Positions 1-45,291 of a DNA stretch of 45,291 bases are shown piece by piece. This DNA comes from Bermanella sp. GTDB taxonomy: Bacteria > Pseudomonadota > Gammaproteobacteria > Pseudomonadales > Oceanobacteraceae. Each line of letters begins with the position of its first letter. Positions within the stretch are counted from its first letter, which is position 1. The notes beneath the pieces were generated by a model. It was not told where the DNA came from, made no database searches, and worked only from the letters and a program-made list of their open reading frames with translations. Location of the stretch: positions 1-45,291 of the forward strand of contig JAPYOO010000009.1 in the NCBI GenBank assembly GCA_029938135.1, in the 5' to 3' direction. A program made the position numbers and the translations under genes.

Positions 1-2
1 TT

Positions 3-584
3 ATAGACGGTCTAAGCATGGCGACGATGTTAGTGACGGCGCAACAATTATTTATAGGTATCGCCTTTGGTTTAGTGCTTGAAGTATTGATGCAAATTTT
101 CATCATGTCAGGGCAAATGGTGGCCATGCAAACGGGCCTGGGTATGGCCCAAATGGTAGACCCATCCAATGGTGTCACTGTGGCGGTGGTGGCGCAGTGG
201 TTTTTAATCTTTGTGAATTTATTGTTTGTTTCTTTAAATGGTCATCTAGTTGCCATAGAAATACTGGTGGACAGTTTTTTTTCGATACCGGTGGGCAGTT
301 CAGGTATAAGTCGCGATACCTTATGGGTGGTGGCAAATCTGGGGCAGTGGATGTTTAGCGCGGCCATTGTATTGGCGTTACCGGCGATTACCGCCATGTT
401 AATGGTAAACTTTGCCTTTGGTACGATGGCCAGACTTGCCCCGCAGCTTAATATATTTGCGGTGGGTTTTCCGGTGACTATGATGCTGGGTTTAATTGTA
501 ATATGGATAACGTTTGGCGGGTATGGCTCACAGTTTCAGGGCCTATTATCTGAGGCATTTCATATTATGCGGGGCTATCGGTAA
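3..584 (+). CDS. fliR: Flagellar biosynthesis protein FliR, 5' truncated by window edge
   Basis: Hydrophobic FliR-like C-terminal sequence (SGQMVAMQTGLGMAQMVDPSNG, PAITAMLMVNFAFGTMARLAPQLNIFAVGFP). The frame is open to the window start and lies directly upstream of flhB. Confidence 0.93.
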   Translation: MDGLSMATMLVTAQQLFIGIAFGLVLEVLMQIFIMSGQMVAMQTGLGMAQMVDPSNGVTVAVVAQWFLIFVNLLFVSLNGHLVAIEILVDSFFSIPVGSSGISRDTLWVVANLGQWMFSAAIVLALPAITAMLMVNFAFGTMARLAPQLNIFAVGFPVTMMLGLIVIWITFGGYGSQFQGLLSEAFHIMRGYR

Positions 585-688
585 TGCATAGTCGCCTTTT
601 TTATGCTGCAGGAATGGCTTTTTTGTGTAGCAATCTACCGTTTAGTAGAGATCCTATATAATGAATAATATTGACGGGAAGTATTTAA

Positions 689-1813
689 ATGGCTGATGAC
701 AGCAGTCAGGAAAAAACAGAAGAACCCACCGCCAAGCGACTTGAAAAGGCCCGTGAAGACGGCCAAATTCCACGCTCCAAGGAGCTCAGTACTAGCCTTA
801 TTTTAATTACGGGTGCGCTTTCTCTATGGATATTCAGCGGGGTGCTGTTTAACGCCGCGCAAAAAATATTCGATTTTAATTATACTCTGCAACGTTTTCA
901 TATATTTGATACCAATCAAATGATCATCCACTTATCCGCATCCATATTACAAGCTATTGTGGCCATTTCGCCGGTTATGATCTTGTTAGTCGTAGCGGCT
1001 ATTTTTGGGCCACTGGCATTGGGTGGCTGGATGTTTAGCGGTAAATCGTTATTGCCAAAACTGGACAGGATTAGCCCTTTGGCAGGTTTTAAACGCATGT
1101 TTAGCGTTAAAAGTTTGGTGGAACTGTTAAAAAGCTGGTTAAAAATTTTTATTGTTGTGGGCACTATATTAGCGTTATTTTTTTCCCTTAAAGACATTGT
1201 ATTTGTCTTAAACCAAGAACCTCACCGCGCGGCAATTTTCCATGCCGCCAACCTTGTTATGACCGGAGCCTTAGCCTTAGCCTTGTGTACCCTATTAGTC
1301 AGCATTGTAGATGTGCCTTTTCAGATTTATGAGTTTACAAAAAAAATGAAAATGAGCCTGCAAGAAATAAAAGATGAGAGTAAAGATACCGAAGGAAAAC
1401 CCGAAGTTAAGCAGCGAGTTAGACAATTACAATATGAAATGAGTCAACGCAGGATGATGAGTGACGTGCCTGATGCGGACGTTATTATCACTAACCCCAC
1501 TCACTACGCGGTGGCATTAAAATATCACAGTGATGAGATGAAGGCGCCCATATTACTGGCCAAAGGCATCGATGAGGTGGCGCTAAAAATTCGAGAAATA
1601 GCCAAACACAAGAGTGTGCCCATAGTAGAAGCGCCCACATTAGCTCGGTCAGTGTATGCATTTACTAAAATAGGCAAAGAAATCCCTGAAGGCTTATATG
1701 TGGCCATCGCTCAAGTGCTGGCGTATGTTTATCAATTGGATCAGTATTTTAAAGGCCAAGGTGAGCGTCCTAAGCAACCAGTCTTCCCCGTCCCCGCCGA
1801 TTTACGCGCGTAA
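689..1813 (+). CDS. flhB: Flagellar biosynthesis protein FlhB
   Basis: Starts MADDSSQEKTEEPTAKRLEKAREDGQIPRSKEL and contains the NPTH autocleavage motif (ADVIITNPTHYAVAL). Confidence 0.97.
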   Translation: MADDSSQEKTEEPTAKRLEKAREDGQIPRSKELSTSLILITGALSLWIFSGVLFNAAQKIFDFNYTLQRFHIFDTNQMIIHLSASILQAIVAISPVMILLVVAAIFGPLALGGWMFSGKSLLPKLDRISPLAGFKRMFSVKSLVELLKSWLKIFIVVGTILALFFSLKDIVFVLNQEPHRAAIFHAANLVMTGALALALCTLLVSIVDVPFQIYEFTKKMKMSLQEIKDESKDTEGKPEVKQRVRQLQYEMSQRRMMSDVPDADVIITNPTHYAVALKYHSDEMKAPILLAKGIDEVALKIREIAKHKSVPIVEAPTLARSVYAFTKIGKEIPEGLYVAIAQVLAYVYQLDQYFKGQGERPKQPVFPVPADLRA

Positions 1814-1885
1814 AACCTTCTTTATAGGTTTTAAACGTATCAAACCTAGCGAGTTAAACAATTAATTATATAGCCAGCTATTCAC

Positions 1886-1901
1886 TGGCCCCCTCTTTGC
1901 A
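1886..1901 (+). promoter_or_regulatory. Putative sigma-54 (-24/-12) promoter upstream of flhA
   Basis: TGGCCC-CCTCT-TTGCA matches TGGCAC-N5-TTGCA with one mismatch, about 70 bp upstream of the flhA ATG. Polar-flagellum flhA operons are commonly sigma-54 dependent. Confidence 0.55.
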
Positions 1902-1972
1902 AATGCCCTTACAGCGTCAATTTATATCAGTGTGAATTCTGCCCTGTAATTTAGTGTTGTTAGGAGTGTTTC

Positions 1973-4159
1973 ATGGCCGCCAGCAAAATATCGATGCCTT
2001 CGGCGAATGTTTTAAACCAAATTTTTCAGCAGGTGCGCGCCTTAACCAAGGGAAACCTGGGTGTGCCATTCATGCTCATGCTCATGTTGGGCATGATGAC
2101 GTTACCGGTTCCCACCATATTATTGGATATCTTTTTTACCTTTAATATTGCGCTGGCCATCGTGGTATTAATGGTCAGTATTTATGCTTCCCGCCCGCTA
2201 GATTTTGCTATTTTTCCCAGTGTTCTACTAGTGGCCACCCTATTAAGGTTGGCGCTAAATGTAGCCTCTACACGCGTGGTCTTGCTTGAGGGGCACGAAG
2301 GCGGCGCGGCGGCCGGTAAAGTCATTGAAGCCTTTGGTGAAGTATTGGTTGGTGGTAATTATGCCGTCGGTTTAGTGGTGTTTTTAATCTTAATGATCAT
2401 TAACTTTGTGGTGGTCACCAAAGGCGCGGGGCGTGTATCTGAAGTAAGTGCTCGTTTTACCTTGGATGCGATGCCGGGCAAGCAAATGGCCATAGATGCC
2501 GATTTAAATGCAGGGTTAATCGATGCAGATCAGGCCAAAGAGCGCCGTACTGACGTGGCTAACGAGGCGGATTTTTACGGTTCCATGGATGGTGCCAGTA
2601 AATTTGTAAAAGGGGATGCGGTGGCGGGCATGCTCATTTTAATCATTAATATTTTAGGTGGGCTGGTCATTGGCATGGTGCAGCACGATCTAGATTTTTC
2701 TCGTGCCACCGAAGTGTATGCCTTGCTCACCATTGGTGATGGTCTAGTGGCGCAAATTCCCAGTCTATTATTGTCTACCGCCACGGCAATTATTGTGACG
2801 CGCAATAACAGTAAAGAAAATATGGGCAGTCAAATTTTCACACAAATGTTTGATACCAGCCGTTCATTATCGGTGGCCGGTGGGGTATTGATATTAATGG
2901 GCTTAGTGCCTGGCATGCCTCATTTGGCCTTCTTGGGTTTAGGCTCGTTAGCATTAGCAGGGGCTTATTTGATTTATAGAAAAAATAAGCAGCCTGATAT
3001 CGTCGATGAAGGCGTTGGGGGCACGGCTCGTCAGGCGGCAAAAAAGGCCGGATCTTCTCAAGCGGCGGGTCAGTCGGTGCCAGCTTTACCCGGGGGGGAC
3101 TCCAAAGAAGTGGATTGGGACGATGTGGAAAATGTAGACATCATTGGTTTAGAAGTGGGTTATCGCTTGATTCCTTTAGTGGACAAAAATCAAGGTGGCC
3201 AATTGCTCAGTCGCATCAAGGGTATTCGTCGTAAATTGTCACAGGACTTGGGTTTTTTAGTGCCCAGTGTGCACATACGCGACAACTTAGACTTATTGCC
3301 CAACGCCTATCGTATTCAGCTTATGGGGGTGAGCATTGCCGAAGCCGAAATAGAGCCGGATAAAGATATGGCCATCAATCCCGGGCAAGTGTTTGGTAAG
3401 TTAGACGGAATAGCCACACAAGATCCAGCCTTTGGTTTGGAGGCGGTGTGGATTGACGCCACCAAAAAAGATCAGGCACAAACGTTAGGTTACACAGTGG
3501 TGGATTCCAGTACGGTGGTGGCCACCCATTTAAATCAACTTTTACAAAAGCATGCCAGTGAACTCATTGGTCATGAAGAAGTGCAAAAAATGCTGGATAG
3601 ACTGGCACAGATCTCTCCTAAATTGGCTGAAGAGCTCGTGCCTAATACTCTTAACCTCAGTCAATTACTGGGTGTATTGCAAAGCCTGTTACGTGAAGGG
3701 GTGCCGGTGCGCGATATTCGCAGTATCGCCGAGGCCTTGGCGAATACCTCGGTAGACAGTCAAGATACCGCCGCCTTAATTGTGATGGTGCGTCGTGTAC
3801 TGAAGCGCCTTATCGTACAAAGCATCTATGGCAATGTAGATGACCTGCCTGTGATTACCCTAGAGCCATCTTTGGAACAGTTATTGCTGAAGACAGTACA
3901 GCAGAGCAAACAACAAACAGGTTCCAGTGACAATATGATATTAGAGCCCTCCATGACCGAGAAACTACAGACGTCGTTACTGGAAGCTACTCGCAACCAA
4001 GAAATGGCCGGTAATCCAGCGGTACTGTTGGTGAGCAATATCTTACGTCCCGTGCTGGCTAATTTTGTACGTTCCTTAATGGATAATTTACACGTGTTGT
4101 CGTATCAAGAGATTCCCGATAACAAGCAAATAACCATTGCCGCGACCATCGGGGCTTGA
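1973..4159 (+). CDS. flhA: Flagellar biosynthesis protein FlhA
   Basis: 728 aa with FlhA/FHIPEP hallmarks (RPLDFAIFPSVLLVATLLRLALNVASTRVVL, GDGLVAQIPSLLLSTATAIIVTR). Confidence 0.97.
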   Translation: MAASKISMPSANVLNQIFQQVRALTKGNLGVPFMLMLMLGMMTLPVPTILLDIFFTFNIALAIVVLMVSIYASRPLDFAIFPSVLLVATLLRLALNVASTRVVLLEGHEGGAAAGKVIEAFGEVLVGGNYAVGLVVFLILMIINFVVVTKGAGRVSEVSARFTLDAMPGKQMAIDADLNAGLIDADQAKERRTDVANEADFYGSMDGASKFVKGDAVAGMLILIINILGGLVIGMVQHDLDFSRATEVYALLTIGDGLVAQIPSLLLSTATAIIVTRNNSKENMGSQIFTQMFDTSRSLSVAGGVLILMGLVPGMPHLAFLGLGSLALAGAYLIYRKNKQPDIVDEGVGGTARQAAKKAGSSQAAGQSVPALPGGDSKEVDWDDVENVDIIGLEVGYRLIPLVDKNQGGQLLSRIKGIRRKLSQDLGFLVPSVHIRDNLDLLPNAYRIQLMGVSIAEAEIEPDKDMAINPGQVFGKLDGIATQDPAFGLEAVWIDATKKDQAQTLGYTVVDSSTVVATHLNQLLQKHASELIGHEEVQKMLDRLAQISPKLAEELVPNTLNLSQLLGVLQSLLREGVPVRDIRSIAEALANTSVDSQDTAALIVMVRRVLKRLIVQSIYGNVDDLPVITLEPSLEQLLLKTVQQSKQQTGSSDNMILEPSMTEKLQTSLLEATRNQEMAGNPAVLLVSNILRPVLANFVRSLMDNLHVLSYQEIPDNKQITIAATIGA

Positions 4160-4204
4160 AACTAATATGACACCTTATATTTTAAAAAGTACTGGAGGGA
4201 AATT

Positions 4205-5758
4205 ATGAAAGTAAAACGCTTTACCGCCACCAGTATGCAAAAAGCGTTAAAAAGCGTGCGCAACGAGATGGGTCCCGATGCGGTTATTCTTTCTAACCAT
4301 CGGGTAAAAGGTGGCGTTGAAATTATAGTGGCTCAAAACTATGAGCCCATAAGCGCTCATACGTCGCCGACGCCCTATGTTAACGAGGATTATCAGCCTG
4401 TAAAATCGAATGTAGCCGCCAAAGCTAAACCAAGTAATTATGTCGCGGCTCCAAAATCTTTTTTAGCGGATGAACTCGATAAAATAACAAGATCGACCCC
4501 TCCTGCCGCTAAACCACCTGTGGCCAAAAAAATGGCCGTTAAAAGTGACAGTAAAGCGCCTTCTAATCCGTGGCCATTTTTAAGCAGTGATGAACGTAAT
4601 GATGTGGAGGAACAGCTGCGGCTACAAGATCAGCTTGAATCGTTAAAGACCCTGCGCGAAACGTCCCCCATTCAATTACCCCAAGACAAAGCGGGTTTGC
4701 AGCAAGCCTTAGAAAATATAAAACACCAGCGTGAAGAGGGTGGTGGCTCACCTATAGAATTCATCAATACAAAGAGTAAACCCGTTGTAAACGAGGTAAT
4801 GCCAGAAGCCAATAAACAATTAATTGATGAGGTTCGCAACGAACTGCACGACCTTACCGAAATGCTTAAGGCCAACTCAAATAAACCCTTAGTTGAGCGC
4901 TCTCAACCCGTCAGTTTTATGTGGAAAAAATACAGCCCCAGCAATGCCTTACAGGCCAAACTGTGGGCGCGACTAGAGAGCATGGGTTTTGATGAATGGC
5001 TGATTTATCAACTGTTGGGCAAACTAGAAAGCCAACAAGATGAAAAGCTGGCGTGGCAATCGTGCTTACAAGAATTAAGTAATCACTTAAACATGTGCCC
5101 AAGCGATCTTTTAAAGGGTGGGGGCATTTTTGCTTTAGTTGGCCCTACAGGAGCAGGTAAAACCACCACCATCGCTAAAATGGCGGTGCGTTTTACCCTA
5201 GAGCATGAAGGCGCCAAAGTAGGTTTGATTACGATGGATAACTATCGCTTGGCAGCCCACGATCAATTACGCACATTAGGGCAAATTTTAGGTGTACAAG
5301 TGCTAGTGGCCGATCAGGAGCACAGTTTATTGGGGTGTATTGAAGCTTTGCAGGAGTGTGATCTGGTATTAATTGATACCGCGGGCCTGAGCCCTGAACA
5401 TCCTATGTTGGAATATCAGTTGGCACAATTGGCCCAACTAAAAGGCCGTATTAATACTTTATTAACCTTACCGGCCACCAGTAATAGCAGAGTGCTGCGT
5501 AAGGTCTATCATAATTATAAGGCAGCACACTTAACCGGTTGTGTATTAAGTAAGGTAGACGAAGCGAGCAGTCTAGGGGAAGCCATTAGTGTGTTATTAG
5601 AAAGCGCTTTGCCATTACATTACATTACCGACGGTCAACGCATACCGGACGATTTTCAGCGTGTGCATGCAAAAGGTTTAGTGAAGCGTGTGGTGCAGGT
5701 GGCGAAACAAGAGCAGCAGTTAGCGTATACCACGGGTTTGGCGGCAGGAGCATGGTAG
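4205..5758 (+). CDS. flhF: Flagellar biosynthesis SRP-family GTPase FlhF
   Basis: MKVKRFTATSMQKALKSVRNEMGPDAVILSN N-terminus; SRP GTPase G domain (GPTGAGKTTTIAKMAVRF, DTAGLSP). Confidence 0.95.
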   Translation: MKVKRFTATSMQKALKSVRNEMGPDAVILSNHRVKGGVEIIVAQNYEPISAHTSPTPYVNEDYQPVKSNVAAKAKPSNYVAAPKSFLADELDKITRSTPPAAKPPVAKKMAVKSDSKAPSNPWPFLSSDERNDVEEQLRLQDQLESLKTLRETSPIQLPQDKAGLQQALENIKHQREEGGGSPIEFINTKSKPVVNEVMPEANKQLIDEVRNELHDLTEMLKANSNKPLVERSQPVSFMWKKYSPSNALQAKLWARLESMGFDEWLIYQLLGKLESQQDEKLAWQSCLQELSNHLNMCPSDLLKGGGIFALVGPTGAGKTTTIAKMAVRFTLEHEGAKVGLITMDNYRLAAHDQLRTLGQILGVQVLVADQEHSLLGCIEALQECDLVLIDTAGLSPEHPMLEYQLAQLAQLKGRINTLLTLPATSNSRVLRKVYHNYKAAHLTGCVLSKVDEASSLGEAISVLLESALPLHYITDGQRIPDDFQRVHAKGLVKRVVQVAKQEQQLAYTTGLAAGAW

Positions 5759-5822
5759 TGATGAGAAATAATAAAAATAAGGTTTATACATATACAGTTT
5801 ACCCAGTAATTAAGGTGAAAAA

Positions 5823-6641
5823 ATGCATCCAGTACAAGTAATTGCCGTAACCGGTGGCAAAGGTGGGGTGGGCAAGAGCAACGTGTCGGTAAATTTGAGT
5901 ATCGCTTTGGCTGAATTAGGCCGTAAAGTGGTGTTGCTGGATGCCGATCTAGGCTTAGCAAACATTGACATTTTATTGGGCATTCACGCAAAAAATAATA
6001 TCAGCAATGTATTAAGCGGCGAAATCACGCTACGTGATGTTTTAGTGACGGGTCCTGGCGGCATTCGTATTATACCGGCCGCATCGGGCACTCAAGCCAT
6101 GGCCAGTTTAGCGCCGGTTGAACACGCGGGTTTGATTCGAGCTTTCAGCACTATCAGTGATCAGTTAGACATATTAGTGGTGGATACCGCTGCGGGCATT
6201 GGTGATGCTGTGACCAGTTTTGTGAAAGCCAGCCAAGAAGTGTTGATAGTGGTAACGGATGAACCCACCAGTATTACGGATGCTTACGCGCTTATAAAAT
6301 TACTTAATCGCGATCATGGTTTATTCCGTTTTCGGGTATTGGCCAACATGGTGAAAAGCAGCCAGGACGGCCATAACTTATTTGCGAAAATGACCAAAGT
6401 AACCGACCGCTTCCTCGATGTGGCTTTACAATATGTGGGCTGCATTCCGTTTGATGATTCAGTTAAACGTGCGGTGCAGCGCCAACGTGCGGTGGTGGAA
6501 GCGTATCCTCGTGCAAAGGCCTCCTTGGCTTTTAAATCCTTGGCTAAAAAAGTCGATGGCTGGCCCTTACCCACGACGCCAAGAGGCAATCTAGAGTTCT
6601 TTGTGGAGAATTTAGTCCGCACCGCCGAGCCTGAAAAATGA
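5823..6641 (+). CDS. flhG: MinD/ParA-like flagellar number regulator FlhG (FleN)
   Basis: MHPVQVIAVTGGKGGVGKSNVSVNLSIALAELGRKVVLLDADLGLANIDILLG; located between flhF and fliA. Confidence 0.95.
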   Translation: MHPVQVIAVTGGKGGVGKSNVSVNLSIALAELGRKVVLLDADLGLANIDILLGIHAKNNISNVLSGEITLRDVLVTGPGGIRIIPAASGTQAMASLAPVEHAGLIRAFSTISDQLDILVVDTAAGIGDAVTSFVKASQEVLIVVTDEPTSITDAYALIKLLNRDHGLFRFRVLANMVKSSQDGHNLFAKMTKVTDRFLDVALQYVGCIPFDDSVKRAVQRQRAVVEAYPRAKASLAFKSLAKKVDGWPLPTTPRGNLEFFVENLVRTAEPEK

Positions 6642-6727
6642 TCATAGGACACGTTTATAACCATTTTATTTTTTTAAATGGAACAAGCTTGGCTAAAATA
6701 TACGCTCAGACAGTAGATGCTTAAGGC

Positions 6728-7468
6728 ATGGCCATGACAGGGGGAGTTGCCTTGTACAGCGATCAAAAACCGGATTATGACCAGCTTATCGAGCAGCATG
6801 CCACGCTCGTGAAGCGCATTGGGCACCATTTAAAAGGGCGCTTACCCGCCAGTGTGCAAGTGGATGACTTAATTCAATCGGGCATGATTGGCTTGATGGA
6901 GGCGGCACGTAAATACGAGCCCAGCAAAGGCGCCAGCTTTGAAACCTACGCGGGCATTCGCATTCGCGGTGCCATGCTGGATGAAATTCGTAAAGGCGAT
7001 TGGGCGCCACGTAGTGTGCATCGTAACAGTCGCCGTATAGCGGAGGCGATTCGCTTTGTAGAAGGGCAAACCGGCTGTGACGCCAAGGACAGTGACGTGG
7101 CCCAAGCATTGGACATGTCACTGGAGCAGTACCATCATCAGCTACAAGATGGCATGGGCTCACGACTGTTCAGTTTTGAAGAGTTACTGTCGCAACAAGG
7201 GGAGCGTGAAGGCGGCATAGCGGGCGGCACAGACAGCCCTCTGGCCGGTTTGCAAAGTGAACATTTTAAGCAGCATCTTGCCCGCGCCATTAAAGGCCTG
7301 CCTGACCGTGAACAGCTGGTATTGGCTCTATACTATGATGAAGAGCTCAACTTAAAGGAAATAGGCGCCGTGCTGGAAGTGAGTGAGTCCAGGGTGAGTC
7401 AGATTCATAGTCAGGCAGCGCATCGCTTGCGTGCTCGTCTGAGTGAATGGGTTGAAAAACAAAGTTAG
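6728..7468 (+). CDS. fliA: Flagellar sigma factor FliA (sigma-28)
   Basis: LPASVQVDDLIQSGMIGLMEAARKY...SFETYAGIRIRGAMLDEIRKGDWAPRSVHRNSR; region 4 LNLKEIGAVLEVSESRVSQIHSQAAHRLRARL. Confidence 0.95.
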   Translation: MAMTGGVALYSDQKPDYDQLIEQHATLVKRIGHHLKGRLPASVQVDDLIQSGMIGLMEAARKYEPSKGASFETYAGIRIRGAMLDEIRKGDWAPRSVHRNSRRIAEAIRFVEGQTGCDAKDSDVAQALDMSLEQYHHQLQDGMGSRLFSFEELLSQQGEREGGIAGGTDSPLAGLQSEHFKQHLARAIKGLPDREQLVLALYYDEELNLKEIGAVLEVSESRVSQIHSQAAHRLRARLSEWVEKQS

Positions 7469-7694
7469 ATTTAAGAGCACACATCGTAAGCTATTTCTTT
7501 GAGGTTAATTTTTGCATCACTTTTTTTACTGAACGACGTTGTTTATTTAAGGGCTGTTACACGTTAAAAGCCTGAATTAAACAGACGTCAGCCACTAATT
7601 GTTTAAATCATTGTTTACTGCGCTGGATTACTGACTAAGTGTGACTAGACTAAAACTAGGCATTAAAGTCAAGCCGGGGCACTGGGAGGTAGCT

Positions 7695-8078
7695 TTGGAT
7701 AAAAATATGAAGATTCTCGTTGTAGATGATTTCTCTACTATGAGGCGCATTATTAAAAATCTTTTGCGGGATTTGGGTTTTACCAATACATCGGAGGCGG
7801 ATGATGGCAATACCGCGTTACCCATGCTGCAAAGTGGTAATTTTGATTTTCTTGTAACCGACTGGAATATGCCGGGAATGACGGGAATTGAACTACTAAA
7901 ACATGTGCGCGAAGATGAGAGATTAAAAGACTTACCTGTTCTAATGGTAACCGCTGAGGCTAAGCGTGACCAAATTGTGGCGGCCGCTCAGGCTGGCGTA
8001 AATGGTTATGTTATTAAGCCGTTTACAGCCGCGGTATTAAAGGAAAAAATTGATAAAATATTTGAACGAGCGGGATAG
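7695..8078 (+). CDS. cheY: Chemotaxis response regulator CheY
   Basis: [25 protein letters not shown]...[15 protein letters not shown]...[20 protein letters not shown]. The ORF track starts at 7641; the likely start is TTG 7695 (GGAGG just upstream) or ATG 7707. Confidence 0.94.
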
Positions 8079-8171
8079 GGAACATTCAACCGCATGTGGA
8101 TTTCGTTCAGGTATTTTTATTTGGGACCAATTCCTAAAACTGTGTTGGACCAAAGATGACAGGATATTTCC

Positions 8172-8951
8172 ATGACGACAATGGAGTTGCAAGACCCAGG
8201 CGATGACTTTGAGAAATTATTCTCTGATAAAGCCAAAGAGTTAATGGGTCGTTTAGAGAAAAATGACTTGGCCGGTGCAGTCGGCTTAATTCAAGAATTG
8301 CAAAAAGTTCGCGACGAAAACCTCTATCAAGAAATAGGACAATTGACCCGCGCGCTGCACGAATCCATTAAAAAATTTAAGCTTGATAGCGGTGTAAAAG
8401 GCGCTGGCTCGGATATAGACGAGGCCAATGACGGGCTCGCGTATGTGGTGGAAATGACGGCTAAGGCTGCCAATAAAACCATGGACAAAGTGGAAGACAG
8501 TTTGCCTTTATCGCAAGATATTTCTGCTGGGTCGAGTGAAATAGATCAAGAATGGCAGCGGTTTTTAAATAAAGAATTAAACCCTTCTGAATTTAGAGAG
8601 CTTTGCAAAAAAATTACGGTGTTCTTAAAAAGTACCGGTACTAACACTAAAAAGCTTAATCAAAACTTAAATGACATTTTATTGGCTCAAGACTTTCAAG
8701 ACTTAACGGGTCAAGTGATTCAAAAGGTCACCACGATGGTGACGGATGTTGAGGCGCGTCTAGTTAATCTTGTGTCCATGGCCGGACATGTGGATCAGTT
8801 GACCGGCATGCAGCATGGTGAGATTAAAGTCGAGAGCAAAGAAGAAAATATTGATAAAGGGGTTGGCCCCCAAGTCAACGCCGATGAATTAGAAGATGTT
8901 GCCTCGAATCAGGATGATGTGGACGATCTTCTCTCGAGCTTAGGGTTTTGA
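8172..8951 (+). CDS. cheZ: CheY phosphatase CheZ
   Basis: LLAQDFQDLTGQVIQKVTTMV catalytic helix and C-terminal CheY-binding tail DDVDDLLSSLGF. Confidence 0.94.
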   Translation: MTTMELQDPGDDFEKLFSDKAKELMGRLEKNDLAGAVGLIQELQKVRDENLYQEIGQLTRALHESIKKFKLDSGVKGAGSDIDEANDGLAYVVEMTAKAANKTMDKVEDSLPLSQDISAGSSEIDQEWQRFLNKELNPSEFRELCKKITVFLKSTGTNTKKLNQNLNDILLAQDFQDLTGQVIQKVTTMVTDVEARLVNLVSMAGHVDQLTGMQHGEIKVESKEENIDKGVGPQVNADELEDVASNQDDVDDLLSSLGF

Positions 8952-9031
8952 AGCTTAGAGAGATCGCAAAATTTTAAAATAAAAGAAGGCACTAAAAATT
9001 GCCTTACTTTGATTTTTAAAGAGGAAATAGG

Positions 9032-11278
9032 ATGAGCATAGACGCAGATGATGAGATCCTTCAGGACTTTTTAGTGGAAGCTGGGGAGATTTTGGAGCTG
9101 CTTTCAGAGCAACTGGTTGAGCTGGAAAATAGCCCACAAGACCAAGAGTTGTTAAATACTATTTTTCGTGGCTTTCACACTGTAAAAGGCGGCGCGGGAT
9201 TTTTACAGCTTAACGCTCTGGTTGACTGTTGCCATGTAGCCGAAAATGTATTTGATATATTGCGCAACGGTCAGCGCAGTGTCACGCCTGAATTAATGGA
9301 TGTGGTGTTACGCGCGTTAGATACCGTCAATGAAATGTTTACCAGTGTGCGCGCCGGCTCCGAGCCCGTACCCGCCTCTGCTGAATTGATAGCCGACTTA
9401 ACTAAGTTTTCTACACCTGAAAGTGCCGACGAAGCGGCTGCTCCAGAGGCCAGTGTTGAAGTTGAAGCTGCTCCAGCAAGTGAAGCCGCTCCACCAGCCG
9501 TAGATGCGTCTGCTGGGGATGTGCCTGCTGGTGACATTACCGATGACGAATTTGAAGGGCTATTAGATGCCTTAGATGATGTAGCTGGGGATCCTAAAGC
9601 GGTAAGTGAACCTGCTGTACCAGCTCCAGCACCAGCACCCACTGCCGCATCAAACACCGATGAAATTACAGAAGATGAATTTGATGCACTTCTTGATCAG
9701 CTTCATGGTTCGGGCAAAGGGCCTGGCACTAATGAAGGTGAAGCGCCGGCAGCTAACGCTGAACCGCCCAAAGCCGTCACGCCCGCCAGTAGCACTCCTG
9801 CTTCTGAGCCCGCAGGCCAGAACATTTCAGAATCTGAGTTTGAAGACTTATTAGATAAACTGCACGGAAAAGGCAATGGTCCAACGGATAAAGGCCTAGA
9901 AGGCGGCAGTGACGCGGCTGCATCTGCAACACCTGAATCTAAACCAGAGCCTGTAGCCGCGCCACCAGTGAAACCTGTTCCTGTCGCCAGTGCCTCGGTT
10001 TCTGCAGCCAAACCGGCGACCCCTGCAGCGGCTAAAAAAGCGGAAGCACCTGTACCGGCGGCTGAAGCGACAGTTCGAGTAGATACTAAACGCTTGGATG
10101 ACATCATGAACATGGTGGGTGAGCTTGTATTAGTACGTAATAGATTGGTGCGTTTAGGGCTTAAAAGTACCGACGAATCAATGGCAAAGGCGGTAGCTAA
10201 TTTAGATGTGGTAACGGGTGATTTGCAAACATCGGTCATGAAAACACGTATGCAACCCATTAAAAAAGTGTTTGGGCGTTTTCCGCGAGTGGTACGAGAT
10301 TTGGCTCGAAACCTTAAAAAAGAAGTGACCTTAGAATTACGTGGTGAAGACACCGACCTTGATAAAAATCTAGTAGAGGCTTTGGCTGATCCATTGGTTC
10401 ACTTAGTGCGAAATTCGGTGGATCACGGCATCGAACAACCAGCAGAACGCGAGGCCAGTGGTAAATCTAAAAACGGCACTGTGATACTAAGTGCCGAGCA
10501 AGAAGGTGATCATATATTGTTGTCTATTTATGACGATGGTAAAGGCATGGACCCCAAGGCATTACAACGCATTGCCGTTGAGAAAGGCGTTATGGATCAG
10601 GATGCCGCCGAGCGCTTAACAGACAGCGAATCGTTTAATTTAATTTTTGCCCCCGGTTTTTCCACTAAGACTGAAATTAGTGAAGTGTCTGGTCGTGGTG
10701 TGGGCATGGATGTGGTTAAAACCAAAATAAACCAGCTCAATGGCACCATTAATATTGAATCTGAGATTGGTAAAGGCACAAAAATTCAGATTAAAGTGCC
10801 GTTAACGCTGGCCATTATGCCGACCTTAATGGTGATGTTATCTGAACAAGCATTTGCCTTTCCATTAGTGAGCGTGAATGAAATTTTCCACCTAGATCTG
10901 ACTAAAACCAATGTCATAGATGGACAGGAGGTTGTGGTGGTACGAGAAAAAGCCGTGCCATTATTTCACTTAAAACGCTGGTTGGTGGGTAATTGTTTAG
11001 TGACCTCTTCCGGAGTGGATCCTGATACGAATAGCGAGACCGCGAATGTGAAGGAAGGCCATGTGGTGGTCGTGTCAGTAGGCACTCAAAGAGTAGGCTT
11101 TGTGGTGGATCAATTAGTAGGGCAAGAAGAGGTCGTGATAAAACCTTTAGGGAAAATGCTGCAAGGCACGCCCGGTATGGCAGGTGCGACTATTACCGGT
11201 GATGGTCGTATTGCTCTTATTTTAGATGTACCCAGTATGCTGAATCATTATGCTTCAAAAGTAAATTTAGCCGCTTAA
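9032..11278 (+). CDS. cheA: Chemotaxis histidine kinase CheA
   Basis: Hpt domain (FRGFHTVKGGAGFL), H-ATPase domain (VRNSVDHGIEQPAER, SGRGVGMDVVKTKI) and CheW-like regulatory domain. A long Ala/Pro-rich linker carries three related acidic repeats. Confidence 0.96.
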   Translation: MSIDADDEILQDFLVEAGEILELLSEQLVELENSPQDQELLNTIFRGFHTVKGGAGFLQLNALVDCCHVAENVFDILRNGQRSVTPELMDVVLRALDTVNEMFTSVRAGSEPVPASAELIADLTKFSTPESADEAAAPEASVEVEAAPASEAAPPAVDASAGDVPAGDITDDEFEGLLDALDDVAGDPKAVSEPAVPAPAPAPTAASNTDEITEDEFDALLDQLHGSGKGPGTNEGEAPAANAEPPKAVTPASSTPASEPAGQNISESEFEDLLDKLHGKGNGPTDKGLEGGSDAAASATPESKPEPVAAPPVKPVPVASASVSAAKPATPAAAKKAEAPVPAAEATVRVDTKRLDDIMNMVGELVLVRNRLVRLGLKSTDESMAKAVANLDVVTGDLQTSVMKTRMQPIKKVFGRFPRVVRDLARNLKKEVTLELRGEDTDLDKNLVEALADPLVHLVRNSVDHGIEQPAEREASGKSKNGTVILSAEQEGDHILLSIYDDGKGMDPKALQRIAVEKGVMDQDAAERLTDSESFNLIFAPGFSTKTEISEVSGRGVGMDVVKTKINQLNGTINIESEIGKGTKIQIKVPLTLAIMPTLMVMLSEQAFAFPLVSVNEIFHLDLTKTNVIDGQEVVVVREKAVPLFHLKRWLVGNCLVTSSGVDPDTNSETANVKEGHVVVVSVGTQRVGFVVDQLVGQEEVVIKPLGKMLQGTPGMAGATITGDGRIALILDVPSMLNHYASKVNLAA

Positions 11279-11307
11279 GCGTATCGAACGCCACCAAGGG
11301 TATGTAA

Positions 11308-12513
11308 ATGGCCATAAAAGTATTGGTGGTAGACGATTCAGGTTTTTTTCAGAAGCGTATCGCTGAAATTTTAAAGCCAGTTTCTGATATCAAAATTATT
11401 GGTTTTGCCAGTAATGGTCGTGAGGCCATTGAAAAAAACCAAGCCCTTAACCCTGACGTCATTACCATGGATTACGAAATGCCGGTAATGGACGGGCTGA
11501 CGGCATTGCGTAACATCATGAACTTAAAACCCACTCCTGTACTCATGTTCTCATCCTTGACCTACGCAGGTGCGCGTATCACTTTGGATGCATTGGACGC
11601 TGGGGCTGTGGACTTTTTGCCTAAAAACTTTGGGGACTTGCAACAAGGAGGTACCAAAATTCGTGATTTACTCACCGATAAAATAAAGGCGGTGGCTAAA
11701 TTTTATAATCGCAATGCGAGCCCTGATGCTTATCGAGTGAACAGCTTTGAATCTGTTTCTAAACCTGGATCGAGTGGCAATGATAAAAAAAATGTAAGTC
11801 CAGTAAAGTCACAAATCAAGCCGCCAGAAAATCCAGTTGAAACAAGGGATAACTCTGTAAAAGTAAATGTTAAGCCCAAAGTCATTGAGGTGCCAGTTAA
11901 AGTAAAAGTGGCTGGCGCATCTGTAAATTCTACTAATAATACTCGCTTGGATAGTATTGATGTGGTGATAATTGGTACTAGCACAGGGGGGCCAGTGGCA
12001 TTGCAAAAAGTACTGACCTGTTTACCGGCTAATTTCCCTAAACCCATCGTACTGATTCAACATATGCCCGCCTCTTTTACCGGAGCATTTGCCGAGCGTT
12101 TAAATAAACTATGCAAGATTAAAGTTAAGCTGGCTGAAGACGGCGACGTTATGTCTCCAGGTGTTGCGTTATTAGCGCCAGGTGGCAAACAAATGATACT
12201 AGAGCGCACTAAGGTAAGAATTGTAGATGGTGATGATAGAGTGAATTATAGGCCTTGTGTGGATATAACATTTGCATCGGCCGCTAAATATTTTTCCTCT
12301 AAAGCCTTAGGGATAATTTTAACGGGCATGGGCAGTGATGGCCGGGATGGCGCTAAACTGATGAAAGATAATGGCGCGTCTATTTGGGCGCAAGATGAAA
12401 AAACCTGTGTTATTTATGGCATGCCCATGGCCATTGTAAAAGCAAAGTTGGCCAATGCTATTTTATCGTTAAACGATATTGGTCCAATGCTTATTAAAGA
12501 AGTTAGGCGATAA
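11308..12513 (+). CDS. cheB: Chemotaxis response regulator protein-glutamate methylesterase CheB
   Basis: REC domain (VLVVDDSGFFQKRI, DVITMDYEMPVMDGL) plus methylesterase (VVIIGTSTGGPVALQKVL, LTGMGSDGRDGAKLM). Confidence 0.95.
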   Translation: MAIKVLVVDDSGFFQKRIAEILKPVSDIKIIGFASNGREAIEKNQALNPDVITMDYEMPVMDGLTALRNIMNLKPTPVLMFSSLTYAGARITLDALDAGAVDFLPKNFGDLQQGGTKIRDLLTDKIKAVAKFYNRNASPDAYRVNSFESVSKPGSSGNDKKNVSPVKSQIKPPENPVETRDNSVKVNVKPKVIEVPVKVKVAGASVNSTNNTRLDSIDVVIIGTSTGGPVALQKVLTCLPANFPKPIVLIQHMPASFTGAFAERLNKLCKIKVKLAEDGDVMSPGVALLAPGGKQMILERTKVRIVDGDDRVNYRPCVDITFASAAKYFSSKALGIILTGMGSDGRDGAKLMKDNGASIWAQDEKTCVIYGMPMAIVKAKLANAILSLNDIGPMLIKEVRR

Positions 12514-12603
12514 TTAAACAACTTAAGTTTATGTACCATGAAAATTGTTTTTAATTTTTATGGATTAATAGACATAATTTAACGTAACAAATAGTGATGG
12601 CCC

Positions 12604-13350
12604 ATGGATTGGTTGAGTTTGGCAGGTATTGCCTTAGGTTTGGCGGCTATAGTACTGGGTAATTTGGCCGAAGGGGGGGTGACGTCGGCTTTAATAAATG
12701 TACCGGCTGCGTTGATCGTATTTGGTGGCAGCTTTGCGGCCCTGTTGGTGCAATCTCCTTGGGTGGTGATTAAAAATGCCTTTATTCGCACTAGCTGGTT
12801 ATTTGTTCCGCCAAGATTTAATTTGGAGGATTTACTGGAGACCTTGTGTCAATGGGGGCATGCGGCACGGCGAGAGGGTTTAATCGGTTTAGAAAATATT
12901 GCCGAGGTTGAGCATTCTTTGTTTGCTCGCAAAGGACTTAACTTGTTGGCCGATGGGCAGCCTCCGGGGGCTATTCGCAACAGCTTAGAATTGGATTTAT
13001 ACAAACAAGAAGACATGGGCATGCAGTCAGCCCATGTATATGACAGCTTAGGTGGTTACGCCCCCACTATTGGTATCATCGGTGCGGTACTGGGTTTGAT
13101 GCAAGTGTTAGGGAATTTAAATGACCCGAGTGAAATTGGACCCGGTATCGCCACCGCTTTTATAGCAACGTTGTATGGGTTGGGTAGCGCAAATTTAATT
13201 TTTTTACCGTTAGCTCAAAAGCTTAAACACTTAGTGCGCAGTGAATACCTCTATAACGAGCTGACCATCGAAGGTTTAGTCGCCATAGCGGAAGGTGAGC
13301 ATCCAAACTCTATTCGTTATCGTTATGAGATTTTGAAAAAACCTAATTGA
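12604..13350 (+). CDS. motC: Flagellar motor stator protein MotC (MotA family)
   Basis: MDWLSLAGIALGLAAIVLGNLAEGG; MotA-like GGYAPTIGIIGAVLGLMQVLGNLNDPSEIGPGIATAFIATLYGLGSAN. Confidence 0.92.
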   Translation: MDWLSLAGIALGLAAIVLGNLAEGGVTSALINVPAALIVFGGSFAALLVQSPWVVIKNAFIRTSWLFVPPRFNLEDLLETLCQWGHAARREGLIGLENIAEVEHSLFARKGLNLLADGQPPGAIRNSLELDLYKQEDMGMQSAHVYDSLGGYAPTIGIIGAVLGLMQVLGNLNDPSEIGPGIATAFIATLYGLGSANLIFLPLAQKLKHLVRSEYLYNELTIEGLVAIAEGEHPNSIRYRYEILKKPN

Positions 13351-13372
13351 TGTACCGACAAGGAATTGGATT

Positions 13373-14143
13373 ATGCCAAGACGTCACCTGCGGCCAGAAT
13401 CGGTACACCCTTATCGTTGGATGGTGTCTTACGCCGATTTTATGACCTTATTATTTGCTTTTTTTGTGGTGATGTATGCCATGTCTTCGGTGAATGATAA
13501 GAAGTTTGATGCCATGTCGATTTCTATTGTTGGGGTTTTTGATGGCACCAATAAATCGCTTAAACCTTTTCAATTGGATGCGATTTTTCCCAGTCTTTCA
13601 CCATCCTCTGATGTTGCGCTAATTTCCTCCAAGGAAGGTGACCGTCCAGAACCGCCTGCCGATGTATTGGAGCTCATACAAAGTTCTCTCAACCCTTTGA
13701 TTGATGCAAAGAAATTTAATCTTACGATGGATGAAAAGTGGCTGCAATTAGAAGTGCCGGTGGACGCATTATTCACCGACTCTGGAGTGAAACTTAGTTA
13801 TGAAGGGGAGCAAGTTTTAGTGAAGCTGGCTAAGTCATTTATGGCGTTCAGTAATCCTATTAATATAGAAGTGTTTGGCGATAATAAAAAAATTGAAGGT
13901 GCGAATCCTTGGCTGTTAACCGCGCGCCAAGGAACGGTCATCGGGCAGTTTTTATTGTTGGAGCAAATTGCCGCTCAGCGTTTGGCAGTGGTCTCTTATG
14001 GCCCGTTTCAGCCTATTGCTACTAATGATGATGAAGACGGGCGCGCCATTAATCGACGGGTTCTATTTTTAATAGATCGATCTGTCATTCACCGAGAACG
14101 CATAAAAACGGTGACGAATCGGCACTTGTCTGCTAAATCTTAA
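13373..14143 (+). CDS. motD: Flagellar motor stator protein MotD (MotB family, OmpA-like C-terminus)
   Basis: HPYRWMVSYADFMTLLFAFFVVMYAMSSVND plug/TM segment; OmpA-like C-terminus (NRRVLFLI). Confidence 0.92.
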   Translation: MPRRHLRPESVHPYRWMVSYADFMTLLFAFFVVMYAMSSVNDKKFDAMSISIVGVFDGTNKSLKPFQLDAIFPSLSPSSDVALISSKEGDRPEPPADVLELIQSSLNPLIDAKKFNLTMDEKWLQLEVPVDALFTDSGVKLSYEGEQVLVKLAKSFMAFSNPINIEVFGDNKKIEGANPWLLTARQGTVIGQFLLLEQIAAQRLAVVSYGPFQPIATNDDEDGRAINRRVLFLIDRSVIHRERIKTVTNRHLSAKS

Positions 14144-14357
14144 TAGGGACTGTATTTTTATTGCGTCAACTAAGCACGATATTTGCATTGGATAGCACGG
14201 TAGAACTTAGAAAATAACACCGGTTGTAACGGGGTTGTACGGATATACATGGAAAAGGCTGTGATTATTTTCATCGCCTTTTTCAAGACTTAATAAATAC
14301 GGATAGTCAGCTTTATCTAAGTAGTATGAGTGAAGCGGGAAGGCCAAGGAGTGAACT

Positions 14358-15152
14358 GTGCACGTATGGGCCGTAGCAAATCAAAAGGGTGGAGTGGGTA
14401 AAACCACCACCACTGTGTGCCTGGCTGGATTGTTAGGAGAGCTAGGTCATAAGGTGCTTATGGTTGACTTGGATCCTCATGGCTCATTAACCAGCTATTT
14501 TAAATATAATCCTGATGATATGGAAACCAGTATTTATGACCTGTTCATGCATGAAGGTAAAATACCCGAGGGTTTGCCCAAAAAAATAATACTGTCCACT
14601 AGCCAAGAGGGCGTAGATTTATTTCCTGCTAGCACTGCTCTGGCCACATTAGAGCGAAAAGTGGCCACTCAGGGAGGTATGGGGTTAGTGATTTCTAAAT
14701 CCTTAGCCACCCTATGGGATCAATATCAATATGTAATCATAGATACGCCGCCCATTTTAGGGGTGTTAATGATTAATGCCTTGGCGGCCGCTCAAAAATT
14801 ATTAATCCCAGTGCAAACCGAATATCTGGCCGTTAAGGGATTGGAGCGCATGACACATACCCTGTCTATGGTGATGCAGTCGACTAAAAAGAAACTGCCA
14901 TTTACCATTATTCCAACATTATATGATCGACGTACCCATGCCTCTTTGAACGCCTTAAAAAATATTCGCCAACTTTATGGTGAACAAGTATTTATTGAGG
15001 CTATTCCGGTGGATACCCGTTTTAGAGACGCCAGTGAGTTGGGGAGCATGCCTTCAAAAATTGATCCCGATGGTCGTGGTGTGCGAGTTTATAAGCATTT
15101 GTTAACCGACTTATTAAAAACCAGCGATGACTCTCACCAGGCTTCTCAATAA
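14358..15152 (+). CDS. parC: ParA-family ATPase of the chemotaxis operon (ParC/Soj-like)
   Basis: VWAVANQKGGVGKTTTTVCLAGLLGELGHKVLMVDLDPHGSLTSYF; located between motD and the CheW-like genes, as in polar chemotaxis operons. Confidence 0.85.
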   Translation: MHVWAVANQKGGVGKTTTTVCLAGLLGELGHKVLMVDLDPHGSLTSYFKYNPDDMETSIYDLFMHEGKIPEGLPKKIILSTSQEGVDLFPASTALATLERKVATQGGMGLVISKSLATLWDQYQYVIIDTPPILGVLMINALAAAQKLLIPVQTEYLAVKGLERMTHTLSMVMQSTKKKLPFTIIPTLYDRRTHASLNALKNIRQLYGEQVFIEAIPVDTRFRDASELGSMPSKIDPDGRGVRVYKHLLTDLLKTSDDSHQASQ

Positions 15153-15201
15153 GGATTATCTAGAGGTGCCCTAAAATATTAACGCAAGGATGACGACTCG
15201 C

Positions 15202-15525
15202 ATGCATACAACTTCTGATTACGTGGTAAGCAGTTATTTAGACAGTTTGTTAATGGATTTAACCTTGTCTGAGGCGACCATTAAGATTGCGCCCATAGCT
15301 ACTTACTCCCCTCAAGACAGTATTATTAGCAGCCAAAAATTAGTGCCTTGTTTTGATCCTTTTTTATTTATGGACATAACGGCGGGTTATTCTCGGACTC
15401 AGCACTGGCTGGTGTATCTATTGGTTCTGCGCCTTAGTGCCTCTTTGCCACCAAGCGCTCTTAGGCGTTACTGCCGCAGACAGTGCCAAACCTTAATAAA
15501 TTATTTACAAGTCACTTGTCCATGA
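15202..15525 (+). CDS. Small uncharacterised protein sharing an N-terminal motif with the downstream ParP-like protein
   Basis: ORF 15190..15525 (ATG 15202 also possible). SSYLDSLLMDL resembles QDYMDSLLADL of the next gene; the rest has no recognisable domain. Confidence 0.45.
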   Translation: MHTTSDYVVSSYLDSLLMDLTLSEATIKIAPIATYSPQDSIISSQKLVPCFDPFLFMDITAGYSRTQHWLVYLLVLRLSASLPPSALRRYCRRQCQTLINYLQVTCP

Positions 15526-16388
15526 GTGTATCTGGACCACCAAAGTCCGTTAAAGTCGATGTAGTCGTTCAGGATTACATGGATAGTTTATTGGCGGATT
15601 TATTTCCAGAAATACAAGATGAAGCAGAGGTTTTAGCTGTCACAACAGTACCTGAGGTAACGACGCAAACAGTGGTTAAAGAGAAAGAAGAAGCCACCAG
15701 TTCCGCTGTTGCGATGACTCAACCACTTAGTCCCCCCCCCGATGCGCCACAGCCGCTTAAACAACCCCAGAACACGATTGAATTAGCCAGTACCCCCGTA
15801 GAGGAGGTTATTGCTCAAGTGGCTGAGGTAGCATCACCTATTAAGCTGAGCATTGAAGCGCCAGAGGTTGTCTCGCCCAAAATCATCGCACCAGAAATTG
15901 TAGCGGCCACTGAGTTGATTGAAGAGCGGGCATACCCAAGTGCCCCCGTTTGGGCGCAACAAGCCTTTGATGTCTTATTGTTTGATGTGTGTGGCTTAAA
16001 ATTGGCGGTCTGTATGGAATCGTTGGGACGCATCATCAAAATAGAACAAGAGTTGAATCAATTAATTGGCAGACCGGCCTGGTTTATGGGGGCCTATAGC
16101 GAAAACGAACAGAGCTTATATGTGGTGGATACCGCCAAATTCATCATGCCAGAAAAAGGCTACGACCTAGCAGAGCAGGGGTTTGAGTTTATTATTCAAT
16201 TACAACGTAGTAACTGGAGTTTGGCGTGCAAAGAAGTCTACAGCACGGTTCGGTTACTGCCGGATCAAGTGAAATGGCGATCCAGTGAAGGTAAGCGTCC
16301 TTGGTTAGCAGGGACGGTCATCGAACATATGTGTGCATTAATCCATGTTGATTCACTGGTTGATCTACTGAAAAGCGAGAATGCGTAA
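15522..16388 (+). CDS. parP: CheW-domain protein with Pro-rich N-terminus (ParP/CheW2-like)
   Basis: Pro/Glu/Val-rich N-terminus, then CheW-like C-terminal domain (FDVLLFDVCGLKLAVCMESLGRIIKIE...RPWLAGTVIEHMCALIHVDSLVDLL). Follows parC; ATG 15522 preferred over 15483. Confidence 0.8.
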   Translation: MSVSGPPKSVKVDVVVQDYMDSLLADLFPEIQDEAEVLAVTTVPEVTTQTVVKEKEEATSSAVAMTQPLSPPPDAPQPLKQPQNTIELASTPVEEVIAQVAEVASPIKLSIEAPEVVSPKIIAPEIVAATELIEERAYPSAPVWAQQAFDVLLFDVCGLKLAVCMESLGRIIKIEQELNQLIGRPAWFMGAYSENEQSLYVVDTAKFIMPEKGYDLAEQGFEFIIQLQRSNWSLACKEVYSTVRLLPDQVKWRSSEGKRPWLAGTVIEHMCALIHVDSLVDLLKSENA

Positions 16389-16406
16389 TTCCCTTCAACA
16401 ACCGAC

Positions 16407-16421
16407 TGGCACACAACCTGC
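16407..16421 (+). promoter_or_regulatory. Possible sigma-54 promoter upstream of cheW
   Basis: CTGGCAC-ACAAC-CTGC, one mismatch to TGGCAC-N5-TTGC, in the 156-bp gap between parP and cheW. Confidence 0.35.
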
Positions 16422-16544
16422 TCTAGTCTAGACTAATAACTAGCAATGTTATGAATTTGACGATATGTCCATGATAGGACGTAAGGTGTAGTGAGATGTC
16501 TATTGGTAGACCCGTCACGAGCCTATATTTAATAGGAGATTGTT

Positions 16545-17027
16545 ATGAGTACCTATGAAGCAAAAGGGGTGGCTGATGATCCCGTGTTGCAATGGGTGAC
16601 GTTTCGTTTAGACAACGAAAGCTATGGCATTAATGTTATGCAAGTGCAGGAAGTATTGCGCTATAGCGAAATTGCGCCAGTACCGGGAGCGCCTACCTAT
16701 GTGCTGGGTATTATTAATTTACGCGGAAATGTCGTCACAGTAATAGATACCCGCTTGCGTTTTGGTTTGTCACAAACCGAAACTTCAGATCAAACCCGTA
16801 TTGTCATTATTGAAACCGAAAACCAAGTGGTGGGTATATTAGTCGATTCGGTGGCGGAGGTTGTGTATTTACGCCAGTCTGAAATTGAAACCACACCAAA
16901 TGTGGGCAATGACGAAACGGCCAAATTTATTCAAGGTGTTTGTCATAAAAATGATGAACTGCTTATTCTGGTTGATCTAGAAAAAATGATGTCAGATGAA
17001 GAGTGGGCCGAACTCAACGATTTTTAG
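16545..17027 (+). CDS. cheW: Chemotaxis coupling protein CheW
   Basis: LQWVTFRLDNESYGINVMQVQEVLRYSEIAPVPGAPTYVLGIINLRGNVVTVIDTRLRFGL. Confidence 0.96.
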   Translation: MSTYEAKGVADDPVLQWVTFRLDNESYGINVMQVQEVLRYSEIAPVPGAPTYVLGIINLRGNVVTVIDTRLRFGLSQTETSDQTRIVIIETENQVVGILVDSVAEVVYLRQSEIETTPNVGNDETAKFIQGVCHKNDELLILVDLEKMMSDEEWAELNDF

Positions 17028-17109
17028 AAAAAAAGTTAATAGTAATTATTAGCCATTTATTCACATTGAATGAATGGCTTCATTATAAAAATAATATGAA
17101 AGGTGAAGT

Positions 17110-17532
17110 ATGTTGGAATCTATTTTAGCGTTTACGTCTGCCGATATTGCCTTGTGGGTTGTGTCAGCTTGTTCGGTGTCGGCTTTATTTATGTCAGTTT
17201 ATAATGGTCGCGTATTAGTGAAGCAAAAGCGACAGCACATGTTACGCAATCGCCGACTGCAAGAAGATATGCGTGCCTTATCTAAAAGCGCTGTAGGCAT
17301 GGGCCAAAAAGTATTACAAACCGAGCGTAAATTAATGGACGTGTTAAAAAAACAAACCTCTATTTTAAATACTCAAGCGGAGCATCCATCGTACGATCAG
17401 GCGGGTAGCTTGATCGCAATGGGGGCCACGGAAGATGACCTTGTTAATACCTGCGGTTTCAGCCATTGCGAAGCAGAGTTGTTGTTGTCACTAAAAAAAC
17501 ACAATCATTCGGCGTCTGCCAGCGTTCACTGA
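17110..17532 (+). CDS. DUF2802-type protein
   Basis: Single N-terminal TM, then a basic helical segment and GATEDDLVNTCGFSHCEAELLLSLKK; conserved position after cheW in polar-flagellum clusters. Confidence 0.7.
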   Translation: MLESILAFTSADIALWVVSACSVSALFMSVYNGRVLVKQKRQHMLRNRRLQEDMRALSKSAVGMGQKVLQTERKLMDVLKKQTSILNTQAEHPSYDQAGSLIAMGATEDDLVNTCGFSHCEAELLLSLKKHNHSASASVH

Positions 17533-17562
17533 CATGTAAATTTAAAATATTAACGGTTTAAT

Positions 17563-17595
17563 AAAAGGGCTGCCCATAAATGGCAGCCCTTTTTT
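17563..17595 (+). terminator. Rho-independent terminator closing the chemotaxis operon
   Basis: AAAAGGGCTGCC-CATAAAT-GGCAGCCCTTTT followed by TT: 12-bp perfect stem with U tract. Confidence 0.9.
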
Positions 17596-17824
17596 ATTTG
17601 TTTGAATATATTTAAATCCGTTAACCTCAATTTTATTCTGTTTTGTCAGTATTAATATGAACGATTCTCTGGCCATTCAAAGCAATATAACAACAGCTTA
17701 ATGTCAAATTAGTTTTAGCGTTATTTAGCTATAACCCCCTCGAAGTTTTACAGCCAGAAGTTACAAGGCTCCATGGATTCACCGCCTATACTCAAGTTAA
17801 TGATTTGTTAAAAGGAGTAAGGCA

Positions 17825-18397
17825 ATGTTACGGGAATTTATGTTACGTAAAGTGGCGATCATGCTAACTATATTACTGACATTTTCGGCTTTACCCGCTC
17901 ACTCAGAGCAAATAGAGTCTATTCAGGGGGCCAATACGGTGGATGCATTTCAGGCCTTGAAGTTGTTTGAACATGGCGCCACCTTTATTGACGTACGCGA
18001 TGAGCAGCAATTTCAACTGGGGCATATTCGCAGCGCGGTGCATTTGGACCTTAAAAGGGACTTCAATGATTTGTACTTGATTGAAACTCTAGATAGAAAT
18101 ATTCCCATTGTGATCTACTGCAATAGTGCTCACTGCTATCGCAGTGCCGTTGCTACCTTTTTGGCGGTGGCTTGGGGTTATGAGAATGTTTATTACTTTA
18201 AAGATGGTTATTTCACTTGGTTGGCGTTGGATTTACCCGTAGTGATGGATACCAGCCAAGACGCCATAGCATCCTTTGAGGAGGCGGATAGTCATTGGCG
18301 CTTAAGCATGGAAAACGCCTTAGCTGAATTGCAGGTGGCCAAAGCCAATGGTTTAGAAGTTCCTGAATTACCCACTGTACATACAGTGACCCAATAG
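17825..18397 (+). CDS. Exported rhodanese-like domain protein
   Basis: Signal peptide (MLTILLTFSALPAHS) and rhodanese core FIDVRDEQQFQLGHIRSAVHLD...IVIYCNSAHCYRSAVA with active-site Cys. Confidence 0.85.
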   Translation: MLREFMLRKVAIMLTILLTFSALPAHSEQIESIQGANTVDAFQALKLFEHGATFIDVRDEQQFQLGHIRSAVHLDLKRDFNDLYLIETLDRNIPIVIYCNSAHCYRSAVATFLAVAWGYENVYYFKDGYFTWLALDLPVVMDTSQDAIASFEEADSHWRLSMENALAELQVAKANGLEVPELPTVHTVTQ

Positions 18398-18492
18398 ACG
18401 CTTTAGTTCGTGAGCTTTAAATAGCCAAACCCCTTAATTTACGGGTGTTGAGCTAACACTTTGTTTTAATTAAAATTAATTTAAAAATAAGG

Positions 18493-18520
18493 GTGACAAA
18501 GGCAAATCCATCCGTATAAT
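18493..18520 (+). promoter_or_regulatory. tRNA promoter (sigma-70) with GC-rich discriminator
   Basis: GTGACA-N16-TATAAT followed by GCGCCCC, about 45 bp upstream of tRNA-Ala. Confidence 0.65.
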
Positions 18521-18565
18521 GCGCCCCACATCTCGAGACAAGCAAAGCTTTATCGGAATGTATGT

Positions 18566-18641
18566 GGGGCCTTAGCTCAGCTGGGAGAGCGCAACACTGG
18601 CAGTGTTGAGGTCAGCGGTTCGATCCCGCTAGGCTCCACCA
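18566..18641 (+). tRNA. tRNA-Ala (anticodon GGC)
   Basis: GGGGCCT/AGGCTCC acceptor stem; anticodon loop CTGGCAG between CAACA and TGTTG; TTCGATC T-loop; encoded CCA. Confidence 0.97.
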
Positions 18642-18711
18642 ATTTTCTTTATATCTAACAGTGAACCATGTGAAGATGGTGAATTGGTAAAGAAGGTTAT
18701 GAATGAATTGG

Positions 18712-18787
18712 GTCCCGTTCGTCTAGAGGCCTAGGACACCGCCCTTTCACGGCGGTAACAGGGGTTCGACTCCCCTACGGGATACCA
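18712..18787 (+). tRNA. tRNA-Glu (anticodon TTC)
   Basis: GTCCCGTTCGTCTAGAGGCCTAGGACACCGCCCTTTCACGGCGGTAACAGGGGTTCGACTCCCCTACGGGATACCA, nearly identical to canonical tRNA-Glu. Confidence 0.97.
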
Positions 18788-18972
18788 TCCTTTTCATTCA
18801 AATATCAGCGACACTCTAGTAGTTCTTACGTTTAACCTCCCAAAAAACCATAAAAAATTACAACCCTGACGGGATGTTCTTTTCTTTTTTTGTGTTAATC
18901 ATTAGTGCTGTTTAATAGTGCAGTATTATTTAATGCGGACCCAATTAAATATGGGCCCCCACTTAGCGCGCA

Positions 18973-20319
18973 TTAGTTGCTTGCTGAATGCTGCAAAATC
19001 CCCTGTACATACGACTTACCATTTTCACTAAACAATGCCAGCAATTGAGCCAGCGTATCTTCAAGTGCATTAATGCCTGCTTGGCCCTTATGCTCTCGTA
19101 TTTTCTGTAGCAGCATGTGGCGCTCACTGAGCTCAGAGAACTCTATACTTTTGTCGGCCACAAACTTTTTGGGCATATTTTGTAGAATGACATTATCCAG
19201 CTTGCCGGCCTGATCAAAGGCACCTTTGGCAAATACATCCACTACAAAAGCATGCCTGTATTCTCCCACGGACTCAGAGTTGTGGGTGGCTAGTAGGGCC
19301 GCGTGTTGATGATCATCGCGTATGTAGGCTTTTTTCATGACCAGCTCTTGAAACTCTTCTATGGCCGTGTGACGGTTTGAGACTATTTGCACGGCGTCTG
19401 TTTGCGGCCCTGTGAGCCCAATAATATTTAATAATCCCACCCATATAGTGCTGGCCGTGCTGTTACCGGGCACGGGTGTTACGTGGTACGGGTTTGAAAA
19501 GTCACCCACATAATGCAAACCTAACCCCATGAAGCGCCAGCCCCAATACGGGTGGCCTTGCTCAAAAGCAAATTGTGATAAATGTTTAAACTGCTGGATG
19601 CGATATTCAGGGTAAGTGCGTTTTAAAAATCCGCCGGCCGCAAAGATCATCTCACTTTCATGGTAAAAACCCATGTGAAAGGGCGCTTGAGTGCCATAAT
19701 CTAAATTTGGGTTTCCAAAGGGCTGCTCTCCAAAACCATAGATTTTGCCATGCTCTGTTTTACTGTCTGTATATAATCCAATGTCTAGACCGTGATCGGG
19801 TTCATCGTTGGCACTAACAACAACATCTAATGGCGCCACAAGTTGGCCCGGCTGCAGTTCAATAATATTAATGTTATCTAAATAGCGGTTGTCCTCATAT
19901 ACGGTAATTTGTGAAGCTGCTAATTTCACTCTTCCTGCGACTTTTTGTCCTGGATTGAGTTGTAAGTATAAATTGAGTGGAGTATTGGGGTTAATGCGTA
20001 CGGCATGGCTGAAGCGTTGACGAATATCTTTTATCTTACCGGTGGCTTTGAACGCAAGCGCTGCAGGCAGTGGATCGTAATGAAATAGGTTTTGCTTCAT
20101 CCACATTTCTTCTTGGGCCAGAAAAGTAACTAACGGCTCTTCAGTTGCCAGCAAAAAGTTTTCAAGGCTTTCCACCTTCACTTGTTTGGCTTGAGCTACT
20201 TCAGGCATAGATTCAAGCATACCTTGGCTAATTAAGGTGTGGTTGGCCCAGCCAAAGGAGTAATTTGAAAGCAATAAACTACATACAGCCAATAGGGCTG
20301 ACTTTACAGGGGGTATCAT
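18973..20319 (-). CDS. Exported protein resembling zinc-dependent phospholipase C / S1-P1 nuclease fold
   Basis: Signal peptide followed by FGWANHTLIS. Internal GLGLHYVGDFSNPYHVTPVPGNST resembles the His/Asp metal-ligand region of that fold. Confidence 0.5.
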   Translation of the reverse strand: MIPPVKSALLAVCSLLLSNYSFGWANHTLISQGMLESMPEVAQAKQVKVESLENFLLATEEPLVTFLAQEEMWMKQNLFHYDPLPAALAFKATGKIKDIRQRFSHAVRINPNTPLNLYLQLNPGQKVAGRVKLAASQITVYEDNRYLDNINIIELQPGQLVAPLDVVVSANDEPDHGLDIGLYTDSKTEHGKIYGFGEQPFGNPNLDYGTQAPFHMGFYHESEMIFAAGGFLKRTYPEYRIQQFKHLSQFAFEQGHPYWGWRFMGLGLHYVGDFSNPYHVTPVPGNSTASTIWVGLLNIIGLTGPQTDAVQIVSNRHTAIEEFQELVMKKAYIRDDHQHAALLATHNSESVGEYRHAFVVDVFAKGAFDQAGKLDNVILQNMPKKFVADKSIEFSELSERHMLLQKIREHKGQAGINALEDTLAQLLALFSENGKSYVQGILQHSASN

Positions 20320-20441
20320 CGCGCTTGCCTTTTATTATTTGTTATAGGCCCATACCTTAACCATGGATACTGAAATGCACAATGTATCTAGCGGTAAATG
20401 TACCCGATGAAAGTAAATGCAAACCTGGCTAATAGGCCTTG

Positions 20442-20972
20442 TTAGGTTAAAAACACTTCCACTTCAACTGCCCAGTCCAGCCAAGCTTGTTCACCCAAAA
20501 TACCTTTTCTAAGGGTTAGAAAAGGTAGGGCATAGCCGGCCTTTTCTTGAGCTTCCATGTTTAGGTACTTCTCTTCCAAAGTTAAAAAGGTGTTTAACAT
20601 GGCCTGGTGAACCTTTTTATGTTGAAGGATCTCTTGCAGAATGATGTGTTTGTCCACTAAGTGCCCTGCGTACATTTTAACCAGTAAAGCATCATTTACA
20701 CGGCTTACTTTTGCAGGACTTTCAATCCACTCTAATAGCGCTTCATGGCCTGAATGGGTGATTTTATATACCTTGCGGTCAGGCTTACCTACTTGTGGTT
20801 GTTGCTCACATTGTAGTAATCCAGCCTGGTTCATGTTTTTTAGCTGTAGGTAGATTTGCTGGTGGCTGGCATTCCAAAAATAGCCTAAACGCTCTTTAAA
20901 GCGTTTAAGTAAATCGTATCCACTGCCAGGTTCGGTTTCTAGTAAGACTAAGATGGCATGTTTTAAAGACAT
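20442..20972 (-). CDS. PadR-family transcriptional regulator
   Basis: MSLKHAILVLLETEPGSGYDLLKRFKERLGYFWNASHQQIYLQLKNMNQAGLL wHTH plus helical C-terminus. Confidence 0.9.
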   Translation of the reverse strand: MSLKHAILVLLETEPGSGYDLLKRFKERLGYFWNASHQQIYLQLKNMNQAGLLQCEQQPQVGKPDRKVYKITHSGHEALLEWIESPAKVSRVNDALLVKMYAGHLVDKHIILQEILQHKKVHQAMLNTFLTLEEKYLNMEAQEKAGYALPFLTLRKGILGEQAWLDWAVEVEVFLT

Positions 20973-20996
20973 AAGAGCTCCTTTGGCTAGATTATA

Positions 20997-21026
20997 CTCC
21001 CATATGCAAACACTTGCATATGGGAG
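20997..21026. promoter_or_regulatory. Perfect palindrome, probable PadR operator
   Basis: CTCCCATATGCAA-ACAC-TTGCATATGGGAG: 13-bp perfect arms in the divergent padR/oxidoreductase intergenic region. A weaker TATGCA-N6-TGCATA lies at 21052-21069. Confidence 0.75.
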
Positions 21027-21102
21027 TGGTGGTGCTAGTATGGCTTATCGCTATGCATAAAGTTGCATATTAAATAATGTATCTTCAGTGAGGGCACTAT
21101 TA

Positions 21103-22785
21103 ATGGCCAAGGCAAAGAAAGTTAAAGTACGTACAGGTAAGCGCTACCGCAGTGGCCGCAGTGATGATCATTATGACGCTATTGTAGTGGGCTCAGGTAT
21201 TGGTGGCCTCACGAATGCAGCTTTGCTTTCTTTACTGGGTAAAAAAGTGTGTGTGCTCGAGCAGCATTACACGGCGGGTGGTTATACCCATGCATACGAG
21301 CGTGAAGGCTACGAATGGGACGTGGGTGTGCATTACATAGGTGAGGTACACAAACCTTCTACCATGAAACGCATGTTTGATGTTATCAGTGAAGGGCGCT
21401 TAAAGTGGGCCGCCATGGATCCGGTATACGACAAAATTATCTTGGGTGATAAAGAATTTAACTTTGTGGCTGGGCGCGGTAACTTCATCGACGAGCTTTC
21501 TAAGCACTTCCCTCAAGAGCGTCAGATGATTACGGATTACGTACAGTTGATTCGTAAAATTAGCTCACAAACACCTAAGTTCTTTGCCGGTCAAGCTATG
21601 CCTAGATGGATGAGCAAGTGTTATAACCTAGTGCGCCCATTTTTAGTCTGCAAAGAATTCTTTAAAAATACCCGTGAAGTATTAGAGGGCATGACAAAAA
21701 ACCAAGAGCTGATCTCGGTCTTAACTGGCCAGTGGGGCAACTATGGTCAAACGCCAAGGGATGCCTCATTTTTAATGCATGCACTTATTGCTAAGCATTA
21801 TTTAGCGGGTGGTGCTTATCCGGTAGGTGGCGCCGCAGATATTGCCCGTTCGATTATTCCTACGGTGCAAAAAAGTGGCGGTGAAGTATTTACCTATGCC
21901 GACGTGGATGAGATTTTAGTTAAAAATAACACCGCTTATGGTGTTCGTATGGCGGACGGCTCTGAAATTACCGCTGATACTATATTTACCAATGCCGGTT
22001 TCATGAATACCATTGATAAACTCTTACCAGAAGAATCGAAAAAGCGTCACAAGGTTGAAAACTGGAAAAAGAACTTGCATCGATCCAGTGCGCACTTGGG
22101 TATTTACGCGGGCTTTAAAGGTACAAATGAAGAGCTGGGTTTAAACAGCACTAATTTGTGGATGTATCCTGATGGCGATCACGAAGCCAACCTTGATAAA
22201 TACAAAAAAGATCCGTTAGCGGATTTCCCTTTAGTGTATATTTCGTTCCCGTCGTCTAAAGACCCTGATTGGCATAATCGTTTCCCAGGTAAATCCACTG
22301 TAGAGATTGTCACGCCAGCACTGATGGAATGGTTTGAGCAATGGGATGGCACCGAATGGAATAAACGCGGTGAAGATTACGAAGCGTTTAAAGCACAGTT
22401 TACGACGCGTTTATTAGAGAAACTGTATGAGCGCCACCCACAACTGCGTGATAAATTGGATTTTGTTGAGTTATCCACGCCCTTGTCTACTAACTGGTAT
22501 CAAAAGAACAGTGGCGGTGAAATGCTGGCACTCGATCACTTTGTGGAACGTTTTAAAGAATCGTGCCTGCATCCGCAGATGCCCATTAAAAACTTATACC
22601 TCACCGGTTCGGATGCCATGACCGCAGGGGTGGGCGGCGCATTGATGGGCGGGGTGATGAGTACTATGTCATTACTGGGTTTGAAAAACGGTAAAAAAGT
22701 CATGCAGCTGTTCAAGAACTATCAAGAGCCGGTTGAAGAGGATCAACCTGAAGTTGTGGTGCCTAGTGTGAAGGCGGCATCTTAA
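21103..22785 (+). CDS. FAD-dependent phytoene desaturase / retinol saturase-like oxidoreductase
   Basis: DAIVVGSGIGGLTNAALLSLLGKKVCVLEQHYTAGGYTHAYEREGYEWDVGVHYIG; C-terminal NLYLTGSDAMTAGVGGALMGG. ORF track start is 21088; ATG 21103 also possible. Confidence 0.85.
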   Translation: MAKAKKVKVRTGKRYRSGRSDDHYDAIVVGSGIGGLTNAALLSLLGKKVCVLEQHYTAGGYTHAYEREGYEWDVGVHYIGEVHKPSTMKRMFDVISEGRLKWAAMDPVYDKIILGDKEFNFVAGRGNFIDELSKHFPQERQMITDYVQLIRKISSQTPKFFAGQAMPRWMSKCYNLVRPFLVCKEFFKNTREVLEGMTKNQELISVLTGQWGNYGQTPRDASFLMHALIAKHYLAGGAYPVGGAADIARSIIPTVQKSGGEVFTYADVDEILVKNNTAYGVRMADGSEITADTIFTNAGFMNTIDKLLPEESKKRHKVENWKKNLHRSSAHLGIYAGFKGTNEELGLNSTNLWMYPDGDHEANLDKYKKDPLADFPLVYISFPSSKDPDWHNRFPGKSTVEIVTPALMEWFEQWDGTEWNKRGEDYEAFKAQFTTRLLEKLYERHPQLRDKLDFVELSTPLSTNWYQKNSGGEMLALDHFVERFKESCLHPQMPIKNLYLTGSDAMTAGVGGALMGGVMSTMSLLGLKNGKKVMQLFKNYQEPVEEDQPEVVVPSVKAAS

Positions 22786-22883
22786 GCAACATTCAAATGT
22801 AATGTTCAGCACCATTGTCATTGTCCAGGTTATAGTTTGCTCTATAGTCTGGATTTCCCCCTCCTCCTCCCCCCCAAAGTTAT

Positions 22884-22935
22884 ATTCTAAGTAGCCATTC
22901 TAAGTAGCCATTCTAAGTAGCTATTCCCAGTAGTT
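22884..22935. repeat. Short tandem repeat, 13-bp unit, 4 copies (last degenerate)
   Basis: ATTCTAAGTAGCC / ATTCTAAGTAGCC / ATTCTAAGTAGCT / ATTCCCAGTAGTT. Confidence 0.9.
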
Positions 22936-23089
22936 GTCGTCAGTACCTATGCTAAGCGCCTTGCGAAACCCCAAAAAGGGAGTTTTGCGAATATTCACTC
23001 TAACAACTAAACTCTAAATAGGTGATAGCTGGTTTTTATAACGGCTTAAAAGTATTCGTTACGTTTTTATTCTGCATTGGTATATATAT

Positions 23090-24001
23090 ATGTCTGATGA
23101 TTTTATGTTTTCTAAGCCAGATGAAAAGCCTGATAGTGAAACAGTAAAGGAAGTGAACGGCTTGAAGATTTTGAGTGTTGATGATGAACCCGCCGTGCAT
23201 GACGTGACAAAATTGGTATTGTCTAATTTTAAATTTGAAGGGGCGCGCCCAGATATTGTCATTGCCATGAGTGCCAAAGAAGCCTGTGATTACATGCGCA
23301 CACACGATGATGTGGCTTTGGTATTATTAGATGTGGTGATGGAAAGTGATCATGCAGGTTTTGATGTAGTCGAAACCATTCGCAATGAACTTAATAATCA
23401 CCGTGCTCGTATTATTATTCGTACCGGTCAACCGGGTTCCATGGGCATGGAAACGACCATGAGTAAATATGAGGTGGATGGTTATGTGGAAAAAAACAGC
23501 CTAACCCATAACTGCCTACAGGCCACCGTATATTCTGCATTACGAGCTTATAAAGACGCCGGTCGCATGAATGCCTCAAGGGATGCACAGGCAGAGTTTA
23601 TTCGTATTATTCAAACGCTCAATGCTAGCTGCGATACAGAGGGCTTGTTTAACAACGTAGCCAAAGACATTGATGAGTTTTTACCCAATGTTGAGAGTAT
23701 TCGAATTATCATAAGCCATAAAAACAATGACGATATTCAAGTGAAAGATTTAAGTCCGAAAATACATAGTCAAAGTGTACATAGTGATCAATCTTTTACT
23801 GATATATTGGCTGAAGCCAATGATGAAAACACCACCATTCAAATTAACAATCAAATGTTATATCGGCATGATTTAAAAGGCGATGTTATTTTTCAGCTTT
23901 ATGTGAAAACGCATGACAGTTTGTCAGATAATACCAAATCGATGTTTGTGTCTTATGCGGCTAATGTCTCGACCATTTACGGCTTCACGCAAGCGGCTTA
24001 G
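23090..24001 (+). CDS. Response regulator with non-DNA-binding C-terminal domain (DUF3369-like)
   Basis: KILSVDDEPAVHDVTKLVLSNFKFEG...VALVLLDVVMES...DGYVEKNSLTHNCLQATVYSALRAYKD; no HTH output domain. Confidence 0.75.
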   Translation: MSDDFMFSKPDEKPDSETVKEVNGLKILSVDDEPAVHDVTKLVLSNFKFEGARPDIVIAMSAKEACDYMRTHDDVALVLLDVVMESDHAGFDVVETIRNELNNHRARIIIRTGQPGSMGMETTMSKYEVDGYVEKNSLTHNCLQATVYSALRAYKDAGRMNASRDAQAEFIRIIQTLNASCDTEGLFNNVAKDIDEFLPNVESIRIIISHKNNDDIQVKDLSPKIHSQSVHSDQSFTDILAEANDENTTIQINNQMLYRHDLKGDVIFQLYVKTHDSLSDNTKSMFVSYAANVSTIYGFTQAA

Positions 24002-24084
24002 CGGCATAATGTACCTGTTTATTAGCTATTATACTTTCCCTATTATCATTGAAGAGCATGCCAATGATTTTGCTTTCTCACTCA

Positions 24085-26043
24085 TTAGGGGGGGTTATGC
24101 ATGGGGATGATTATTTTAAAATGCAGTCCGCCTTGTGCGCCAATGCTGCATTTAATGCTGCCCATTAATAACTGAGTGACCAAATTAAACAAAATATGAG
24201 CCCCTAATCCACTACCACCAGTGCCTCTGGCGGTGGTATAGAAGGGCTCAAAAATATTGTTAATCACTTCTTGATTTGCGCCCACTCCGTTATCTTCATA
24301 ATTAATAATAAGATCTTTGTTTTCTGAATAAAATTCTAAACTCATTATTCCACTTTCACGATTCAAAAAACCATGCATCACACTATTAGTAATTAATATG
24401 CTGATCATCTGAGCCATCGCACCTGGATAGCTAAAAATGACGATGTCATTGGGGCAGTTAACGTTGATGGTATGTTTTCCTTCATGAATTAACGAATGAG
24501 TTGATGTAATAACCTGCTCTACATATTCGGCCAAATTAAAACTGCGTTGATCATTACTGGATTGATCTACCGCCACTTTCTTAAACGTTTGAACCAAGCT
24601 GGCCACACGCTTAATATTGGTTAAAGATAATTCACTGCACTTTATGCTGTCATCCAAGTATTCAGATAACATATTATGGGTGATTTCGCCTCTTTCAAAT
24701 ATGGTTTTAATTTCTAATGTACGTTCAAGTTGGCTGGAATCAGCCGTTAATACAATCCCTGCAGGGGTGTTTACCTCATGGGCAATACCGGTTACTAACC
24801 CGCCTAAAGACGCCATTTTTTCAGACTCTAATAGTTGTTCTTGGGCAAGATTTAGCTCATTCATGGTATTTTCTAATTGAGTGTTTTTTTGCTCAATCAT
24901 GATAGATGATTTTTTCTTAGCCAGAAAACTTCGATACAAGACAATAGATAAAACAATTACCAAAAATACGATAAGGCTAAAGACGATTAAGAAATAATTT
25001 TGCAGGGTGATCGTGGATTTTTGCTTGTTAACAGTTTTACCGATAAGGCTAATTTGCTGCTCTTTTTCCTTTAGGCTTTCTTTTTGGGCGGCTAATATGT
25101 CCATGTTAGACTTTATTTTTTGGGCAAGGGTTAAGTTTTCAGATTCTTGATTCTGTAATGAGGTTTTGCTAGTTAGTAGTTTGTTTTCAATGTTGTCGAG
25201 TATTTTTGAACTTGAGCTAATGGTCGCCAGTTGAATTTCTAAGTTTCTTTCTAGTTTATTTAGATGCTTTTGTTTTTCAATGAGCTCTAAATTTTTGTGT
25301 TCAATTTTTTCTAGTTGAGATTTAAGTTTACTGTTTTGTCGTGTTATTTCGCTATTTTGAGTATTCAGTTTTTTACTTTGTGTGATTATGCGGGTTTTCT
25401 GATCTTTAAGTTTTTTATCTTTACTATTTAGGTCTTTTTGAGTTTGAGTTAAATCCAATACCGTTTGCTTGTATATTTTAGCCACGTCTAATTCAGAACC
25501 TCCCGCCAAAACCACATCTTTTGAAATTTTTAATCCTTCCAAAATGATATTCACGCGGTTTATTTCAAAACCCACATCTTTACTGTTGGGTTGTGTGAGA
25601 TTAATCATCACGTGGCCTTTCTCTTTGCTGCGCTCGGAAAAAACCAGTATGTGGCGGCCTTTTGTTTGCTGGTTAACTTTAATTAGCTCATTAACCTTTT
25701 TTTCACTCACTAAAAGGGCTTTGATAGGATACTTGTCTTTGAAAGGATTATACGGAACAACCTTTATTGATTTTCCCCGTATTTTTTGTTTGGAGTAATA
25801 CTTATTTAGATCCGCTACATAAGACGGCGCCGCACCATATACGCCGATTTTATACTCTTTTAAGGTGCCTTCGTCGGGCCAACGACTTAGCTGTATAACC
25901 TTATAAATAACCACCGCTTTCAATTGCCCTGCAGTAGGGGCTTGGGCCGCAAAAGATGGGGGGATTGTGGTTAGCAAGCACAGTAATAGGCAAGTAAAAA
26001 ACTCGGACAAATAACGCCAGTGCTGGTTAAGTTTTAGATCCAT
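24085..26043 (-). CDS. Hybrid-architecture sensor histidine kinase: YfiR-like (DUF4154) periplasmic domain, long coiled coil, TM, kinase
   Basis: Signal peptide; YfiR-like AVVIYKVIQLSRWPDEGTLKEYKIGVYGAAP...GRHILVFSER; H-box GIAHEVNTPAGI; ATP-binding GTGGSGLGAHILFNLVTQLLMG. Confidence 0.8.
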   Translation of the reverse strand: MDLKLNQHWRYLSEFFTCLLLCLLTTIPPSFAAQAPTAGQLKAVVIYKVIQLSRWPDEGTLKEYKIGVYGAAPSYVADLNKYYSKQKIRGKSIKVVPYNPFKDKYPIKALLVSEKKVNELIKVNQQTKGRHILVFSERSKEKGHVMINLTQPNSKDVGFEINRVNIILEGLKISKDVVLAGGSELDVAKIYKQTVLDLTQTQKDLNSKDKKLKDQKTRIITQSKKLNTQNSEITRQNSKLKSQLEKIEHKNLELIEKQKHLNKLERNLEIQLATISSSSKILDNIENKLLTSKTSLQNQESENLTLAQKIKSNMDILAAQKESLKEKEQQISLIGKTVNKQKSTITLQNYFLIVFSLIVFLVIVLSIVLYRSFLAKKKSSIMIEQKNTQLENTMNELNLAQEQLLESEKMASLGGLVTGIAHEVNTPAGIVLTADSSQLERTLEIKTIFERGEITHNMLSEYLDDSIKCSELSLTNIKRVASLVQTFKKVAVDQSSNDQRSFNLAEYVEQVITSTHSLIHEGKHTINVNCPNDIVIFSYPGAMAQMISILITNSVMHGFLNRESGIMSLEFYSENKDLIINYEDNGVGANQEVINNIFEPFYTTARGTGGSGLGAHILFNLVTQLLMGSIKCSIGAQGGLHFKIIIPMHNPP

Positions 26044-26144
26044 AAAAACAAAGTGAAAATCTTCCTCTGCGTAGGATACGGAATGCTCCTATTGAAAGGA
26101 TAGTCGTGGAGGGAAGAATGACATAGTGGGAAATACTAATAATT

Positions 26145-26178
26145 AAAACTGCTTAAAAATTTATTTTTAAGCAGTTTT
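26145..26178 (-). terminator. Hairpin downstream of the esterase gene
   Basis: AAAACTGCTTAAAAA-TTTA-TTTTTAAGCAGTTTT, perfect 15-bp stem immediately 3' of the minus-strand stop at 26183. Confidence 0.75.
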
Positions 26179-26182
26179 AGGT

Positions 26183-29100
26183 TTATTGACAGCTACTCAC
26201 TGTATTAAAGACACCACTTGAGGTTTCTTTAATGCTGTAGGTCGGGTTACCGCCATACGTTTTTAAGTACTCGCAGGTGTAGGTAATTGAATTTACCTGA
26301 TCATCCCCACCCACCGTCTTACAGTTGTAACCACCAAAGGTATAAACACGGCCTGCACCTAAATGATTGGCCACCGTATCGGTAACACAAGTAGCAGGCG
26401 GCGTGAATATTACCGTAACCGTTAAAGTCTTATTGTTTGTTGCACCCTCTACATCGGTGGCCGTGTAGGTTAAGACGTAGTCACCCGCGACAGAGGTATC
26501 AACGAAACCGGTGGTAATAACCGGTAAGTTACCATCTTCCACATCGCTGGCGGTGGCACTGGGATCGGTGAAGTGATCACCAACCGTCAGTGTCATAGTC
26601 GCCTCGCCGTTCAGGGTAACCACTGGGGCGGTGTTGCCATTGGGGTCAATCACGCTCACCCCACGGTTAACACTGTGGCTGGCATTCTTGGAGTCGGTGG
26701 CAGAGTAAGTGAGGGTATAGTTACCGACAGTTGAGGTATCCACAGATCCGCTTACGGTTACCGTTAATGCACCGTCCTCGAAATCATTGGCGGTGGCACC
26801 TGGGTCGCTGAAGGTATTGGCTAGGTTTAGGTTAATCTGTGCATCACCGTTAAGGGTGACCAGGGGAGCCGCATTACCAACCACACGGCGGTTGTTGTGG
26901 AATAACCAATCAGATAAAAACTCCGGGTAGTTAACCTTAGTGGTGTCGCAGTAATTACAACCCGGCCCCGTACCTGCTGGCCAAGCGTGACCCATGCCGG
27001 CCACACTAATGTAAGACACCACTTCTTTACCATCTTTAGTGGCCGTGATTTCGGTGCCGCCTCCCGTGACTGTGTTGGTACCCGTATCCTGATTGGCCCC
27101 ATAAATAGCCGCCATAATATCAAAGTCACGTTGACCATAACCGCTCGCTACAGTGTAGTCGGCCGCCCCGTGTACCACGGATGTGATTTGAGTATCGAAG
27201 TGAGCGGAGTTGCTGCCCGCCCAACCGGTACAAGTACTGACTTGTGCAGATGTGGTGCCAGCCACCGAGCCAATTTGCCCCGACGAGGTACCGGGCGCTG
27301 GGCCTGCGTTAATACCAAGACCGGCAAATACGTCAGGAGCGACACAGCCCATAGTGATAGTTTGACCACCACCAGAAGAGAGCCCAGAGATGTAAACTTG
27401 AGCTGGGTCTATGTTAAGACCGCTGTTGGCCAACATAGTATCGACTAAACCTAAAAGGTTATCGTTGTGACGGTTAGTACGTGTTTGGCTAGTATTGCCA
27501 TAATAATCCCAACATCCTGCGATCACGCCGCCGTTAGGAGCAGATGGCGCAACCACCACCATGCCGTACATGTCGGCCGAGGTTTCCCAGTTGTAACCGT
27601 TTTTGGCATCACTGCCGTCCATAGAGCAACCATGCAGGGCGATCATTAGGGCACGTTTACCGTTCATGGCGGGTGGGTTTTGCGGGGTGTAGGTATAGGT
27701 GTTCATGCCATTAAGGGTTTGAATGCCGCCCCAACTACCCTGCACACCGGTGCCGGTTGGAGTGATCACCACTTCATTGCTGCCGGTATCTCCACCTGGA
27801 AGAGTCGTGCCGCAATTGGCGGGGTCAATCTTGCTAAACACACCGGCTGAGGTTTCATACAGCTCTACATTCGCATTGCCGTTGCTGCCTAATAACTCGC
27901 CGCTGCCGGTGGCAAAAAATTCGATGCCACTTGCGGCGCTACATTGGCTGGTCGTATAAACGCTGGCTGGAGATTCATAGATAGTGGCGGTGTTGTAGAT
28001 GTTGTTTAAACCCAGAATTACACCGTCGTCTGTTGTACAGGCATACCAGAAATAACAGGGTAAGGCGCGACCAGTTATTACATGGCTGTAGGTACTGCTG
28101 GTATGAGTTTCACAAAAAGCATTTGATCCAGTGCCTGAAAAGTAGGCTCGACCGGCGGCCACATGTTGATCCAAGCTGCTATTGGTTGAATGACACGCGG
28201 TAGGGTCAGTTGGCTCGGTAGGATCGGGAATCACTACCCCATCTCGATCAAACTGAGCGAAAAAAGCCCAAGCGGCTTCGCGCGCATTTTGGCCCCATGT
28301 TTCGGCGTAATCACCGCTGTGTTTAGCGCCGGAAAAATAGTGACCTTTTGAGCTATGAGTGCCGTGAAAATTGCCTCTTGGATTGTCATCACTTGGGCCA
28401 TCATAAAAATACGTTTCCACCACAATACTGCCATCGGCATCGGTGTATTTTTTATTTTCACAATCTATGGTGCCAGTGCTATCGGTCACCGAGCAATCTT
28501 GAGTAAGGCTGGTATCAATGTTGGCATTATGGAATTGGACAAAACCTTCAGAGCCTGTGATCCCCCCTTGAATGTCTACGGTACAGTCATAGTTGCTGTT
28601 CATAAACATGATGGGTGTATCAAAATCAGAAGGAGAGCTATTACGTGCCGCCGTTAAGTCATTGGCGATAGCACTGGCCGTTTTGTAAGACGTGAAGTTG
28701 AGTGAACACGATGAATTGGTATTGGCCGAGCTGGACGTTTCTTTATATCCCCCTCCCGCCATGGACACGCCTGCTGTCCAGTAATCATTGTAGGTGGCCA
28801 CTGCAATCGTCGTCATGAAACCTCCCGATGATAAACCGGTGATGTAGCGACGACTAGCGTCTATATTGTAATCACTCTCAACTTGCTCACCAATGCGTAC
28901 TAAATCTACGTTCATGCCTTCCCCTCTATCTTGGTGATCAGCGACCCAATAATTCCAACACTCGGCATTTTCCATGGTCGGGGTAGCGGCTGCGTTGGAG
29001 TGGGGGGCCACTAGGATAAAATTATGTGCGTCGGCGGTATCTTGCCAGCCAAACTCATTTAAAATAGTGTCTTGCGTTTGCTTGCAACCGTGCATGGCAA

Positions 29101-29308
29101 ACACCATAGGCAAAGCGCTAGACCCGTCATAACTGGGTGGGGTATACACTTTATAATCGTGGGATACAGAGCTGGGCTGCGTTCCTGCCGCCAAGCTATA
29201 ACTCACCATGTCAGCAAAGGTGGTGGGTATAAAAGCCAGGCTAGTGATCATTGCCAAATGGGCAATGAACCTAACGTTTAGCCTTTTCATTTTTTTTACA
29301 TTTTTCAT
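26183..29308 (-). CDS. Secreted PHB-depolymerase-family esterase with two catalytic domains and two DUF5011/Ig-like repeats
   Basis: Signal peptide; two alpha/beta-hydrolase domains, each with HGC and GLSSGG lipase box. Domain 2 also has the GHAWP His motif. Two APxVTLNGxAxxxL...DPxATAxDxEDG repeats near the C-terminus. Confidence 0.85.
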   Translation of the reverse strand: MKNVKKMKRLNVRFIAHLAMITSLAFIPTTFADMVSYSLAAGTQPSSVSHDYKVYTPPSYDGSSALPMVFAMHGCKQTQDTILNEFGWQDTADAHNFILVAPHSNAAATPTMENAECWNYWVADHQDRGEGMNVDLVRIGEQVESDYNIDASRRYITGLSSGGFMTTIAVATYNDYWTAGVSMAGGGYKETSSSANTNSSCSLNFTSYKTASAIANDLTAARNSSPSDFDTPIMFMNSNYDCTVDIQGGITGSEGFVQFHNANIDTSLTQDCSVTDSTGTIDCENKKYTDADGSIVVETYFYDGPSDDNPRGNFHGTHSSKGHYFSGAKHSGDYAETWGQNAREAAWAFFAQFDRDGVVIPDPTEPTDPTACHSTNSSLDQHVAAGRAYFSGTGSNAFCETHTSSTYSHVITGRALPCYFWYACTTDDGVILGLNNIYNTATIYESPASVYTTSQCSAASGIEFFATGSGELLGSNGNANVELYETSAGVFSKIDPANCGTTLPGGDTGSNEVVITPTGTGVQGSWGGIQTLNGMNTYTYTPQNPPAMNGKRALMIALHGCSMDGSDAKNGYNWETSADMYGMVVVAPSAPNGGVIAGCWDYYGNTSQTRTNRHNDNLLGLVDTMLANSGLNIDPAQVYISGLSSGGGQTITMGCVAPDVFAGLGINAGPAPGTSSGQIGSVAGTTSAQVSTCTGWAGSNSAHFDTQITSVVHGAADYTVASGYGQRDFDIMAAIYGANQDTGTNTVTGGGTEITATKDGKEVVSYISVAGMGHAWPAGTGPGCNYCDTTKVNYPEFLSDWLFHNNRRVVGNAAPLVTLNGDAQINLNLANTFSDPGATANDFEDGALTVTVSGSVDTSTVGNYTLTYSATDSKNASHSVNRGVSVIDPNGNTAPVVTLNGEATMTLTVGDHFTDPSATASDVEDGNLPVITTGFVDTSVAGDYVLTYTATDVEGATNNKTLTVTVIFTPPATCVTDTVANHLGAGRVYTFGGYNCKTVGGDDQVNSITYTCEYLKTYGGNPTYSIKETSSGVFNTVSSCQ

Positions 29309-29811
29309 TTATAGTCCCTTGTACAAGATTAAACCTTGTAGTCTTATTATTTTAGGGCGGGTTGGGTACCCACCCGATTTTAGACAGGGTCCCTTCAATC
29401 GAATTATTTACTTCCTGTAATGTTCCAGTAGACGACCCGTCATAGAGGCGCAGTGTAATTTGTCTAAGATTCACCTCTCCATCCTACTTCTGGAGGAGGG
29501 CGTGCTGGTGGATTAAACGTAATGATTAAACTCAGGTTTTATCATGGCGCAGGTGTCTGATTTTTAAGAATAAAATATTATAAAATGAGAGGTGGATGAA
29601 TTTGTGAGCAGTAAAAGATAGGCCGTTTTTGACTATCAATAATAGCCGGAAAATAGATTAATTTTGCAAAGCGGCAGCCGAAAACGAAAATTTTATTTAT
29701 CAGACTATATAATTTAATAATTCATATCTAAAAAAAACTAGATTTAAGATTTTTGTGAGAATGCTTAAGATGATGTACCGATACTACTAGAGTAGTGTCA
29801 ATAGTCGTTTA

Positions 29812-30242
29812 TTAATGTGCATTAATGTTGCGAGTCTTTTCATATAAATCATTGACCAAATTATCTTTATATTTACTTTCAACAGCCTTTTTAATATCGG
29901 GGATTAAGTGCTGATACTTAGAGTTTACTGAAAAATGAATCACCATTCTTTGCGGCCCAATTCATAGGGCTGTTGCTAATCGTGGGTGTCGGTATCGGTT
30001 AAATCAAAAACATACTGTAGACCTGTTCGAGAAGCTGCAGCGGCCGCGACTCTGCCAAATATAAGCATTTGTATGGATTATTGCTCACGTTCTACGGGAT
30101 ATTTGTGTAACTTGTTATCGGCATCGAAGCGCTTGATAACAGGCTTGGCGAATATCAGCAATGTTGAATAGGAAACTTATTGGAATAAATAAGCACTTTA
30201 GATTCAGGTACCTTGGCCACGTAGCTTACAGAATGAAAGCTC
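29812..30242 (-). pseudogene. Decayed solute-binding-protein-like gene (multiple frameshifts)
   Basis: Minus-strand fragments in different frames: SFHSVSYVAKVPESKVLIYSNKFPIQHC / LIFAKPVIKRFDADNKLHKYPVEREQ* / SIQMLIFGRVAAAASRTGLQYVFDLTDTDTHD* / MVIHFSVNSKYQHLIPDIKKAVESKYKDNLVNDLYEKTRNINAH*. The last is an intact C-terminus at 29812..29946. Confidence 0.5.
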
Positions 30243-30360
30243 AAAAATTTGAGTCGTAGGTTGTATATATGAAGGATGATGCCTAGATCTGTTTTATCAT
30301 TCGGCCTGAAAGGGGTATTATTATGTTTTCATTGTTTACTCGTTAGTTGGCCTTAAGTAT

Positions 30361-30855
30361 ATGCTTCCAAAATATTCCAAATTGGCTTATGGGTTCTTAT
30401 TCCCTATAGTGCTATCTCTTCTAATGTTTAATACCAAAGTACAGGCTAATCCGGGAAACTGGGTGAAAGAATTAAACCTTGGGCAATATGAAAACAAGGT
30501 TATTTATATCGATTTTTGGGCATCCTGGTGTCGCCCTTGCCGTAAGTCGTTCCCCTGGATAAACGCGATGCAAGAAAAGTATCAAGACAAAGGTTTAGTG
30601 GTAATTGGTATTAACTTAGATGCAGACTTAGAAAAAGCCTATAATTTTTTAAAACAAACCCCAGCCGAATTTAAATTATTTTCAGACCCAAAAGGGGTGC
30701 TAGCGGATAAATTTACATTGATTGGTATGCCAAGTTCACTGGTGATAGGCGTGAATGGCGAAGTGCGGCACCGACATGTGGGTTTTAAAAAAAGTATTAT
30801 TAAAGAATACGAAACAAGTATCGTGCAATTACTGGACGAAATTCCCGCACACTAA
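30361..30855 (+). CDS. TlpA/thioredoxin-like exported protein (copy 1)
   Basis: Signal peptide; VIYIDFWASWCRPCRKSFPWINAMQEKY...DPKGVLADKFTLIGMPSSLVI (CRPC active site). Confidence 0.9.
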   Translation: MLPKYSKLAYGFLFPIVLSLLMFNTKVQANPGNWVKELNLGQYENKVIYIDFWASWCRPCRKSFPWINAMQEKYQDKGLVVIGINLDADLEKAYNFLKQTPAEFKLFSDPKGVLADKFTLIGMPSSLVIGVNGEVRHRHVGFKKSIIKEYETSIVQLLDEIPAH

Positions 30856-30861
30856 TTATTA

Positions 30862-32187
30862 ATGGGCATGTACGTGTCGAATTTTACGAGTAAAAAAAGC
30901 AGTAAAAATATTCGCTTAGGGCTAAAGTCGGCCAGCCAAGCCTTATTAGGCACCGTACTTGGAGTCAGTACAGCTTTTAATGCACAAGGGCAATCATTGC
31001 CGGATGGCTGGCAGAGTGATGTGGCGCTGCTGGTGTACTCTGAACCAACTCGGGTGAGTGCGCTGGAGCCCGCCATTGCCATTAATAAAATATTTGACGA
31101 TGAAAGCATCCTGGGTATGAAATTAGTTTTAGATGCCTTATCGGGTGCGTCGCACAACGGTGCTGCAGCCAATAATGCCGCGCAAACATTTACACGCCCC
31201 TCTGGACAAGGCAGTTACCAAGCACCTGCGGGTGAGACACCGCTGGATGACACCTTTCGTGATACTCGCATCAACTTTTCGGTTCATTACCAATACGACG
31301 TAAAGCGCTTAGAAAAAATGCTGTGGGGTGTGAATGTTTCAAGTGAATATGATTTTTTAAGCGTAGGCGGCAGTAGCACTTATTTACGGGATTTGAATCA
31401 GCGCAATACCACCCTTAGCGCAGGTTTATCATTTGAAATAGACAGTATTCGGGCGGTAGGCGGTTTTGCTGACCCGTTATCAGCCATGCAGGCCAATACT
31501 CTAGCGCAAAATAAAGTGGGCAGTAGTCATAATCGTGTGATGATTGAATCCCTATTGGGCATCACCCAAATCATCGATCATAAAAGCTTATTGCAAATAA
31601 ATTATGGTTTGGCTTTTAGCGACGGGGAACATACGGATCCCTATAAAGTGGTTTCTGTTTTAGACAGTAATGGGGATTTAATCGCCGCCAATGGACTTAA
31701 TGGCACCTACTTGTACGAGCACCGGCCTGATAGTCGTATTAGGCAAAATGTCTTTACTAAGTTAAAGCGTTTTGTGTGGGGGGATGTGGTGGATGTATCT
31801 TACCGATTTGCATGGGACGATTGGGGCATACATTCACATACGCTTGATACTCACTACCGATTCAACCTTTCAGCCTCTTTTTATCTAGAGCCTCATTTGC
31901 GCTTTTACCAACAGCAACAAGCCGATTTTTATCGCCACAGTATTACCAATAGCGAAATAGTGCCCAATTTTTTAAGTGCGGATTATCGCTTGGCAAATAT
32001 GCAAGCCAACACCATAGGGGTAAAACTTGGATTCTTAACCCCTAGTGGGCATAAAAGCAGTGTGCGTTTTGAGTATTACCAGCAGACCGGTAATAGTCAC
32101 CCCAGTAATGCGTTGCCCAATCAAAAAAATATTGATTTATATCCCACGGTTGAGGCATATATTTTTCAATATAATTATAAAATTTAA
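30862..32187 (+). CDS. DUF3570 family protein (copy 1), predicted outer-membrane beta-barrel
   Basis: Closely similar to the copy at 37763-39082: SDVALLVYSEPTRVSALEPAIAINKIFDDESILGMKLVLDALSGAS, LNQRNTTLSAGLSFEID; amphipathic beta repeats to a short terminal strand. Confidence 0.85.
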   Translation: MGMYVSNFTSKKSSKNIRLGLKSASQALLGTVLGVSTAFNAQGQSLPDGWQSDVALLVYSEPTRVSALEPAIAINKIFDDESILGMKLVLDALSGASHNGAAANNAAQTFTRPSGQGSYQAPAGETPLDDTFRDTRINFSVHYQYDVKRLEKMLWGVNVSSEYDFLSVGGSSTYLRDLNQRNTTLSAGLSFEIDSIRAVGGFADPLSAMQANTLAQNKVGSSHNRVMIESLLGITQIIDHKSLLQINYGLAFSDGEHTDPYKVVSVLDSNGDLIAANGLNGTYLYEHRPDSRIRQNVFTKLKRFVWGDVVDVSYRFAWDDWGIHSHTLDTHYRFNLSASFYLEPHLRFYQQQQADFYRHSITNSEIVPNFLSADYRLANMQANTIGVKLGFLTPSGHKSSVRFEYYQQTGNSHPSNALPNQKNIDLYPTVEAYIFQYNYKI

Positions 32188-33629
32188 CGTTTGTCATCTT
32201 TAAATATGGGCAAGCGAACTTCTACCCATAATCCGCCCAGTTGTGAGGCTTTAAACGCCAGTTCCCCTCCATGAAAAACCACAATACTATTAACTAGGGC
32301 TAAGCCTAAACCGGCCCCTAGGCCTGTTTGTTGATGCTGTCGATAAAATCGATCGGTGAGTTTATCAACTTGGTCTAGGGGAACACCGGGTCCTGAATCT
32401 TGTACACTAAGAATAATATCGCTTTCGTTTTGAGTTATCGATAACTCCAAACGGCCCTTCTGTGGGGTATATTGGCTGGCATTATCAATTAAATTACGAA
32501 TTAAAATTTCCAATAAAAACCCACTGCCATTGAGCTTCATCGTTTTAATGGATGACGGGCATTTCATCGACATATCCTGATGTTTGGCCAGCACCTTAGG
32601 TGCCATTTGTGCCAGTATCTCTTGGCATAAGGGATAAAGAATCAGTGGCTCAAGAGGGATAGTGTCGGGGGATATTTTGGAGAGTGTTAATAGCTGTTCG
32701 AGTAAACGGGATATTCGTGTCACGCCTTTTTCTAACTCGCCTAAAGCGAGATTCCTATCTTGCCCATCAGTGGCATTAATGGCATTTTGCGCGTGGATCA
32801 TAATGACGGCCAGTGGGGTGCGTAACTCGTGGGCCGCATCGGCGGTGAGGCGCTGTTCCCGTTTAATGGCTTCTTCTAAGCGCGTAAATAAATCATTAAG
32901 TGACTGTACTACAGGCTTCATTTCGCTGGGCGTATGGCCTAACTGAATGGCGGATAAATTATTGGCTTCTCGCGATTTTATACTTTTGGCTAGCTGCACC
33001 AATGGTTTTAAACCCATACGAATAATAACAATGAGTGATAACAAAACTAAAGGCAGCATTAATAAACCGGGTTTAAGGGTTTGCCCTGAAATTCCCTGAG
33101 CTAACTCTTCCCTAATAGATTCACTTTCGGCCACGTGTAACCAAAAATCCCAGTCTTCATCGTACAAACTAAAAACGCGCCAGTTTTCTGAATTTCCGTC
33201 CATGGATGACACCAGTGTGCTGCTAAAACCTTCGCGGAAGGCGGCAAAATTACTGGCGGGCGCACTGCCAGATTTTACCAAAAGTTTCCCTTGCTTGTTC
33301 CATACTTGGTAGGCGACTTTTTTTTGGTAAAGCAACGTGTTTTTATCGGCCACTCGTGTTTCATTTAAGCCGTAATACACCACAGGTAAATGTTTAGAAC
33401 GTTGGTCTATGGTGGCAACACTATCACCTAATAAGTTAAGTAAAATATAAGAACTTTGTGCAAGCTGTGCATCAAAGAGTTCCTCTATTTCATGCACGGC
33501 TTGATGGCGGCTAATGTAGTAGGTGGCGCCAATATATAGTGTAGTAAAAGATAAAATACTGATTAATAAAAAACGCCGAATGGACGTGTTCACTTTAAGT
33601 CCCTCTAACATACTCAGTACACCCCTCAT
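32184..33629 (-). CDS. QseC/PmrB-like sensor histidine kinase
   Basis: Two TMs, HAMP-like linker, LTADAAHELRTPLAVIMIHAQNA, GLGAGLGLALVNSIVVFHGGELAF. ATGA overlap with the upstream regulator gene. Confidence 0.9.
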   Translation of the reverse strand: MRGVLSMLEGLKVNTSIRRFLLISILSFTTLYIGATYYISRHQAVHEIEELFDAQLAQSSYILLNLLGDSVATIDQRSKHLPVVYYGLNETRVADKNTLLYQKKVAYQVWNKQGKLLVKSGSAPASNFAAFREGFSSTLVSSMDGNSENWRVFSLYDEDWDFWLHVAESESIREELAQGISGQTLKPGLLMLPLVLLSLIVIIRMGLKPLVQLAKSIKSREANNLSAIQLGHTPSEMKPVVQSLNDLFTRLEEAIKREQRLTADAAHELRTPLAVIMIHAQNAINATDGQDRNLALGELEKGVTRISRLLEQLLTLSKISPDTIPLEPLILYPLCQEILAQMAPKVLAKHQDMSMKCPSSIKTMKLNGSGFLLEILIRNLIDNASQYTPQKGRLELSITQNESDIILSVQDSGPGVPLDQVDKLTDRFYRQHQQTGLGAGLGLALVNSIVVFHGGELAFKASQLGGLWVEVRLPIFKDDKR

Positions 33630-34282
33630 AGAGTAATGACCGTGTAACCTACGCCGCGCACGGTGGTGATGAGCTTGCCATAGATTTTTTTGCGTAGGTT
33701 ATGAATGTGTACTTCAAGAGCGTTGCTTTCGATGTCGTCTTGCCAACTATAAAGGGATTGCTCTAGGGAGGTACGACTCATAACCTTGCCTTGGTTCTGC
33801 ATTAACACTTCAAGCAAGTTGTATTCACGGCGAGATAGAGTGACAGGATTATTTTGGAAACTCACTTGGCGTGATTGGGTATCTATGCAGACGTCACCAT
33901 ATTCTAAGGTATTGTTGGCTTGGCCGCTGCTACGACGTAGTAGTGCGCGCATACGTGCTTGTAATTCGTTTATATCAAAGGGTTTTGGCAGGTAGTCATC
34001 GGCCCCAAGATCTAGGCCGTGTATCTTGTCATCTATACTGTCGCGAGCGGTTAAAATGAGCACTGGGGTCGTATGGTGCTGGCGAAATGCTTTTAAAAAG
34101 CTAAAACCATCGGCGTCGGGTAGTCCTAAATCCAATAGCACAAGGTCATAGTGTTCTTGACTGGTGGCGTTTAAGCCCAGTTGTACTTTGTCAAAATGAT
34201 CCACCACATAATGCTCATTCTGCAAGGTTTGAATTAAGCCCAGTGCTAGCTGTTGGTCATCTTCTAAAATTAAAACGCGCAC
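33626..34282 (-). CDS. OmpR-family response regulator of the QseB/PmrA type
   Basis: MRVLILEDDQQLALGLIQTL...GLDLGADDYLPKPFD...SRREYNLLEVLMQNQGKVMSRTSLEQSLYSWQDDIESNALEVHIHNLRKKI...ITTVRGVGYTV. Confidence 0.92.
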   Translation of the reverse strand: MRVLILEDDQQLALGLIQTLQNEHYVVDHFDKVQLGLNATSQEHYDLVLLDLGLPDADGFSFLKAFRQHHTTPVLILTARDSIDDKIHGLDLGADDYLPKPFDINELQARMRALLRRSSGQANNTLEYGDVCIDTQSRQVSFQNNPVTLSRREYNLLEVLMQNQGKVMSRTSLEQSLYSWQDDIESNALEVHIHNLRKKIYGKLITTVRGVGYTVITL

Positions 34283-34376
34283 ACTTATATTCCTAACGGG
34301 GTAGTGCTTGCAGCATAGTCATTAGGAAGGATAGATACAATGGTCAAGCGGGTATAACTCGTTGATAGGACGGGGA

Positions 34377-35135
34377 TTAATGCAAATATTTATTGTAAAT
34401 GCGCTCGAATTCTCCGGAGGCCTTTACTTGATCCAGTGCGATTTGCCATTTATTAATAATGTTATCGGGCATTTGTTTAGAGCAGGCAATATACAGGGGG
34501 AATTCTAATAGTTTTAATTGAGTTTTAACCAGTGCATTAGGGGCTTCATTGAGCTGCTTTAAATAGTAGCTGATGCCAAGCGGTGTAACATTCGCTAAAA
34601 GATCCGCACGGCCCATTAATACATGACGAAACTGCGCATCTTTTTTTGGCATTTTATGAATGTTGGTAAGTTTTAGAGTATCAACATAACTGGAAACTAA
34701 TCCTTTATGGGGGATCGCTATTTTAGCGACTTTTTTTATATCCGAAATAGACTTAAAAATACGTTGATCATCTTTTCGTTTATAAAAATAAATGGACTCT
34801 TGGGATATTGGACCAATCCATTTGTAGTGATTTTCTCTTTCTGGGGTTCTAAATAAAGAGAAACTCATAATGTTGGACTGATGGTTTAACATAGACTCCC
34901 CTCTTGCGCCTGGATAAACGGTAATAGTGTGAGTTTCACCCAGTTGGACCATCATGGCTTGAACAATCTCCACTGAAAAACCGCTAATCTCGCCATTTTC
35001 TTGGTAATTGTAAGGGGCCCACTCTTCAGTGATGATTTCAAGCCCATAAGTAGGTGTTTCGCCGGCCGCCACTAAGCTCCCCCATACCAACGAAGAGGTG
35101 ATTAACAATGCCATTAAACCTTTAATACTCGCCAT
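34377..35135 (-). CDS. Exported family-3 solute-binding-protein-like protein
   Basis: Signal peptide; YGLEIITEEWAPYNYQENGEISGFSVEIVQAMM ... GEFERIYNKYLH. Confidence 0.85.
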   Translation of the reverse strand: MASIKGLMALLITSSLVWGSLVAAGETPTYGLEIITEEWAPYNYQENGEISGFSVEIVQAMMVQLGETHTITVYPGARGESMLNHQSNIMSFSLFRTPERENHYKWIGPISQESIYFYKRKDDQRIFKSISDIKKVAKIAIPHKGLVSSYVDTLKLTNIHKMPKKDAQFRHVLMGRADLLANVTPLGISYYLKQLNEAPNALVKTQLKLLEFPLYIACSKQMPDNIINKWQIALDQVKASGEFERIYNKYLH

Positions 35136-35377
35136 AAATTACCTATTTCCCCTGTTTAATATAGTCCCTTTTTGAGGCCTTTCCACATGTTTGTATGGAT
35201 ATGCCATAGAGTATAAAGGGGAAGACGCAAAGAGGGCGTTAACCATGGGGGCTGAGTCGTGGGGCCATATTTAAGCGTAATAAGTGTTAGTATCTTTCTA
35301 GAATTATTAGGCAGTGCCTATCATTAGTATCAGCGGATAATAGAATTGGTCATATTGAGCTCATCTAGCAGTAATAA

Positions 35378-35679
35378 ATCACAAATAAGGTCAATACCAA
35401 TGAGCGCATAGCCTTAGAGCAGGCCAATCTTAAGGGATTGAACATTAAGGGTTTTGTACGCTTTAGCTACACCGCGCAATGGCATGATTTTCCGGGCAGT
35501 TTAAAAGTGAGTTGTCACTTTCTCTCCAGTGAAGCACGCAATTGATGGGCTCTCTTGATCAAGAGGCTGTGTTGATAAAAATTATTCAACACCGTTTTTT
35601 AAAGCAGGGTATAAGATTTAAAGATGTGCGTAACAATGTTGTATTTACGCACTTAGAGACTAATGAGACGAAAGTGTAA
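35378..35679 (+). pseudogene. Frameshifted remnant of a small protein gene
   Basis: Frame 1: KVNTNERIALEQANLKGLNIKGFVRFSYTAQWHDFPGSLKVSCHFLSSEARN*. A different frame continues GSLDQEAVLIKIIQHRFLKQGIRFKDVRNNVVFTHLETNETKV* to 35679. FPGSLKV resembles the small proteins often annotated 'Fis family transcriptional regulator' (recalled, unverified). Confidence 0.5.
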
Positions 35680-36523
35680 GCCAGTCGTTTAACACATTTA
35701 AAATAATTAAGCTCTTTTGAATACGAAGACTCTCGTTTTCTAAGGGTTTGTCCCGTTGATATAGACCTTTAAGTGTTTGTTTTGCGGTGGATAAATCCAC
35801 TGCTTCCAACTTCATCATACTTACAAAGTAATATACTTCGCCTAACCAACTTTTAGTATCCGCTTCAGCCATGTTATCTTGCAATAAACCGTTACCAGAT
35901 AAAATGTAATTGTTTATTTTGGCATGTAATAATTTTGAAGAGAGGCGGTTTGAATCCTGATCCATTTTTAGGGCGTTTACTAGGCCGATTATTTTGTCAT
36001 GATTGTCATGATTGTTTTGTTGAGCCAGTTTTAGGCTATTTAATTGCACTTCCAAAATAGGGTATTGATCATTGCTAGTATTCGCCTGTATCTCTTTTAA
36101 TGTTAACTGCAAAGAACTAATAGCATTCTCTATTTGAAGATCTTTTTTATCAAAAATTTGGGCGCGAATATCCACCTGTTCAGATACGTTTGTCGTGATT
36201 AACCCTGTTAAGGTAGACGTTAAGCTATTTAATTCACTGTCCATCTCCAATTTTACTATGTATGGCATGGCAACGGTCATTAACGTGGCGGCGAGTAATG
36301 CAATGATGGTATTGCTAATACGGCTAATTTGGGTTGATACCCAGGCTTTTAAGCGGTTTATAAAACTGTTTTTTTCCTGTTCAATCTTTTCGGCGGCTAG
36401 CCGAACTTGCTCTTGTATTGCCTCGCTTGTGTGCTCTAAAGTATCGTCTGGCAGATGGCTAAGTGCACTCTTGATAGGATGAAGTTTATCGGCATTATTG
36501 TTAGGTGTATTTTTATTATTCAT
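35660..36523 (-). CDS. Uncharacterised single-TM coiled-coil protein
   Basis: 287 aa, one hydrophobic segment (ISNTIIALLAATLMTVAMPYIV) flanked by helical/coiled-coil sequence; no recognised domain. Confidence 0.65.
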   Translation of the reverse strand: MNNKNTPNNNADKLHPIKSALSHLPDDTLEHTSEAIQEQVRLAAEKIEQEKNSFINRLKAWVSTQISRISNTIIALLAATLMTVAMPYIVKLEMDSELNSLTSTLTGLITTNVSEQVDIRAQIFDKKDLQIENAISSLQLTLKEIQANTSNDQYPILEVQLNSLKLAQQNNHDNHDKIIGLVNALKMDQDSNRLSSKLLHAKINNYILSGNGLLQDNMAEADTKSWLGEVYYFVSMMKLEAVDLSTAKQTLKGLYQRDKPLENESLRIQKSLIILNVLNDWLTLSSH

Positions 36524-36710
36524 ATGACCCAGCTGTGGTTTTAGGGGCTATCGGTTGGAATTTGATTGGATTACACAGAATGATAATTGAAAAACGAGAT
36601 GTGTCAGTTAATGCATAAACTTTCAGGTGCTAATTAATAATTTAGCATTAGGCTACAGGTTGGGAATTGTCTATTTTATATGTTGCTTGATGTGGGTAGA
36701 GAAGAGCGGA

Positions 36711-37604
36711 TTAATCTTGTACCCAGTGAACCACCTCTTGTTCCGCTAAAAATGCTTTTGAGCCACTCCCCTGTAACATGGCCAAGGTTGACAATAATCC
36801 CGCTTCTACACACGTCGCTGCCGCCACCGTGACAGATCTGGGGGCATCCATAATAGGGTGTCCAGTTTGTGGGTTTAATATATGTGAATAGCGCACATCG
36901 TCTTTTAATAAAAAGCGTCGTGCATCTCCACTGGTGGCCAGCGCCCCTTGGCGTAAACTCACCACCGCAGAATGACCTCCGCCCACAGATTCAATGCCCA
37001 CTTGCCAGGGCTGTTGATTAAAACGTGGCCCATTGCAGACTAGATCGCCGCCAAAATTTATTAAAATGGGTATGCGTTTACCTGTATTTTTCTCCATAGC
37101 TTTTTGCAAACAACGATCCACCGCATATTCTTTGCCAATGCCTCCAAAATCCAGCTCCATGTTAATGGGCATAGTGAGGTCGGGTTTTTTCCAAATCACT
37201 TTTTGCAGCCCTATAAACGGAAGCAATTCCTTAATTTGAATATCACTGGGTAACGTATCCGAGCCATCAAATTTCCAGGCGCGGCGCAAAATCCCAGAGG
37301 TTACGTCAAAGAAACCATCGGACATGTCATAGCAGGTAAAGGCAAAGTCCATTAACAAGCTACTTTCCTCATCAAGCGTGATGGTTTCACCCTGACTATT
37401 GTTCATCTTGAACATGAGGTTAGTGTTGATGTAACGACTGAATTTTTGCTCTATGCGCTTGGCTTCACTGTAAGCGGCGTGAACAAGTTGTTGGGCAAGT
37501 AATGGATCGTGTAAATCCATTAATATTTCGCAGGGGCTGGCCATGGCGTCGAAACGACCAGTAAAGCCGTGTTCCGTTTTATCTATCTTGTATAAATCAG
37601 CCAT
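36711..37604 (-). CDS. apbE: FAD:protein FMN transferase (ApbE family), no evident signal peptide
   Basis: FDAMASPCEILMD, FFDVTSGILRRAWKFDG, DFGGIGKEYAVDRCLQ, NFGGDLVCNG, RYSHILNPQTGHP...SVTVAAATCVEAGLLSTLAML. Confidence 0.93.
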   Translation of the reverse strand: MADLYKIDKTEHGFTGRFDAMASPCEILMDLHDPLLAQQLVHAAYSEAKRIEQKFSRYINTNLMFKMNNSQGETITLDEESSLLMDFAFTCYDMSDGFFDVTSGILRRAWKFDGSDTLPSDIQIKELLPFIGLQKVIWKKPDLTMPINMELDFGGIGKEYAVDRCLQKAMEKNTGKRIPILINFGGDLVCNGPRFNQQPWQVGIESVGGGHSAVVSLRQGALATSGDARRFLLKDDVRYSHILNPQTGHPIMDAPRSVTVAAATCVEAGLLSTLAMLQGSGSKAFLAEQEVVHWVQD

Positions 37605-37667
37605 AGAGTGAATCGTTCTTAGACATTTCTGTGATGGAGATGGGTGTGAACGTGCACCATAACCGCC

Positions 37668-37703
37668 TTACACGATAGATTCAAACATGAATCTATCGTG
37701 TAA
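37668..37703 (-). repeat. Perfect intercistronic hairpin between DUF3570 and apbE
   Basis: TTACACGATAGATTCA-AACA-TGAATCTATCGTGTAA, 16-bp perfect arms, 4-nt loop, no U tract on either side. Confidence 0.85.
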
Positions 37704-37762
37704 GTGAATTCAGCTCACAAATTTAACTCTCGAATTAAAGTACGCTGTTAACAGACGCCTTA

Positions 37763-39082
37763 CTAGAAGCTGTAATTATATTGCATGATGACCGCATCTA
37801 CATCGGGCACTAGGTCTTGGCTACTTTGCGCACCATAAACGTCGCTGGCCCTACTGGTTTGATTGTAGTACTCAAGACGAATACTGGATTTATTACCACC
37901 TGGGGTTAAGAATCCTAGTTTTAACCCTATGGTGGTGGCGGCCATTTCACCTAATCGGTAATCGGCGGTTAAATCCCCACCGGATGTTTCAAGTAACGTC
38001 GCTTGCGTGGTGGTGATGCTAGTGTGATAGAAGTCAGCGGCCTGTTGGCTGTAGTATCGAACATGCGGTTCTAGGTACCACGATTTTTGGTTGAAACGAT
38101 AATGCATGTCTATGGTGCTAGATGCCACCCCCCAGTCATCCCACATGAAACGATAAGAGGCATCAGCTACATCGCCACTGATATTACGTTTCACTTTGGC
38201 AAAAAGGCTGTGTTTAATGCGGCCATCCGGACGGCTTTCGTATAAATACTTACCATCAAGACTTTCGCCTGGTGCAACTACGCCGGTAACCTCATCCACC
38301 ACCGAGACTATTTTGTAAGCGTCGGTATGGTAGCCATTACTTACTGCGACGCCGTAATTAAATTGCATAAGCGTATTTCGGTCCACCACTTGCGTGACCC
38401 CCAGTAACATTTCAACCATATTACGGCTTTTTTCACCTTCCCGGGTTGATGGGCCTGCTGCTTGCATTTCGGTTAATGCAACGGGGGCGCCCCCAACGGG
38501 TTTAATGGCATCGATCTCAAAGGAAAAACCGGCGCTTAGCGTGGTATTGCGCTGATTTAAATCACGCATGAAAGTACCGCTGCCGCCAAAACTTGTGAAA
38601 TCAAACTCGTTAGAAATATTGGCACCCCACACTATTTTTTCTAATCGATCGCTTAGTGGTTGCTCATAATTGGCGGTGAAATTGATTCGAGTATCACGAA
38701 AAGTATCATCTAATGGCGTCTCATCTTTACCAGTGATATAGGTGCCACTGCCTGAAGGACGTGTAAAGGTTTGCACCTCACCGGTGGCGCTGGCGCCATT
38801 GGCTGAAGCACCTGTGAGTGCATCAAATACCAATTTAAAACCCAGAACGCTTTCGTCTTCGAAGGTTTTTTTAATGGCAATGGCAGGCTCAAAAGCGCTT
38901 ACGCGGTCTGTCTCGGTATAGCCCAGTACCGCAATGTCGGTTTTCCATTCGCCTTCTAAATTGGCAGTGTCAGACTCGGCCTGAACGCCTGCGGTGGTTA
39001 CACCTAATAAACAGCCGGTGGCGGATGTTAGTATTTTACGGATGTCTTTGTTACTTTTTAGTTTTCTATTTTGATTATTCAT
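37763..39082 (-). CDS. DUF3570 family protein (copy 2), predicted outer-membrane beta-barrel
   Basis: KTDIAVLGYTETDRVSAFEPAIAIKKTFEDESVLGFKLVFDALTGASANGAS...TPLDDTFRDTRINF...; paralogous to 30862-32187; C-terminal VDAVIMQYNYSF. Confidence 0.88.
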   Translation of the reverse strand: MNNQNRKLKSNKDIRKILTSATGCLLGVTTAGVQAESDTANLEGEWKTDIAVLGYTETDRVSAFEPAIAIKKTFEDESVLGFKLVFDALTGASANGASATGEVQTFTRPSGSGTYITGKDETPLDDTFRDTRINFTANYEQPLSDRLEKIVWGANISNEFDFTSFGGSGTFMRDLNQRNTTLSAGFSFEIDAIKPVGGAPVALTEMQAAGPSTREGEKSRNMVEMLLGVTQVVDRNTLMQFNYGVAVSNGYHTDAYKIVSVVDEVTGVVAPGESLDGKYLYESRPDGRIKHSLFAKVKRNISGDVADASYRFMWDDWGVASSTIDMHYRFNQKSWYLEPHVRYYSQQAADFYHTSITTTQATLLETSGGDLTADYRLGEMAATTIGLKLGFLTPGGNKSSIRLEYYNQTSRASDVYGAQSSQDLVPDVDAVIMQYNYSF

Positions 39083-39142
39083 ACAGGGAACTCACGGCTA
39101 TCTTCAATATTTATTTTGATTAACGTTATGTATTATTGAATG

Positions 39143-39361
39143 CTAATTACACCCGCAACCACCTCCGCCAAACCCTTTGCCTCCACTACTGGCCTCCTTA
39201 CTAAAATAAATATGGTCATCAAAAGCACTGTCCATACTGGCACTTTCCAACGCCATGTCGTCACGGGCTAAAATGTCACGTTCCCAAGGTTTAACCCCCA
39301 TAGAGCTGCAACCACTAATAAAAACACTGCCTAGCAATAGGGTGAATACAATCGGCTTCAT
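39143..39361 (-). CDS. DUF4266 small lipoprotein
   Basis: Lipobox FISGC; VKPWERDILARDDMALESASMDSAFDDHIYFSKEASSGGKGFGGGGCGCN, the conserved DUF4266 layout with C-terminal GCGCN. Confidence 0.88.
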   Translation of the reverse strand: MKPIVFTLLLGSVFISGCSSMGVKPWERDILARDDMALESASMDSAFDDHIYFSKEASSGGKGFGGGGCGCN

Positions 39362-39365
39362 AGTG

Positions 39366-39914
39366 TTACTCCTGAACCAAATTGGCTTGATTAGATTTTA
39401 ATTCGTTTAATAATTCAACAATACCTTGTTCATACTGCTGCACATTGCTTTTTTTAAAGCCCACATGGCGCTCTCGAATTTTTCCGTTACCATCAATGAC
39501 AAATGAACTTGGCATGCCAATTAAATTATATTGCTCGGCCAGTGTGCCGCTGGGGTCAGAAAATAATTTAAACTTGGCTGGGTTCTTTTTTAAAAATAAG
39601 TGAGCCGCCTCAAGTTGCGCATCTACATTAACGCCAATCACCACTAAACCTTTATTTTTGTATTTATCGTGTAAGGCATTGATCCATGGGAACGATTCAC
39701 GACAAGGTCCACACCAAGATGCCCAGAAATCCATGTACACCACTTTTTCTTGATACTGGCTTAAGTCTAGTTCTTCCAGCCATTCACTGCCTTGGGCCTG
39801 CACATTAGTCGCAAATAACAGTGATAATATTAGGCCGCTGGTCATGGAAAGTAATGATGGTCTTTTTATCTGCGACATAGCGGGCCTGTAGTGTGATAAA
39901 TGGGTGTGATGCAT
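39366..39914 (-). CDS. TlpA/thioredoxin-like exported protein (copy 2)
   Basis: VVYMDFWASWCGPCRESFPWINALHDKYKNKGLVVIGVNVDAQLEAAH...GMPSSFVIDGNGKI (CGPC). The real start may be the internal Met at MSQIKRPSLL. Confidence 0.9.
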   Translation of the reverse strand: MHHTHLSHYRPAMSQIKRPSLLSMTSGLILSLLFATNVQAQGSEWLEELDLSQYQEKVVYMDFWASWCGPCRESFPWINALHDKYKNKGLVVIGVNVDAQLEAAHLFLKKNPAKFKLFSDPSGTLAEQYNLIGMPSSFVIDGNGKIRERHVGFKKSNVQQYEQGIVELLNELKSNQANLVQE

Positions 39915-39951
39915 ATGATATTTAGGATGTTACTAGTATGCCTAACTGAAC

Positions 39952-39968
39952 CTTAAGGTTTCCTTAAG
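39952..39968. promoter_or_regulatory. PmrA/QseB-type direct-repeat box between tlpA (copy 2) and dsbD
   Basis: CTTAAG-GTTTC-CTTAAG, exact fit to YTTAAK-N5-YTTAAK, in the divergent promoter region. Confidence 0.65.
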
Positions 39969-40013
39969 TATTTAAAATTATTATCTAACGTATAAGTTTC
40001 CGGAGTTCTAATT

Positions 40014-41792
40014 ATGCGTCAAAGAATCTACCCATTAATACTGATGTTCAGTGTCATATTATTGTCCACCTTCAGTTACGCCCAAGAAGAGGCATTTCTG
40101 CCGGTGGAGCAAGCCTTCCCATATAACGCACAAATAGAGGGTAATTCTCTTAATATACAGTGGTTAATAAGCGACGATTACTACTTGTACCAAGATCGCC
40201 TCACGTTAAAGCAAGCCGGTCGCCATATACCCTTAAGCTTCAGCCAAGGCCCCATTGAAAAAGAAGATGAATACTTTGGGCGGGTAGCGGTGTTTAAACA
40301 TCAACTTGATGCCCACGCCACCATAGACACTACAAAACCCGTAATCTTAAGCTTTCAAGGCTGTGCAGAAGCGGGTTTGTGTTATCCGCCGGTTAAGGCC
40401 CAATTAAACGTGGATAATACAAGTCTCATTAAACGGGGCCCTGTGGCATTAACAAAAGCCAAAGTTGAGCCGTCTGGAGCGAGTGTTGATAACAGTGATG
40501 TGTCGTCAATTACCGCTTTGTTGCAGGGCAGTAACATCTTCTGGCAGCTGTTGATCTTTTTTGGTCTAGGTGTGGGCCTTGCTTTCACTCCCTGTGTATT
40601 CCCTATGATTCCTATTTTATCCAGCATTATTGTGGGGCAGGGCAGTAATTTAACCACCCGCAAAGCTTTTTTCATGTCGCTTACGTATGTATTGGCCATG
40701 GCCATGACCTATGCACTGGCGGGGGTATTGGTGGGGTATTTTGGAGCTAAGGCCAATGTGTCGCTGTATTTGCAATCACCGGTGGTGCTGGGCAGTTTTG
40801 CCGCGGTGTTTGTGGCCCTGTCGTTGTCCATGTTTGGTTTTTACGAGTTGCAATTGCCGCGAGTGATTCAGGACAAGCTGGACAGTTGGAATCAAAAACA
40901 AAAGGGCGGGCAGTTATTAAGCGTCGGCATAATGGGGTCGTTGTCGGCCTTAGTGGTTAGCCCGTGTGTGAGCGCGCCATTGGCGGGCACTCTGGTCTAT
41001 ATTTCTACCACAGGGGACGCCTTGTTAGGGGGAGCGGCCTTGTTAGCCTTAGGTTTGGGCATGGGTTTGCCATTATTATTAATTGGCACAGGCGGTAGCC
41101 GCTTCTTACCTAAAGCAGGCATGTGGATGAACGCCGTGAAAGCCGTATTTGGTGTGGCTTTATTGGGTGTGGCTATCTGGCTATTAGAGCGGGTAGTGCC
41201 AGCGGGTGTCACTATGCTGTTGTGGGCCGTTTTGTTGATTGCTAGTGGCGTCTACTTAGGGGCATTTGAGAACAATACACAGGGATGGCAGCGCTTATGG
41301 AAATCGTTAGGTTTGGTATTGAGTTTATACGGGGTGATGTTAATGCTGGGCGGTGCTATGGGTAATCATAATCCGTTACAACCATTGAAGGGCCTAAACA
41401 CTGCTCAATTTGTGAATAATAGTGTGGCCTTAAATAAACAGGTCATTACCACCCAGGCACAATTACAAGTGGCGTTGCATGCAGCCGCGCAAGCCGAGCA
41501 AATCGTGGTGTTGGATTTTTACGCCGACTGGTGTATTGCTTGTAAAATAATGGAAGAAGAAATTTTTAACCAAGAAAATGTTAAACACGCTATGAGTAAC
41601 GTCGCCTTTGTACAAATGGACATGACAGATAACACCGACGAGCAATTACAAATGCTTAACGACATGGGACTATTTGGTCCACCCGCGGTGTTGTTTTATA
41701 AACAAAATAGTGAGTTAACAGAATTGCGTATCGTCGGTGAAGTACCTGCGCACACCTTTTTAAAGCAATTAAAAACATCGTTCATTTTATAG
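40014..41792 (+). CDS. dsbD: Thiol:disulfide interchange protein DsbD
   Basis: N-terminal alpha domain (CAEAGLCYPP), TM domain (GLAFTPCVFPMIPILSSII, VSPCVSAPLAGTLVYIS), C-terminal thioredoxin domain (DFYADWCIACKIMEEEIF). Confidence 0.95.
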   Translation: MRQRIYPLILMFSVILLSTFSYAQEEAFLPVEQAFPYNAQIEGNSLNIQWLISDDYYLYQDRLTLKQAGRHIPLSFSQGPIEKEDEYFGRVAVFKHQLDAHATIDTTKPVILSFQGCAEAGLCYPPVKAQLNVDNTSLIKRGPVALTKAKVEPSGASVDNSDVSSITALLQGSNIFWQLLIFFGLGVGLAFTPCVFPMIPILSSIIVGQGSNLTTRKAFFMSLTYVLAMAMTYALAGVLVGYFGAKANVSLYLQSPVVLGSFAAVFVALSLSMFGFYELQLPRVIQDKLDSWNQKQKGGQLLSVGIMGSLSALVVSPCVSAPLAGTLVYISTTGDALLGGAALLALGLGMGLPLLLIGTGGSRFLPKAGMWMNAVKAVFGVALLGVAIWLLERVVPAGVTMLLWAVLLIASGVYLGAFENNTQGWQRLWKSLGLVLSLYGVMLMLGGAMGNHNPLQPLKGLNTAQFVNNSVALNKQVITTQAQLQVALHAAAQAEQIVVLDFYADWCIACKIMEEEIFNQENVKHAMSNVAFVQMDMTDNTDEQLQMLNDMGLFGPPAVLFYKQNSELTELRIVGEVPAHTFLKQLKTSFIL

Positions 41793-41804
41793 GGGTTTAA
41801 TCCT

Positions 41805-42572
41805 ATGTCTTTTAATGAAGTGGCTTCTAATAAAGTTAACAGTGTTAATTATACACAGTACACCGTATGGGAACTGCCCGTACGTCTTTTTCATTGGATA
41901 AATGTCGTTAGTGTACTCGGTTTAATTTTTGTAGCCTGCATTATGATGTTTAAGGCGGAGCTGGGCATCACCGGTTTAGAGGCTAAAATTGCCATTAAAC
42001 AAGTACACATAGTGATGGGTTATGTATTTGCCATTAATTTATTGATGCGCATAGTGTGGGGTTTTGTGGGGAATCAATATGCATTATGGAAAAATATCAT
42101 CCCTGGAAAGGGTTTTACTGCAATATTAAAAAGCTATATGGGCAGTATAAAAAACGGCAAACCTCAAACGTATTTAGGCCATAACCCTTTAGGGCGTTTG
42201 GCGGTAACCGCTATGATTACGTTAATGCTGGCGTTGTTAATTAGCGGTCTCACTCGCGCAGCCACCGATGTGTACTATCCCCCATTTGGTGGTGCGGTGG
42301 TAAGTTACATCGCAGCCGAAGGCGTGAACCCTGATAGCCTTAAACCCTATGATAAAACCGGTACAAATCCAGAAAAACGGGCACACGTAAAAGTCTTAAA
42401 AGATCTAGCCGGTGAAATACATGAAATAGCCGCTTTTACCTTAATGTTTATTATTTTACTGCACATAGTTGTGGTGGTACGCAGTGAAGTGAAAGAAGAG
42501 AGCGGTTTGGTGAGTGCCATGTTTAGTGGTAAAAAACGACTTAAAGATAAACCTGAGGATGTTTTAGAATAA
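41805..42572 (+). CDS. Cytochrome b561/b-type membrane protein
   Basis: VWELPVRLFHWINVVSVLGLIFVACIMMF...KQVHIVMGYVFAINLLMRIVWGFVGNQYA...GEIHEIAAFTLMFIILLHIVVVV with His-containing TMs. Confidence 0.88.
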   Translation: MSFNEVASNKVNSVNYTQYTVWELPVRLFHWINVVSVLGLIFVACIMMFKAELGITGLEAKIAIKQVHIVMGYVFAINLLMRIVWGFVGNQYALWKNIIPGKGFTAILKSYMGSIKNGKPQTYLGHNPLGRLAVTAMITLMLALLISGLTRAATDVYYPPFGGAVVSYIAAEGVNPDSLKPYDKTGTNPEKRAHVKVLKDLAGEIHEIAAFTLMFIILLHIVVVVRSEVKEESGLVSAMFSGKKRLKDKPEDVLE

Positions 42573-42872
42573 CTGGAAAAGATACGTTAATGTAGGGGGC
42601 CTTATAGTTCTGTAGCTTGTTCCAATCAAAGTGGTTGCAGTCGCTGATTCAGCGCCTTTATTTAGGGGGCTAAAATCAATAATACAGTTCTTTTATGACC
42701 AAAAGGCCCTCTTTTGAGGTACGACTACCGTTCACTCCCTATGTAAATTGGTCTAGAATTTTATCTAATGGCGCATTATCCAAAAAACGAATTTTTGCGT
42801 CTATACTCTATCAACGAACGTTACTTAATCTTTCAGCTCATGGTGTTTGTACACATTGATTAACCCGTTGTT

Positions 42873-43619
42873 ATGAATAGATATATTAGGCTCTTTTTTA
42901 CAGCCATCCTATGTGTTGCTTCCTTTAACAGTCAGGCCGAGCAGGTTTCCATGGCGTTTGGTGAAAAAATACCGCCATTTTGCTTCCCAGAAACCAATTC
43001 AGGCATTGAACTAGAAGTAATAGGAGAAGCTCTAGCTCATAAGGGGCATTCCCTAGTCCCACATTACTTTCCGTTGGCAAGGGTTCCTTATTCGTTCACA
43101 ACCAAGGTGACAGATGCCGCCATGACTGACATGGGGCAAGATTTAAGCAAACATGGCGGTCACTATGGCGACCCAGCCGTTATTTATGAGAATGTATTAA
43201 TTACCCTTAAACATCGAGAACTGAAAATAGAAACGCCTAGTGATTTAGGCGGCTTATCTGTTATGTCTTTCCAAGGAACACTTAGTCGTTACCCAGATTG
43301 GCTTGCACAGCCAAATAAGGTCGGGAAATTTAGAGCTCATTCAAATCAAGAATTGCAAGTTAAAAATCTGTATAGAGGACGCTTTGACGTTGTATTAAGT
43401 GACCGTAATATTTTTAAATACTTCATGTTAAAGCGAAAAAAAGAGACAGGAAACCCAATGCAAGAAGTCCAAGAGCATATTTTTACTACGTTAAATCCAT
43501 TAGATTATCGTCCAATTTTTAGATCAAAAAAAATCCGGGATGATTTTAACGAAGGCCTTAAGTTTTTAAAAGAAAATGGTCGCTTTCAAAAAATATATGA
43601 TAATTACCTAAAGGAATAA
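42873..43619 (+). CDS. Exported family-3 solute-binding-protein-like protein
   Basis: Signal peptide; VSMAFGEKIPPFCFPETNSGIELEVIGEAL...DYRPIFRSKKIRDDFNEGLKFLKENGRFQKIYDNYLKE. Confidence 0.8.
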   Translation: MNRYIRLFFTAILCVASFNSQAEQVSMAFGEKIPPFCFPETNSGIELEVIGEALAHKGHSLVPHYFPLARVPYSFTTKVTDAAMTDMGQDLSKHGGHYGDPAVIYENVLITLKHRELKIETPSDLGGLSVMSFQGTLSRYPDWLAQPNKVGKFRAHSNQELQVKNLYRGRFDVVLSDRNIFKYFMLKRKKETGNPMQEVQEHIFTTLNPLDYRPIFRSKKIRDDFNEGLKFLKENGRFQKIYDNYLKE

Positions 43620-43802
43620 ATATTAACCTTTTTAGACTATTCCTAATAAAATTCGCAATGCACTCTTCATATTTTAAGGGTGGGCGTAGGGGTTGAATTC
43701 TTAAGGGGTTGCGAAAGAATCAAATGAAACTAAGCTTGGTAAAGTATGATGTAAACTACTCTCTCTTTGCTATTCATTTAAGATTTGGTTGTTGAAAGCA
43801 GT

Positions 43803-44677
43803 ATGAATAGGTGTATTTCCTTCACAATGGCCTTATTAGCGGTATTCTGCTCGACTCTTTTCAGTGCCCACTCAGCAGCGCAGAACATCATTCGGTATCC
43901 TCAATCGGTGCAGATTAATAGTAAACATAATATCTATCCACTATCGTTACTAAAATTAGCCATTTCAAAAATTGAACCCGACTATAAACTAGCGCCATCT
44001 ACCTTACATATGAACCAAGGCCGTGCTTTGAAGCAGTTAGCCGCAGGGATTGATATAGAAGTCCTGTGGACAATGTCCTCTGAAGCACGTGAAAAAGCAT
44101 TAAATGCCATCAGAGTGCCTATTTATAAAGGATTGATCGGCTGGCGTGTATTTTTAATTAACGCTGATATCAATATAGATTTAACGAAACCGATTTCATT
44201 AAAAAAGGCCAAACAACTCAATACTCTGCAAGGCCACGATTGGCCTGATATAGCCATTCTTAAACATAACCAGTTCAATGTGAAGACGGCACCTGACTAT
44301 GAAGGCCTGTTTAAAATGCTTCAATACCAGCGAGTTAATTTATTTCCACGCTCAATTATTGAGGTTTGGGATGAACTGAAAGCACATTCAAATTTAAATA
44401 TTAAATTATAAGAACACACTCTTATTAGTTATCCTACGGCGACTTATTATTTTGTATTTAAGGAAAATACTGCGCTTGCTAAAATTATCCGGCAAGGTCT
44501 AGATAAAGCGATTAAAGATGGCAGTTTTTAGGCGCTTTTTCAGTTGTATTATTCAAAAATAATTAAAAAAGAAAAGCTGAATACAAGAACTCATTACCGC
44601 CTTGAAATTTTTTATTGACAGAAGAGACGCCGCTCGATAATAAACGTTTATGGTTTACTCAAAATTACTCACGTTAG
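43803..44677 (+). pseudogene. Solute-binding-protein-like gene with two in-frame stops and one frameshift
   Basis: The ORF ends at TAA 44409-44411. The same frame continues EHTLISYPTATYYFVFKENTALAKIIRQGLDKAIKDGSF, TAG 44529-44531, then ALFQLYYSKIIKKEKLNTRTHYRLE. A frame change gives NFLLTEETPLDNKRLWFTQNYSR* ending at 44677. Confidence 0.7.
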
Positions 44678-44795
44678 CTGTATTACCCATTTTTAGCATA
44701 AAACAAAAATTGATAGACCTTATTGTTCTTTATAGGTTCATGACCGAGTAACTAAAATGAATAGAGTACTCACTTTTTTACGTTGGAGAACGGTC

Positions 44796-45291
44796 ATGGT
44801 CAATACTCATCTGCAAAATTTTTCCCAAAAAAATAATCTACAAAGGTTAACCACCGCTACATTGTCCCATCTGGATGATGGCAGTTATGAAATGGATAAA
44901 GCCAGCGGCTTTTTAAGGTTTCAAACACGCATTAATCAAGAACTACTTCAGCATCAAGTCATTGTGAATAACCCTTATACCCATTGGTTTGCCAATGCCC
45001 AACTTAACCATGCTCAGGTAAAAAGCTTTATTGTGCAGTTTAGTGTCTTCTCTAATCAGTTTTTAGTCGCGCAATTACATAAGATGATAAACGCCGATAC
45101 CATGGAGGAGATGCGCGCCTCTAAGGAAATATTAGCCAATGAATTAGGGGTGTTATTTAAAGGCAATGTAATACCAAATAAGGGCACGCAAGAGGGCGAG
45201 AGTAAAGATCTTGGCGGCATTGAAGGCTCTATTGAAGGAGGTCAGTTTCATTTTAGGGCCGCTCATTTTGAACTGCTGGTTAGAATGGCCG
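44796..45291 (+). CDS. Heme-oxygenase-like (TENA/PqqC-like, possible diiron) protein, truncated by window end
   Basis: MVNTHLQNFSQKNNLQRLTTATLSHLDDGSYEMDKASGFL...NPYTHWFANAQLNHAQVKSFIVQFSVFSNQFLVAQLHKMINADTMEEMRASKEILANELG; open to window end. GGAG upstream of ATG 44796; in-frame ATG 44757 also possible. Confidence 0.6.
   Translation, partial: MVNTHLQNFSQKNNLQRLTTATLSHLDDGSYEMDKASGFLRFQTRINQELLQHQVIVNNPYTHWFANAQLNHAQVKSFIVQFSVFSNQFLVAQLHKMINADTMEEMRASKEILANELGVLFKGNVIPNKGTQEGESKDLGGIEGSIEGGQFHFRAAHFELLVRMA

Follow-up and report, generated by a model that had tools for sequence, protein, structure and literature searches.

The gene cluster described here, from the marine bacterium Bermanella sp., belongs to the "DsbD system" of extracytosolic flavinylation, a cluster of ApbE, DUF3570, a thioredoxin-like protein, DUF4266 and DsbD, and its core idea has already been published (Meheust et al. 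2021, eLife, PMC8238504). The reading that we prefer, and consider moderately probable, is that the cluster encodes a thiol-to-flavin relay of the cell envelope, in which FMN is attached before export, a flavin at the cell surface reduces an acceptor that is likely to be ferric iron, and a PmrA/QseB-type two-component system controls the genes. What the present analysis adds is signs of a near-surface cofactor, of flavin attachment before export, and of metal-sensor-like control of the gene set.

The window, that is, the whole analysed stretch of 45,291 nucleotides (contig JAPYOO010000009.1), carries a minus-strand run of tlpA, DUF4266, DUF3570 and apbE that is divergent from dsbD and a cytochrome gene. 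This arrangement, described in the first-pass annotation, is borne out by the open reading frames, their coordinates and the Pfam families. On the minus strand lie a tlpA-like gene for a periplasmic thioredoxin with a CGPC motif (39366..39914; Pfam Redoxin/AhpC-TSA), the DUF4266 lipoprotein gene (39143..39361; PF14086, 6.5e-23, 81.9 bits), the DUF3570 gene (37763..39082; PF12094, 3e-116, 389 bits) and apbE, encoding an FMN transferase (36711..37604; PF02424, E 9.6e-58, 196 bits). On the plus strand, dsbD (40014..41792; DsbD_N, DsbD_TM with 310 bits, and thioredoxin domains; NCBIfam PRK00293, 598 bits) is followed by a b-type cytochrome gene (41805..42572; PF01292). The window also holds items that were absent from the earlier annotation, as was the prior publication of the gene set: a two-component system (see below), and a second pair on the plus strand, consisting of tlpA2 (30361..30855; TlpA-like, CRPC) and a second DUF3570 gene (30862..32187; motif DALSGAS, 56% identity to the first), which has neither a DUF4266 nor an apbE of its own. 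Several such modules are present in the Bermanella genome.

Synteny was compared across 80 related loci, with the loci that could be judged as denominators. DUF4266 lies 5' of DUF3570 in 77 of 77 loci and TlpA does so in 71 of 74, and ApbE is encoded directly 3' of DUF3570 in 66 of 73. With this synteny across 80 loci, the grouping of the four genes is not due to chance. The four core genes are nearly always grouped; dsbD adjoins the module in only 15 of 50 loci, either divergently or downstream. The module is common, with DUF4266 present in about half of the 146 relatives searched. The cytochrome, which had been suggested as a b561-type part of the electron path, is not supported as such. Apart from the window, a single other genome, that of a close relative, has an orthologue next to dsbD (loci L065 and L156 both belong to it), so that, with no co-conservation beside dsbD or the module, it was rejected as the electron entry point and, judging from its neighbourhood, is probably incidental.

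DsbD keeps all three of its Cys pairs (GCAEAGLC; FTPC/VSPC; CIAC) and by sequence is a transmembrane exporter of thiol reductant. TlpA has a CxPC motif, with two Cys residues, in nearly all relatives; the window protein matches Redoxin/AhpC-TSA/Thioredoxin_8 and not PF13899, a thioredoxin-like family that is typical of the DsbD system but not required, being found in 183 of 285 clusters (PMC8238504). In the DUF4266 lipoprotein, Cys residues are confined to the lipobox (ISGC) and to the C-terminal GGGGCGCN, a tail that is nearly invariant in alignments to its last residue and that contains the CxC reported as conserved at the DUF4266 C-terminus (PMC8238504). One relative (L119) has a natural TlpA-DUF4266 fusion in which both domains exceed the Pfam cut-off, and which therefore supports a direct step from TlpA to the CGC tail. 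In the model of this fusion the tail is of low confidence and apparently disordered, and the alignment is imperfect in the last TlpA helix.

The AlphaFold model of DUF3570 (pLDDT 88.5) has 16 strands with long loops on one side. It shows the features expected of an outer-membrane barrel, as far as a prediction can: the strands are antiparallel and even in number, long loops are opposed by short turns, and the C-terminal residue is aromatic (the sequence ends in NYSF, with a final Phe). In a Foldseek search the model matched barrels in the PDB, its neighbours being FadL, AlgE and OmpG. The flavinylation motif is D87-A-L-T90-G-A-S93, and the pattern D..[ST]GA[ST] occurs in 79 of 83 DUF3570 proteins. 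Some DUF3570 proteins have no such motif at all (those of loci L163, L064, L173 and L181). The window protein has this one canonical motif (DALTGAS), with PSGSG at the position of the second published motif, a site that is replaced by PSGxG in the A-type family. In the model, T90, the conserved FMN site, lies where strand 3 reaches its predicted extracellular end, adjoining a conserved loop of fixed length (29 aa, residues 95-123). In addition, the predicted extracellular loops are more conserved than the periplasmic turns. The model thus gives signs of an outer-membrane barrel with an FMN site near the cell surface, although it is from the predicted fold that we infer the surface placement. 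None of 82 DUF3570 sequences has a Cys after the signal region, and therefore DUF4266 or TlpA must be the last site of thiol exchange. Direct evidence of flavinylation was given only for the DUF3570 of Chlorobium luteolum, which was flavinylated when co-expressed with its own ApbE in E. coli (PMC8238504). We found no literature on DUF3570 beyond that 2021 study, and it is not covered in two more recent papers on flavinylation.

The ApbE encoded in the window has neither an N-terminal signal peptide nor a lipobox; a hydrophilic leader of 17 residues precedes the conserved core. This call was made from hydropathy, which is low in the leader, rather than by SignalP. Among the relatives gathered in this analysis, essentially all of 68 related clusters whose N-termini were compared, and 9 of 9 divergent ones, likewise have a signal-less ApbE. 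Since a signal peptide is missing from nearly every linked ApbE, FMN is probably attached to DUF3570 in the cytosol, ahead of export. Attachment before export would not be universal, because the ApbE of the CGCY subfamily (L163, L172) has signal peptides. We know of no cytosolic ApbE that serves an exported barrel, and the arrangement raises the question of whether a chain that already carries flavin can pass through Sec. Between DUF3570 and apbE lies a perfect inverted repeat (37668..37703; fold z-score -4.95) that would form a 17-bp hairpin in RNA and that occurs only once in the 4.73 Mb genome. No T-run was seen at this repeat, which is possibly a processing or attenuation element.

A two-component system is encoded nearby on the minus strand: an OmpR-family response regulator (33626..34282), with PmrA and then QseB as its best matches, and its partner, a sensor kinase with a 2CSK_N sensor domain (32184..33629), which best matches QseC and then PmrB. 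The regulator is the orthologue, with 84% identity, of one encoded directly 3' of apbE in Bermanella locus L065, and the kinase is 70% identical to its counterpart there. In the divergent tlpA/dsbD promoter region lies a PmrA-type direct repeat, CTTAAG-GTTTC-CTTAAG (39952..39968), the only perfect copy of the box in the genome; such a box stands 5' of tlpA in 44 of 71 relatives, against 3 of 530 control genes. Other near-copies in the genome are mostly intragenic, and no clear regulon was found beyond modules A and C. The regulator is PmrA-like by its promoter box, though it is not classed as PmrA, scoring 255 bits against the PmrA equivalog NCBIfam PRK10643, for which the cut-off is 330. On these observations, the neighbouring PmrA/QseB-type system belongs to the module. 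The box offers an immediate handle on the inducing signal, and hence on the substrate.

The path suggested in the first-pass annotation, from DsbD through a thioredoxin and a Cys-tipped lipoprotein to flavinylated DUF3570, matches the published model (PMC8238504) and is strengthened by the TlpA-DUF4266 fusion and the confident barrel model; its cytochrome link is not supported. In this relay, DsbD would move reductant through the inner membrane and hand it on to TlpA, and TlpA would reduce a disulfide in the flexible C-terminal CGC tail of DUF4266. The tail would then deliver electrons to FMN held covalently on T90 near the extracellular mouth, and the flavin would reduce an acceptor on the cell surface or beyond it, for which ferric iron is the likeliest candidate. 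Hints of iron are a cupredoxin and an EfeU-like protein encoded near the module in 12 loci, the VIT1 iron transporters reported in 25 clusters (PMC8238504), and the sensing of Fe3+ by PmrB of enterics (PMC2565834); the link to iron by neighbourhood holds in a minority of loci and is absent from the window. A signal-less ApbE would probably add FMN in the cytosol, ahead of export and membrane insertion of the barrel, and the adjacent two-component system would control the module through the box between tlpA and dsbD. That the tail reaches FMN is a guess on our part, and nothing is known to carry electrons along the length of this barrel. A stronger version, in which DUF3570 is a haem-free cell-surface flavoprotein barrel that is flavinylated in the cytosol, exported by Sec with its FMN, reduced by the CGC tail inside the barrel and switched by PmrA/QseB-type metal sensing, we put forward only tentatively. 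Multihaem cytochromes housed in barrels provide the best known means of moving electrons across the outer membrane of bacteria. If true, a thiol-fed barrel with a covalent flavin would be a different, haem-free solution.

Two rivals keep most of these components and change their purpose. The same relay could have its FMN in the lumen or facing the periplasm, as a redox buffer or repair system for envelope thiols or a periplasmic enzyme rather than a surface reductase. Barrel loops can fold inward, the flavin in the predicted model could face the lumen, and extracytosolic thioredoxin-like proteins serve mainly in protein maturation and repair (PMC8238504). However, strand parity and loop lengths place the FMN site and the conserved loop extracellularly, and in family members with two sites both motifs adjoin this same loop, so we regard a periplasmic role as rather unlikely. 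Alternatively, TlpA may keep the CGC of DUF4266 reduced for binding iron or copper and delivering it to or from the barrel, with FMN setting the redox state of the metal. CGC is a plausible soft-metal ligand too, regulation is of the PmrA/QseB type, and the 12 loci with cupredoxin and EfeU-like neighbours would fit this reading as well. The EfeU-like protein (263 aa) is not a Pfam FTR1 protein and is called EfeU-like only because its EfeU match is under the cut-off. Against metal delivery, metal-specific neighbours are absent from the window and from most loci, and a conserved covalent flavin implies electron transfer; we judge this explanation unlikely.

Two further rivals were considered. 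The near-invariance of the DUF4266 tail could also suggest a system for maturing it by peptide modification, the second idea of the earlier annotation, but it is DUF3570 and not DUF4266 that carries the target motif of ApbE, one DUF3570 has been flavinylated as described above, and no conserved peptide-modifying enzyme was found beside the module, leaving this very improbable. That dsbD and the cytochrome are chance or loose neighbours of an unrelated operon holds for the cytochrome. As an account of the locus it is hardly credible, given the recurrence of dsbD beside the module, the boxed promoter region it shares with tlpA in the window, and the synteny that already refutes chance for the four core genes.

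Compared with the DsbD system (PMC8238504), the window has the same cluster components and the same proposed electron path, with DsbD (PF02683) within five genes, ApbE, a [S/T]GA[S/T] motif in DUF3570 and CxC in DUF4266. It differs in having one canonical flavinylation motif where two were published, and in that the locus contains a further tlpA-DUF3570 pair; for this cluster, the main text of that paper makes no mention of a barrel, a surface location, a two-component system or an ApbE without a signal peptide. FadL, AlgE and OmpG, which are porins or transporters, have beta-barrel architecture in common with DUF3570 at an identity of only about 8-9%, and to our knowledge none of these solved barrels carries a covalent flavin. 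Canonical ApbE and NqrC/RnfG flavinylation shares the FMN transferase chemistry and the D..[ST]GA[ST] target, whereas canonical ApbE is an exported lipoprotein, one of which the Bermanella genome also encodes (C151). A cytosolic ApbE is known for a soluble fumarate reductase of Klebsiella (PMC12052999). Finally, the box in the window has the half-sites and five-base spacing verified for PmrA (PMC3973317), and the two proteins resemble PmrAB and QseBC, yet they score under the equivalog cut-offs and have a redox module, not lipid A genes, next to them.

All six genes that the first-pass annotation had placed here, a minus-strand run tlpA-DUF4266-DUF3570-apbE divergent from dsbD and a b-type cytochrome (within 36711-42572), were confirmed, each with a strong family match. 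The TlpA has the active-site motif CGPC, all three cysteine pairs of DsbD are retained, and in the DUF4266 protein the cysteines are confined to the lipobox, ISGC, and a C-terminal CGC. Comparison with 80 related loci, obtained from a scan of species genomes, showed the gene order TlpA-DUF4266-DUF3570-ApbE to be nearly universal. Since these loci were chosen by similarity to the window DUF3570 and are mostly gammaproteobacterial, with a few near-duplicates among them, the counts describe this branch. Where the flank was long enough, DUF4266 was found in 77/77 loci, TlpA in 71/74 and ApbE immediately downstream in 66/73. The proposed neighborhood holds nearly always for the four core genes and in 15/50 loci for an adjacent dsbD, but cytochrome b561 adjoins the module only in the window and in L065, a Bermanella locus of the same layout that includes dsbD. 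In many relatives DUF3570 begins before DUF4266 has ended, its start codon falling among those that encode the GGGGCGCN tail, with an overlap of about 10-16 bases (e.g., 6445-6666 and 6651-7940 in locus L074), which suggests that translation of the two is coupled; the window has 60 bases between them.

The window DUF3570 is predicted to have 16 strands (AlphaFold, 82 homologues, pLDDT 88.5), and Foldseek matches the model to the outer-membrane barrels FadL, AlgE, OmpG and Occ porins; if the termini are periplasmic as usual, the long loops are all outside. The motif D87-x-L-T90-G-A-S93, conserved at 94-100% per position, marks the end of strand 3, on what is predicted to be the extracellular side, and begins a loop of 29 residues, constant in length and among the best conserved parts of DUF3570; the second motif of divergent family members is beside the same loop. 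Invariant positions make up 21% of the predicted external loops versus 8% of the periplasmic turns, the opposite of the pattern that would be expected of ordinary porin loops. All 82 sequences are free of cysteine beyond the signal region. The FMN site would lie at the predicted extracellular end of strand 3, where the flavin may point outward or into the lumen.

The module ApbE has 17 residues ahead of its conserved core; this leader contains nothing hydrophobic of any length, and a start codon farther upstream is absent. Essentially all of 68 comparable relatives share this signal-less start (three higher leader values reflect ORFs with over-extended starts), as does ApbE in nine divergent clusters; the Na+-NQR-type ApbE of the same host genome has a normal lipoprotein signal. 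We infer that FMN would be put on DUF3570 in the cytosol, ahead of export, which fits because a site on the outer face would be unreachable for a periplasmic enzyme once the barrel is inserted. A cytosolic ApbE has been described for a soluble fumarate reductase (PMC12052999). Between DUF3570 and apbE, a perfect 17-bp hairpin (37668-37703), single-copy in the genome and lacking a T-run, could keep expression of apbE below that of DUF3570.

Two subfamilies of related loci depart from this layout. In one, with the DUF4266 tail CGCY (L163, L172 and also L057), two members, L163 and L172, have the order DUF4266-DUF3570-TlpA-ApbE and an ApbE with a signal peptide; in the DUF3570 of L163 neither flavinylation motif is preserved (TAAS, SQAT), and that of L057 (9266-12004) is 912 aa long because it is extended at the C terminus by about 360 residues, which match no family. 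In the other (L053, L064, L181, L182), DUF4266 contains VKPYERxxLADPIM and apbE is absent nearby; because the motif reads SGAS or SSAS, flavinylation may be missing altogether from some of them.

In one metagenome-assembled genome (locus L119), TlpA and DUF4266 form a single 277-residue protein, both domains scoring above the Pfam cut-offs, whose C-terminal end is still GGGGCGCN. This fusion supports the view that TlpA and the CGC tail exchange thiols directly. The tail of the fusion has very low AlphaFold confidence, as would fit a flexible tether. The redox potential of Cys-Gly-Cys peptides is near that of protein disulfide isomerase, and CGC is therefore chemically suited to dithiol exchange.

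The host assembly is incomplete (4.73 Mb, 687 contigs, 90% complete, 3.6% contamination), and its best matches place it nearest to gammaproteobacteria of the Bermanella type. It contains six distinct genes for DUF3570 and five for DUF4266, the highest DUF4266 number among 146 relatives searched (the others have one to four). Two host modules were joined over contig ends where their sequences overlap, and some contamination is present, so the copy count may be slightly off. Four further DUF4266-DUF3570 modules lie on host contigs: C582 (L046), with DUF1501; C337+C633 (L049+L003), alone; C89 (L047), with chalcone-isomerase-like proteins; and C180+C318 (L048+L050), which looks like a complete operon: it has a dsbD and an apbE of its own, as well as a lipoprotein of 642 residues with a weak match to beta-propellers in its C-terminal part. 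In the window, a second tlpA-DUF3570 pair (30361-32187) must borrow DUF4266 and apbE, since neither is encoded with it; it shares 4 bases with the end of the sensor-kinase gene on the opposite strand. Because its DUF3570 is about equally distant from all close relatives (54-60%), the copy is probably old.

A two-component system adjoins the module in 19/50 loci; in L065 it directly follows apbE, and there the regulator shares 84% identity and the kinase 70% with their window counterparts (33626-34282 and 32184-33629, both minus strand). Between tlpA and dsbD lies the sequence CTTAAG-GTTTC-CTTAAG (39952-39968), which matches the verified arrangement of PmrA half-sites (PMC3973317). CTTAA-N6-CTTAA occurs upstream of tlpA in 44/71 relatives and upstream of other genes in the same loci in 3/530 cases, other spacings occurring at most 4 times. 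The perfect box has this one copy in the whole host genome, and a copy with one mismatch (C337:740-756) lies upstream of another DUF4266-DUF3570 module. The best curated matches of the window regulator are PmrA, then QseB, both scoring below the cut-offs; the kinase has a QseC-type sensor domain. PmrB of enterics responds to Fe3+, Al3+ and acid (PMC2565834).

In 12/80 loci three more genes come after the two-component system, for a cupredoxin, a membrane protein weakly similar to the iron permease EfeU and a 240-residue protein without known family (L095, L097, L108, L116, L117, L118, L125, L129, L138, L139, L140 and L144); in L052 these three were seen without the regulator and kinase. VIT1 iron transporters occur in 25 published clusters (PMC8238504), and the window contains no iron transporter. 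Our best guess is that the module might serve ferric iron reduction at the surface. On either side of the module is a family-3 solute-binding-like protein, and apbE is separated from the two-component system by a gene for a 287-aa protein without known family (34377-35135, 35660-36523 and 42873-43619 for the three genes); related binding proteins occur near modules in L065, L116, L125 and L128.

The module is real, ordered and widespread, and its core was already described in 2021: Meheust et al. (PMC8238504) reported 285 flavinylation clusters that contain DsbD, in which ApbE, DUF3570, a thioredoxin-like protein and DUF4266 are typical members, and another 316 without DsbD. They pointed out the CxC of DUF4266, found the Chlorobium luteolum DUF3570 to be flavinylated by its own ApbE at two [S/T]GA[S/T] motifs, and suggested that DsbD feeds a hybrid relay of thioredoxin and flavin, leaving its function open. 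The thiol-to-flavin path of the first-pass annotation agrees with that model and, since the relay had already been proposed, restates it rather than being new. The main text of that paper gives no barrel, signal-less ApbE or two-component system for the cluster; the barrel and site topology, the signal-less ApbE, the fusion and PmrA-type control make the general model directly testable.
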